Assembly: GCA_018524725.1 (NCBI GenBank)
Contig: JAEUWP010000400.1
Span: 120,420-184,419, forward strand
Direction of reading: 5' to 3'
Length of the DNA: 64,000 nucleotides
Source: Podaxis mareebaensis
Taxonomy: Eukaryota > Basidiomycota > Agaricomycetes > Agaricales > Agaricaceae
Positions within the stretch are counted from its first letter, which is position 1, and every line of letters starts with the position of its first letter. The notes under the pieces are model-generated. The model made no database searches and was not told where the DNA came from. It saw only the letters and a list, made by a program, of their open reading frames with translations. Positions 1 to 64,000 of this stretch are shown here, piece by piece. The position numbers and the translations under genes were made by a program.

Positions 1-1189
1 CCCATAACGACAACGTGACAATAACTTGAAGTACCAATGTACTCACATGGATCATGCGTGCCCGATAATTCTACTCAATTGTTGCTTCCAAGTTGTCTGT
101 CTCTTGAAATATCCGCTAAGAATACCATCAACGAACAGAGCCCTGCTCCGTAGTGGCACCCTCCAACGCCTCCGGTCTACAGTTACCTTTCCTCGAGTAT
201 TTTCTGGGGCCCGATGTTCTAAACTGTTCTCGAACACACCAATGAGACTGGGCTCAAGTATAACGCCAAAGGATGTTGAAATGCTGATGGATGCCCCCTG
301 TCAAAACCCTGTTTCTTAACTCGCTTGTCGCACTTGGATTCGTCAGCCACCCAGACTAAAGAGGAACACCATACTTAGTCGCCGTTGCCGTACCCGCCTT
401 TTGGGCTCAGTAAAGAACTTGCTATCTCCTACCTAACCAAAAGGGTCTTGATAGCGGAAGTGTCTTCGAGTGAGGGCAGGACCATCGTACCGAGACGCCA
501 AACACTTCTGATGGCTTGAACTGTGCTGTAACTCTCTATCCTGCTCTTAGTACACCGGCCCATCTGAAGCTGTTGATATAAACTGCAAGGTCTCAGCAAC
601 CGCAGGCCACCGTGGAGATTACAGAATGAGGAACTCCGGGGAAAGTCTGCGTTGGATCGCACCACGAAATCAGTCTTCCATTACCATGACTTCTGATCCT
701 TTAGGTGAGTCGCATTCCTATATCAACTCGGTCCCGTAGACGTCTAATAGCAACTGCATACCTGACTCCATCGCAAAATGTCCATGTGGCACATCTGCGC
801 CGACCCCGGAAGCGATGAGAATGGGTTTAGGAAAGCAGAGACGAAAGCAACTCATGCCAGTGTCCTGGACGATGTTACACCTACGAGACACCATTCCACA
901 AGAGGTATCGCATCCAAAATGCTTGACTTGACAGACCCCTAACTAAATCGTCCCCACGTAAGTAAGCATTCCAGGTGACACAGGATCTTACGCCGTTCAC
1001 GTCTTGCATTGCTTCTTCACGGCAGTCTGTGCTCTGGAACACACAGAACATAACATTCGCGCCACTCAGGTGACCATGAAGATGACTGCGGAGTTCCACA
1101 ACATCCGCATCCCCAGGCGAGGAAACGGAGGGTGAGCGAGGATAAAAGGTCGGACGTCAATGAGTGCTGCTCCAGCAGACCCAGTCAGC
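1..1189. other. No supportable gene
   Basis: Only short ORFs of under 100 codons occur here, with no recognisable domain, signal peptide or consistent splice pattern. The right end is the upstream region of the chitinase gene. I see no repeat structure. Confidence 0.5.
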
Positions 1190-3197
1190 ATGTTTTTGTC
1201 CAACAACTTCCGTGGTTTACTTACTTCTTGCTCTCTCTTCGCCTTTGGTGTATCTCAGGCCCTTGCCTTTAACAACACTAGGCAGGACAACGTATGACAG
1301 TTCTACGCCCTGATTTTGACCGTCGATACTGACTATTCACACCTTAGGTCGCTGTGTATGCATTTCCAACAGCATCTGACGGAACTGATAGCTAAAATAA
1401 CACTCAATAGCTACTGGGGTCAGAACTCTTACGGTGCGACTCACCCGAGCGATCCCGCCCACTGGCAGAAGACCATCTCTGCTTATTGTCAGGTAGGCTC
1501 CCCGCGGACCTCCATACCTCACACACGCCCTCAATCTTGTCACTAGGACGATGCTATCGACGTCATCCCAGTCGCGTTCTTGAACGTCTTCTTCTCCGTC
1601 GGCGGAATGCCCGAGATCAACTTGGCCAACGTGAGCTTTAAGCCACCGCCGCTAATAGTACTTTGCAACGGCTGACAGCGGTACTTTGTAGATCTGCAGC
1701 AGCAGCAGCGGGACCTTCCCTGGCACCAACCTCGCCAACTGCCAGTTCCTTGCCCCCGACATCAAAACCTGTCAAGCAAAAGGGAAAATCGTGACTCTAA
1801 GCTTGGGCGGAGCCTCTGGCTCAACGACTTTCACCAGCGACGCCCAAGCGCAGACCCTCGCCGACATCGTCTGGAACTCATTTCTGGGTGGTTCAAGCAC
1901 AATGAGGCCTTTCGGTGACGCCGTCCTTGATGGCGTCGATTTGGACATCGAGTCCGGGAGTGGCGTTGGTCTGGCCGCGTTCGTTACGAGACTCAGGTCT
2001 CACATGTCTGGAGCGAACAAGATGTATGCGTTCTCCCGCGTTTTTCTCTAGAGGCATGGTTTTGTTAATGACGGACCCTCAGGTACTACATCACTGCCGC
2101 GCCACAGTGTGTCTACCCGGACGCTCACCTCCAAAGCGCTCTTGACACCGTCGGTTTTGACGCTGTCTATGTCCAATGTACGTTGCAAAAATAATCTTCA
2201 TGGAGCGCTGTAATTGATATATTCACCTCTAGTCTACAACAACTACTGCGGGTAAGTCAAGTCGATTATCAGGTCTTCCTCTCTGCCTAACCCCTTACGA
2301 TTACTTCAAGCTTGAATAACTACCCGGATGTAAGTCTTCTACGCTCATAGTCGAATCCGACGAAATGTGCTCAAACTTGATTAACAGCAATTCAATTTCG
2401 GCACCTGGTTCGCAACACAAATCTTATCACCTTTAGTTATCACATTGACACCTGAATAGGGATGCCTGGGCCAAGACTAAGTCCCCCAACAAGAGCGTCA
2501 AAATCTATATCGGTGCCCCGGCCTCCCCCACCGCTGCAGGCTCTGGATACGTCACGGCCGAGACTCTCATCAACATCGCATTGGACACCCGTAGCAAGTA
2601 CTCCTCCTTCGGTGGCGTCATGTTGTGGGATGCTTCCCAGGCTGTCGGTGGGTCTAAAATATCGCTCTCTGACAGAAGTCGCGCCTTATGTTTGACAATT
2701 CAGCTAATGACCGCTACGACCTCGCTGTAAAGAAGGGTATTAAGCAGGCCGGTCGTGGCGGTCCCGGTGGAGGACATGCTCCCCCTGGTGGTATTCACTG
2801 CGCTGGTGTTCCCTCTTGGAGGTCCGATGTTGCTGTATGCGATTTCCTTCTAAATTGGGTTCGGTTCGACTTTGACTCATTACTATTAGTACCGCGGCGG
2901 TGATAAAGTCGTCTACAAAGGCCACTTATGGATTGCTAAGTGGTGGTCCGAAGCCTGTGCGTATCATTCAAGTTGTGCTTTGCTCCAGCTAAATGAGTAT
3001 TTTTTTTCTTGTCACATCAGCTGTTCCCGGTGGTAAGTCCTCTTTTTTCTTTGTTGAAGGGTTGATGTGGCCGAGACTCACTACTTGTTGTAGGTGTTGT
3101 TGGTGACTGGGTCGATCTCGGTCCTTGTTTCACCCGCAATGTTTCCCCTGCGTCCGAGTTTGAATACTACTTCGGTATTCAGGACGGCGTGTACTGA
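1190..3197 (+). CDS. Secreted GH18 class III-type chitinase with CBM5/12 chitin-binding module
   Basis: This endochitinase would hydrolyse beta-1,4-linked GlcNAc in chitin, outside the cell or in the wall. The ATG at 1190 opens a hydrophobic signal peptide (about 25 residues, ending near VSQALA). The first catalytic-domain block is SYWGQNSYG (about 1410-1440). The GH18 active-site motif DGVDLDIE, fitting DxxDxDxE with the terminal Glu as acid/base, is encoded near 1927-1952. A late block ending in [11 protein letters not shown] lies near 2610-2645. A C-terminal module with [15 protein letters not shown] (about 2904-2948) matches the carbohydrate-binding family 5/12 signature. The protein ends FGIQDGVY with TGA at 3195. 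About ten short GT-AG introns interrupt the gene. Family assignment is strong; exact exon edges in 2170-2470 and 2640-2900 are uncertain. Confidence 0.88.
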
Positions 3198-3925
3198 CTG
3201 TGAAACGCTTGTGCGGATTGGCTGTTTACCAAGTTGAGATGATACGAATGTGACTAGCGACCCTATGTACTCGAATTCAGAATATGCGAATTTGTTCTTC
3301 GATCACGATTTCTTCTGTAGTGCATGAGAAACGTTGGGGAGACTCGACCATCTGCGTTTCCCTCGCCACCTGCATACGGATTGGCTGGATGAGTCGATAA
3401 GAGTACAGTGCTTCGTGTGCATATCCATATTACATCGTGTCGTTTACCTCGACGGCACTACCAAGTCGGTGCTGCCGAGCCCGGTTTGGTTTCACCAGCC
3501 TGCTCCATCACATAATCGGAGTGCTATGTCCAGGCATAGCACGGATCGACACCATACCCAGCCTATGTATCCTTGGGCCTTGTCTGGCGTCGTTGAATAC
3601 AGCCCGTGAGATCGTTCGGCGACGGAGAGGGGGTAGCCTACATGTTTGGGGATAGGTGATACTTAACACGTGTACTTTTACCTAGATCAGTATGTGTAAG
3701 ATATGGTTTTACTAGGTATTATCTCTCCTGAGCGCAAAGGCTTGGTTGAAACCATAATATTGGCTCATGTTGCGTGATGGAATCGTATTGCGATATGGAC
3801 GAGGAGCATGTATGATCGAGGCGCTCAAGACAGGGGCTGATTAGCCAAATAAGTCGGACCAACAGCTTGTCAGGGCAGTCAACAGCAGTTGTAGTTATTC
3901 ATGGTTGCGTTCACTAAGCACGACC
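3198..3925. other. Intergenic region between chitinase and hydrolase
   Basis: There are two overlapping plus-strand ORFs of 72 and 91 codons without recognisable domains or plausible splicing. I see no RNA gene or repeat. Confidence 0.5.
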
Positions 3926-4756
3926 ATGTCACAAAGTGCTACCGGTCATGATCTCCAACAAATGGTTATTCCGCTACCCACTGGCGTTTCTCTGGAAGTT
4001 GATTTCATTCGACCTCTCCATGCGGGCGAGGGAGGACAGAGATTAGCCGTTAGTCTTCACCCCTGGTCGTGGCTCGGAGGACAGAAAGACGACCCGTGCG
4101 GAATTTCATATCGTGCAATCATTGACCCTGACCTGATGTTCTTCGTAGAGTCCTTAGCTCTCTCACTGATCCATTGCTAGAAAAGAGCTACCACGTACTT
4201 CGTTATAACTCGAGGGGTGTTGGAAAATCTACCGGTTTCCCTTCCTTTACTGGTTTTAGCGAGGCCGAGGACTTGAAAGCTCTTGTTCAATGGGCTCTGA
4301 GCCAGATTGAAAACGTCACCTCTGTGGTGCTCATTGTTAGTCTGTTCAGGCAGAAGAGGGCCGCCGAGCTAACTAACCGACCGATTTCAGGGATACTCTC
4401 ATGGGTCATTGATCACGTCTTTGCATCCTGTCCTACCCGCACCTATCAGGACTTCGCACGTCCTCCTTTCTTATCCGCTGGGTCCGAGAGGATGGCTAAC
4501 ATTATTCCGAACATCCTACTACCAAGAGCAACTTGAGTGTTTATTGAGAGACGATCTCTCCAACGTCCTCGTCGTGTACGGAGACGAGGACGAGTTCACC
4601 AGCATTTCCAGTTACAAAGGATGGATAGGCAAACTCAAGAAGGTTGCTCAGGGCTCCGATCGACTTATGATCGTGGAAATTCAGAACGCCTCGCATTTCT
4701 GGCACGGTCGGAGTGGGTTGGAATTGGGACGAGTGTTAAGACGATGGTTACCATGA
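3926..4756 (+). CDS. Alpha/beta-hydrolase family protein
   Basis: This is a probable serine hydrolase of unknown substrate. The ATG at 3926 (MSQSATG) is chosen; an upstream in-frame TTG is not needed. The N-terminal strand region carries HPWSWLGGQ, standing for the oxyanion-loop segment. The block YHVLRYNSRGVGKSTG is typical of the family just before the nucleophile helix. Splicing an intron from about 4334 to the AG at about 4389 creates GYSHGS, the GxSxG nucleophile elbow. The C-terminal half has VVYGDEDEF (acid region) and NASHFWHG (catalytic His). Two introns are inferred. The product is about 235-245 aa, compact but complete for such proteins. No neighbour hints at the substrate. Confidence 0.75.
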
Positions 4757-5025
4757 CAATAGTAGAGGCGGATACATTTGCAAGTTATTAGTAACGGGAG
4801 AGTGACTTTCCAAATCTTAGTGAATTTTGTTCCTGTCGGAGCGGGCTGTAAACGTGGATGACCCGATTAGGCGCTCTACTTGTACTCGTACACCCATCAC
4901 TCCTCTTCCCTTCTACCACCATCCGTCCACACGTTTCTGTCCTATAACTTGGCTTTTTGTTGACAACAACTTCGTCACAGTTGTTCTATCCCTTTATTTC
5001 TCGTCCCCCTCCCCTACAGTGGTCA

Positions 5026-6664
5026 ATGTACGTGTCATCATTCCGTTGTCGCGTCCTAATCCCACTCATCGACCTCGTCAATTTCCATCAGGCCCTTGCC
5101 AGATGAACGTCCCCGTCAAAGTGTCGCGAATCTGATTGGTCGATTCGAAAATCAATCCAAACGCCAGCCAGCCGCGGCTTCGCTCTCACCTAGAAGTTCG
5201 AGTGTCGTCTCTCATACTACAGGGGATTCTGCTAAGGAGGAGGTCAAGGAGAAGCGAGAATGGCCCCCTAAATCCGTTACTGAGGGTACAACCACTTCCC
5301 CTGCGCCTCCCCCACCTTCATTCCGCTTCAAATCTCCCGTGACACAGCCAGAGCCGCTGCCTGCCACGACAGAGCCTCCAGTTCCTCCCGAGCCCACGAC
5401 AAATGGTGCTTCAGAACCGAAACCTGAAGGGCCTGACATTCCTCCGGAGCCTGTCCCCGCCCCTTCCCAGCCAGAGCCAGTGGCGAAAGAGACGCCGGCT
5501 CCATCAAAGCCCACACCATCAAAGGCACGTACACCGCCCAAGCCTCCAACCACGACCTCCCGGACCGCTTCAGCTACCACACCCAAGACAACTACCAGAA
5601 CCACCAGCACCACCAAGACTCCTATGAAACCTACAACAGCCTCAGCCTCTTCCCCGCCCGCCCAACCCCTGAGGCCACAACACACTGGCCAATCTATCGC
5701 ATCTTCCACAGCCAGGAAAACCGTTGCCAAAGCTACACCCACTAGCCCCGCCCGGCCGAAAACACCTGCACGTACGAGCCTTACTCCTTCGAGATCCTCA
5801 AATCTTTATGCGCCTACTGCTGCGTCCCTCGCTCGAGCACGGAGCGCGCCATCGCCCGTGCCAATGCCTGTCAAGAAACCTGCGGGTGCCAGTTCTTCGG
5901 ACAGATCAACCAAACCCACTGCTGCGTCACTGTCACGTACGCGCTCGCCCGCCGCAGCTCAGCCTGCAAAACCTGCAGCTCCTGCAAGAACAGCTGCCAC
6001 CCCGAGATCATCCCTTCGTGGTGCCCCCGCTGGTACTACACCAGGAACCCCGAGCCGAGGAGGCAAGGTCCCCGCAACACCTTCGAAAACAAAAAAGGCC
6101 AAAGATACGCCTCCTGCCAAATCGACACAAGAGACAGTAATTGCCGGAGAAGCCACCATTGCTACAGCTGCCCCTCTTGAAGCGGATGCAGACGTTTTCT
6201 CCGCGGGGGGATCTGTCGAGGAGAAGCCAGTGAAAGGGATCTCACCACCTCCCGAGCCAGAAGTTAAGAATGAACTTACGGTAGAAGAAGATCAACCAGA
6301 TGATTCTACCGCCCATGAATCTGAACCCAAGATCGTCGTATCAGACGAAGAGGATACAGCACACGACGAGGGCATTGCATCTCCGCAACCTGACCCTCAG
6401 CCTCAACCAACGCACGAATCAGAACATGGCAGCCCCAATGGATCTGCTTCTGCCGTTGCCGTTCAGGAGTCGACATGCGAAAGACCAGAGGAAAGTCCCA
6501 CTGATCCGATCGCCGACAAGCTCGCCGCCCTAGCATCGAGACATGATAGTACCGATATTGAACAGATCGTAAACCTTCTCGAGACTGGTCCTGCTGCAAG
6601 AGCCGCTTCGGATAACATTAGCACACCCTCAGATATACAGGAGATTCCGGACGAGGAGCATTGA
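5026..6664 (+). CDS. Large disordered Pro/Ala/Ser/Thr-rich protein
   Basis: A protein of about 524 aa with no catalytic domain I can recognise. The only ordered-looking stretch is at the N terminus (SVANLIGRFENQ). It is followed by several hundred residues of low complexity rich in P, A, S, T and K, with TAASLART-like repeats around residues 235-285, then an acidic C-terminal tail ending EIPDEEH. The long frame has no ATG upstream of VANLIGRF. Splicing out 5028-5091 (GTACGT...CAG, with a CTAAT branch-like site at 5056) joins AT to G and creates ATG-CCC-TTG in frame, so I place the start codon across that intron. Proteins of this kind in fungi are often cytoskeletal or cell-polarity scaffolds, but nothing here proves that. 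Confidence 0.7.
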
Positions 6665-8019
6665 TTGTCTCCTCTATCACGCTCTTTTTTTTTTTCTTGG
6701 ATAGATCTCCTCGATTTGTGAATTTGTGAGTCGTTGGATACCCATACCAGTAACCGTCCGCTGATCCCCCTTCCGCTCTTGAAAGCTACTCCAAGTGACA
6801 TCTTTCACTCTTGGCATCCGTAATACACTTACAGTCTTTTAGTCCGTTGGTCAATCTCCACTCGTTGGTTGCTTCCCGCTTTTTCTCCCTGCTCTCTTGG
6901 CTTTCACTCATTTTTCTACATCTATGTCATTATTATATATACGCTGTCTGTCGTTCTCCGGTTTTTCGTCTCCCTTCCTTTGATCCTTGCATCTCCAATT
7001 CTATTGATCTTTCCATATCTTTATCCATCAACCTCCACCGCTCGACCTTGTTGACCACATACCACTCAATGATATCCAATCCCAATCAAATCTGCTTTCA
7101 AAATATCAAACATCTCGTATCTTGGGTTTGACTACATCTATTACTACATCTTTTGCGTCAGTGTGGGACAAACGAAGTTACCCATCGTCCAGAAAAGTGG
7201 GTATGGTCAGGATCGTTCCCAACGGCCATCGGGATTTGACAGAGGCGCCGAAAGCCGGAAGGAGGAAGAGTCTGGTATCCGGATCCAGAATGGAAGTATC
7301 ATGATAGAACTAGATGGAGGTCGTTCACCTGCCCGACTGCACCAAAGGGGGGCGAGGTACGAAGTGAGAGAAGAGAGGAAAAACAGGGGGAAAGGAAAGT
7401 GTGGTCGATCAGTAGTTCGTGCTAAAACATGAGCATTCTTCATCATCCTTTTTCTCCAGATTTCATGTATCTAGGCATCTTCTCGAAACATAGCTCATTA
7501 CTTCAAGGGTGTGCAGGTATTTAGTGAACCATAAGAAAAGGAGCAATTGGTATGCCATTTAGTAGCATCACTCGCTCAGTCGAGTTTGGCATTCACACGG
7601 AAGAAACGTGGAAGTAATCATGACGGCTAATACCAGAGCATTGCAAATTAATTTGTTTGCGAGTTCCAGATGATCGTGCAATGGCCTATACAGTGAGATA
7701 CACTCCCTGGCCAACTGACCTGAAGCGCATTATCAGGTCCGTCAGAGGGCATCGTTAGACTTCGTAGGATGATCAAAGGGCCTATGATCTACGACATCTT
7801 GTGGCTAACCAAGAAAGGATGAACACCCAATAGCCAGACAGAAGAGGACATAAACGTGCAGTGACTCAGGATGTATCATGAACAAAGGGGTTCGGGGACG
7901 TACATGTAAAAATAGGATGATCCGGTTTCCCGGCCCGCCGCGAGTTTCTCACGCGTCGCGGGGACGCGTCAGTCTGATCTAAGCACTACACTTGTTAAAT
8001 TACCACCTATCAACCGACC
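6665..8019. other. Intergenic region, 1.35 kb
   Basis: The left part (6665-7130) is pyrimidine-rich and looks like 3' UTR of the preceding gene. The rest holds ORFs below 110 codons with no homology that I recognise. The right end is the SEM1 promoter and contains two MCB-like hexamers, listed separately. Confidence 0.5.
7951..7969 (+). promoter_or_regulatory. Paired MCB-like ACGCGT boxes upstream of SEM1
   Basis: ACGCGT occurs at 7951-7956 and again at 7964-7969, within a short CG-rich patch about 50-70 bp upstream of the SEM1 ATG. ACGCGT is the MluI cell-cycle box bound by the MBF complex in ascomycete yeasts. Whether the same factor acts here is inference. Confidence 0.4.
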
Positions 8020-8419
8020 ATGTCAACCTCGGATTCAAAGGACCAAAAGACAGAAAACCCAACTCTCGGAGTGCTGGAGGAAGACGACGAGTTTGAGGAA
8101 TTTGCCGTTGCAGGTGGGGGTCTCAAACCATTACTGAACCTCAAAATCTGACCATTGTTTCGTTGATCAGACTGGGATGATTCCCAGACGGACTTAGCAC
8201 ATCTTGGGGGTGCAGCCCCTGGGGCAGCGAAATCTGGAGGCGACAAGCTATGGGAGGATAATTGGGATGATGATGACATCGAGGACGATTTCAGCGTACA
8301 ATTACGGTACGCCCTGTTCAGTTGCTTGTGCGCTCAGTATTGATATTCGGCAACATAGGAGTGAGCTGGAAAAGACAAAGAAGGCGAAAGAGGCGGCCGG
8401 TGAAAGCATGCAAACATGA
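8020..8419 (+). CDS. SEM1: SEM1/DSS1, 26S proteasome lid and TREX-2 subunit
   Basis: A very small acidic protein of 96 aa that binds the 19S lid (Rpn3/Rpn7), the TREX-2 mRNA-export complex and, in many eukaryotes, BRCA2-type recombination mediators. The two diagnostic acidic/aromatic blocks are present: [10 protein letters not shown] in exon 1 and [12 protein letters not shown] followed by [16 protein letters not shown] in exon 2. A basic helical tail ([12 protein letters not shown]) lies in exon 3. Exons are 8020-8113, 8171-8306 and 8359-8419, and both introns give perfect frame continuity. The stop is TGA. The gene is too small and too spliced to be found by ORF length alone. MCB-like boxes lie upstream. 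Confidence 0.95.
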
Positions 8420-9031
8420 ACAATGGCTCCCTCGCAACACTTGTACAATATACGGTCCACACTTAATGAAGAAGTTTTGCTGAGCTGTATGCCGACAGCC
8501 TTTCTGTGACATCCATTCGACAAGAATCCCTGCGGGGACACTTTTCATTCCCTCTTGAGCAGGTCGATCATCGGAGATGAATTGCATGTATACTGTACAA
8601 CTTCCAACGATAGGTGCGATAATCGTGATTCCTTGGACTGCGGGTACTGTGGTTTCCTAGGGCCCAGTATTATAGCTTGGCTGAGCTCTCCGAAGCATTG
8701 CTTACGTTCAAATGCAATATCAACAACTGCACTTGCACATGCTCTAACGCTCAGTCGGAAAGGACAGGCTCCTGTATATTTCATCCTCTCTTCAACTCCA
8801 AACTGCCCCCAAACGTCTGACGGTCCGTCGGCCCACTCCTTTAGTCAGAATCGGAGAGGAAAACCTTTACACTGGCAGAAGGATGCTTTCGACGAAAGTC
8901 AGCAGAACAGGGTGGTTTCAGTCATTAAATTCGTGACAAGAGAGTAAACATGGTTAAGAACACAGACATCAATCCCAGTCATGTTCATGCCGCCGTCGTT
9001 AGTGCATATCAGCCAACTAGCCAACCCCCCA
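8420..9031. other. Convergent intergenic region between SEM1 and the MFS transporter
   Basis: It holds the 3' flanks of both genes. A 130-codon plus-strand ORF (8555-8947) has no recognisable domain and no typical start context. I see nothing else. Confidence 0.5.
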
Positions 9032-11802
9032 TTACACCTTCTCATTTTCCGAGGACCTATCCGTCTTCGCGTCAACACCCTCAATTCGCGATACTTGGGT
9101 GCTATCCATCAAGCCCATCTGTGATGTATCGTAGCCATGCGCTTCCAGATACTCGCGGAACTACACCATCCACGTCAGTGCCGCGTTCAAACCTAACTAC
9201 CCACGTAACGAGGCACTCACAGCTTGGTCTTCTTCGACCATACCATCATGGGTCAACGGCTTCACGAAACACAACGTGACTAGAGCGCTCAGAACTGCCA
9301 AACCTGACCCCATCGTCAGTATCGACACCATTCAACTGTCTGTGAAATACGACGTACCACTTCCAATCCAGAAAGGTCCAGTATTGCCTCTCGTGGTCTT
9401 AGATCCCCCAAAAGCTGGACAATAGGATAAGCGAGGTTCTCTTCAGCTATGAATATATCACTAGCTTACCATCGATGATAGGTGGGAATACTACCGCAAG
9501 GACACGCGCGTCAGCCCAAATACGAGCGGATAGTCGCGGTTACATACCCCAGGTACCGACGAAGGCGCCGACTTTTCCAATTGCAGCGGCGAAGCCATAA
9601 AATTGACCCCGGATAGCAGTAGGACTTGTTTTACTTGCCAAAAGGCCCAAACAGTTACCAGGACCTGGGAAGGTATAAATGAAGAATGAGGGATGCCATT
9701 GGCTATGCGACGTACCAAGTTCTCCGAAGGACAGGAAGATACCGTAGACAACCTTGAAACGTGATGAGAAATTCTGTTTTGCAATCCATAATGGAACATA
9801 CGCACAGCAAACGCAGCAATATGGTTCGTCAACCTGTTCTCTTCGCTTTAGGGAATTGTTCCTTGGCTGGGGGACAGACGCTTACTGGACGTAAAGCCCG
9901 CTCATGATAAACCCAATAATGGCTTGGAGAACAAGACCTGTAATCTGTTTCCATTTGTCAACTAGTGAATGTCTCTCATAGTGGAACATCATTTACCATG
10001 GTGTACTTGGGACCCAAATAATCAATAACGAATGCTCCTCCGAGTGTTCCTATGGGTCGATCGCATCATGGCTTTCCAACACAATATTGTTGACACCTGC
10101 CTGGGATATAAAACAAGCTGGCAGTAATCATGGGCGCTTAGTTGTAGAGTTTAGTATTCAGAAGCCAGAACGTACTTGATGACGACACTCCATCCGAAGA
10201 CAACAACCAACGAATCATTGCCGCCCGTCACACTAAGTTGTCCATGTGAGCTTGGGCGGGTTAAGATATTTTTGGATGACCCACTTATCCAATATAGTCG
10301 TGGAATAGATCCCGAACTAGACGGGTCGCAAGAAAAGTTCAGCGGATGAAACCCAGCTAAATAGAAGGAACGGGACGAACTGGATATCTGTATCCCAGGT
10401 CATCCTTCAATCATCGCTCAAATAAATGATGAATCGACTTCGCACTCACACGATGAAATCATAGAGGAACCTGATCGTTCATGGATGCCGTCAACCAACG
10501 TTCGACCATTACAGAGTTAAATTTACACGCACCACACAAAGGAAATCGCCAGAAGGGAGACCCAGTACCGCCTCAACACCAACAAATAGGGGATCTTCGC
10601 GTGCTTCATAGAATCCTTCTTGTAGCGCTCGGGTTCGTCCATGTTAAGTCGCCAGACGAAGACCAATAAGGCAGGCACAACACCGAGGCCCAAGGATAGA
10701 CGCCATACAGCACGGAGGTGATCATTACCAAATCTACACGAGATTGTATGCTATCAGAGGTCTTTCAATGCACAGGATAAGTGCTACTCACATCCAGAAT
10801 AGAACCAAGGGCACAAAGGCAGCGATCACGAATCCAAAATCAATCATTGTGTCTGTCAACGGCGGAAGAAATCGAAGCGGTGTATGTTTAGCACCATATC
10901 ATATGCACAAGGAAGTCGATCTCTCACTAGTAGCTAGGGCGAACCACCTATGTTGGGCACGTTTGCTGATTCCGGGTTCCTCAGATTGCTCTGAAGCTGA
11001 GACTGATCCACAAGGGTATTCAGCTCCGACTCCAATCCCGAGAAGGAAACTATTTCATGATTGTTAAGGACGGAGTGTTCGGTGGGGCATTGTAAGTTGG
11101 AGGAAGACACACCGCATTGCACTCAGCATTGCCAACATTCCACCGAGGCTGCCATGGGCTCCAGAGGATGCAGCTGAGAGACCAGAGAATAATGCGACGA
11201 TGCCTGTTGCGGACATCTAGACGCTCATGCATCAGCAAGACACTCAAACCTTGACAGCTGTCCATGCCACGCACCATTCCAAATTTTCTTCCAACCTTGT
11301 CAGAGAGCCAGCCTATCACGCTATGGGTCAATATGGTTCTATCGGATGATATTGGACATGCCACACCGAAGATAATCATCCCCACAATTGTTCCAGCGAA
11401 TGTTAAGCTCCGTACGATGGTGCCATAATTATGGTCCTCAATTCGATCGGCGCCATAGATACGGGTGAGCACTGGCCACGAGTGTCAGAATCGTCGTAAC
11501 AAAGATGCTCCTGGAGACGAGAAAGGCTCACAAGTGTTCACTGAGACGGTATCAGCGACGCCATTCACAAGACGATGAGGTCACTTACCACTCGAAATGA
11601 TACCGTTTGCGTAACCTTGTGGAGGACACAGTCACTAAACGTAAGGTGTCAGAGGATGTTGTAGCCCACCATCGGAGAACAATGCAGTTCCACAACTGTG
11701 AAACGAGGTAAGGAACTAGGGACCTTATCGAGGACAGGACCGTACTCACGCAAAAATGAGGGAAACACTCCGAATCCTGTCCTTGAGCGCTGCGGACATC
11801 AT
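9032..11802 (-). CDS. Git1-like MFS transporter (phospholipid/glycerophosphodiester or phosphate type)
   Basis: A 12-TM major facilitator transporter, probably at the plasma membrane. Reading the minus strand, spliced exons give [14 protein letters not shown] (first TM region), [13 protein letters not shown] then [14 protein letters not shown] (the MFS loop 2-3 signature), [19 protein letters not shown] (TM4) and [16 protein letters not shown]. Later come [40 protein letters not shown] and the C-terminal [15 protein letters not shown]. These blocks match fungal Git1-type permeases. Many very short introns (more than 12) break the gene, and each junction I tested restored the frame, for example ACT-A|AC-ACA. 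The stop is TAA at 9032. The start is uncertain: MMSAALKD at 11802 is the first clear Met, but a short upstream exon is possible. Substrate is inferred from the family only. Confidence 0.8.
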
Positions 11803-13392
11803 CTTGCCTGGCTACTAGTGAAAGAGCGAAGCAAAGAACGATTGAACCATTCGAGGCCCCAATTGATTTATGTATATCAATGGTTCGGAGCACGTCAAAT
11901 TGAAGCCCTTCTATGATTCTTCGGACCTACCAGGGGGTGGGCAGTGTGTTTCACAGGACCACATGGTGAAATAAGTCAGATCCCCGGGAGTACAATATCG
12001 GTGATGCCTCCATATGGGTGAGTTCATCCTTCCCACACCGGTCGGTATCTGAACAACTGAGAAAAAAATAGATGGACAATTCTAAAATTAGGACACACGT
12101 TGGCTTATAGATGGAATCTTAGCCAACTGTGGCTGCGTTCGCGCCCAGGCGGCGTGAGTATCTCCAATCTTCGAGTCAAGTGAGACAAAAGTAGCGAGTT
12201 GTTGGACATGGAGAATGATATAGAGACGTCGAGTGAAGATGGCAATGCTGCTGGTGTTGTTTTTGGAACAGGAATTGAATTGAGAAAATGATAGTCAAGC
12301 GATGACTGCAGTGGCTTCGCGAGTGCCAAGCTTGCCAAGGCCTTGCGGGAAGGCGGCCCGATAATTCATCTAGCGGAGCCTCTTGAAGGTGAAATCCCGC
12401 CCGAAATTAACCTGTGTCTGTAAAAATAACAACGCAGCGAAGACAATGGCCATAGAATAGACATGGGATTAGGCAGCCAGCAATGTTAACGTCAAAGACC
12501 GAGGCCCTTTTGAACAATCTCTAACCACTCCTTGTTCTTTCCTACCCCTCCTTCGGCTTTGAAGTACATTCTCTTGGGGCCTCCCAATCACAGTCACTCT
12601 GATAAAAAGCTACACCTGAACCTGTGCCTACCACAGAGGATCGATCAGAAATTGGTCAATTTGACCATTCATATTCGGGGAAATGGCCTTTCGTGCCTAA
12701 TGTGCACGTGCCGATCGGCCATATGTCCCCCTTTCGGCCTGTTAGGTCGGCAATCCTGCCCCGCCTCCGGAGGTATGTCTGCATTATGGACCCGGCAACG
12801 CTCCCCCCTCGGCTTCCGTGTGCCGAGGGAATTAGCCTTGAGGGAAGGGAGTATTAGCGCCCAGACCAGCAACCTCAACATCTGATAAAGGCCCCCAGCT
12901 TGGGCGAGAAAACAATCAAGCCTCACCGAATTTCTTGGTCCTGCTATGTCCCGAAAACCAAATTTTGACCTGGTACCTCCTCGTACTTGGACTCCGATAT
13001 CAGACTGAGTGCAAATTTGGGGGTTCGTCAACACTGAACTTAATGTGTCGCACATGGGTATACGGTAACCACAATAGCCGGATACTACCCGCTCGCTTCG
13101 GTTCACCCACAGAGTATGTAGTAGGATCATTCACACGTCTAGTTGCAAGACCTACCGTGCCATCCTAATGGCAATCATACTCAACCGCAAGAGCCGACAA
13201 TCAACAGCACGAAGGCATGGAAGCAGAGATGCTTGCCTTCGGACAAGCATGTGATTGTCCTGGACAGGCGTGACCGGTTGACCCCCGGCATGATCCTGCG
13301 TAAGTAGCACAAGGCCTGTCATCACCAAAGTTAATAAAGATGTTTAACAGACCGACTGCTTGATCTTTCGTCTCCTCTAACCACCTTCTGCA
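11803..13392. other. Divergent intergenic region, 1.6 kb
   Basis: This lies between the start of the transporter (minus) and citrate synthase (plus) and should hold both promoters. It may also hold a first exon of the transporter. ORFs of up to 153 codons here (for example 12669-13130 minus) show no domain. No tRNA or repeat was seen. Confidence 0.45.
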
Positions 13393-16102
13393 ATGGGCAA
13401 ACCAGATTCCAGCCAAAGTCTGACTGTAAAGGATAACAGGACCGGAAAAGTGTATACGATCCCGTATGTGTCGTCATTTGAAATTGTTGATGGTGGACGC
13501 TTCTGCCCCTTTCCCGGAGCTCCCTAGATGAGGGGTGCTGCACGATCCATGATCGATTTCCAATGAACAGGATACTGACTACAGTATCGAATATAGGATT
13601 ACCGACAACAGTATCCCTGCGACAGCATTCAAGGCTATTAAGGCTCCTCGCGTTCCCGGAGAAAGAGAGGAGAATGAAACCGAGAAGGGGCTGCGCGTTG
13701 CAGATCGAGGATTCTTGAATACTGCGGTTATGCGAAGTGAGATCACGTATATTGATGGAGAAGCTGGTGGTATGTCACCGTGTTCTGCCACATTGCAGAT
13801 CTTTTGATCCAATCCATCCTATTTCTCCAGTATTACGCTACAGGTGCAAATGGAAACAATTTTTCATTAAGAGTCTGCCAACACTCTTTATAGAGGATAC
13901 CCTATCGAACAACTTGCTCTCAAGTCTTCGCACCTCGAAACAGGTCAACGCGTTCTCGTTCTTGTTTCGACGTCCACTGACCGTTCAATAGCCTACCTCC
14001 TCATCTATGGGTCCCTCCCTACCAAACAACAATTTGAAGTATTCGAACGAGAGGTCCTGCATCACAGTGTCATGCACGCAGATGCCGAAGAATTCTTCCG
14101 CTCTTTCCGGTAACCTTTGCACGGACTGGGCTCCTGAAGTTCGACTCATTGCAGCTTAGATATGACGCCCACCCCATGGCCATGTTGACGAGCGCGTTCG
14201 CATATCTGGGCTCCTATTATGCTGAAGCAAACCCGTCGCTACAGGGCCAAAGACTATACACAGCAGGAAACGCCGAGTCGCTGGCCATTATGGATAAGCA
14301 AATATACCGTCTTATCGGCAAGGCCACGACACTGGCTGCGTGAGTTTCCATTCCTCCAGCTATACCGCATCTGGGGGATTAACGATATACATGTGTAGCA
14401 TGGCTTATCGTGTCCGCCAAGGCCGTAACTTTGTTACCCCTCCCACTGGTCTGAGCTACACTGGATCGTAAGTCATCAAATGTGTGGACCGTGGGGTGCA
14501 TCGACTGAATTCCTATCTCCAGTTTCCTGTATCAGATGGATCACCTCGGACAGGAAGACTACAGACCCAACCCTGTGCTCGAAAAAGCACTAGATGTTCT
14601 CTTCCTACTCCACGCCGATCATGAGCTCAACGCTTCTTGCACTACGGTTCTACAAACCGGAAGCTCGCTAGTTGATCCTTACTCTGCTATAGCGTGAGCT
14701 ACCTGAGACTAGTACTCCTTCTGTCCACTAACGCACGCAACTCTCCTCCATAGCGCTGGTTGCGCTTCCCTGTAGTACGTGTCACGGTGTCAAGCACTTC
14801 GAAGTAGGACTAATGCACGCCCATTTCAGTGGACCCCTTCACGGTGAGCAAACACCTCTGGCTCGTTATTCTCCTGATTGACGAAATGCTGCAGGTGGTG
14901 CCAATGAAGCTGTCATTCGAATGCTGATCTCCATCGGCAAGTAGGTGGTTCTAGCTCTGGGAGCTTAACCTTGTGCTGATTTCTTTAGGCCTGAGAACGT
15001 CCCCGCCTTTATTGAGGCAGTTAAACGGCGAGAAAAGGTGTTGTCCGGATTCGGGCACCGGTGCGTGTTTTCTTGGAACAAAAATAGTGCGTCCACGCTT
15101 ATCGGACGCGCCCAGTGTTTACAAGACGGTGAGGACCCTCGACCATGGAACGAGGCAACCACGCTTATGATATTACAGTCTGATCCACGTTCATTCATCG
15201 TTCGGAAAACTGCGGATGAAGTTTTCAAAGTGTAAGAGCAGATTTACCTGCGGGCTATTGATGGTACTGATGTGTGTTGTAGGACTGGAAAAGATGAACT
15301 CCTCGAGACAGCAATGGCGCTTCATGAGGCCGCTATGAAAGATGAATATTTCATCAAGAGGAAATTGGCTCCTAATGTGGACTTCTGGTACGTTTCGTAG
15401 CATTGTGTTTTGTGTGTGTCCAAGCTAACATTAGATACAGGAGGTGCGTGTTAGGGTCTCCCGGCACGGACTCTGCAACCTAACGCATTCACGTTTGCAG
15501 CGGTCTCATTTACCGGGCTATGGGTACGTAACGTTTCCTACCAGGGGCAGGCACGAGTAATTATATTTTGAAAGGTTTCCCGCTGGATTTCTTCCCTGTG
15601 TTGTTCGCGGTGCCAAGAGTCGTCGGGTGGCTTGCTCATTGGCGTCAGGTACGAACATGTTCATAACCTTTTTTTGCAAGGGTTGATTGAATTGAGACCA
15701 CAACAGATGATGCTACAAGAAGGGGGTGTAAAAATCTGGAGACCCCGGCAGGTGAGCCGCACCACGTGTGAGTAGGTAGATCATGCTGAGCTTAACCTCC
15801 GGATACCCGGGTAGATATATGTGGGTGAGGGCAGACGGGATTATGTTCCCCTCGAGGAGAGAACGGCAGTCGAGGGTTTGAAGAAGACCCCTTCGCCCAT
15901 TCCCCATTCAGGGTAAGTTGACAGCTTCCACGGATTTGTTTTATCGAAAAGCACAGATGCCATTTCCGGCAGATTGTGTCCATGGCAACATTCGCCGAGA
16001 AAAAATCCTTGTCGAGTGCTCGTACTAACTGGGTCTGCTTGCAGAATCACGAAGAGAACAATGCTAGCGGCTTTCAAGGACAAGCCACAGGCGAAGCTCT
16101 AG
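13393..16102 (+). CDS. Citrate synthase, peroxisomal type (C-terminal AKL)
   Basis: It condenses acetyl-CoA and oxaloacetate to citrate. The start [19 protein letters not shown] has no mitochondrial presequence. Conserved blocks follow in order across many short introns: [42 protein letters not shown] and [11 protein letters not shown] (an active-site His). Then come GPLHGGANEAV (second His), SGFGHRVYKTSDPRSF (CoA/oxaloacetate Arg-His), [16 protein letters not shown] (catalytic Asp) and YVPLEER. The last intron (15913-16044) joins HSG to [21 protein letters not shown] at 16100. AKL is a PTS1-type peroxisomal signal, so a glyoxylate-cycle role is likely. If the last intron is retained, translation stops at TAA 15914 and the signal is lost. 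Another in-frame acceptor at 15972 would also keep AKL. Confidence 0.92.
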
Positions 16103-16384
16103 TGCGGACAAAAGGGATAGAGTCGTTTTTTGTATTTGTACTTATGTGTGCCCGGAGGCATAGGATCCTTGGGATGTGCTTGGCTATTGATGAATTGAGG
16201 TGTGATTGTTCTGAGTACGAAATGTTGTTTGCGAGTGTTTACGTTCGGACATATCTTAACTTAATATGTGGTTGGATTTGAAACTCATTTCTCCACCCCT
16301 TCTCGCCTCCCCCTCGCCGCGTGTTCCGTGCCCTCCCGTCCTTTATAACGTCCTCCTCTCCCATCTAATCTTGTGAATTTCAAG

Positions 16385-17207
16385 ATGTTCTCCACACTCG
16401 TTACCGTCGCTCTCTTTTTCAACCTTGCCATCACTGCTGTCTTTGCAGAGTTCGCCGTTTCCACCCCAGAAATCTTTGCCGTGCGTCCTCAAAACTGCAC
16501 TTTTGTCCCCCGCTAACAGTTCGCTTTTTACAGTGCAAGGGTAAGGAGGTCAAGGTGACTTGGCAACCTGCGACAGCACCCTACAACATTATCGTTGTTG
16601 CTGCTGATGACCCATGTGGTGACGCTCTGTGAGTTATTTTCGTCCCCGAAGAAAATTCCCCTGACGCTTCGACTCAGCGTCGACGCCGGCGACTTCCAGA
16701 ATACCTACGCGTACTTCAAGACCGATGAGCTTAAGGCCGGTCAGAAGGTTCAGGTTTCGATCGAGGATGCCGACGGCGAGGAGGGCTGGAGCGGTGTGGT
16801 AAGCATGTTTTTTGTTCCCTGGCATCATTGCAAGGGCGTGGCTTGCTCAACCAACTATGCCACGATGGCTTCTAGATCACTGTCAAGGAATGCTCTGCTG
16901 CCTCCTCTACCGCTGCCCAGTCATCTTCTGCCACCTCAGAAGGAGCCGCAACAACGTAGGTCTTCCTGTTGCGTTATCCCTTGGCTCGGAATTAATGCTT
17001 TCTTGACCTTTGTTCAGGCTCGTTGTTCCCCCCGCTTACAGCTCCGGTCCTGCTGACTCCTCTGCCAGCCCGTCCGTGTCCGTCAAGCCCGTTGGTGCTG
17101 CTAACGCTGCCAATCCATTCTCCAATGCTGCTGCTGTTCCCCGCCACATCAGCGTTCCCGCTGTGGCTCTCACCGCTGCAGCCGGTGCCATCGCTCTCCT
17201 CCTATAA
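16385..17207 (+). CDS. Small secreted, probably GPI-anchored cell-surface protein
   Basis: The ATG at 16385 opens a signal peptide (MFSTLVTVALFFNLAITAVFA). A compact domain with CKGKEVKVTWQPATAPYNI and a second Cys-containing block (ADDPCGDAL) follows, with DADGEEGWSG before the linker. Next is a Ser/Thr/Ala-rich stalk and a C-terminal hydrophobic tail (VALTAAAGAIALLL) preceded by small residues, the arrangement of a GPI-anchor signal. Four or so introns are needed; the stop is TAA at 17205. The domain resembles the Ser-Thr-rich fungal extracellular membrane family with a TWxxGTAPY-type motif, common in basidiomycetes and of unknown function. A role in the wall or cell surface is inferred from sorting signals only. 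Confidence 0.75.
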
Positions 17208-17908
17208 CGACACCCCGCCTCTATGACCCGGCACATGTTCACTGTTGTATATGCCGCGGGGAGTTGTCCGATGCTGAAATCCCCAGCGCTGGATCAAAAA
17301 GAAATTCTGGTTTATTTGGTTTCTGTACATTTTCACGAGGTTTATTATCGCGGTGGATTTGGGTTCTGGTGCACTCAGAAGCATTGATGGCGCCTGAGTT
17401 ACAGGATTTGAATCGATGGAAGTTACGAGTATTTGACGAGGTTTTTGTCGAAGAGGTATCTTCCTATTTGTTCGACGGGCTGGCTAACCGTCGGATAGCC
17501 GAGTAGATATACCCTTTGCTTCCTTCTTTACACCCACATGTTGTACCACAACTATTCCCCTCACCTTTTATCGCTTCTCATACCCCCGATATCCTTATTT
17601 TTCAGTCTATTTGGATTACATTCTTGCGACTATACCCCTCGCCACTGGCAACGCTTTATGCTTTGCTATGCATGCATGAGATGTTCTAGATGACTGGCTG
17701 TTCTCGTTAGGTACCTGGTTGTCCTATTCGTTCAGATGTGATGGTTTCTGATACGCGCCTGACTGAGTGGTAATTGCAATTTTCCCGGACAGCAAGGGGA
17801 CGGCTGGTAGTGATGAGAATTGATATCTATCGCCGTGACATCACATATAACCGTCTCATTAGCTCCCCTACCAAACACAACTGAATACACACGGAGACCA
17901 TCAACGCC
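17208..17908. other. Intergenic region, 0.7 kb
   Basis: This is the 3' flank of the GPI protein and the promoter side of PCC1. A pyrimidine-rich tract at about 17515-17640 may be promoter-proximal. No gene or RNA is supported. Confidence 0.5.
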
Positions 17909-18368
17909 ATGGCATCCACGTCAGATTGGCACACCGTGTAAGTCTATCACATTGCAGCCTCGTGAAGAGACAATAACTCATCCAAATAATCGGGTATGAT
18001 GACATCCGTACAGGACCGTCGAGGTTCCATTCGCCTCCTCAAAGCATGCGCTTATAGCCAAGCAAGTCATCGAAGTCGATAGGGAGTTGCAACCACAGGC
18101 CGTGAAACGCGAATTGAGCGTGGATGACAACAAACTTGTCGCGTGCGTTGTGTTGTCCTTCGCTCGCACCCCCCTCCCCTCCCTTATGGACAATCATTGC
18201 GATCTAATCAAAAGCTGATGGTCGTTGCTGTGTCACAGGAGATTTGATACCCTCACAGTCAGATTGGCGCGGCTGACTGTCAACGCTTTCCTCGAGAACG
18301 TGGATCTCGTCGTACGGACACTAGAAAACTTTGGAGAGGACGCAGAGAACCCACCGGCAGTTTCATGA
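17909..18368 (+). CDS. PCC1: PCC1, EKC/KEOPS complex subunit
   Basis: A small dimerising subunit of the KEOPS complex, which makes the t6A37 modification of ANN-decoding tRNAs. Its fungal orthologue also affects transcription and telomeres. Exons are 17909-17937, 18014-18142 and 18239-18368 and give 95 aa with perfect frame continuity. The family signature is visible: VTVEVPFASSKHALIAKQVI in the first half, and FDTLTVRLARLTVNAFLENVDLVVRTLENF in the C-terminal half (given here as one helix region, roughly residues 55-83). Length matches family members (about 80-100 aa). It is convergent with the PA2G4-like gene. Confidence 0.88.
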
Positions 18369-18671
18369 CGCACGTCAATTGTGTATCGCAGCGTTTTGGA
18401 GTTACTCTATACAATCAGACCTTCAGAAGCTTGAGGGATCGGCCGGGAAAAGTGTCGTCAATGTGATGTTTGTTATTTACTCGACTACATACTACATACA
18501 AGATCAATGGCTAATAACCGTCCATTCGGTCCTTTCTTGAATTGTCATGTTGTTTCTTGCCCCAACCCACGGTCCGTCTTATCCACCAAGCGACCGATAA
18601 TGACTACAATCAATTATTTACACACCGTTCCCATTGTTCGGGGATCGTGGACCGGAACTGCTAGTGAGCTC
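18369..18671. other. Short convergent 3' region
   Basis: The 3' ends of PCC1 (plus) and the PA2G4-like gene (minus) face each other across about 300 bp. No gene is seen. Confidence 0.5.
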
Positions 18672-20603
18672 TCACTCAGCCTTTGCCTCTCCCTCACCAG
18701 CCTTCTTGTTCTTCTTCTTGCTCGGGCGTAGGTTCCTCGCCAAAAGACCCTTCAGTTCTTCATCTTCTAGCTCCTTTTCCGTCTTGACGAGCTCGGGCTT
18801 GTACCAAATAGGCGGATGGGTAATCAGTGAAGGTCCGCCGGGGAGAAGGGCGATCGTGAAATGGAAGCCAGCGACGAAAGTGTTGTTAGGGGTGTAACTG
18901 TCCGACGGGAATGTAAATTTCATCATAATGCACAGACAGACTCCGAGATGAAAAATTAAAGTGAGAGAAATTAACGGAAGAACCACGGTGGCGGAAACAA
19001 GTGCCGATGGCTCGGGGCAGGGGGGGGGGGGAAGCAAATGAAAAGGGAAATGTGAAAAGGCATACTTACATCACTTCGTAGGGTTTAACCAAACTGTGCT
19101 GCACGGCTTCCTGAAGACCCATCCGCGCACGCTTCTCGTCCTCGAGTATGCGGATATTGAAGGGGAATGAACCAGCTTTCTTCTGGACCTCAGTGAACAC
19201 CGCACGAGAATTCTTCATCTTGAGCTGATATGTTACTGCCGAATCCCTCTGGTAGATCGTCGTTCGCGATTCTTCCACGCGGGCCTAGGGTTTCATCAGA
19301 TTTCGCAAATAATATCGGACGGAGCCAATGTACCTTGCCGTCTTCACCAGAAGAAATGAGGATATCAATGCCGTATACTTCGCCTTCTGCGAACGTTGCG
19401 GATTCGAACTCCCTCCGCTGGGCCTCGGAGGGGTTGAGGATAATCCGTTTCTTTCCGTCGATCACATTTTGTGTCTGCTGGCACGAAAGCATGCCTATCG
19501 ATTAAGAAAACAGAGAAAGCCTCGTAAACAGGTTCCCACGTTTCAGAGAGAGAAAAAATTGAACGTACCTTCGACGGGCTTACAATCCCAAGCCGAAGCG
19601 GCCTTTGCAACACCCTCCGTAACAGCCCAATTCTTATTCCCAACCTTTACAAGCCTCATCGCGACCTCCGCGGCGGTCCACGCAGCCTTGATAACGTCCG
19701 CCTTACGACCCGTCACAGGATCATCTGGCGACGCTCCCACAACGATTGTTTCGGCCGAGATGGACCCAAAGCCATCGATGTGGGCTCCAAGTTGGATTTT
19801 TACAACGTCGCCTTTGGCGAGCGTTTGCGCGGCTTGGGGATCGGAACTGCGGCGTTTTCGTTGATGATTTTTCGTGGCGGGGAGGTCCAAGGAGGTCGTT
19901 GGGATGAGGCGATAGATTAGATTAGATTACAGGCGAGAGATAGGGGAGGGTTCGTATGAGACCCGACGGAACTGGATCGTCAGACGCGCTTTCTCTTGAC
20001 TAACGACTGTAGAATGTTACTTACGCAAGCGGTGAAAAATGCGCAACGGCGTTGTTGACGGAGATACACGTGGGGAAGGCGATACCTAAAACCCAAAATC
20101 ATTCAAAACGAGATTTTGAGCGAAATAGCGCAGCAGGCCACAAAGACAACAACGGGCGCTTCAGCAAGACGAAAAAAAAAAAAAAAAAAAGAGAAAAAGG
20201 GGATGAAATACGCACCCTTGTTCACCTTGACACCCTTGACCGGCTTGTTATATACAGCTCCAGTGCCCTGTTCGAGCAACTTGTCACCTTCAACACACAA
20301 ATCGATCACTTTTGCTCCCTCCACAGACAGATCAATAATCTTCTTCATCACATCGCGAACGATGTCCGCCGCAGTCTATGAGCCATTTCGGAGAAAAACC
20401 AGGAATAGAGAGTGAAAATAAAAACATAAAGCAAATTCCACGCGCATAAAAGCAATTTGATTTGACTTCAGTTCAAGTTCATCAGAAAAAAAGCAAGGGT
20501 TGGACTAGCTGACCTTGTATTTTGTGATATCGGCCTCGAGTGTCGAGGCAGGTTTTTTATCGGCAGCAGGCGCGGCGACGTTGGGTGTTTCGGTGTCTGC
20601 CAT
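18672..20603 (-). CDS. PA2G4/EBP1-like M24-fold protein (non-peptidase methionine aminopeptidase homologue)
   Basis: A ribosome-associated or growth-linked protein with the methionine aminopeptidase fold. Minus-strand exons read MADTETPN..., then TAADIVRDVMKKIIDLSVEG (opening helices) and NKGIAFPTCVSVNNAVAHFS. In that last block the NNAVAHF segment aligns with the metal-site region of true aminopeptidases but lacks the Asp ligands. Further exons give GDVVKIQLGAHIDGFGS, AEVAMRLVKVGN and NAFLTFV-free middle blocks such as QNVIDGKKRIILNP. The C terminus has GFHFTIALLPGGPSLITHPP followed by a lysine-rich tail (RPSKKKNKKAGEGEAKAE). The start MADTE at 20603 is preferred over an in-frame upstream Met with low-complexity sequence. 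Introns contain a long A tract (about 20169-20188) and a G tract (about 19019-19031). Confidence 0.88.
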
Positions 20604-20989
20604 CGGGAATACGTTCCAAGGATATGTGGGTGTAGGGGTAGGAGATGGAGATGGATTGGTTGGAGATGGAGATGAGGTACACTTGCCATCAACCATATCC
20701 ATATCGGGTGGTTTTCTTAATCGAATTCCGAATATCACAGGTCGGTGGATTATTCTGTAGAGTATTTATTACACAACAATGAGTGGGGACTATGGTATAA
20801 GATTATGTATGAACAGAAGGCAATGGACAGGGAATGAAAAATGCGCGAAGGGTATGTACAGCTAGAATGAAAAAAGACTGTAAACGAATTGAGATGCTAG
20901 CGGGAGAAGTAGCGCGAACAAAGCAAAAGGCTCTAGTACAAATGAGTAGAACACAATATCGTCAAAGCAATAAATGAAAGAAAAAAATG
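20604..20989. other. Promoter region of the PA2G4-like gene and 3' flank of the methyltransferase
   Basis: Both genes are on the minus strand, so this 386 bp holds the PA2G4-like promoter and the methyltransferase 3' UTR. No further gene is seen. Confidence 0.5.
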
Positions 20990-23040
20990 TTACACCATAG
21001 GAGTTGGCTTGGCACCCTTCCAAGCCATATACGCTCTTACTGAACGACACAGGTCTTGGGGATTAGGGGGAAAGTCGAATACACTCTTATTATCCCTCGC
21101 AAGGAGCTGGTCTATAGCTTTACGCCAATGTCGCCAGAGCGGTTTACCGCCACGCGGGGTGCGTGGTTCAGCCCAAGATATTTGGCCAGGGAGACGATGT
21201 CGTAAACGCATCCGGTCTTCCATGTCACTATCGACAAATCGACAAATCAGTTACTTTTCCTAGTTGAGCGGAAATGGAGGAAGTGAAGTACTCACCATAC
21301 CCAGTCATTCCACTCGACGTCAAATGGGTCCGGCTTCTTATTTGGGAACACAACCTCCAAAACATCACTCCCCACAGTCCTCTGCACCCTGGCACTGGGT
21401 TTCGCACCCTCATCAACCGGAAACAACCTGTGGTACTCCTCCCGAATAGCATCCTTACATGACTTGATAAACGTTACGGTATAATGAAGATGCATGCCAG
21501 CAAGGTCGTAAAGGTCCATAGCCTGAAGCCGAGGAAGGTCAGTTACGATAGGATGATTTATGGTGTTATCCGGATTGATCTTCACAACTGGGGAAGGTTT
21601 CGGTGGTGGGTGTGTCCGTGGACGAGGAAAAGAATATAGCGAGTCATCCTCGTCCCAAATATCGTATTTGAGTGGTGTATTCGTGGGTAGGGGGACGGTG
21701 TAAAGGTGGAAGACCTCGAGATTGGTGAATAGTGTTGAGAGATAAAATGGGAGGATAGAAAGGACTTTGGTTGAGATAAAGCGCCGCGCAAGCATGCTAT
21801 CCCAGGCGGCTTTAAGCTTGGCGTGGTTCTGAGGATGATTTAAGAGGTCGACGCAATCCGGGCCTAGAGTGTCCGTTGATGACCGGCTATGAGGTTCACG
21901 AGGTTCGGACGGTTCTTTAGGCACAGTGCTTCCAGAATTCTTAAACGAGCTAAGTCGCGTCTTCTTGTTTTTAGATTTATTCGAGGCCCGGTCATCGACT
22001 GAGCTCGCATTCGGGCTCCACGCATGCTCCGTTGAGGTAGAGCTTCCAGAGGACAAGGAGTCGACGGTCGGATGGGACTCGAGTTTAGGGGCTGAAGGGG
22101 ATGGCGTCACTGCGATCTCGGGAGGAAGTCCTGGAAGTGTAGGGGTAGGAAATATCAAGTCTTCCTCGATAATCTAGATCATATAATCCCCGCAGATTGA
22201 TTATCATGGAGCCAGGGTTTTGTATATGGCTTTGACTAACCTCAAGGACGGCGCCTGGTCTCATGACACGCCAGGCTTGCTGTCAGAGCCATATGCATCA
22301 GCCGATTAAATATATGAAAATTGACGGGGAACGCACGTCGAGGAACCATTGCCACTAAGATAGTAATTAGCATTAAAGCATTGCAGCGGTGTATGGAGAT
22401 AACCTGCCTCATCCTCTGGGATCGCCAGGCCCGCCCGACATACGCGCACGTAATCGAAATGATCATCGGGGAAAGGGAAGACGTCAAGACTACCGTATGG
22501 ATGGACCTTGAGGGAAAGAAAAGAGCGGATGACAAAGCATACGTACAAGTTGCCATTGATCCAGCGTATACGGTCTGAGATGTCACCGAAGTGCTCGTAT
22601 TCACCCAACTGCGGCTGGATCTCGGCAACGTCGAAACCGACAAACACAGTGTTCTGTGACGTTACTGCCGAGTCAATAACGATGCACCGGGGGATAGGGA
22701 TAAGAAGACATACTGGCCACCGCCGCGCCATGTTCATGACCCACCACCCTGTACCACATCCAACGTCTAACACGAGACCCGGTGGCGAGGGGAAGTTGTA
22801 TACGGTCGGAGATCCCCAGATGTTCTCAAAGAACATGTTGTCCCATATATCTCTGCAAGGTGGCAAGTATCAGTGGCAACATCGCGGCAGCAGAAATTGA
22901 CTAGAGACAGACAGATTTGCGAGGTCTGTTGTGTACTCGGAGACTGGATAGGGGATACTTCCTTGGCCGCGTCTGGTTCTCTTCTGGCCCATGAGCACGT
23001 CCTGGACATCGCGTTCTACACCAACGGCCATGGGTGGCAT
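20990..23040 (-). CDS. SAM-dependent class I methyltransferase with long C-terminal extension
   Basis: Substrate unknown. Reading the minus strand from MPPMAVGVERDVQDVLMGQ at 23040, spliced exons give NMFFENIWGSP and PGLVLDVGCGTGWWVMNMA (motif I, the SAM-binding glycine loop). Then come TVFVGFDVAEIQP (acidic end of strand 2), DRIRWINGN, FPFPDDHFDYVRVCRAGLAIP (motif post-II region) and AWRVMRPGAVLEIIEEDL (motif III). A Ser/Pro-rich linker of about 130 residues follows. A second conserved part has HAKLKAAWDSMLARRF, DLYDLAGMHLHYTVTFIKSCK and a final exon with RSVRAYMAWKGAKPTPMV, TAA at 20990. The ORF of 288 codons at 21292-22158 is therefore the 3' part of this gene rather than a separate gene. 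This architecture is common in agaricomycetes. It is divergent from NDUFB8. Confidence 0.8.
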
Positions 23041-23253
23041 AGGAGGTGAGAAAAATGGGAGGGGGAGAGAAAGAAGCAAAGACTTTTAAGGCATGGGTTG
23101 GCAACGTAAGGGACATTGGTGGCCGCTTGTTCCTCCTCCCTTCATCTTCTGGAAATCGGACATATCGCCTCTCCCAGATCTCGACAAACATCTACAAACA
23201 CAACCCGACTCCCGTTCGTCAAACAACGGCACAACACCGTTCAGTCCCTCCCA
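23041..23253. promoter_or_regulatory. Divergent promoter, methyltransferase and NDUFB8
   Basis: The two start codons lie 213 bp apart on opposite strands, so this segment must serve both genes. I see no confident TATA box or known site. Confidence 0.45.
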
Positions 23254-23862
23254 ATGCACAACTCTCTCCTCCGTCCGGCTCTCGCAGCCACACGGCGCGT
23301 TGCTGCTCAGCGTGCTTTTCCTCTCAGGTCGTACGCTACTCAGCCACCCCATGCCGAAACCGAATCCTACGAGACCAAGGACCCAGTTCCCGACTATCCA
23401 GACTTGCCCTGGGTGTCCCGACAAACCCTCCCCGCGAAAGGATGGGATGACATGCTCCTTAGAAGGAACTATGGCGACACGGTGCGATATTGCGGTTAAA
23501 TTCTAATCAAATTCCATCAAGTCTCAAGCTTTTGCTCTCCCACACAGTTGCATGAGCAAGAGGAAGTCTTGTCCATGTGGGGCCCTGATATCCCTCCTGC
23601 GGGCTTAACAGCCCAGTCTGCCCTCCGCCAGCTCCTCGCTGCATTCGCCGGTTTTGCTACCCTCGCGTTTGTCATCAAGAACTATGGTATCCCCGAGCGA
23701 CCCGCAATACCCCGCGAGTTTCCTTACGACGGTCTCGTAAAGGAGCTCGGTGGCGTTGAGGAACTCAGGGTATGTTTTTGCTACTGTCTGTTCGTTGGCA
23801 CAATGTTACTAAATGTTAGACGAGCTTAGGCCAACCCCGAATCGTTAGATGAGGAGCATTGA
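23254..23862 (+). CDS. NDUFB8: NADH:ubiquinone oxidoreductase subunit NDUFB8 (complex I)
   Basis: An accessory subunit of the mitochondrial complex I membrane arm. The start MHNSLLRPALAATRRVAAQRAF is an Arg-rich amphipathic presequence. The mature part has DYPDLPWVSRQTL and GWDDMLLRRNYGDTLHEQEEVLSMW, a family block given here as two parts meeting at the exon junction (ACG|TTG). One TM helix (LAAFAGFATLAFVIKNYG) and the C-terminal block IPREFPYDGLVKELGG follow. Exons are 23254-23481, 23548-23769 and 23830-23862, ending ANPESLDEEH with TGA. The pattern matches Neurospora-type NDUFB8 rather than the longer animal form. Confidence 0.85.
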
Positions 23863-24689
23863 TTTGTACATTTCTGGCCCCTGTGACGAATAGATCCATT
23901 CTGCATGCATAATTCAGCCGGCCTGAGCATGTGAGATTGGAAACGACTGCCGTTCACCGCTATTTAATAGTTCCCCATGAAGCTTTAAGGGCCGTACTTT
24001 TTCTCACAAGTGACTTTCAAGCAAAGGGTAGTCACGGTGAAGTTGGAACATCGGCGGGTGCCATTCCGCGGTTTTAGGTACGTTCGCTACCTAATGACTT
24101 GGCATGGCATCCCTCAAGCTTCAAGGGCGGTAATGTCCTGTAAAGTTGCGCAGAATTTTCTACGTTCTCTGAATCGTCGATTTTGCGAACCTTTCGGCAG
24201 AGTCCCAATCTCCTAATGCGGTAAGGACGCCCGAGATGGCGATGGTGATGGGGACAGGGTTTGAATGGACCTCCCTGGTGTCCAGCTCGTCGGACGCTCT
24301 AAAAATTTTGGTAGTGTCTGAGATTGAGTGACTGCCGTAGGATCCGCGTGGCACAGTGATGCGCCTGCAATGCGAAGTGCAGATCGTGAGGGGATGGCCA
24401 AAGGCGGGATAGTCGCGGGCTCATGAGCTTGGAGCAAAGAGCAAGGGATTGCAAACTAGTTGTCAGTTTGTTAGTCATTATGGCTATAAGGGTGAAGCTT
24501 CTGCGCATAAAATGTGGCGTGCGGGCACGCTTGTAAGCTGACGAACAATGTTACGGTAGGACCGTACTTGTAGAACTTATGGGTGAATAGAGTTGCGCCA
24601 CTAGACTGAAGATACTCATCCGTTACTTATTTCTAGAACCCACGGTCAAGGAAATAAGGTATAAAAACATAATGATTCAAGGTTGGTGC
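23863..24689. other. Intergenic region, 0.8 kb
   Basis: Only ORFs of under 75 codons in unrelated frames are present. I see no gene. The right end is the 5' flank of the tRNA. Confidence 0.5.
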
Positions 24690-24761
24690 AGCAGCATGGC
24701 GCAGTGGTAGCGCGCGGGGCCCATAACCCCGAGGTCACTCGATCGAAACGAGTTGCTGCTA
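24690..24761 (+). tRNA. Initiator tRNA-Met (CAT anticodon)
   Basis: A 72-nt cloverleaf. The acceptor arm AGCAGCA pairs with TGCTGCT and is followed by the discriminator A. The D arm is in GCGCAGTGGTAGCGC. The anticodon arm is GGGG-CCCATAA-CCCC with CAT. The T arm is ACTCG-ATCGAAA-CGAGT. Eukaryotic initiator hallmarks are present: an A1:U72 pair, the run of G:C pairs in the anticodon stem, and an ATCG T-loop in place of TTCG with A at both loop ends. There is no intron. A T5 terminator follows about 20 nt downstream (24781-24788). It lies 160 bp upstream of the PH-domain gene. Confidence 0.95.
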
Positions 24762-24922
24762 GTTTGTACATGATTCAATGTGTTTTTGTTGCGTTCTTGT
24801 TTTGACGCGTTGAGACGTGAGGCGCCCATTGTGAGAACCCTGCGGTCGATGACGGCGAGGTTTGAGTTGGGTTGAGTTCCCATCATCAGGCTCTGTGCCA
24901 TAGGTCACTGGAGTGATATCGC

Positions 24923-27900
24923 ATGACCTTGTCCCAATCTTATCCCCAGGAAGCTCCGCCTCCGCCTCCAAAGGCCTGGGAAGGCTCTAGCCACCTGCCC
25001 ACGTTCCAGCGGCAGGCTTCCCAGACGCAGCAGACTCACAGTCATCTACGATTTCCCTCCTCCGAACCACATCCCATGTCCGTAGCGCCCGAGAACAACA
25101 CGCAGGGTGCGGTACCCCGCCCAGCCATGCCCCATCAGACTCATTCCCGTTCGTCCTCCTTCTTTTCCTTTCTATCAAACAAACAGCAACACGACGTACA
25201 AAACAACCCTCCACCGCACCGCAAGCTGTCCTTTCAGGGAAATAGCACAAACGGCGCTCCAGGGACGCGCCGCAACACAACATCTCCCATGCAGCAACCA
25301 CTACCACAGCAACCGCAACCACCACAGTCGCCACAACAGCAGCAGTCTGTCCCAATGCAGCAGCAACCCTCCACTGCGGCCCCTTCAGGTCCTCTGAGCG
25401 CCAATACTGGCTCACAGAGCCCGAATCCTCGGCACCAGTCCCCGACGCAGCCTCCCCAGCCTCCCCCCCTCCATCCGGAAATTCGGTCGGTAGTGTCGCT
25501 CACGGTTGCACACGCACACAAGATATACTTTTCGGGGCCGCTTATTCGGCGGATCGAGAGGCAGCCGGATGGCCAAAAGCCCGCAAAGGATGAGGGCTGG
25601 ACTGAAGTTTGGGCGCAGCTGGGTGGGACTACGCTGAGCATCTGGGATATGAAGGAGATCCAGGAAGCTAGTCGGCAGGGCAAAGAGGTCCCTCCGGCAT
25701 ATGTCAATGTTACCGATGCAGTGCGTATATTTTCTTTTTTTCTCGTTCGTATCTGTGTTTATCGATTCATGCGTTCGTTATTCAGTTCGTCCAAGTGCTT
25801 GGCTCAGTGACCGTCCCCGCCACGGCAACTCAACCTTCGAGACGATATACCAACGTCCTTACGCTCAACACTGCGGGCTCTAATCTCCTGCTCTTCTCCT
25901 GCCCATCAACGAACGCGCTTATCTCATGGGCTTCGGCCTTGAGGCTATCTGCATGGGAAAAATCGCGTTTGGAAGAGATATATACCGCCCATCTAATCAG
26001 AATCACTCTTAATCGTGAGTATCTCGCTTCACCATCTGCTAAATTCAATGATCTCATCAAAACTGTTTGCGGTGCAGGTCCGGATGCGCCGACGACGCTG
26101 GTACGGGGAAAGACTGAGGGGTGGGTTAGGATTCGCGTGGCCGGTCAGACGGATTGGAAACGGGTTTGGATGGTCGTCAGTGCTGGTAATGAGGGTACAG
26201 GTGTGGACGCCGGACCGAATGGTGCACCCTCACCTGGACTTCCACCTGTACCCAGGAAGAAAAGAATGTCCAACCTCTTCTCTCGGGATCAGAGCCCACC
26301 TCGTCCCACTGGTCCCTCGAAACCCATAATTACTATGTATGGCGGGCAAAAGCCAAAAGACAAGAAGAAGCCGTTGCTGTCGTTCCGAGACGTCACTCAG
26401 GCGTTTGCTGTGTACCCCGAACGACCCGAGTTGATCAGTAGAAGCACGTTGATCAAAGCTGAAGGATTGTTGGGTGATGAGGATATGGCTCAGTCCATGA
26501 AATCAAGAGAAGGCTGGATATTGCTTATGCCTGAGATGGAAGGCACATCTGGAAATCATGCGATGGAGATGTTGAAGTGGGTGATTGGTGAGTTGATTTC
26601 GTGATTGGTCTTGTTTTTCGGGGAATATATAGCTGAGGTGTATCCATCAGCTATTCATGATGCTTTTGAGCTATACGGTCGTCCTAGAACCTGGACTTGG
26701 GACCCGCGGGAACCTATTTCTTTGATGTTCGCGTATCCAGTTGGTCCTCAGAGAGATGTGGGTTTCTTAGGTTTGGGTTGCTTGTGATTTGGTGTGGCTG
26801 ATTTCTTCCCGTAGTTACTCTTCCTTGATCGTGAAGCCGTCGAGACCTTGGACCCCAGAGACGACCGTACTTCTGCCATCAGGTCTAAACTTCTGGAGTT
26901 GTTGACAGACCGCATGCGCCATCAACAACCCCAACTTGTCCAGCAACGTCCTCCTATAACAAGTCGTACACCATCCGAACAACCTCCTACCCTGCCGCCG
27001 ATCTCCGTTGGCAGCGACTCTGGCCATCCGCAAGAGAACGGGGCTTCCGCATCCACAGCTACAGTAGGACCGCAATTGCCACCCTTGAGTTTCTCTGGAA
27101 GTCATCCGGACAGGACGCTGACTCCCATCACGGAGGGAGGCAGCATAATGACACACGGCAGGCATATGTCCGTTGACGCAGCAAACATCACATCGCCCGT
27201 GACCGCACAAGGTTCATCGAGTAACCAAGCTGCCAATGACAAACCTGATTCACCTGCACCTGTGCTTAATAGGGGACTTACTGATAGCCCCACACCTGCT
27301 ACTCCCCCTCCTGCGGCCACTACAACCAATGTTGCTACCACCTCAGTTGGTGCCTCTCCCGCTGCAGATGTTCGGCCATCTGCTCAATCAGTCAGATCGT
27401 CAACGAGCATAGACAGAGCGGCTGGTGCTACAAGTCCCATGAGTCAGAATCAAGCCAGGCCGGCCACATCTCTCAGCTCGCATTCGCATACCACACCCAA
27501 ACTGGAAACAGCGTCAAATTCAGCGGCTACGGACAAGAGCACGCCCAGCGTCGGCAAAAACAACAGCCTTACAACTTCACCAACTGCCGCGGAGCCCCTC
27601 GTCTCTCCGTACTCACCTGTTCCAAAGCCTGTTGGGTTGGCGTTGACGGAGAGTACCTCGAGTGATCGTCCCAAGTCTCCGACAGCTTCAATTTTGACGT
27701 CGCCCTATTCGCATCATGATCACGCTCAGGCGGATAGGATGTCGATTTTGACGTCCCCGCATTCGGTGTATGAACTTCAGGAGAGGGCCAGTGGAGAATC
27801 CCGAGGTTTAGCTCAAGCTGGTGCCAATTTGCGTGCTGCTTCGACCGTAAGACCTACGCCTGGCCAGCCCCTTTCGCCTACGAACGCGGGAAAGAAACCT

Positions 27901-30544
27901 GCGACTCATGAACCAGAAGACAACTTCTTGAATGAAGCGGGGGCGTTATACTTTATGCATCAGTCGCGTTTGGAAGGTGGGGGTGGGACGACTGGTCTTA
28001 GTAATAAACCGCGTCAAGTTCCCATGCCGACGACTTCAGACGAAGATGAAGACGAGGATAGTGGTTCTTCAGGAGAGTACACGAAGCCTAGTGATAAAGG
28101 TCCCAACGCCGGTGGGTATCTGGACACTACCGGATCGACACTGACAGGAGAACTAACATCATGACTGTCAACAGCTATAAATAACGACCGATCACCCCCT
28201 GTCCGACAGGGGACACCGATGGCATTTATGGACCGAACATCGCAAACCTCAACTTCGACATCGACACCTGCCACAGCGAAATCTTCCGGAGCAGGAACAA
28301 GTCCTAGGATGCCCTCGAGCTCGCCGAAACCGACGACGACGACACCAACGACGGTTGCACCATTGAGATTGGGTACAAACTCAGGGACTGATCGGGGGAA
28401 CCCTGTACCTGGACCAATGTCAGCAACATCAAACCGGGCTGGCTTGGGACGTAAGCCCTCGGGCGCACGTGCTCAAGCAACTTCGCGCACGCCTTATAAC
28501 GGCACTGGCCTTCCTGTGTCTCACCAACTCACTGAAGAAGAGGAAACCAGCGAAGATCAAAATATGCCAGCCCCCGTTGTTGCTCCTCGCCATGCTTCCG
28601 CTGCCAACAATAATGGTGTTCCTTTGTCTTCGCCTGTCCCGTCGCAACCGAAACCCGCCTTTGTGAAAAACCTCGAGGCTCAGGGAGATGTCGAGGAACC
28701 GAACGAGGATGTGTTGGCGGCGATTTCGTATCTCAATGTCGCGGACGGGCAGGAAGGGTCGGCCACCGGCAGTGATGGTGCAGCACCGAAGGTGGAGCCG
28801 TTGAAGGTTGGCACTCAAAATCGGTCGGGGTTGGGTGTGGGTGGTGGGGAAAAGGAGCGGCCTCTACATTCGGCATCGAGTGTTTCGGACTCGGGACCAG
28901 GGCCGCAGTTCAAGTCGTCGTTTGCGCCTTCTACGTCTGCCGCGAAACGTAAAGCTAAGGCTCAGGCACAACAGGCGGCTCACAATGCGGCTGTGCATAA
29001 ACCTGGGCGGGCGAATGGGAAGAGGAAGTCGAGGGCTACGGGTGGCTGGAATGATAGTACGGACGAGGAGGATGAAGAAGAGGAAGAGGACGAGGACGAG
29101 GATGATGAGGAGGTTGATTCTGATAATGTGCCGCCTAGGATGCAAAATGCCAGGCCGTCGGTGTATGGACAGCTTACTGGTGAAGGTCCTTCTCAGCCGT
29201 CCCACTTACGAGCTCCTCGCACGTTGCCTCAGCCGCCTAGTTCTAGACCTGGTGAGTAGATCATTTGATTTGAAATTTTTTTCTATTGGTACATGGCGTC
29301 TTCTGACTCGAAACCTATTTTTGCCCTTGCGTATTGCGTGGGTAATTTCATTAGGCGTTGATGACCACCACAATCTCCCTCAACCTCGGCGTCTCGCATC
29401 TGATCAGTTCTCCGAAACTCGACGCACGTATTATGATGATGGACCGCAGATCCGTACTCAGTCAGAGTTCCCTCAGCCTGGTGCGGCAAGACAGACGATG
29501 TGGAGTCAGGTTTTGGAACCTGGAAAGCATGTCAATCCTATGGAACAGTCTTCCCAAGCCCGAGATACCTTTGTTCAGTTGGATACTTCGGAGACTATGA
29601 CCAAGGCTTTCACACCGCAAGGGTTACTTTCTGCTGGGTTGCAGGATAAGCAGGATAGGTCTGCGAAGAGGCAAGAGGAACTCGCGAGGGAGACAGGTGC
29701 TTCACTTATTAATGTTCCCAACAAACCACCTCCACCTCAGACTGGGTTGCTTGGCGCTATCACTGCGCACGAGAGGGAGAGGAAGAGGGAAGGAGGCGTC
29801 GGTGCTGCGTTGACAGAGAGGGAGAGGGAAAAGAGGCTGGCGGAGGAGAGGCAAAGGAGGTTTGACGAACAGCAGAGGCAGCAGTTGGAACAAATGCAGC
29901 AGGGTGGGTCGATGTACGGTGGTTATGGATTCAACCCGATGATGAATCCCATGATGATGGGTATGAATCCGATGATGATGAACCCTATGATGACGGGTGG
30001 AGGGTTGTCGCCGATGATGACTGGGGGAGGGATGAACCCTATGATGACGGGTGGCGGGATGAATCCCATGATGGGCTTCCCCGGAATGTTGAATCCTCAA
30101 CAGATGTTCGCGGCGCAACAGGCTGCTGCTGCTGCATATCAACAGGCGATGATGGCGTTCTCGGTCGCAGGATCGCAAGTTGGCGGAGAGGGAAGGGAGC
30201 AGCACCCGAATATGCCCATGGGCCAGAATATGACCGGGGGCAATATGCCTGGGTTTGACCCGAGGATGTCGATGATGGGGATGCCGATGATGGGTGGCAT
30301 GGGTATGGGCATGGGTGTGACGCCGACTATGACCGGAAACTTTGACTCGAGGTTCCCGCCTGGTGCTGGTAACTCGCCCCCGGGAGGTGCTGGTGGTGAG
30401 GGTGGTGGACTGTTGCCGCCCACTGGACCCAGCCAATTCTCGTCGCAGACTAATTCGCCTGTCGGACGTGGATCGCCCCTGGCCCGACCTGCGGATGGTG
30501 CTGAACGTCCAGCTACTCCCAAGCAGAAACCAGAAAACCAGTAA
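24923..30544 (+). CDS. Skg3/Caf120-like PH-domain protein
   Basis: A large fungal protein of roughly 1,700 aa. After a Pro/Gln/Ser-rich N terminus (about 190 aa), a conserved region starts at HKIYFSGPLIRRIER with EVWAQLGGTTLSIWDMKEI, the beginning of a PH-like fold. It continues over short introns through NTAGSNLLLFSCPSTNALISW, a second module (GWVRIRVAGQTDWKRVWMVV) and SFRDVTQAFAVYPERPELIS, then FELYGRPRTWTWDPREPISLMF. From about 26850 on, the protein is disordered and Ser/Pro/Thr-rich. A conserved C-terminal block has TMTKAFTPQGLLSAGLQDKQ, LINVPNKPPPPQTGLLGAIT and a charged coiled coil (about 29760-29900). The tail is a Met/Gly-rich repeat. In yeast these proteins link to bud-site/polarity complexes (Skg3) and Ccr4-Not (Caf120); the role here is inferred. 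Confidence 0.82.
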
Positions 30545-31132
30545 TGGCTTGGTGGGTTTCGTTTTTCATCTTGGTGTTGAATAGACTGTTTTTTATCCCT
30601 CGATTGTTACATGGACTTTGGTTTCGTTGCCTGTGTATATGCCAGGTTTCTGTTAATTCACATATGCTAGATGTCTCTCATTTCTTCTCTGGTCTTCCTT
30701 TAATGTCTCTTCAGTACAGCATCCATCATTTGTTTACTACCCAGTCAGTCGTTTGTTTCTTGTTCCATCTCTTCGTGAGTGTTTTTTCGGGCTCGTTCAG
30801 ACCATCCTATACACCTGTGGATTGGTCTCAAAAAGTCACCTCATCGATTATATAGGGTTCCCCATATCCCCCTTTATGTTATATCATTTCGTCGCCCAGC
30901 TGTGCAGTAATGAGAGACAGATTCCTGCGTCGTGAGTGTTAATGTGAGAGAAGTCCCTCAAGAGCATAGCCACCTGACTGAGTCACCAACTTGGTATTCA
31001 TCTCCCACTCTATATTAGGTTCATCCCAACGCTGGTGACCCTTGTGCATGAACTGTGTACCACTCCAATGAGAGAGATAATCTCCAAACCTTTCTGGTCT
31101 TGATTCGCGACCATACATCATCATAGACGAGT
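30545..31132. other. Intergenic region, 0.6 kb
   Basis: T-rich 3' flank of the PH-domain gene and promoter side of the XPG gene. No gene is seen. Confidence 0.5.
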
Positions 31133-34100
31133 ATGGGTGTTAAATCCCTCTGGACACTCCTAACCCCAGTCGGCCGTCCCATTCTGTGCGCATTTCTCAT
31201 TCACTCCCGTGTCATTTATTAACCAAGGGACCATATAGGCTAGAGACGGTGGAGGGAAAGGCCATGGCTATTGACTCGAGTATCTGGATCTATCAATTCC
31301 AAGCTACCATGCGAGACAAGGAAGGACGCGCTCTTGTCAACGCGCACGTTCTTGGTTTTCTAAGGCGTATCACGAAGCTATTATTTTATGGGATCAAGCC
31401 TGTCTTTGTGTTTGATGGAGGGGCACCTGCGTTGAAGAGGTCTACACTGAACGAGAGGAAGAAAAAGAAGAGTGGTGCTGCTTTGAGCCATGCGAAGATT
31501 GCTGAGAGGTTGCTTGCTGCCCAGATGAGGAAGGAGGCTCTGAACCATGCTCAGTGAGTGTCTCCTGTACGTTCTGTTTTTGTGTAGGCTGACGGCGCTC
31601 ATTCATATATAGGAGTAAGAACCCTTCTAAGGGCAAAGGAAAGGAAAAGGCCAGACCACCTGATGATATTGCTCTTGACGAGAATACGGTCTATCTCGAG
31701 GATATTGATGGTTCTATACCCAAGACTCCGGCGAAAGCAAAGCCACCTACACCTTCATCAAGTGCAAAAAAGAACAAATACCATGACCACGATCCTTACC
31801 GGCTTCCTGAGGTCGACATGGACGAGGTTGTAGCCAAAGCTACGCGAACCAGTGCACCCGATCCACGACTCGCAACTGAGGATGAACTCCGCGCCTTCAT
31901 TGAAGAGATGCGCCCTGAGGATTTTGATATCACATCCCCCGAGTTTCGCGAACTTCCGACAGAAGTCCAGTATGAAATTATTGGTGACTTGAGGCTGAAG
32001 TCTCGGCAAACCTCGTACGCACGGCTACAGAAGATGCTCAGACTGGCTCCCACACCAATGGACTTCTCGAAGCAACAAATCATTAATCTAAAACAGCGGA
32101 ACGCATTGACACAACAGTTATTGGTCACGACGGACAGTATTGGAAGTTCTCATTTAGCGATACCTGTGCGGATTGCAAGCGAGAGGAATAGGCAGTATGT
32201 GTTAACGAAGAATGAAGGAGCAGATGGTGGATGGGTACTTGCTATTCAGGATAAGACTGGGACAGCGTCAGAGAAGCCCATTTTGATTGATGTAGAGGAA
32301 CGGAAGGACGAAGAGGATGAGGGTGCTGACATGGAAGAGGTCGATACGTGAGTATAGCATCCGAAGTTCTTCCTATTCATACTGACCTACCGCTTCTAGC
32401 ACCAATACTGCAGATACTATGGATCCCGATCTACGACAATACCAAAGAGAGATGGCACTCTCGGCCATTGCTGGACGATACACTCCCAAGAAACTTGCCC
32501 CATTGACGACGAAGCCCATCAACCGGAACTCTAAACCACTTTTTGACCTCGACGCTGACGACGAAGATGATGATGGAGCCATTCATCAGGCCATGGAACA
32601 AATTGAGGATGAAGAAGACGAAGAACTCGCTTTTGCTATTCAGGAATCCCTGGATCATGCCAAAAGCACTGCGCAGCAGACAAGCTCACGCGCCAGTCCT
32701 ACTAAAGCACCCTCATCTGAATTATTAAAGGAATCGCCAAGATCGGTTGGTTTTCCTAATGCTCGACGGCCCTCTCCCGAAGTCGATATATTCACACCTT
32801 CCGGTTTGGAAACGGCTTTGGCTTTCGCTGGAACGGGGCCCTCCAGGAGGATCTTGGGCAGGAATATCTCTGAGTCTCAGGAAAAGAACAAAAGCTCCTT
32901 CGGAATACCGTCCCTTCTTTCCTCTTCCCGATCGCATCCGACTTCCTCAAATACGACTCCGAAAATTAATGGAATCAATGAAAACGCCTTAAGGTCAGAA
33001 GCTATTCCACCTTCTGAAGAACTACCGCCACTTTCTACGACACCTCCTTCTACGATCCCCGGCTTTCGGGCGTTGACCGATTCCGAAGAGGATGATGATA
33101 TGGAGGAGGTTGACGTTCCCGCTTCCGTTCCTGTGGTCGAAACAGAAACAGAAATACAACCAACGGACGAGCAGGACAAGACAAGTATATCACCTCTGAA
33201 GCCGCCTCATGATCAAATCGAAAGCGAGGACAATGATATGGAAGAGGTAGAAGTTGTGATACTCAAGCCAATACCCACGGAGAAGTTAGCCATGTCGCCC
33301 CGGCTGTCCTCCGAGTCAAGCCTCCCCAAAAATCCATTGTCCCGACCCGAACCGGAGGCCCAGCCACAAGCCCTAGCACCGACCGTTGTCGCCAACATTT
33401 CTGATACACCCACATTCTCTCCTCCGTCTACACCTGATAAGCGAACCGAGACACCTCTTTTTGCATGGTCCAGATCTCCCTCACCTTCTCGAAATCGTGA
33501 GGCCTCAGCAGGGCTTGGCGAGGCATCCGCTATAGCTATCCCAACGATCGACGTTGCCTCCTATCAACCCGACCACGAAGGAGACCTAGGAAACGCCGAA
33601 AACGAAAACGTAGAGGAAGAACACTGGGATGCAGCACACGAAATGGACCCGCATGCCGAGGAGGGTGAATTCGCGAGGTTCCTTTCGCAGGTCAAGGGCA
33701 GGGACCTGGACGATGTCAGGAAGGAGATTGACGATGAGATTAAGGTATTGAACGAACAGAGGAAGGCTGCAATGAGGGACTCGGAGGACATCACACAACA
33801 GATGATTTCCCAGATCATGGTCAGTCGCTCTAACTATCTAGCCTGGGCAGTACATCTGACAACATGCTGTAGACAATGTTGCGGTTATTCGGCATACCTT
33901 ATATCACCGCGCCGATGGAAGCCGAGGCCCAATGCGCAGAACTCGTTTCCCTAGGCTTAGTCGATGGCGTAATCACAGACGATTCTGATGTCTTCCTGTT
34001 TGGTGCTCAAAGAGTCTACAAAAATATGTTCAACCAGTCCAAGACAGTGGAACTATTCCTGCTCAGCGATCTCGAGAGGGAATTGGGCTTGGACAGAGAC

Positions 34101-35167
34101 ACGCTAATCAGATTGGCGTATCTGCTAGGAAGTGATTATACAGAGGGCTTGAGTGGCGTAGGACCGGTTTTGGCCATGGAATTATTGAAGGAGTTTCCTG
34201 GAAAGGAGGGATTGCATAAGTTTGCAGATTGGTGGAGGAGGGTACAAGAGGGGAAAGATAAGGAAGGGGAAAGCAATACGAAGTTCAGGCGGCAGCTAGT
34301 AAGTCCAGCCTATGACGATGTCGGATCGCATTCTAACGTCGTGAGTAGAAAAAGAAGTTCAAGGACCTTTATCTACCTGCAGACTGGCCTAACCCCGCCG
34401 TGGTCAGTACTTTCCTTAGGAGGTTCCAGATTCAAAGCTTACATTTTGGACAGCGCGACGCATATTATCATCCTACAGTCGACAGTTCGGAGGAGCCGTT
34501 CAAATGGGGTTTGCCTGACCTTGACGCCCTTCGCGCATTTTTCAATCAAGAACTTGGATGGGGACAAACCAAGGTCGACGAGCTTCTATTACCCATCATT
34601 CAGAAGATGAATCGAAGGCGTACTAACACCTCTGGAACTGCATCTGGAATGCAAGGTAGTCTCTCGGAATGGGTCAAGGCACACTCTGGGAACAACTTCT
34701 CAGGGAACCTAGCGCCGAGAAAGAAAGAAGTCTATTCAAGCCGTCGTTTGCAACAGGTCGTTACGGAGTTCAGGAAGAAGAGGAAGGCCGGTTCTGTCGG
34801 CCCGAGCAGGAGTGGAAGTGGGAGTGAAAGCGAAAATGGAGAGGAGAGTACGGATGAGCCTATGAAGAAAAGGCAGAAGGCGAAGTCAGGTGCACGGGGA
34901 GGATCGACCAACGGGGAAAGGAGTGTAAGAGGAGGCAAGAGGGCCGTAGGAAGGCGAAAGAACACGGACAAAAAGAAACACGATGATGACGACTATACTG
35001 AGGGGAGCGGAGGCAATGAGGAAGACAATGACGGTGCTCGAGAAGTCACAGCAATCTCCGAATCACGGCCCCGTCCAAGACCCCGTCCTGTTAGGACGCG
35101 GAAATCGGCTGCAGAAACCGATGTCGTGGACACGTCAGACCAGATGGGAGTGGAACAGGAAGCGTGA
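31133..35167 (+). CDS. RAD2/XPG-family structure-specific endonuclease (nucleotide excision repair)
   Basis: It cuts 3' of the lesion in nucleotide excision repair. Exon 1 (31133-31185) starts [18 protein letters not shown], the free N terminus that binds DNA ends. It joins [20 protein letters not shown], the XPG-N block with the first metal-binding Asp. [15 protein letters not shown] holds the second Asp. A long acidic, disordered spacer (about 600 aa) separates the two catalytic halves, as in Rad2/XPG and unlike FEN1. XPG-I follows: [12 protein letters not shown] and [12 protein letters not shown], with the Glu and Asp ligands present. The H2TH region is [15 protein letters not shown]. The basic C-terminal tail ([18 protein letters not shown], then Ser/Gly/Lys-rich) ends at TGA 35165. 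About 1,200 aa. The last 550 bp is repeated at 38126-38690. Confidence 0.9.
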
Positions 35168-36512
35168 GGTTCAGAGTACATTACAAGTTATACTGAATTA
35201 TGCATTATCTGCTCCACATCCTTTGCTCGACCCTTCTAGACCATGGCTCCATGGTCCGGCTCAACTGGAGAAATCTTCAGGCCTTCTACCTCAGCACTTC
35301 AGTTGTTCGTCGTGTAAACTTGGGTGTAGAAAGGGAGGAGTACTTGAATTGAATGAACACAAAGATGCGACATCTCAGTAGGGGTATAACAAAACGGGAG
35401 CTTGGATATAGGGTCAATCACCCACTATTAATCGCTATCATCTGAAACGAAGTTTGACTCTCACCCGCCCATGCTGGAATCCAGGATCTCGTACACTCAC
35501 TCTTTCTATCAACTAGAACCCTCTAAGAAACTGATTGTTTTCCTTCTCGAGACTTCCTCTGTTTGCAGGGAGGCCACATCCAGGCTCTGGCAGCAACGGT
35601 AAGGGAACATACACTTGCCGGCGCGCTTTGATCCATGTACTGCCAGACACCTCTGGTAGCAGATTCAACGCGGGAGGAGACTCATACACGCACTTCCACT
35701 CCATTTCAGCCCTTCTGACATTGAACGAGAAGCCAGGGCTTCAGGGATCACTTGCACATTGTGGCTGTAAACCGGGCTAGGATACATGAAGTCGTTAGCC
35801 TGAGGAACGCGCGTTGGTCGGGAAGCATTTGCCAATGACACGGAAGGCTTCCTGTGAATTGCACCACACATGAGATAGGGCTGAGATGGATTCTCTCGAA
35901 ACTCCAACAGGAGCCTTGCAAGGCTTCGCATCTGGGGCGATCCATCCGCCTGGTCTGGTCCCTCTACACCGCACCCCCTCAAAAGGGCCGTGCTAAAAAC
36001 AATTCAATCATAAATGATAGTGGTATTCTGGTCCGTGAATTTGCCTTTACAGCCCACGGAACACCAATTTTCGCTCATGATAATTTGATAGTCACTGCCT
36101 TTTTCGGAAACCGGGAGCCTTAATAAATTACTGAAGCCTCCTTTTCTTATTTCCCCTTCTCTGCTGGAAGATGAGTCAAGATTGGTCGCAGCAGAAGGGC
36201 TTTCATGAGACCAAGCGAGCCTAACCAGACTTTAAAGATAACAGAGCGCATATGATGTGGTTTCGTTCAGCAAATAGCATTCTAACAAAGCCAAGTGCAA
36301 ACTTAACTTTGGGGCTGAGTGCCGAGCGCTCGGCTTCCTACTACGCCCCATATATAATATAACCTGCGCCATGCACCGCGGGCCGGCGTCCCTCTTGTTC
36401 CATATGCACTGGGGGTTCTATTTTTGTCCTGGTAAACCATAAGAACACCTTTTGGCATGCATCGGCCGCGGGAAATTCAACAATCGTTTTTACATGAATC
36501 AGACTCTTGGTC
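35168..36512. other. Intergenic part of unit A
   Basis: This stretch is matched, with many substitutions and small indels, by 38691-39960 in unit B (shared landmarks include GGCAGCAACGG and CCCCTTCTCTGCT). ORFs under 110 codons differ between the copies and show no domain, so I do not call a gene. Confidence 0.5.
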
Positions 36513-37740
36513 ATGTGTCGTGTGTTCCCCGGAAAGAGGTTTGGTGCGACTCTTTCAGTACCAATACCGCCTGATACCGCCCGTATAGTGTCTATTGCAG
36601 CACTCGCCCCACGAGTAAACAGCACAGTGACCATAGACCCATCAAAGATTGAGAAATTGCCTCTCGACCCCAATCTTCTCGTCCTTAAACAAGATGAATC
36701 CGAATTCTTCAAAGCCTTGACAGGCATTCAAGAAGACGACGATCTGAAGAAGCATATCATCGACGTCCAAACCAAAGCATATGAGGTACGCAGTTTCGGA
36801 TGCAGCCTTGTGTATGCTCTGTAATCTCATCGTAAATTTAAAGACCTTTTGCTACCTTTGTATACATGGGTTCTCTTTTACTAAGTATGCCTTCTCTGAA
36901 ATATCCCCATCATATCGACAACGAGTTTAAATACGAAACCCAAGGCTGAAGATATCACGTTTGCCCGCATACAAAGATGTCCTGAAAATTCGCGACAGAC
37001 TACCCGACGCCATCCTGCTCGACGCTGGTTGTTGTTGTGAGTGTCGTCCGAGCAAGGAAATGTTCGGTACTGATCTGCTCTTCCAAGTTGGCAATGATCT
37101 GAGAAAGGCTGTTTACGATGGTTGGCCGGTGGAGAATGCGATAGCCTCGGATCTCGAAGCTGGTATGTGCTTGTACTCGCATCCATGCGGATTTAGGTGA
37201 ATCTCTCGTCCACCCTCAGATTTCTGGAAATATGGTCACGAACTCTTCAAGACCTCGCAAGAAACATTTCCGGCAGGATTTGTGGCGGGGGACATATTCA
37301 GTCCTGAGATAACGCAACCTCGTGAACCTTTCTACGCCCCCCCTCCCGCTCCAAGGCCAGAAAATCTTCAAGCTCTCAAGTCGCTTACTCCACTCCAAGG
37401 CCACATTTCGGCCATTCATGCATCTTCCTTATTTCATCTCTTTGATGAGGAGAAACAGGCAATACTCGCGCAACGCCTGGCTTCCTTACTTGCGCCCGAA
37501 CCCGGATCAATCATTTTCGGCAGCCATTGTGGGCTCCCGCAAAAAGGGACATACGGTTTGATTGGCTATCCAATGTTTTGTCATAGTCCAGAAAGCTGGT
37601 CAGAGCTATGGGATGGGCAGATATTCAAGAAGGGCACCGTCCGCGTCGAAGCCCAGCTTGCCGACGCAAAGAGACCGGAGCTGGATCGTGACGGTTCCAA
37701 GCCACTTCTTTTGTTGATTTGGTCGGTCACCAGGCTATAG
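36513..37740 (+). CDS. AusD-like SAM methyltransferase, copy 1
   Basis: Same family as copy 2. Conserved blocks are LPLDPNLLVLKQDESEFFKA (exon 1) and FCYLCIHGFSFTK, then LKISRLPAYKDVLKIRDR-type sequence. ILLDAGCC|FGNDLRKAVYDGWP is the SAM-binding region, completed by splicing TGT-T|TT. Then come DFWKYGHELFKTSQETFP, HISAIHASSLFHLFDEEKQ, FGSHCGLPQKGTYG and MFCHSPESWSELWDG, TAG at 37738. Introns after YE, K, CC and EA carry GT-AG ends. The ATG that opens copy 2 is GTG here (about 36630). The first usable upstream in-frame ATG is 36513, giving about 40 extra residues, so translation start is the weak point. Family members act in terpenoid pathways or are uncharacterised; no biosynthetic cluster is visible nearby. 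Confidence 0.7.
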
Positions 37741-38026
37741 AAGTATATGATTGACTTCTGGGTTTTCTGCCCCATACGTTGTACATTCCTGTACCGGCTT
37801 CGGTTATCCAAGTTGCAGGCCATCGCTGCCGGAATGGGACTCGACCTTGAGGTCATAGAGAATATACGTTCTGCTGATGGTCTTTGGGTCCTGTTGCTTC
37901 CAGATTATGTGACAACTAAAATTTCACCGTTCCGACTGAGTTTTGAAGGTGCGAATAATTTACTGAGAGGTGAAGATTGGCTGATTCATCTGCACATTTT
38001 CTATTCGAGATCTCTTAACCCCGCGG

Positions 38027-38125
38027 TTATGCAGATCCCTCGTTGCTGGTATCCATTAGGCTCGGGGCTTTTTAGGTGGAAGAAACCTCGGACTTGGGTG
38101 CATGTTCCTACTTGCTAAAGCCTAA
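38027..38125 (-). pseudogene. Duplicated COX11 3'-end fragment
   Basis: The minus strand corresponds to the last exon of COX11 (41361-41462). It contains the matching SLGFSK and EHAPKSE segments, but in-frame stops interrupt it after SLGFSK and again after SEVSST. Only the final exon is present, so it is a by-product of the tandem duplication. Confidence 0.8.
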
Positions 38126-38690
38126 CGAAGGCGTACTAATACTCCCGGAATTGTATCTGGAATACGAGGCTGTCCCTCGGAATGGATAAAGGTGTACTCA
38201 GGGAACAACTTCTCAGGGAACCTAGCGCCGAGAAAGAAAGAAGTCTACTCAAGCCGTCGTTTGCAACAGGTTGTCACGGAGTTCAGGAAGAAGAGGAAGG
38301 CCGGTTCTGTCGGCCCGAGTCGGAGTGGAAGTGGGAGTGAAAGCGAAAATGGAAAGGAGAGTACGGACGTGCCTGCGAAGAAAATGCAGAAGTCGAAGCC
38401 AGGTGCACGGGGAGGATCGACCAACGGGGAAAGGAGTGGAAGAGGAGGCAAGAGGGCCGTAGGAAGGCGAAAGAGCAGGGGCAAAAAGAAACATGATGTG
38501 ATGACGATTATACTGAGGGGAGCGGAGGCAATGAGGAAGATAATGACGGTGCTCAAGTCACAACCACCTCCGAATCACGGCCCCGTCCAAGATCTCGTCC
38601 TATTGGGGCACGGAAACCGGCTGCGGAAACCGATATCGTGGACACGTCAGACCAGATGGGAGTGGAATAGGAAGCGTGACTTTCAGATAC
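38126..38690 (+). pseudogene. Duplicated XPG 3'-end fragment
   Basis: It encodes [20 protein letters not shown] and the following Lys/Ser/Gly-rich tail, nearly identical to the XPG C terminus. It has no catalytic domain and no promoter of its own. After KKKHD the reading frame shifts relative to the parent ([12 protein letters not shown] in XPG), and the parent frame ends in an early stop near 38670. It is a passive remnant of the duplication. Confidence 0.85.
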
Positions 38691-39960
38691 ATTATAAGTT
38701 ATGCTGGGTTATCTACTCCACATTCATTGCCCGACCCTTCTAAATCGTGCCTCCACGGTCCAGGTCAAATGGGGAAATCTTCAAGTCTTCTACCTCGGCA
38801 CTACTTGCTTTCGTAGTGTAAGCTATGGGGTTGCAGAAGGGGAAGGTACTTGAATCAAACGAGGACAAAGATGTTCATTTCAGTAGAGACCAGAACGGGA
38901 GAACAATAACCTTCGTCTAAATATAGGCTTAACTCGCTATCAATCAGTGTCATCTGAAACGATATCTAGCTCTCACCCGCCCACGCTGGAATCGAGATTT
39001 CCGTGCACTCGCGCTTTCTATCAGCCAGAACCCTCCAAGGAGCTGATTATTTCCCATCTCGGGCTTTCTCGGTTTACAGGGAAGTCGCACCCGGGTTCTG
39101 GCAGCAACGGCAAGGAAGTGTATAATTGTTGGTGTGCATTGATCCGTGTATTGCCAGATATCTCCGGAAACAAACTCAATGCAGGAGGAGACTCGTTGCA
39201 CGTACTCTCACCCTATCTCAGCTCTTCCGACATCAAACAAGAAACCAAGAGCTTCAGGGATCACTGGCGTACGTAAACCAAGCTAGGATACGTGAAGTCG
39301 TTAAGACCACATTGGTCGGGGAAGTGTCTGCCAACGGCCGGAAAGGTTTCCTGAGAATTGCTGCATACCACATACGAGATATAACTGAAACGAGCTTCTT
39401 AAAACTCGTATAGGAGCCTCACAACGCTTCACACCTCGGTCAATCCATCCCGCCCGGTCTCAAAAGGGCTGTGCTAAAAATAATTCAGATATAAATAGTA
39501 ATGATATCCTGGTCTGCGAACACTGCCTTTAGACAGCCCACGAAAACATCAAATTTGACCCATTGCAATTAGGATACTCGCCGCCTTTTTGCTAAACGCA
39601 ACATAGAGCCTCCTTTTCTCATTCCCCCTTCTCTGCTAGGTGAGAGAAAATATTGGTAGCCGCGGAAGGAGTGCTTGGCTTTCTAAGAGGTGCACCGTAG
39701 TTTGGTCGCATCACGAGCCTGCTTTCCTCTTGTTCCCAATATATAGCGCATGAGCTCCATTTCGTAGTAACAGACCAGAGAAGAACACCCCTTAACATCC
39801 AGCTGCTGCGGGAATTCAATAATCATTTTTGCATGAGTCAGATCCTTGTCATGTGCATCCAGGCGACTGGTCCTGGGAGAGAAGTTTGGTGTGACTCGTT
39901 CAGGACTGATATCCCTCGTGGAGTATTTATCATGACACTCGCCCCATAATCGACAGAACA
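38691..39960. other. Intergenic part of unit B
   Basis: Diverged counterpart of 35168-36629 in unit A. No conserved reading frame between the two copies was found. Confidence 0.5.
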
Positions 39961-41076
39961 ATGATTGTAGACCAAGCAACAATCGAGAAATTCAAAATAC
40001 CCCTCGACCCCAACCTTCTCGTCCTTAAACAAGATGAATCCGAATTCTTCAAAGCCTTGACAGGCATTCAAGAAGACGAAGATCTGAAGAAACATATCAC
40101 CGACGTCCAAGCTAAAGCATATGAGGTGCGCAGTTTTGGATGCAGCCTTGTGTATGCTCTGTAATCTCATCGTACATTCGAAGGTTTTCTGCTACCCCTG
40201 TATACATGGATTCTCTTTTATCAAGTATGCCTTCTCTGAAATATCCTATCATATCGACAACGAGTTTAAATACGAAACCCAAGGCTGAAGATAGCACGTC
40301 TGCCCGCGTACAACGACGTCCTGAAAATTCGTGACAGACGACCCGATGCCATCCTGCTCGATGCTGGTTGTTGCTGTGAGTGCTGTCAGAGCAAGGAAGT
40401 TCGGTACTGATCTGCTCTTTGAAGTTGGCAATGATCTGAGAAAGGCTGTTTACGATGGTTGGCCGGTGGAGAATGCGATAGCCATAGATCTCGAACCTGG
40501 TATGTTCTCGTGCTCGCATTTATGTATTTTTAGTGAATCTCTCGTCTACTCCTCTTAGCTTTCTGGAAGTATGGTCATGACCTCTTCAAGTCCTCGCAAG
40601 AAGCATTTCCAGCAGGATTTGTGGAGGGGGACATACTCAGTCCCGAGATAATACAACCCTCTGAACCTTTCTACACCACCTCGCCCACTCCAAGGCCAGA
40701 AAGTCTCCAAGCTCTCAAGTCACTTACCCCACTCCTAGGCCACATTTCGGCCATTCATGCATCTTCCTTATTTCATCTCTTTGATGAGGAGAAACAAGCG
40801 GTACTCGCGCAACGCCTGGCCTCCTTACTTGCGCCCGAGCCTGGATCAGTCATTTTCGGCAGCCATGGTGGGCTCCCACAGAAAGGGACGTACGATATAA
40901 GTGGCCATTCAATGTTCTGTCATGGCCCAGAAAGCTGGTCAGATCTATGGGATGGGCAGGTGTTCAAGAAGGGAACCGTCCGCGTCGAGGCCCAGCTGGT
41001 TGATCCCCAGAGGCCGGAGCTGAATCGTGTCGGCATCAGGGCCTTTTTGTTGGTTTGGTCGGTCACCAGGCTGTAG
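39961..41076 (+). CDS. AusD-like SAM methyltransferase, copy 2
   Basis: The ATG at 39961 opens MIVDQATIEKFKIPLDPN. Splicing then gives TKAYE-type exon end, VFCYPCIHGFSFIK, LKIARLPAYNDVLKIRDRRP, ILLDAGCC and FGNDLRKAVYDGWPVENAI. The last two form the family's DxGCCFGND SAM-binding motif, restored across a phase-1 intron. The rest is AFWKYGHDLFKSSQEAFP, HISAIHASSLFHLFDEEKQ, FGSHGGLPQKGTYD, MFCHGPESWSDLWDG and SVTRL, TAG at 41074. All introns are about 50-65 bp. About 285 aa, the usual family length. Both copies look functional at the protein level; this one has the cleaner start. Confidence 0.8.
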
Positions 41077-41360
41077 GACCATCAAATACACGGTTGACTT
41101 TGTTCTGTACGTTATATATCCCTGTATCAGCTTCGGTTATCCAAATCAGAGTCACTCGCTGCCTAAACGAGAATCGATCTTGGGGAGATATAGGATATCC
41201 GCTCTGCTGGGATCTTTGGGTCTGCTGCTTACGGATTACGTGACAAGGATTAAATTTCACCATTCCAACTAGGGTTCAAAAGTGCGGGTAATTTACTGAG
41301 AGGCGAGGGATTGGCTGACTCTTGTGCATGTCTTCTATCCGGAATCTTTTAATCCCGCGG

Positions 41361-42492
41361 TTATGCAGATCTCTCGCCGCTGGTATCCGTTGGGCTCGGG
41401 GCTTTTTGGGCAGGAGAAGCCTCGGATTTGGGTGCATGTTCGTACTTGCTAAAGCCTAACGAGTCTTGAACCTCGTCCTCGGGCGCATCGGGTTCGAGGT
41501 GTCCTCTCTCGTTTCGACGGGCCCTTCAATAGGAATGAGCCATTATTCCCTCTTGGATTGGGAATGTCACACTAACCGGAAGAAGGTATAAGAGAGAACA
41601 ACGTCGTCAACATTCTTGCATGCTGGATCATCAAGCATGTCCTTGTCAATGAAAAAAAGTAGTGGCATGTCTACTTCTTCTCCAGCCAGCAGTTTCTGTT
41701 CCTCGAAGCAGAAGCATTCCACCTTGGAAAAGTAGGGGGCGACCTGGAGCAATCATTTCCAGTCAGGCACGTCTCACACCATGCGTGAACGAAACTCACC
41801 CGATCCGGTGTTACATTATATGTAGCAATCCCGATAATATCCTTGTCGGAATTGTTTTTGGCAGTGTAGAACGCCAGGCTCGACTCTCCAGGTAGCACGT
41901 TAACATATTTCTGTTGAGGAGTAAATGTCCACGGTAGTTGTTCGGAGCGATCAGCGTTGAAATGGACTTTGATTCGACGGGCGTTCTCGGCAGGAACAAG
42001 TCGAGATGGTTCGAATCGACCAGTGCCGACTTTGGGTGTTCCGGCGAAACCAGTCGCAGCGCAAAACATACGGTAGAGGGGTACCGCAGCGTATGATGCA
42101 CCAATGGCTACTATGATCTATTTTGACGAATTGATCAAACAAAACTGAAAGAAGAATGAGATACAGTGGGACGTACGACTGCAGAAGTGTACATGAGCAG
42201 TGCACGGTTCCTCTTGGCGTAAACTTCTGCCCGAGTCTTCCGAGGTCCATTGGGAGGCGTTCGTCCTTTCAAAGGAGGGAGACTTGAGGGTGTTGGGGAC
42301 GAGGATGAAGATGAGGACGAGGATAGTCGGGAACCTGCAAACGGAGGTCGGAATGTACCCGGGTGCCGGGGGAGGCTATGTGTCAGCAGTGGGCTGTGCA
42401 AACATGTCTGTGGTGCAACAAGCTATCATCAGCAAGAGGGAACCAGAAATTAGAGGAAACCTGACCCTTGAGAGAGGGCGGAGAAAGGACAT
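41361..42492 (-). CDS. COX11: COX11, mitochondrial copper chaperone for cytochrome c oxidase
   Basis: It delivers copper to the CuB site of Cox1 at the inner membrane. Exon 1 (MSFLRPLSR, ATG at 42492) splices to TCLHSPLLTHSLPRHPG, an Arg/Ser-rich presequence. RAEVYAKRNRALLMYTS precedes the single TM helix (AVIIVAIGASYAAVPLYRMF), then CAATGFAGTP. The soluble domain has WTFTPQQKYVNVLPGESSLA and KVECFCFEEQ, the CFCF copper-binding motif, followed by DMPLLFFIDKD and VVLSYTFF. The last intron joins R|ARRNERGHLEPDAPED, ending at TAA 41361. That last exon is the right breakpoint of the tandem duplication, and the intact gene was kept. It is divergent from DNAJC8. Confidence 0.93.
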
Positions 42493-42616
42493 GGTCGGCA
42501 GACTTATGAATAAATGACGAAGGAATAATCAAGTGTGGCCAGATCACGTGCCTCGCCACTGCAATTCATCCGTCTGCAACACCGGGCTTTCATCCTCTCC
42601 ACCACCATCTCCCGTC
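42493..42616. promoter_or_regulatory. Divergent COX11/DNAJC8 promoter with CACGTG E-box
   Basis: Only 124 bp separate the two start codons. A palindromic CACGTG lies at 42545-42550, about 50 bp from the COX11 ATG and 70 bp from the DNAJC8 ATG. CACGTG is bound by bHLH factors such as Cbf1 in yeasts; binding here is inference. Confidence 0.5.
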
Positions 42617-43624
42617 ATGTCTTCTACACTAACCCCCGCGAACAACACACCATCAGAACATAACAAGGCCTCTACGCCTGCTGCTTCTTCCTCTGAACCA
42701 CTTGCTAGCGATGAGATCGAGAAATTGCTCAATCGAGAGGCGTCCGCCTTCCAGCGCGAGGTCGAGGTCGAACGCATCCTTAAGGCCTTCAAGCTCAAGT
42801 ATGTGCTTGAATGTGTACCTTGAGACCAGAAACTAATAGTGTCACAGTCCATACGATATCCTTGACCTTGACATCTCTGCTACACCAGAGGATATCAAGA
42901 AGAAATACAGACAATTATCGTTATGTATGCGCCATTTTGCTCCCTTTCCTTGGTTTGATATCTCTGACCAACTTGTTGCACAATTTAGTTATCCATCCAG
43001 ATAAGACACCACATGCTCGTGCACCAGAAGCTTTTGATATCCTCAAGAAGGTACGCACCATCTTCATTGACCCGAAATATATCTGAGTTGATATAACAGG
43101 CAGAGTCAGAGTTGTCTGACAAGAACAAACGTGAAGAACTCGATGCCGTAATCAACCAGGCCCGCATTGCAATCCTCAAGTCCCTCAATCTACCCACATC
43201 TACAGCCGATAACGACCCCGTTCTACGCGAGATCGGTGAACCGAGTTTCAAAGTCCGTGTACGGGCGAAGGCGAAGGACATGCTCATTGAAGAGGAACTG
43301 AGAAGGCGAAAGTACGTCGATCTTCAAGCATGCTATAGCCGCACATAGACTAATGATTCGCTTTAATACAGGGCTATCAAGCTGAACTTGGCAAACGAAG
43401 GCCTGGAGGCAAGGAAGAAAGATGAAGAAGTTGCTGCCAGGAAGCGCAAAGCAGAGGAAGACAAGCTATGGGAGGGTATGTCACACATTTTGTCCCACTT
43501 TCACTGGGTTCTCATTACGCCCCTTTACACAGAAACGCGAGAACAACGTGTGGACAGTTGGCGCGCCTTCGCAAATAACAACACCCGAAAGAAGAAGAAG
43601 CAAAAGGTGGCCATCCTCGGTTGA
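42617..43624 (+). CDS. DNAJC8/Spf31-like J-domain protein (spliceosome-associated)
   Basis: After a Ser/Thr-rich N terminus, the block EIEKLLNREASAFQREVEVE leads into the J domain: KAFKLNPYDILDLD, ATPEDIKKKYRQLSL, then IHPDKTPHARAPEAFDILKK with the HPD motif that stimulates Hsp70. The C-terminal half is a long charged helix (LREIGEPSFKVRVRAKAKDM, then KRKAEEDKLWEETREQRVDS) and ends NTRKKKKQKVAILG. The WEETREQRVxSWR sequence arises only after removing an intron at about 43475-43530 and is typical of DNAJC8. Five exons, about 240 aa. A spliceosomal role is taken from orthologues. Confidence 0.9.
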
Positions 43625-46014
43625 ACTTCATGTTTCCCTTTTCTCTTTGCGCCACGCGTCCAACATGAAACGCATGCCAGTAATACCCACAAACTTCGCA
43701 CACGCACTCGCGAGCGCCCGCATATATTGATGTAGCTTCTTTGTTTTTTCTGTGCATCTTGGTTGTATTGTATGTATCGTCAATTTGTTTGCCTGCTTTC
43801 TTCCCTGATGTGGTCAATGGGCGTCTTGCTAGCGCAAGATCCTTTGGTGGGGAGTTGAAAATAGAGTTAAGTTGTATTCATTTATCCTGTCCCGTGCTGA
43901 TGTCGCCACTAGATGCACGGCCGCTTCAGCCTCAAGGTCCTCATGCCAAGATAACTATTTTCTTTCCCCAATTCTATTCTATCTGCCAGCGCATCCTGTT
44001 TTACTGGCGTCAGTATCAAGATCCATGTCCACAAGGCGCATGCGTTCGCCAAGCCAAAGGGGCTTGACCCCAATAGTCCGAGAATTTTCTCTCAATTATC
44101 GTCCAAGAACCTGGGAACAGCTGGGCGGTTTACAATGAATCCACCACTGGGACCGTGCAACTTTGCAACGGTACCCTCACCGCACCCCCCCGTGGTCATG
44201 CAATCCTTTCGTTTATTCTGTCAGTGCTTCGAATACGTTTTCAAGACGGCACATGTTCCTCAAACGCACTGATAATCTGAGGATTCTCGATGGTGCTCAG
44301 ACATGTTGGAGGTTCGGAGGGAGCTTTCGGCACCGATGGAGGTATAAGTGATACGTTCCGGAAATGACGTTCTATGGTGCGCATCCATATGGACCGGCCC
44401 TTTCTCCTACACTTCGCCTGCCTCTCCTAATATATACCTCTTGGGCTACAGCAGATTTCATGGTTGTTCTTCTGCAATGCGATTTCTTCTTCTGCAACCC
44501 ATTGTTCCCTTACAGCGCGTTTCTGTTCTGCAATATGTTCTTCCACAACGTCCTGCTGCCGTCCTTTCTATTCCTCTTGGATCGACTCTTCTCTTCTCCC
44601 GCTCTATCCGTCCCACCATCTGCCTGAATGTCCTCCGTCACATCTTTTGGACCCCGGCTTCCTTGATGTAGCCACTGGTGAGCTTGGTCCTCGATTGGCC
44701 GATGTTTACACCAGATTCGTGGCAGGGGTTCTGCATGAAAACGTGTGTAGTGGGCGTGGTCGCTGAAAGTAGATCATCATGAACATCAGATTTTTCGATT
44801 AGCGTTCAATGTTCAACATTTAATCCTACATGCTACTTATTTGAAGAAACTTGGGCTCCTGGCCTTCGGAAACTGACAACAACGCATAATAACATAGGCA
44901 AAAATACAATCAGCGATCGAGATAAGGTATATTCTTCCTATGTATGAAAAGTTCCAGCGCAAATATCCAGTTTGCTACAAGGAAAAGGTCCCTATCCGGT
45001 TCAGCGTCCTGTCCAAAGTCATCTGTCGAGCCGGCCTTGAGATCCAAATGGGTTGAGCAGAGGGGGGGTGCGTTCTCGTCAACCTCGATATCATTATCCT
45101 CTTCTTCGAAGAAGTCGATGTTGTCGAAGTGGTCAAAGAGGTCTTTGCCGTCATCATCATCACCTCTATTCTTTACCGGAGCTTGCGACGCCTGAGCGGT
45201 CGTCAAACCCAAGTTGAACCCGTTCATCTCCGTAGCGTTGTTACTCAAAGCGCTGGGGTTGGAGAAATAACGAAAAGTGGTGGAAGGAACGAGGGTAGTA
45301 GAGGATGCAGGTGTGCACTATCCTCGAAGGCTGCCGCTGCCAAGCCTGCCTCCAAGAGAGCGAAACCGGCCTCGCCCAGAGCTAAGAAGCCCGCAAAGGC
45401 TGCAGAGGAAGATATCGCAGAAGGGGCCTCCGAGGAGGAAGTTTAGGTTTGTTGTTGGTAGCCCCTTTGCGTTCCATATCTCGACGCTAAACCTCGCCGT
45501 TTCTGCTTGAGTGTCGCCCCTAATATTTTCAGATGGCTCTCCCTTGCCGTCGGCCGTTTCTCGCCAAATCGCGTTGCTGTTAAATTCTCTTTTGGTAGCG
45601 TCGAACTCACCGTTTATATATCCCTCCGCTTTCGTTGTTTGCTCCATCGCTGGTTGTAATTTTGCATAATTGATCTCATTGGGCCCATCTGTGGACTTAC
45701 CTTCCTCCGGGTACTACTTATAGTCAACCGTACCTACTGAGTCCAGGGGTCGACGGGACGGATAGTGATGAACTTCATGAAATGCTGCAAGAGGTTGTAT
45801 CGCCAGGTTTTAAAGCATATTCCAACATCCTACGAACCGTCAGTCAACGCCCACGCTAGAAGGGCGGTTGCAGTGTCAATCGAGATGGGCCGCTCCACAA
45901 CACTCTTTCTTTGGGGAAGCAGATACTGAACGATGACAGTTCACATGCCAAATAGTGCTTGCTAATTCCCTTCACAGTGGACATAGTTATAGCGACTGCA
46001 ATAACATTTGATAC
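43625..46014. other. Gene-poor region, 2.4 kb
   Basis: I find no gene with recognisable domains. A plus-strand piece at about 45310-45446 encodes a Lys/Ala/Pro-rich tail (KPASKRAKPASPRAKKPAK) ending ASEEEV. It resembles the C terminus of a chromatin protein and may be a broken remnant. The stretch 44390-44650 is pyrimidine-rich and non-coding in appearance. Confidence 0.45.
44910..45248 (-). CDS. Doubtful small acidic ORF
   Basis: A 112-codon frame with a strongly acidic middle (FDHFDNIDFFEEEDNDIEVDE is the core; residues about 42-62). There is no family I can name, no splice support and no clear promoter. Codon composition is less random than nearby ORFs, which is the only reason to list it. 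It could equally be the decayed N-terminal part of a transposon protein. Confidence 0.2.
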   Translation of the reverse strand: MSNNATEMNGFNLGLTTAQASQAPVKNRGDDDDGKDLFDHFDNIDFFEEEDNDIEVDENAPPLCSTHLDLKAGSTDDFGQDAEPDRDLFLVANWIFALELFIHRKNIPYLDR

Positions 46015-47277
46015 TTATTTTTCAGGCTTCTCTTCCGTTCTAGTAGCCTGTTGCGATACATTACGCGGAACGAGGCTTTCTGGATGTTTAGCTGCCCTCC
46101 ATTCGTTGTACGCTTCTTTGTCTCCTTTCCACCAGCTAACTTCATCCGGACTCAACCCACCCTCATTCGGGAAGAACTCTGCCAAAAGACACCTTCCCAC
46201 CTTCGGATATGCGTCCTCGACGTCCATCAACGCGTGCATGGCTTTCTTCCGCTCAAAGTCCTCAACCTTCTCTAGATGTATCCCACTTGCACCTGACCGA
46301 CGCCGTGCACCTGCAACGATTACGTTCTGTATCATACCAAGCCCGCCAACGAGGAGTAGATACCACGTGTTACTCTTCAGCCCCGTCACCGTGATGAGGA
46401 GGACGATCCAGGCCATTGCAAGGGCCAAGCAAAAGGCCTGCGTGAACCAAAACGGTATTGGCAGACCCATGATGGTGCGGACAAATTCTGGTCGTCCCCA
46501 TCCCAACCTCGGGGACTCTGCCGCCGCAAGGTCCTCGAGATCGAGTCCAACATCATTGCCACGGATTACCATGACGCTGCGAGTGCCATTTCCACCAGTG
46601 AGGCAGACGACCTTGGACGAGTTTCGCCGGCAAGCCCATTTTTCGGAGCGCCATTGTGGGAGTGCACCCGTGGCCAGCGCGAGCAGCGTACCAGCAGCGG
46701 TGACGGCCAGGATGCTCCAATCGCCTTTAAGCCCGCAGGGGATGGCGGCGACGGCGAACTGGAGTATGATCGTGATGAGGCCACTCGTCCAATAACGGTC
46801 GATGTTCGGCACACCAGCGGATGCGGAGGACGAAGCATTGAAAATGGTCACGGACAGACCAACGTTGTTCCCGAGCGGACGCTCGAAGTCACGTAGTAGT
46901 CGGCCGAGGACCCACGAGCGGTTGTCGCGAGCGAAGCCGGTGGAAGCATTTATGAGTTTTGCTGGATAGTCGTGCTTGGGCATGAGGCAACCGTCACCAA
47001 CGACGGACATGACGGTGTGGAATGAATATGCGACCCATCCAAAACTGAAGGCGACGGGGACGAATGTGCGCCCGGATAGCTGGGCTAGGGCCATGTGCAC
47101 GATGTCGCCGCCAATGATGAGGAGGATGGTCATTGTGTCGGAAGGGTTCTCCCATGTAGCACGAATGGCCTGCGCAACAGGCCCCGCTTCACTCGCGCGA
47201 GGAGAAAGCATGGGAAGACCAAGCGAGGAAGGAGGGAACACTCCGAGCAGTGTAATGAAGACGAAGTATCTGTACAT
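46015..47277 (-). CDS. Multi-pass membrane protein of unknown function
   Basis: A single-exon 420-aa protein. A signal peptide or first TM (MYRYFVFITLLGVFPPSSLG) is followed by hydrophobic segments at about residues 48-70, 72-95, 165-185, 192-210, 283-303 and 308-328. Between TM blocks lies a soluble loop with two Cys (WACRRNSSKVVCLTG). The C-terminal cytosolic part (ERKKAMHALMDVEDAYPKVG, then WWKGDKEAYNEWRAAKHPES) is charged. It resembles a family of uncharacterised fungal membrane proteins that I cannot name. It lies 310 bp downstream of the HET gene on the same strand. Confidence 0.75.
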   Translation of the reverse strand: MYRYFVFITLLGVFPPSSLGLPMLSPRASEAGPVAQAIRATWENPSDTMTILLIIGGDIVHMALAQLSGRTFVPVAFSFGWVAYSFHTVMSVVGDGCLMPKHDYPAKLINASTGFARDNRSWVLGRLLRDFERPLGNNVGLSVTIFNASSSASAGVPNIDRYWTSGLITIILQFAVAAIPCGLKGDWSILAVTAAGTLLALATGALPQWRSEKWACRRNSSKVVCLTGGNGTRSVMVIRGNDVGLDLEDLAAAESPRLGWGRPEFVRTIMGLPIPFWFTQAFCLALAMAWIVLLITVTGLKSNTWYLLLVGGLGMIQNVIVAGARRRSGASGIHLEKVEDFERKKAMHALMDVEDAYPKVGRCLLAEFFPNEGGLSPDEVSWWKGDKEAYNEWRAAKHPESLVPRNVSQQATRTEEKPEK

Positions 47278-47590
47278 GGTACGAGACTTGTTAGTGATGG
47301 TTGGCCGTGGAGATACGCTGGGAGGTAGCCACCAATGACTTTTTGAGACGTGCAGAGAGCTCAGCGCTCAACGCTCATACCGGGACGTTGCAGCAACGAG
47401 GCATTTGGCAGTAACTCAGACTCCTTCCCAGCCGTCCAGACGCTTTTACATAAGCTGACGTTGTTCCGAAGTTCAACCGCAACTTCGAGCGACTGCTTGA
47501 CGACTCCAACTGGTCTACTCGATTCCCCGCTCAGTCAAGCCGATTTCACGCATGATGGATGTTTATTCATTTGGTATCATCTTTAAAAGT
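47278..47590. other. Short intergenic region
   Basis: 313 bp between two minus-strand genes: the 3' flank of the HET gene and the promoter of the membrane protein. Nothing else is seen. Confidence 0.5.
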
Positions 47591-49935
47591 TTACACCATG
47601 ACCACTTGCATACGTCCAGATAGCCTAGCCTGCACAACAGGTCCCATAATCTTCTTCAACTCCAGCTCTCCAATTCGAACCGCGAAAAGCCTCATTTGAT
47701 ATCGAGCGCGAAACCAGTTTTCTGCTGCATCGTCTTGCATTATCGTTACAGACGCGGCAATGGCGGTGGTAGCCTGCCCCGACTCTGGCCGGTCCACAAA
47801 CAGTAAGCCATCACATTCGTATTCGTCTACAGTGTCGTCGTATGTCATCATGGGTACAGCTGTCACCTTCAGGAACAGCCCATTCTTCCGGTCGCAAACG
47901 GCCCATTCCGGCACATCCCTCTTCACGACGGTGTTGTCGAAGCAGACGGCATAATAAACAGACGCAAGACCGCTGGGAGTACATCTCCCCGATGCAATTT
48001 CTCCCGGATATCCGACAGCCAACGACGTATCGGTCTTGGTCATGAGCGTCCTAGGCGCCCAACGGAAGTTGTCCAATCGCAATTTTGGAGATGCGATGAA
48101 CGGGGTGTTTCCAGGCACCGCGCCCACTAAAATGAGCAGTTTCTTCATCCGTTCCTCTCGTTGCAAGTCGACGAGCTCGGACGCATCAACGTGCAGCAAC
48201 CCGCAAATGGCCAACGTCTCGTCCTCCGCCTTGCTCGTTGATCTCCATTTCAGCGCACGCGCGACCTGCGCTATTCCAAACTCTTTGGGGAACGACTGGT
48301 AAGAGCGTAGACGGTATACTTCAGTGGAGAGCTGCATGTAGAGCGGGTTGAATAGTCCCTCCCCTGTTGGGATGATATCATCCACACCAATGATGCCGTC
48401 GGAGAACTCGAAGCAAAGCTTTGCTGCGAGCATGGCTTCCTGGAGCGTCCACAAACGCTGCATCCATCCCGACGTAATGACTCGCAGGAGCTTCTCCTCC
48501 AAAGGAGCATGGATAGAGCATGTACGTATGCCGGAATCAATGACAAGGACCATATCTGCACGACGATATGTCTCCGCCATAAGTTGTATCGCTCGCTTCC
48601 TCATGTCACGACGCGCTGGGACACAGAGGGAGTCGATCCAGAAGTGCCCATTTGGTGCAACTTGAGATACGAGTCTTGCTAAACGGAGGATCTGGCAGGA
48701 TGGTAGTCCGACCTCAGTCGTACTTCCAAGTCCATCAGACCAGACGTGCGAGATCGCAACGTAAGGTGTAGTGGAGAAGGAGGTGGGGATGACTGCTGGG
48801 ATGGCGCGGTCGTCGCCGCTGTCATGGTGTACCCGGACGACAGGGACTTGTCCGCTCTCTAGCAACCCTACCACTCTGCCTAACGGCGGCGTAACGTAGG
48901 TGCATCTTTCGCAACGCGCACCGGGGGCATGTCTGTTCTGATAGGTATTGGTATCAACATTGTTGACCACGCAACTCTGACTGGTGCAGGCATCGTGAAC
49001 GTATTGTACGTCTCCACGGGCTGGCGGACGGGTGCTTGCGTACTGGAACGCGCAAGAACCACTAATCAGACGAACAACGAGTGGACACCAGCCATTGCTA
49101 ACGATCTTCTGCTGTTGTTTGCTAGTTACGTCGCGAAGGAACGACCAGTCGACACCTGAACCTTTCGGGCGAACCTCGTCAGGGAACGCCACCCAGGAAC
49201 TACGTATTGCTTCTGCGATACACGCGATAGTGCTTAAAATGTGGAAGATGCTGTCCCTGGGGATGCTACACCGGAGAAGGGGAGAGAATGAGGGATGGAA
49301 GATCTCGAGCTGGAGGATGCCGTGAGCAACTTTGATTGTCTCCGCGACACGTTTGGCCCATTCTTGGCTGGCATTGCCTTTCCCCAGAGCACGAATACGG
49401 TTACGCCAGGTCTGAAGGAGTGACGGTAGATGTGAGTCTACCATCATAGATTTATCAGCGTTGAGAAGTATGCTCTCTGGCACCTTCACCTCCATAACAC
49501 CTTCGAGGAACCCGAATGTGAAGAGAGCCTGGAATTGGGCTGCATATGCTTCGGGCTGGGTCCTGTTGAGCCGCCTCGTATACTCTCGAAATGAGATGAG
49601 GGGCAGCTCGTCGTGTTTTGCTCCCAACCAGACCGTGGGCTTGAAGGTGAAAGTGGGTGGTGGTGCAAGGATAGCTAGCAGGCTCTGCTTGTATTTTGGG
49701 GTGTAAGCGCTGGTCTTCGATTCAAGGGTTGCCTCCAAGGCGCAATGCTCGAGTGGTTCCTTCGATGGCTCTGCAATGGGGGAGCACTTTCGAAGACTGC
49801 CCAAGCTACTAACCATTTAAACTCACCCTCTGGCGCCGACTGACTCTGGGCAACTGGACCGTTGTAGTTGTGCACTACACTACCATTGGTGTAATGAGAG
49901 CTTTCGGAGCGTAATTGAGGACCGTTAGAGAACAT
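47591..49935 (-). CDS. HET-domain protein
   Basis: Heterokaryon-incompatibility-type protein. The three hallmark blocks are present: YVAISHVWSDGLG, HFWIDSLCVPARRDMRKRAI followed by YRRADMVLVIDS, and GWMQRLWTLQEAMLA. They are preceded by a Cys-rich stretch (HDACTSQSCVV, RCERCTY). The uninterrupted frame begins at 49816 (MVSSLGSLRKC). A better model splices a 56-nt intron (49771-49826, GTGAGT...TTGCAG), joining MFSNGPQLRSESSHYTNGSV (ATG at 49935) to EPSKEPLEH in frame, about 762 aa. In filamentous ascomycetes HET proteins trigger cell death on non-self fusion. In basidiomycetes the function is unproved. The retrotransposon LTR ends only 113 bp upstream of this start. Confidence 0.85.
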
Positions 49936-50048
49936 AATAGATGGGTTTGTGTTCCTGCTGGCTAGTTCGAGTGACACGGTGGTGGTTGCGGATAGAGAGG
50001 GGTGTGCGTTGCTGCCCACGCGGATTTCGTCCCGCAGGAAGGCCACAC

Positions 50049-50311
50049 TGTAAGCCTACTGAGGCTTACTTAGAGCGTTGACCTTAAGTTCACACCAACG
50101 TACAATAAGCCCGATGTATTGGGAAGTACGTAGTGTAGGTATAAGGTCAGCTGTCGTGACGACAGCTGACAACGAGAATATAAAGGACATTTTCCTGATG
50201 GATTAAGTAATCCATCAGGGTTAAGTGACAGCGGGAATTAAACAATTAATTAATACAATATTGATTACCAAGAAAGGAGACGACCACGATAGTAAGGGCT
50301 TAACCCTTACA
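50049..50311 (-). repeat. 3' LTR of the retrotransposon
   Basis: Pairs with 61457-61719. The last 160 bp is nearly identical to its partner and the first 100 bp is clearly diverged. It contains hairpins GTAAGCC/GGCTTAC (50050-50069), ACGTAC/GTACGT (50098-50131), GTCAGCTGTCGT/ACGACAGCTGAC (about 50146-50170), CTGATGGATTA/TAATCCATCAG (about 50196-50219) and GTAAGGG/CCCTTAC (50292-50310). Confidence 0.95.
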
Positions 50312-50430
50312 CACCCCCCGTTGAGACCGTAAGGTACGGTCAAGAATTTCATGACACAAGTAACGAGGTTACTTGTGGTGACGAGTGGGAGACGGGGACA
50401 CAGATAGCGCCCAGTCAGTAGTAAGGTTTA

Positions 50431-53400
50431 GACGAGGTGATGGGTCACCTCGTAGGGGAAGCAGGGCTGGAGTCAACTCGATCACGAAGGTGACGAGGAC
50501 GAGCGTGAGCGTGAAGAGGCGATCGACGAGGATTCGCCGACGGGGTCCTGAGATGAGGAGGCGGAGGCGTTGGCCTCAACCAAAACAGCGATGGGTGGGA
50601 GATCGGACGCGAGGGCAGAGGCGTTGGTCTCGGTCATGGTCGCGTCAGATGAGTGGGATTCGGCGGCGGCGAGTGTGGATACAGAGGCGTTGGCCTCTAT
50701 CATTTGTGCGTCCGTATCGAGAGCCGCTTCATCAGGGACAGCGGGTGCCACCTCACCGAGAGTTAGCGCGAGGGGGTGGGTCAGCCGCAGTTGGGATAGG
50801 GGTGGCTCCAGCAGACGCTGAGGGTAGTCGCGGTTCTGTAGGAGCCGGAAGTAAGGCGAGGCCCCTGCTGGTAACCATCCTCGGGGAACAAAGTGTTCCC
50901 CCTTTTCCTGTCGAGTGTTCTTGTACTCAAAGTACAAGAATCGATTGAGGTCATCGTCAGTGGGATGTCTCCATCCATCCCACTCTGGAATTGCCGGTGG
51001 TTCATGATACCGGTCGAGGTATTCCACTCGGCGATTGTCGTGTTCGTCGTATAAATCGTGGTGTAGTTGGTCACCACGATAGGTGTGGTTGAGCCACCAC
51101 AACCCGAAGAGATATGCATGGTCTACCCATGACGTGGGTATACCGTTACGGATGAGGACATGAGCCACGTCGTTGAGGCTCAAATTGTGTGCAGCATAGG
51201 AGGTTATGTCCAGGGACCGTATCGAAAATACGGGCCCGTTTTGCGAGGAGTAGGCGCGTTCTGGGGGAACGCGACTGTTATATCCGGCGATGAATTCCCG
51301 GTATAAGTTTGGGGTCGCGACGAGGATAGCGAATAACCTCATGAACTTCTGCGACGCGCTCTTGTCGGATGGGCTCAGTGCTCGGCCCAAGCCGTAACCG
51401 AAGACGCAACGGCGATGGACAAGTCGTCGCCGTTCGAATGCAATGCCATTGTAGGCATTGCGAGTGTTGGGGTTTCCGTGGATAAGGAGATATTGACCTA
51501 GGAGGTCAATATCGAAGAGCTGAGGGCCGGTCGGCATCGGGAGGCCTTTGCCCTCATTCCATTTGAGAACGTTTCTGGCGCCGTGATCTTGCACGGCACG
51601 CGGGATGGGTTCGAGCCTAGTCATGTATTCCTTTTGCATTCCAGGCGCCAGGAAGTTGGGGTCGTACCCCTCGAGGTTTAAGATGAATTCCATAGCATCA
51701 TCGTGATGCTCTGGCAAGGTTGCGGTTGCGATGCTGTGCAGTTCTCGGAGTAGGAAGTACGCCTCGAACCTGCTGTGGATGTTGATATGGCGGTTATTCA
51801 TGAGCCGCCATAGTCGTAGGACTTGTCTCGGGGTCGTTGGCAGACCCCGACCTGCGATGTTGTGAACTGTGCCTTTCTTGTTGCTGTGCACGAACTCCCT
51901 GCCTTGGAGTTCGGCGTTGGCGGCAAGTCGGGCATTTGTGCCTGCGAATACTGTGTTTATTCGCCAGCAATAATACACGTCGTGCGACAACATTCCTCGC
52001 ATGGAGTTGTCGCGTTCTCTGATACCGGGCTCGGTACCCCAAAGTCCCCAGAGGTCAGGAATCCTGCCTCCTCGTCCGATGAGGTCGGAGACGCCGGCGC
52101 AATCGTCGTCTCCGGACGATTGTGCTTTTTGGTTTTTCTTGTTTTTCTTACGACGATTCCTTGATGAATCGTCGTCTTCGTCGCTTGAGTACTCCAGTCC
52201 CGAAAGCCGTTCCTCCGGGTCGTCTGGACTGTATCGGACGAACTCGTGGTGGAGGCGGATTACGGGTTCTGGTAGGAGATTTCCTGGTGGGCGTACCAGG
52301 ATAGGTTGGCCAAAGGAGAGTCCCTCAAAGAGGGACTCTGATGGTACAATACCACTCGAGGTTGGTTTCATTGACCTCGAGGTTGTGCTTGTCGAGGGTT
52401 CGTGCATGGGGACATCGATGTCCCCAGATGGTACTTCCTCGATATAGGGTAGGGTGATGTCAGCCGGAGGTGGTGGTGGCCGACGCAATGACGATGCAGC
52501 TGGTGGTGGTGAGGGTTGGCAGCGTTGGCAAGGTAAAGGTTTTACCTCGTTGCCCGTACATGGTGTTGGGGTGGTGGTGTCTTGTGGGGTGCTCGGCACC
52601 CCCCATTGAGACAACGTCGTCGATTGAGATGTCGCACGCCGTTTTGCAGGCCGTTCTTCTTCTTGGTCCAACTTCTCATTCAACTGTCGTTGCAGGTTCG
52701 AGACCTGCCTCTGCAATAGGCTGTTTCATCCTTCAAGCATGATGAAACGGTCTTGTAAACTGCAGAGCTTTGTTAAAAGCTCCTCGATGATGGCATTGCA
52801 GCCAGTGTGCTTTGAGCTGGTGCTCAGCTCAGATATCAGGTCTATGGGTAGACCTGCCTCGTTGAGTCGGTTCATCAGCTCTTGGACATATTGATTGTCC
52901 TCGAGCTCTACATCTACAGCCCTTTGCTTTCCTCGAGCTTTTGAGGAAAGCACAGCTGGTGCTAGTTTGGATGGGTTCTGTTTACCCTTGTCCTTGGAGG
53001 ACAAGGGTAGCGTGGGTTTTTGCGCCTTGCTCCTTCCTTTGGCTGAGGTGGCTGAGGGGGGTTGGGATGGAGGAACATCGTTCCTCCGTGCATCAGTTGT
53101 CGATGATGTTGTTGGGGCCAGTGTCATTGGTCGCATTGTTGTAGCTGGCCGATCTTGGGTTGGCGACTGTGATTGTTGTGGTATGGGCACCGTCTGTTGG
53201 AATGGTGTGAATGGTTGTTGGATGAGTGGCACTGGGGTGGATTGCTGGTATGGTGGGTATGGCGCCAGTGGTGGAGGGTAGTGTCCGTACGGTTGTGGAA
53301 AACCGTACATGTGTGGGGAGGGAGGAGGGTAGAACGCAGGGTACAGGAAACCCTGCATGAACTGTGGAGGTGGCAGAGGCATCGCATGTAAATGCGATGG

Positions 53401-53763
53401 GTCCAGTTGGTTTGGGCCTTGTGGTATTGAGCCCACAAGGTTAGATAGTAATGCTTGCTGGGCAGCGAGTTGCTGCCCATTGTGGTGAGGAGCTGGGATC
53501 GGGTCGGGCGATATATCCATTGCCCTCCCCCCTTCGAGGCCCATTGGAGGGGCTCCAGGTTGTGCAGGGTGATTCACTTCACCCTGCACCGACGTGTGTT
53601 GTTGGTTTTGTGTGTTTTGCAGTTGTTGCGCGTCCATGGTGGTGGTGCTGAGGTGAAGACAGATTAAAGTTATTTGTCCCATCTCTGTGTTCCCAAACAT
53701 TGGGAACATGATCCTCAGGGTCGAGTGTCCAATTTTGGACACCATCAATTTTTCCATGGATAG
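50431..53763 (-). other. Retrotransposon: long 3' domain of unknown function
   Basis: About 1,110 codons after the chromodomain, in the position of env or accessory genes of other elements. The first third is proline-rich (YPPPSPHMYGFPQPYGHYPP) with a predicted coiled coil around ELMNRLNEAGLPIDLISEL and LLQRQVSNLQRQLNEKLDQE, interrupted by TGA 52726. An acidic stretch follows. A folded-looking region of about 450 aa has VLRLWRLMNNRHINIHSRFE, DDAMEFILNLEGYDPNFL, LFDIDLLGQYLLIHGNPNTR, NLSLNDVAHVLIRNGIPTSW and WRHPTDDDLNRFLYFEYKN. A Ser/Ala-rich tail repeats EANAS. There are no TM segments, so it is not an envelope protein. I do not recognise the fold. Confidence 0.75.
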
Positions 53764-53766
53764 TCA

Positions 53767-55674
53767 TTGACTGATCCGTGGTAGTTGTTGGATTGACTTA
53801 GCACCTTTCAGCTCTAGATACCAATCTAGAGCTGCTAGGTCTTTACAATGGCTATACGGCTCCCAGGTCGTATCGCCTAGACTCCAGCGGACTTGGAGCT
53901 CCGCCTTGCCATCGTTTGTGAAACGATGACTGATGATTTCGTCAACGAACCATTCATGTTCGTTGTCTATGCCAAAGTCATAGGGTTCCAGTTTATTTCG
54001 GCTTGGAAATAGTGCATCATCCAATGCATTATAGGGCCGAAGCAATGATATGTGGAACGTCGGGTGTATTCAATGTTCCTGCAGGGCTGGTGGTAGCTCG
54101 AGACGGTAGTTAGACATCTCAGGTTTGGCCTCCAGGACCTTAAAGGGTCCAATGAACTTTGGGCAGAGCTTTCGAGCTCTGCCTTTCGGCAAGTTCAGGT
54201 TTTTGGTGGAGAGGAATACCAGATCCCTGACTTTAATGTCGGGTTCAGGTCCTCTCTTTTTGTTCACCTGGTGGGTTTGGAAAACCCGCGCTTCTATGAT
54301 GGTGTCATGAGCGGACGCCAAGTTTATCAGGGTGGCTTCAGCAAATAGTCTAACACCCTTAGGGGGTGTTAGGTCACCCCGTATTTCTCGGATCATACTG
54401 GGCATGTATCCACTGTTCAATTCAAACGGTGCATACCCAGTAGTGGCCGATATACTCGAGTTTATAGCAAACTTGGTCATGGGTACCTTGTCTACCCAGT
54501 TTTTCTGGTCATGGCTGACCGTTGCTCGGAATATCTGTCCGATATTCCAATTCATGTGTTCGGTCTGTCCATCTGTTTGTGGGTGGAATGATGTGGACAT
54601 TAGGAGCTTGGCTCCTAAAATTTTATGGAGTTCTACCCACCAAACGGAGGTGAACTTTGAATCTCGATCGCTTACGATCGAGCTAGGGAGGCCATGTAGC
54701 CTCACGATCTCTCGTAGGTAGATCCAAGATAATTCGGATGCTTTCATCTGCATATGTACTGGAATTAGGTGTACCATACTCGTCATTCTACAAATGACGA
54801 CCCAAAGGTAATCGAAACCCTTGGATTCAGGGAATGGACCGACGAAGTCCATTCCGATGGAGTCCCAAGGTTTGATTGGGACCAGTAGCAAGTGTAATTC
54901 TCCGGAAGGTTTCATATTCAGGACCTTTGAACATTGACATATCTTGCAGGTTCTACAGAACATGCATGCGTCTTTGGCTAATTTTGGCCACCAGTACCAC
55001 CTTCGGAGGTACTCTGCTGTCTGTTGGTCGCCGAAGTGGCCAATGATCTCGTGAGCTTTATTCAGAAGCTCTGTGATTAAGGATCGATTGTTGGGAACAC
55101 ATACTACCTCCCGTCCTTGGGGGGTAGTTCTTCGAATAATACTGTCATCATTGACGGTGAAACCACTGTATTTCTCAGGTGCTTCAAGCACTGCTGAGAA
55201 TACGGGGTCGGATGCGTATCCTGATGTGATTGTTTTCATCACATTGACTGGGAGCTCCATTGGAGCTTCAGTGGTGATGTTACCCATTAACGTGTCTCCC
55301 AGTGTTGGAGACTCAACAATTCGTTCTTGTGGCTCCTGTTGAGCCACCTGTCTCTGGGCTGTTTCTTGAAGCTCATGAGCTTCAATTTCTTGTTCTTCCT
55401 GTCATTCGTGCAGGCGGGTGCTTCGCCGCAATGGTCGCTCAACCATTGCCTTGACTCTGTTGAGGAGATGCTCAATCTCCTCGGCTCGTTGTAGAGGTAG
55501 GTCCTCGCAGTGAGGATCGATTCTGTGGTCGACTTGGATGTATTCTCCAGGGGAGTGTTCCTCTCCTGGAGTATCGCTTTCAAAGTAGCGAGATAAGCAG
55601 TCTGCTACTTTATTTCGTTCTCCTTTGACATATGTAATGTCAAAGTTAAAGTGCAATAGATAGTCCATCCATCG
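53767..55674 (-). other. Retrotransposon: integrase and chromodomain
   Basis: The segment begins with the RNase H tail (YVKGERNKVADCLSRY). Integrase shows the H2C2 finger (HEIIGHFGDQQTAEYL...CRTCKICQ) and a DDE core: GMDFVGPFPESKGFDYLWVV, IVSDRDSKF and HPQTDGQTEHMNWNIGQ. The GPF/Y-like end is KFIGPFKVLEAKPEMSNYRL. After the TGA at 54070 (expected Arg) IHPTFHISLLRPY leads to a chromodomain, EWFVDEIISHRF...LQVRWSLGDTTWEPYSHC, with the aromatic/W-E-P core that in chromoviruses directs insertion to heterochromatin marks. Confidence 0.9.
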
Positions 55675-55677
55675 TCA

Positions 55678-57588
55678 TTGTCAGCTAGACAATTGCATTT
55701 GAGTTTTGAAAAACTCCAGTGCCTTGTGATCTGTGATAACATGGATCCGGTAGCCGATGAGTTTGTCCTCCCACTTCATTAGCGCTTCTAAAATCGCTAG
55801 TGTCTCGAGTTCATGCATGGCATAGTTCTGCTGTGTGGGGGTGAACTTCTTGGACATGAATCCTGCTGGGCGGCAGTCTGCCCAGGTGGGTCCTTGTCTG
55901 TACATAGCTCCAACGCCTGTCTTAGAGGCGTCACAGATGATCCATATGGGTTCCCCAGTTCTGGGGTCTATCGGTTTGACAATAGGGGTCTTCTCACAGA
56001 TCCTCTTCACCATGTCAAAGCAGCGCTGGTGAAGGGGTCTCCAATGGAACGGGGTTCTGTTCTGGGTGATTGCGAGCAGTGGCCCGGTGTATGCAGATAC
56101 ATCTGGCAAAAAGTTTGCCAAGTAGTTGACGAGTCCAATGAATCGTTGGATGTCGGTATAGTTTCTGGGAGTGCGCCATCCCCGAATACAAGTCAGTTTG
56201 TCTTTGTCTGGGTGTATCCCTTGGTCATCGATAATATGACCAAGGCAGTCTACGCGATCTGTGTACAGATCGCATTTGGATTGTTTGACATATAACTTGT
56301 GTTTGCACAGTCGCTCGAACACAAGTTGTAGATGATCTTTGTGTTCATCTATTGAGTCAGAAAATATGAAGATGTCGTCAAGGTATATGTGTACACATAT
56401 ACCTATGACATCACGAAATATAGCAGTCATTAACCGCTGAAAGGTTGCAGGGGCATTACAATCCCCCTGCTGCATTATGTTGCTGACATACGTGCCAGCG
56501 ATTGTAGTGAATCCCGTTTTGTCTACGTCTTCCAGACGTACTCAGACTTGCTTGTAGGCATCAGCGAGATCGATCTTGGATCGATATCGTGCTCGAGCAA
56601 CGTCTTCTCGAATGACATCTTGGTCTGGCAAGGGCATAGCGTCCTTGACGGTGTTTTCGTTTTGTTGTCATGCATCGATGACAGTTCGTAATCGACTGTC
56701 TTTCTTTGGGATGCACAATAATGGTGCTGCTTGGGATATATGTCGTGGCTCCCACCATCTTGCGTTCACATAGCGGTTGAGTTTCTGGTGAAACTCCCCA
56801 TGCAGGGATTGTGGGCATCTGGGAGTGAAGTAGCTATACTTCTTACTCTCGTCAATGAGGTTTATTTCGTGGTTTACTTCATGAAATGGGGGAAGCTTGT
56901 CTGGAGGACCATGCATTATGTCCTCGAATTCATTGAACCATTGCTGGCGCAGCGTCAGTATGTCCTTCTTGGAGTACCAGCCTTGTCGCTCAGGGTGGCG
57001 GTTCCTCTTCTCAGCGTTGATCCGAGTGTTTTGTATCCATGTTTCTGAATCATCTTCCACTGGAAGACGAGTGACGATCATACTGCGGAGTTGATCTCGT
57101 ACCATTTTATCAGGGTAATGTACCCTGGTAAACTCCTGGGTTTCGACTACGTCGTCGAGGTTGGGTTGTGTGAACCCAGTCGAGGTTGGTAGTTCGTCCC
57201 CAGGACGACACATTTCCCATATGCCGCAGACCATGGCATTCCATTCTGCGGGCATGCAGGGGTCGTAGTACCACTTGAACATTGGGTTCTGAGTGGGTCT
57301 GTCCATCAAACGAGACTTGTATCTTGTTTTTTGTGGTCTATGAGGGGCATTTTGTCCCTCTTGGTTTGGTAAAGGGTGTGATTTTTCCTTCAGTTTGTCT
57401 CTCTTGGAGGAGACCTTGTGTCCTCTGTGACCCACGTCCCCCCTTCGAGAGTTCATGGAACTCTCGACCTCTTCTAGGAGGTGACAGCTATCGTGGGGTA
57501 ATGTTTCCCCTCGGGAACTTTGTTCGTCATCTCGAACTTCTTCTATGGATGTTTGACGAATATTATCTCGTCGAACATCCTCCACAAG
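55678..57588 (-). other. Retrotransposon: reverse transcriptase and RNase H
   Basis: RT motifs in order are APLLCIPKKDSRLRTVIDA (TGA follows in place of Arg), YRSKIDLADAYKQV (TGA), MQQGDCNAPATFQRLMTAIF, the catalytic IYLDDIFIFS, YVKQSKCDLYTDRVDCLGH and FIGLVNYLANFLPDVSAY. RNase H has IWIICDASKTGVGAMYRQG, NYAMHELETLAILEAL and HVITDHKALEFFKTQ. Four TGA codons fall within or at the edge of these domains, so this copy cannot make a full RT without readthrough. Confidence 0.92.
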
Positions 57589-57591
57589 TCA

Positions 57592-58395
57592 ACTTGACTT
57601 GTTTTTGTTGGTTGCACGGTGGCGACGCAGGCGAGTATCTGATTCGCTGGTGAAGTTCACCACTGCTATGGTTTTGTTTCCGATTCTGACTTCATTCTTG
57701 ATGAAGTCGAGGATAACATTGTTCGTACGCATGAATGGCGTACCGATTATCATGTTGTAGCAATCGAAGTTTGCTACATCTACATACATACGAGTACGTA
57801 TGTTTCCAATGGTGACATTTACTGTCGCTCCATACTTGACAGTGGATCGACTGCCCACTGTCCCCAGTTGCAGTGTGTGGGGGTCTAATAGTTTGTTGAC
57901 CCTGACGCCAGCCACTTGTGCAAATGTGGGGGTGATGCCAGTAGTCGTACTGCCGGAGTCCCACAGTGTCCAAGCGTCAATGCCGTTGACGCTGATGAGA
58001 GTGGCAAGGCATTGTTTCTTGCTGAGGGAGGCTTGGGGCCGAAGGATCTTATCCTTCTCTTTATGGAGGGTAACGCGGCATACCCTCACTTCGTGGTCTG
58101 GTTTCTCACTGGGCTCGACAGTGAGAGCGTCAACAACATTGAAGTTGTCGCAATCTTTGTCACTGACATCTTCTGCATCGCCAATCATGGCGGCGAAATT
58201 GTATTCATCGTCAACGTCAGATCCGTAGTCTGATTCGATGACTTCGACTTGTACTAGTTCATCTCCGTTTGACGAACTAGGCTCTGGTTCTTCTTGGACC
58301 TCAGTGTTGTCATCTGAGGTCAAGTCCTGTTCAATTTCTTCAACTTCTTGTTGAAGAACTTCTTCGTCGTTTGCTGGAACGACTGTATGTGCAGC
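57592..58395 (-). other. Retrotransposon: aspartic protease
   Basis: Retropepsin-like segment. After an acidic linker, INGIDAWTLWDSGSTTTGIT contains DSG (catalytic D-S/T-G). A later hydrophobic block, CYNMIIGTPFMRTNNVILDF, matches the second conserved I-I-G-x-x-F element. The distance between the two blocks is normal for Ty3-type proteases. Confidence 0.85.
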
Positions 58396-58398
58396 TCA

Positions 58399-59382
58399 TA
58401 CATAGCTGTGTCGTTTCCCCTTTTCTGGGCATTCTTGTGCCCAGTGACCATGTTTTCCACATTCGTAACAAGGCCCTTTCTCTGTGGCCTTGTTCCCTTG
58501 GTTCTGCTTAACAGGTACCTTGCTCTGTACCTGTGGTTTGAATTGAGCCTTGGGTTTGTATTGTCGAGGTGGGGGTTTCAACGGTCGCTTTGGTGGAAAG
58601 GCGTTCGAGGATCGCCTTAGCTCATGGGCAGGGATGTGATCTCGTCCTGTGGATATGCGACGAGGGACCCATGCGGTCCTTGTTCTTGGTTCTGCTGCAG
58701 CAGGTTTCTTTGAGAAGCCTGCTGATGGTTTGTGTGATTGAGAAGGTTTCAGTACCCTTTTGAAGAAAGCACTGCTTTGCATCCGATTCTTGTAATCGGC
58801 TGCATGTGCCACAAAATCCTCAAGTTGATTCATCTCAGGAGATAGTCCTCTGTCGAACATGAGGAAGTGCCTCATGGTTTGTGGGAGACCTTCCAGGAAG
58901 GTCTCAATGAGAGAATAATCATCAGGGTGGATCGCCATGTCTTGCGAGTAACCCAAGATGGCGTCGTAATAGTGTTGAATCCCTTCTTTGGGATTGTATC
59001 TGACCCCTTTGAGGCTTTCGTGAGCCTCGTGCATTGATGTTGGTCTGATGAATCTGTCATAGAGCACCGTAATGATGCTCTTGAATGTCCAATCATATTT
59101 ACTACGATCTATACTAAGTACATGATGAACAAACATATCCTTTGCCTCTCCAACAAGGTAATATTGGAGGGTTAGGATTTGTAGTTGATCCATAGCGGGA
59201 CTTTGTCCCCCTAGTCCTTTCATGGCGAAGTCAGCACAGAGACTTGTTACAAATGACAACAAGTCTCTGAATCAGTGACTTCCACTGTATGGTTCTAAGC
59301 TCTTTTCTGTGGGGAGCTTGTTTAGCGAAGGTTTATAACCTTCAGGATACTTGATGGGTTGCGCAAGGTATTGGTCAATCGT
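58399..59382 (-). other. Retrotransposon: gag core with zinc knuckle
   Basis: Retrotransposon-gag-type core with LEPYSGSH, then YYLVGEAKDMFVHHVL, FKSIITVLYDRFI, VRYNPKEGIQHYYDAILGY and LIETFLEGLPQTMRHFLMFD. After a Lys/Pro/Arg-rich linker comes one CCHC knuckle, CYECGKHGHWAQEC (CX2CX4HX4C), that binds the element's RNA. TGA at 59272 lies near its start and TGA 58396 follows it. Confidence 0.88.
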
Positions 59383-59385
59383 TCA

Positions 59386-61350
59386 GTGTAAACAATCATA
59401 CATTAGGTTATTGTAACTCTGGATGGATTGTACGATCCCCAGAGTTACTGACTCATCACATGCCTCTCTGACTAGAGAGTATTGACGAGTCCCTCAGTTC
59501 GGTGTGGGGAGTTGTGAGGTGGTGTATACCTCCCACTCCTCCTTGGTATCATCTTCTTCCTCTCCTTCTTCCTCTTGGACGGGAGGGAGATTTCGGAGGG
59601 GATGTAGATTGTATAGCAGGGGCAGAATTTGCCCCTGTGAGGATGGTTGTTGGGGTGGGGATGCCATCCTGACCATTTTGCGGGTATTAACCGTTTGGGG
59701 TGTCTTGAGAGGGCCTCCAAAGAATACACGAGTAGCTGCCTTTTGCTCCTCATGTTCCGACATGGTGGCCTCAATGGGTATGTGTCTGTTGAACCTAACA
59801 TATTGGTCGTCTATCAGGGACGACCCATGGGTGCGAATGTCTTCGTTTCGCATTCATTGTAGGGCGACCCGGTCACTCCACTTATCAGCACGAGGGGTTT
59901 GTTTAGCCATAGGCAATATGAACGGGGTGCTCGAGGCTTGGAACGAACCAGCGTTCATGGGAATGCTAGTGGCGGAAGGTAGCTCGGCTTTAACATTTGA
60001 TGTTGAAGCCACTGGGGATTTTCCACCAGTCATGGTTTTGGCTGGTGGCAATCTCATGGTCTCAGGACTTGTTGCAGGGTAGTTACTACCCTGCACTGTT
60101 GTTCTTGGTGATGGTACACCCATTGGTCCTTTCCCTTTGGGAGAAGGGATAGGGGGCAGTCGAGGCGACCAATGTGGGTTGAGGGTGTTGATCTGACCCT
60201 GGGGGTCAGGTTGCATTAACAGGGGAGGCAGCGGTTGGGATTGTGATGCCCCAGTGGTTGGGGCATAGCGATGCAATTGGTTCGCGAAGGTATTGTTCCC
60301 TGGGACTGTCTCACCATCCGTGATGGTGGACCCATCGATGGTGAAGTGTGTGGCCCTTAGGCCATACCCTTGTGCATGTCATCATTGTGTGCTGAGGCGC
60401 TCGTTGTAAGCTTGATCCATTTCCCCTGGTTGCCTGGGCGCATGTAAATGCGCCACAGCTTGGGTGGTATTTGATAACACAGTCAGTGAGGGAGATGGAT
60501 GGCATGGATGTAAGTGAGGGGCTGCGATGCGGAGTTGTGGTTGAGGCGTTGCCGGCGGTCCATCATTATTGTGTTGACGATGGTGCTTGTGTACTGGATG
60601 TTGTTCGGCCCTCTTGATCGCTTCATCAATTTTGGCATTGAGGGGATCATAGGTGATCCCATCATTAGTGGAGTCGAGGATGTGCTCGAGGTACTGTTGA
60701 GTGGGTTGTATTTTATATACACTATGCATGGGCATAAGGTCAGTTTGTTTGACCTTTGTGGCCCGGGCCTTTTGGTAGGCCATGCAGAGCTTTGTCAAAG
60801 CTCTGATATAGGTGGTGTGGAATCGGTTGGAGCTGACTTCTATTGGCGAGTCAGTTTCCCGGTATGACTCTGCTACAATTGTTTCAGCGTATATCAGCAT
60901 TTGGTGTTGGCGTTGGCGTTTAATAACGCCATAGTCTGTGAATACGGAGTTGACTTGGTCTTCTAAGGAGACCACATCGTTGAGAGCAGGGGGTGAGAAT
61001 TCCAGCGTCGATGGTTCAGAGTGTGAACCATCGGATCAGTGTGTTGTGTTGGGCGACACGGGTCGTGCTGCGAGGGGATGTCTCGCTTCAAGTTCAGGGA
61101 AAAGAGGAAGCTCCAGAGGAGCTTCCTCACTGGTAGTGGACAAGTCGTGAGTCGACGCATCTGTTGGAGGGATGGTGATGGGGATTGGTGACGTCGGGTC
61201 GTTGTGAGGTGAGGGGATAGATGGGGGATGGGGTGTAGATGGAGTGTGTGCATCTTGTGTGCTTGCGTCGCACGTCGTCGCGTCAAATTGCTGTTGCGTG
61301 TCTTCGGACACGTCGTAGTGCCCAGGGGGGTGGTTGTACTGTGAGGTCAT
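59386..61350 (-). other. Retrotransposon: N-terminal region upstream of the gag core
   Basis: About 650 codons before the gag core. A Thr/Ser/Pro-rich start is followed by a helical, charged segment (residues about 130-240: KRQRQHQMLIYAETIVAESY, HTTYIRALTKLCMAYQKAR) and a long proline-rich region. The end is acidic (EEEGEEEDDTKEEW). No domain is recognisable. It may be an unusually long gag N terminus. Six TGA codons lie inside: 61036, 60382, 60379, 59854, 59494, with 59383 at its lower edge. Confidence 0.6.
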
Positions 61351-61456
61351 TTGTGTGAGTGGTGACGAGAGGTTTTTGCTTTAGGCTTTTAAGCGCAATA
61401 ATTGCATTTAATGGATTCACTTAGTACGTGCCCAAGTGTGGGGTACAGTAAAAAAG

Positions 61457-61719
61457 TGTAAACCTGTTGGGTTTACTTAGAGCGTATGACCTTACGTTCA
61501 CACTGAAGTACTGTAAGCCCAATGTATTGGGTGTACTTATGGTATGGTATAAGGTCAGCTGTCGTGACAACAGCTGACAACGAGAATATAAAGGACATTT
61601 TCCTGATGGATTAAGTAATCCATCAGGGTTAAGTAATAGCGGGAATTAAACAATTAATTAATACAATATTGATTACCAAGAAAGGAGACAACCACGATAG
61701 TAAGGGCTTAACCCTTACA
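61457..61719 (-). repeat. 5' LTR of the retrotransposon
   Basis: Partner of 50049-50311. The equivalent hairpins here are GTAAACC/GGTTTAC (61458-61476) and AAGTAC/GTACTT (61506-61538), both altered in sequence but still fully paired. It ends in CTTACA followed by GTACATC. Confidence 0.95.
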
Positions 61720-62225
61720 GTACATCTCTACAAAGGTTTCTAATGAATATAGTATGGAGAGGGATTCAATGGTGGCACCTATTTTTGTAAAGTTTAAAAG
61801 CAGTGAATGTCCTATATTATGGAAGTCCTATGCTATGGAAGTCCTATGCTATGTGTCTGAGACTGAGTATTGAGGGGGAAACAGAGTGCAGTGCAGTGAC
61901 AGATTGGGGAGTGGAATGTTTTACTTGCTTTGATGACTCAGGAGGAGCAAGCTGGTAACTGATTTCATGGGCAACCAGTTTGCTCTCCCTACAAGGTCCT
62001 TCTGAGGCCTCTCAAGGTTGAGTAGAACTAGGTGCTAAACTGGCACTTGAGTGACAATGGTGAATGAAGCCAGATTGGATGCTGCTGGCAGTCTTCTTAA
62101 CACCTCCAAGGAAGCTGCTAGTTTCCTTAGAGTCCTTCATAGTGATTTAGAACAAGTTTTGTATTTCCTTGTACTACAAGCAACTGAACCACTGAGATAA
62201 TGGTGGTAGTTACTGAGAAAGGAAG
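61720..62225. other. Non-coding stretch between the two retroelements
   Basis: CpG-free, without any long frame. It contains a short direct repeat (ATGGAAGTCCTATGCTAT) in tandem near 61818-61853. It may be the decayed 5' part of the plus-strand element that follows. Confidence 0.5.
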
Positions 62226-63930
62226 GTTGAGATGAAAGACATCTACCAACTGGTTTCCAAGAAATTCCATAAATTCCTCCACATCTTCAAAGAGAAAGCT
62301 GCTTCACACTCTCCTCCTTCTCAAAATCATGACTATTGAATTGATCTCAAAGAGGATTTTAAACCAGAAGCTCCCAAGCTCTACCACCTTTCTGAGCCCA
62401 AACTTGCTGAACTTTGAAAGTTTATAGACAAAAATCTTGAAAAAGGCTACATCTGCCTGTTGAAATCACCTCAAGCCACACTGTTCTTCTTTGTTCAGAA
62501 AAAAGACAGCAAACTTCAACCAGTCCAAGATTATTATCTCAATAAACACACTGTCAAGAATGCCTACCCCATTCCCAACATTGACACCATTCTCAATTGA
62601 CTCAAAGGTGCTAAATACTTCACAACTCTTGATATCCATGCAGGATATAACAACATTTGCATCAAAGATGGAGATCAATGGAAAGGAGTATTCTGAATTC
62701 CTTTCAGTCTCTACAAACCCATGGTAATGTTCTTTAGAATGATGAATAGCCCAGCAACATTTCAAGCCTTCATAGATGAAATTTTCAGTGACATGATCTG
62801 CAAAACAGGGACCACTGGTGTCATTGTCTACATGGATGACATCATCATCTTCAGTGACAACCCCAACAAACTTGATAAAGAAACCAGAGAAGTTCTCCAC
62901 TGCCTCAAGAAGAATGACCTATTCATCAAACCCAAGAAATGTTACTTCAACCAGATGGAAGTAGAATACTTAGGTCTCAAAGTTGCTCACAACTGTCTTG
63001 CAATGTCAAAAGACAAACTCACTGGTATCCATGAATGGCCTAAACCACAAAGCCCTTAAGACATCAAGAATTCCTTGGTTTCTATAACTTCTACTGTAAA
63101 TTCATATCCTCTTTCTCAACACTCACTGTCCCCTCAACAAGCTCATATCTATCAAGACTCCCTTCAAATGGACCTAAGAACAACAAGAAGCATTCAACAT
63201 GCTCAAGAAGAAATTACTGGAAGAACCCATCTTACAAATGATTGATTGACCTCTCCAAATCTATCATCATCAAAATGGATGCATCTAAATTTGCCACAGG
63301 AGGAGTGCTTCTCCAAGAGGATGACAACAGTAATGAACATCCATGCATCTACAGGTCTAAGTCTTTCAGCCCCACAGAAAAGAATTACACAATGCCTGAC
63401 CAAGAACTCCTTGCCCTCAAACAAGCATTTGAAGACTGGCATCATTACATTCTTTCCTCACCTTATCCCATATGTGTCTAATCAGATCAGAACAACTTGA
63501 AGTACTGGCAAGACTCACACAAACTCAACTGTCACCAAGTCCTACATGGCACAAACTTCAAGAATACAACTTCTGCATTGAACACAAACTGGGTAAAGAC
63601 CTCATACTAGCAGACACACTATCCCAACAGCCAGATCACAAAGATCAACATGCAGAACCAGAAGAAGGAGCTATCCTACCCCCATCCCTCTTTATCAACA
63701 ATGTTGAAACACTGACCCTGGAACAGAAATATGAATACATATGAAAACATCATGACAACCCCCTCACTGGCCACCCCAGAGTCCAAAAAACCCTTTAATA
63801 CTTGAAAATAGAAATCACTTGGTCCAGTATGCAAGACTTCATATGAAACTACATCAAGGGATGTCTTGTGTGTCAGCAACACAATGTTGGCCACCACCCC
63901 AACAAACCATCACCTGTTAGGTAGGTCCTT
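62226..63930 (+). mobile_element. Decayed Ty3-type pol remnant, CpG-free
   Basis: Degenerate pol in plus orientation. The RT region reads [97 protein letters not shown] and YLGLKVAHN. RNase H follows (MDASKFATGGVLLQED, YTMPDQELLALKQAFEDW), then the first integrase finger (HDNPLTGHPRVQKTL, GCLVCQQH). Stops and small frame breaks occur throughout. At least two (after NTILN and after WKGVF) replace residues normally Arg, as expected from CGA-to-TGA decay. It belongs to a lineage different from the palindrome-rich element and continues towards the window edge. Confidence 0.88.
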
Positions 63931-64000
63931 ATCACCAGTTGCCTAAGCTTTGCTAGGGGGCAGCTATCTCACTAGATGGTTCACAGAGGCACTAGGATCT
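63931..64000. other. Window end, probably continuing the decayed element
   Basis: CpG-free sequence continuing without a frame to the last base. The rest of the plus-strand element probably lies beyond the window. Confidence 0.4.

What the first reader, a model, noticed from the sequence alone, without database searches (positions are those of the whole stretch)
50292..61033. An entire 11.7-kb retrotransposon is saturated with short perfect palindromes
Seen directly: perfect inverted repeats with 7-12 bp arms and loops mostly of 0-10 nt occur about every 50-100 bp through LTRs, gag, pol and the 3' domain, each with a different sequence. Examples (whole hairpin, arm length): 50356-50376 (9), 50918-50940 (10), 51489-51513 (10), 52317-52339 (10), 52983-53009 (11), 53562-53589 (11), 53809-53834 (11), 55366-55385 (10), 56219-56245 (10), 56381-56404 (12), 57446-57466 (9), 58885-58905 (10), 59237-59269 (12), 61009-61033 (10). 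By chance an 8-bp arm with a loop of 3-10 nt should appear about once or twice in this length; I list dozens. Neighbouring host genes and the second retroelement do not show the pattern. The palindromes sit inside conserved domains, so coding sequence tolerates or accommodates them. Possible causes are selected genome-wide RNA structure, protein or small-RNA targeting, or a mutational process such as hairpin-templated copying during reverse transcription. I know of no described Ty3 family with this property.
Basis: partly seen in the sequence, partly recalled or inferred. Interest (0 to 1): 0.92.

Follow-up and report, generated by a model that had tools for sequence, protein, structure and literature searches.

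The report
Retrotransposon saturated with selected coding palindromes
A family of fungal jumping genes carries about a hundred short, perfect, all-different DNA palindromes per copy, right through its protein-coding sequence, and comparison of copies indicates that natural selection keeps the palindrome arms pairing, for a purpose still unknown.

Summary
The 11,671-bp Ty3/gypsy element at 50049-61719 (minus strand) holds 108 perfect inverted repeats (arm >=7, loop <=10) against 6.3 in dinucleotide shuffles; its long frame holds 98 against 6.9 in synonymous-codon permutations. The 50-kb flank is at background. The 15 related copies fetched and 5 copies of a 62-68% identical subfamily are rich in them too; six other Ty3 elements of the genome are not. 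Judged in copies other than the one used to find the hairpins, arms differ about two-fold less than the rest at non-CpG third codon positions, from 6-bp arms upward. Pair-breaking changes are depleted 2-7 fold; pair-preserving double changes lie within the control range. CpG decay is equal in and outside arms, so arms are not mutational cold spots. Neutral arm-to-arm copying is therefore not the main cause, though four possible loop inversions hint that hairpins form during copying. G.U pairs are not clearly favoured on either strand, unlike ordinary sense-RNA structure. Likeliest: hairpins selected in single-stranded replication intermediates. Eight searches of open papers found no such element.

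The parts
50049..61719 (-). whole Ty3/gypsy element, 11,671 bp, saturated with short perfect palindromes
61457..61719 (-). 5' LTR (263 bp), 4 palindromes
50049..50311 (-). 3' LTR (263 bp), 4 palindromes; 242 of 265 gapped columns identical to the 5' LTR
57589..61350 (-). gag-protease frame (gag, CCHC zinc knuckle, aspartyl protease), ending at an in-frame TGA found in all aligned close copies; start position approximate
   Evidence: Pfam; frame; stop
53764..57588 (-). pol frame (RT, RNase H, integrase, weak chromodomain match at the end), same frame as gag-pro
50482..53763 (-). 3' ORF of about 1,090 codons, same frame, no Pfam or PDB sequence match; related in the subfamily (34-40%)
50194..50219 (.). 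LTR palindrome, 12-bp arms, 2-nt loop
50918..50940 (.). palindrome, 10-bp arms, 3-nt loop; arms unchanged in 13 of 14 aligned copies
51489..51513 (.). palindrome, 11-bp arms, 3-nt loop; among other copies five have loop AAA and one its reverse complement
52317..52339 (.). palindrome, 10-bp arms; loop reverse-complemented in one copy
52983..53009 (.). palindrome, 12-bp arms, 3-nt loop; among other copies nine share a loop and one has its reverse complement
54162..54183 (.). palindrome shared with the subfamily, one base pair exchanged on both sides in 5 of 5 subfamily copies
56381..56404 (.). palindrome, 12-bp arms, no loop, inside the RT coding region
57584..57602 (.). palindrome, 9-bp arms, over the conserved gag-pro/pol stop codon; unchanged in 15 of 15 other copies
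57756..57778 (.). palindrome fully paired in 3 of 5 subfamily copies with three or four base pairs exchanged on both sides (7/8 and 6/8 paired in the other two)
61104..61128 (.). palindrome, 11-bp arms, 3-nt loop; the window's loop is the reverse complement of that in seven other copies

Best explanation
A clade of Ty3/gypsy retrotransposons in this fungus keeps, by purifying selection, about a hundred short perfect stem-loops of all-different sequence spread through LTRs and coding sequence. SHOWN: what is conserved is pairing between the two arms; most single stems come and go over longer times while high density is kept. SUGGESTED: freedom at third codon positions is used to accommodate them (phase order). 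INFERRED: because a G.U pair on one strand is an A.C mismatch on the other and neither is clearly preferred, the hairpins seem to be needed on both strands, or as DNA. The likeliest setting is the single-stranded stage of the cycle (genomic RNA and minus-strand cDNA in the particle), where a chain of independent local hairpins would compact and order the molecule and keep it from annealing to complementary strands, sister copies or silencing RNAs. The constraint itself I hold at about 0.85; the single-stranded-intermediate role at about 0.4.
For: Enrichment over dinucleotide, synonymous and codon-order shuffles. High density in the 15 close copies fetched (6.2-10.3 per kb in 27 of 30 pieces; 3.4-4.5 in three pieces of two interrupted copies) and in 5 subfamily copies (7.1-9.5 per kb in 3' pieces, 3.8-6.9 in 5' pieces, some with flank). 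Six other Ty3 elements of the genome have 1, 0, 1, 0, 4 and 1 repeats in 3.5-4 kb. Hairpins found in the window, divergence measured among eight copies of the other clade: non-CpG third positions arm 0.064, loop 0.178, rest 0.152; five further set-ups agree (rest/arm 1.8-2.6). Subfamily, non-CpG, all codon positions: arm 0.015 and 0.020 against 0.044 and 0.041. Dependence on stem: 4-5 bp arms 0.18-0.20, 6 bp and longer 0.04-0.12 (not strictly monotonic), background 0.23; loops 3-5 nt 0.079, 9-14 nt 0.138; first base outside the stem at baseline (0.1215 vs 0.1227). Codon-matched control pairs, window not compared, between clades: single changes 0.088 vs 0.231, pair-breaking doubles 0.0025 vs 0.018, pair-preserving doubles 0.0050 vs 0.0077 (control range 0.0024-0.0154); within one clade 0.062 vs 0.131, 0.0020 vs 0.0067, 0.0015 vs 0.0036. 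CpG columns diverge alike in and outside arms, 0.409 vs 0.430. Folding energy per 120 nt: sense -32.5 vs -24.3 (sd 0.29 over 12 permutations), antisense -39.0 vs -32.0. Codon phases 48, 34, 27 of 109.
Against: The strand test is a null result with limited power (pooled antisense-G.U to sense-G.U tolerance about 1.15, my arithmetic). The close family leans to antisense (one-mismatch stems outside CpG context: 91 sense A.C against 20 sense G.T, but the same sites recur across related copies), the subfamily does not (13 against 12). Transversions are more depleted than either kind of transition (33 distinct against about 125 expected), so wobble-type mismatches may be partly tolerated. Many changes in copies are decay after insertion, which dilutes any G.U signal. 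Compensatory changes are not in excess of control, only spared; against L024 there is no excess (6 vs 7.8), against L044 a modest one (23 vs 12.4). In the RT-protease part shared positions with the subfamily are 0-1. No functional readout. Selection strong enough to hold so many separate stems in a transposon is hard to explain.
Confidence: 0.5

Rival explanations
1. Genome-scale ordered RNA structure of the usual kind: only the sense genomic RNA must be folded (packaging, stability, evasion of RNA silencing).
For: Strong folding excess on the sense strand, constraint at third codon positions, turnover of individual stems.
Against: Changes that turn a sense-strand pair into G.U are depleted at least as much as those that make A.C (distinct events on the + strand: TC 16 and GA 36 against about 46 and 88 expected; CT 45 and AG 41 against about 81 and 87; counts, expectations my arithmetic; subfamily leans the other way). 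Stems are short, mostly perfect, without bulges.
Confidence: 0.25
2. Arm-to-arm conversion by template switching during reverse transcription or replication makes and keeps the palindromes without function, as proposed for hairworm mitochondrial genes.
For: Mostly perfect arms; four 3-nt loops reverse-complemented in single copies, against one 3-nt case in a reversed-order control; same codon-phase order as in hairworm palindromes.
Against: Conversion turns single changes into paired ones: about half of the single changes missing from arms (roughly 0.07 between clades) should reappear as pair-preserving doubles; 0.005 is seen, not above control. Third-position sites paired with third-position sites should diverge neutrally; they show about 0.08 per site against 0.27 between clades in the 3' half, and about 0.08 against 0.185 in the 5' half. 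Arm differences are less lopsided than the random mean in 15 of 15 non-independent comparisons.
Confidence: 0.15
3. The palindromes act in chromosomal double-stranded DNA as cruciforms, for instance on chromatin, recombination or integration of further copies.
For: No clear strand preference of the constraint; copies are mosaics of different clades; a slight palindrome preference of plant LTR element insertion is published (passages).
Against: Arms of 7-12 bp are short for cruciform extrusion (recalled, not tested); the published insertion preference is very small; a benefit to the individual copy is hard to see.
Confidence: 0.08
4. Chance, assembly artefact or composition effect.
For: None found.
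Against: Shuffles, the same stems on independent contigs, cross-clade constraint.
Confidence: 0.01

Closest known systems
Coding palindromes of hairworm (Nematomorpha) mitochondrial genes (PMC6649704; abstract, discussion and passages read)
   Same: Many perfect inverted repeats inside conserved coding sequence, shared midpoints between relatives, gains and losses, few imperfect repeats, phase 1 favoured and phase 3 disfavoured
   Different: There mitochondrial, arms up to 284 bp, explained tentatively by repeat conversion; here a nuclear LTR retrotransposon, arms mostly 7-12 bp, and the substitution pattern fits selection on pairing rather than conversion
Genome-scale ordered RNA structure (GORS) of positive-strand RNA viruses (titles and starts of abstracts; further features recalled)
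   Same: Structure through the coding genome
   Different: Here isolated short perfect hairpins, no clear G.U tolerance on either strand, in a retrotransposon that also exists as DNA
Yeast Ty3 genomic RNA structure (PMC11381356; abstract and one section read)
   Same: Ty3/gypsy LTR retrotransposon; short palindromes proposed for dimerisation at the 5' end
   Different: Yeast Ty3 is described as a mosaic with up to 30% stable, highly structured regions; no saturation with perfect palindromes is described in the parts read
Template-switch mutations that create hairpins and invert loops (PMC8794818, passages read; PMC8604942, PMC3820800, starts of abstracts)
   Same: Loop inversion and perfect stems
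   Different: Could explain the four loop inversions but not the reduced divergence of the arms

Membership tests
Ty3/gypsy LTR retrotransposon | two LTRs with TG...CA ends | tested here: met
   263-bp LTRs, TGTAAG...TTACA
Ty3/gypsy LTR retrotransposon | gag, protease, RT, RNase H, integrase in this order | tested here: met
   Pfam matches in order along the minus strand; the gag match itself is below its cut-off
Ty3/gypsy LTR retrotransposon | target site duplication | tested here: not met
   flanking 5-mers differ; the LTRs also differ at one end, so this copy may be recombinant
Chromovirus (chromodomain Ty3) | chromodomain after the integrase | tested here: inconclusive
   Pfam Chromo at the right place, E 8e-4, 19.7 bits, below the 25.1-bit cut-off
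GORS | folding energy well below codon-matched controls along the genome | tested here: met
   89 of 91 sense and 78 of 91 antisense windows below the permuted mean, 12 permutations
GORS | structure at the RNA level, G.U pairs tolerated on the RNA strand | tested here: inconclusive
   no excess of sense G.U; power limited
Coding palindromes kept by arm conversion (Nematomorpha type) | perfect arms, few imperfect ones | tested here: met
   perfect stems outnumber one-mismatch stems, which are still above background
Coding palindromes kept by arm conversion (Nematomorpha type) | codon phase 1 > 2 > 3 | tested here: met
   48, 34, 27 of 109; statistically weak
Coding palindromes kept by arm conversion (Nematomorpha type) | excess of paired changes as conversion predicts | tested here: not met

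The most novel reading that the evidence does not exclude
A retroelement lineage has evolved a genome-wide architecture of about a hundred Watson-Crick hairpins that must form on both strands (RNA and cDNA, or DNA), overlaid on its whole protein-coding sequence: a strand-symmetric, self-pairing genome held by selection, a form of genome organisation not described before as far as my searches reach.
Probability: 0.45. Interest if true: 0.93.

Novelty: new variant of a known kind. Interest (0 to 1): 0.85.

Why it matters
If true, an LTR retrotransposon carries a second, genome-wide code of self-pairing on top of its proteins, strong enough to slow third-position evolution about two-fold or more. 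It offers a multi-copy natural experiment, with decayed copies as an internal neutral control, for an open question raised by hairworm mitochondria: are dense coding palindromes selected or merely copied? Here the substitution pattern answers 'selected'. It would also point to an unknown requirement in packaging, reverse transcription or silencing evasion of fungal retroelements.

Tried and rejected
Odd loop lengths (77 odd, 45 even in the window) looked like a rule but were not seen in the subfamily: dropped. Apparent compensatory changes at CpG pairs can be double hits of CpG decay; CpG-prone columns were removed from the arm counts (first part); the subfamily comparisons (second part) keep them, and they count as unchanged for the close copies only. 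Arm conservation measured against the window itself is biased because the window's arms are perfect by choice; searches compare other copies (three of the six set-ups find the hairpins in another copy and then include the window among the compared) and agree. Regular spacing: gaps have mean 96, sd 81, so no period. Recoding of TGA: 3 of 19 in-frame TGAs are invariant, the others vary among copies mostly as CpG decay would produce, so no recoding is claimed. Relatives of the integrase in viral contigs: none. The 3' ORF has no Pfam or PDB sequence match. Structure prediction was not run: the rule on permitted inputs does not list loci from whole genomes, and a single sequence would give a poor model. 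Copia control: not obtained. My note says the loop-inversion controls were empty; one search shows three reversed-order hits (two of 2 nt, one of 3 nt), while the three complement hits are the same loops as the reverse-complement ones.
Full report
What is there. The element at 50049-61719 is a Ty3/gypsy retrotransposon on the minus strand: LTRs of 263 bp at 50049-50311 and 61457-61719, gag with a zinc knuckle, aspartyl protease, RT/RNase H, integrase, a weak chromodomain match (E 8e-4, below cut-off), and a 3' ORF of about 1,090 codons without database match. All lie in one frame, open from about 61383 to 50430 except for 19 TGA codons and no TAA or TAG. Sixteen of the 19 TGAs vary among copies, mostly as CpG decay would make them; three are invariant wherever aligned: 57591 (15 of 15), 53766 (14 of 14) and 50484 (13 of 13). 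They look like true ends of gag-pro, pol and the 3' ORF. The neighbouring HET-domain gene fits a fungus; I infer a basidiomycete with CpG methylation, but no call identified the host.

The palindromes. The counts of the finding hold and are extreme: 108 perfect inverted repeats against 6.3 expected, 98 in the frame against 6.9 with protein and codon usage kept. Excess loops run from 0 to about 14 nt, most at 3-7; excess arms are perfect and 5-12 bp long. One-mismatch stems exist above background but are fewer. LTRs are at least as dense as coding parts. The flank is at background.

A lineage trait. In its own genome (36.95 Mb, 429 contigs) the integrase has 22 near-full-length matches at 79-100% identity including the window, 15 at 63-68%, and 44 at 29-36% among the 100 listed, besides fragments (lower bounds). 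I fetched 15 of the 21 other close copies and 5 of the 15 in the subfamily, in two pieces each. Close pieces have 6.2-10.3 repeats per kb in 27 of 30 cases; three pieces of two interrupted copies have 3.4-4.5; subfamily pieces have 3.8-9.5, some including flank. Six elements of the 44 have 1, 0, 1, 0, 4 and 1 repeats in 3.5-4 kb; the one with 4 is slightly above background. The trait is that of one clade, not of the genome or of Ty3 at large.

Turnover. Between window and subfamily (integrase part, 62-67% amino-acid identity), 5 or 6 of 17-21 hairpins share the exact centre (0.06-0.11 expected); in the RT-protease part (52-58%) only 0 or 1 of 11-23 do (p 0.07 to 1). Some shared stems have pairs exchanged on both sides, e.g. 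54162-54183 and 57756-57778. High density is kept while most stems are replaced.

Selection or copying. First, hairpins were found in one clade and divergence measured among copies of the other, so the choice of perfect arms does not bias it: at non-CpG third codon positions arms 0.064, loops 0.178, rest 0.152; five other set-ups gave arms 0.031-0.067, loops 0.062-0.138, rest 0.058-0.152. Second, arms are not mutational cold spots: CpG columns diverge alike (0.409 and 0.430). Third, codon-matched control pairs. Measured against the window: single changes 0.043 vs 0.129, pair-breaking doubles 0.0008 vs about 0.005, pair-preserving doubles 0.0041 vs 0.0048; distinct double events 13 preserving and 3 breaking, control 17 and 18. 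Without the window, 3' half: between clades 0.088 vs 0.231, 0.0025 vs 0.018, 0.0050 vs 0.0077 (control range 0.0024-0.0154); within a clade 0.062 vs 0.131, 0.0020 vs 0.0067, 0.0015 vs 0.0036 (range 0.0007-0.0077). Changes that break pairing are removed, those that keep it are near the control level: purifying selection on pairing. Arm-to-arm conversion would instead turn single changes into paired ones, predicting roughly 0.07 pair-preserving doubles between clades, over ten times what is seen, and neutral divergence where both partners are third positions; there I find about 0.08 per site against 0.273 outside arms in the 3' half, and about 0.08 against 0.185 in the 5' half. Differences are also less concentrated in one arm than the random mean in 15 of 15 non-independent comparisons. 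The effect begins at 6-bp arms (16 hairpins; 7-bp arms are less constrained than 6-bp ones), falls with loop length, and is gone at the first base outside (0.1215 against a baseline of 0.1227). Against me: compensatory changes are spared, not in excess; versus L024 there is no excess (6 vs 7.8), versus L044 a modest one (23 vs 12.4).

Signs of hairpin-dependent copying. At four of 459 loop sites a 3-nt loop is the reverse complement of the others' in one copy (AAA/TTT twice, TAG/CTA, TCT/AGA). Of 10 reverse-complement hits, the rest are nested in these or are TG/CA cases that CpG decay explains. A reversed-order control gives three hits, one of them 3 nt long; the complement control hits are the same loops. 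This is suggestive of strand switching in hairpins (mark described in passages of PMC8794818), not proof.

Which strand. Transitions in an arm make G.T on one strand and A.C on the other. With expectations from non-arm sites (my arithmetic), sense-G.U changes reach about 0.41 and antisense-G.U changes about 0.47 of the neutral level; transversions about 0.26 in the close family. The close family leans to antisense, also in its one-mismatch stems (91 against 20, recurrent sites), the subfamily leans to sense or is balanced. Sense G.U is not tolerated like a full pair; more is not settled. Both strands fold far better than codon-permuted controls.

Known relatives. Hairworm mitochondrial coding palindromes (PMC6649704: abstract, discussion and passages read) are the nearest phenomenon, down to the codon-phase order (48, 34, 27 of 109 here; chi-square p about 0.04 by hand). 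GORS viruses (titles and starts of abstracts) are the nearest functional idea. Yeast Ty3 RNA (abstract and one section read) is not described so. Eight searches of open-licence papers returned listings without such an element; subscription papers are mostly missing from that library.

Verdict. A real, selected, lineage-specific palindrome architecture of a retrotransposon; the role is unknown, single-stranded intermediates being the likeliest stage.

Noticed in passing
57589-57602: An in-frame TGA between protease and RT is present in 15 of 15 close copies (TGA in 4 and TAA in 1 of 5 subfamily copies) and lies inside a 9-bp perfect hairpin unchanged in the 15; pol follows in the same frame, which suggests programmed stop readthrough.
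   Followed up: partly
50434-61380: All 19 stops in the long frame are TGA; 16 vary among copies, mostly as CpG decay would make them, fitting methylation-driven decay of old copies.
   Followed up: partly
50482-53763: A large 3' ORF of unknown function accompanies both palindrome-rich groups (34-40% identity between them), without Pfam or PDB sequence match; whether the other Ty3 families lack it was not tested.
   Followed up: partly
50049-50150 and 61457-61560: The LTRs agree closely over one part but differ at the U5 end, where each keeps its own hairpin with an exchanged base pair; no target site duplication was found, so the copy may be a recombinant.
   Followed up: partly
L009-L043: Copies are mosaics: the 3' and 5' halves of some copies (e.g. 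contigs C347, C287) belong to different clades, which points to recombination between copies.
   Followed up: no
50049-61719: The sense strand is rich in A and C (about 58%), which leaves little chance pairing apart from the hairpins.
   Followed up: no
47591-49816: A HET-domain (heterokaryon incompatibility) protein gene lies next to the element.
   Followed up: no
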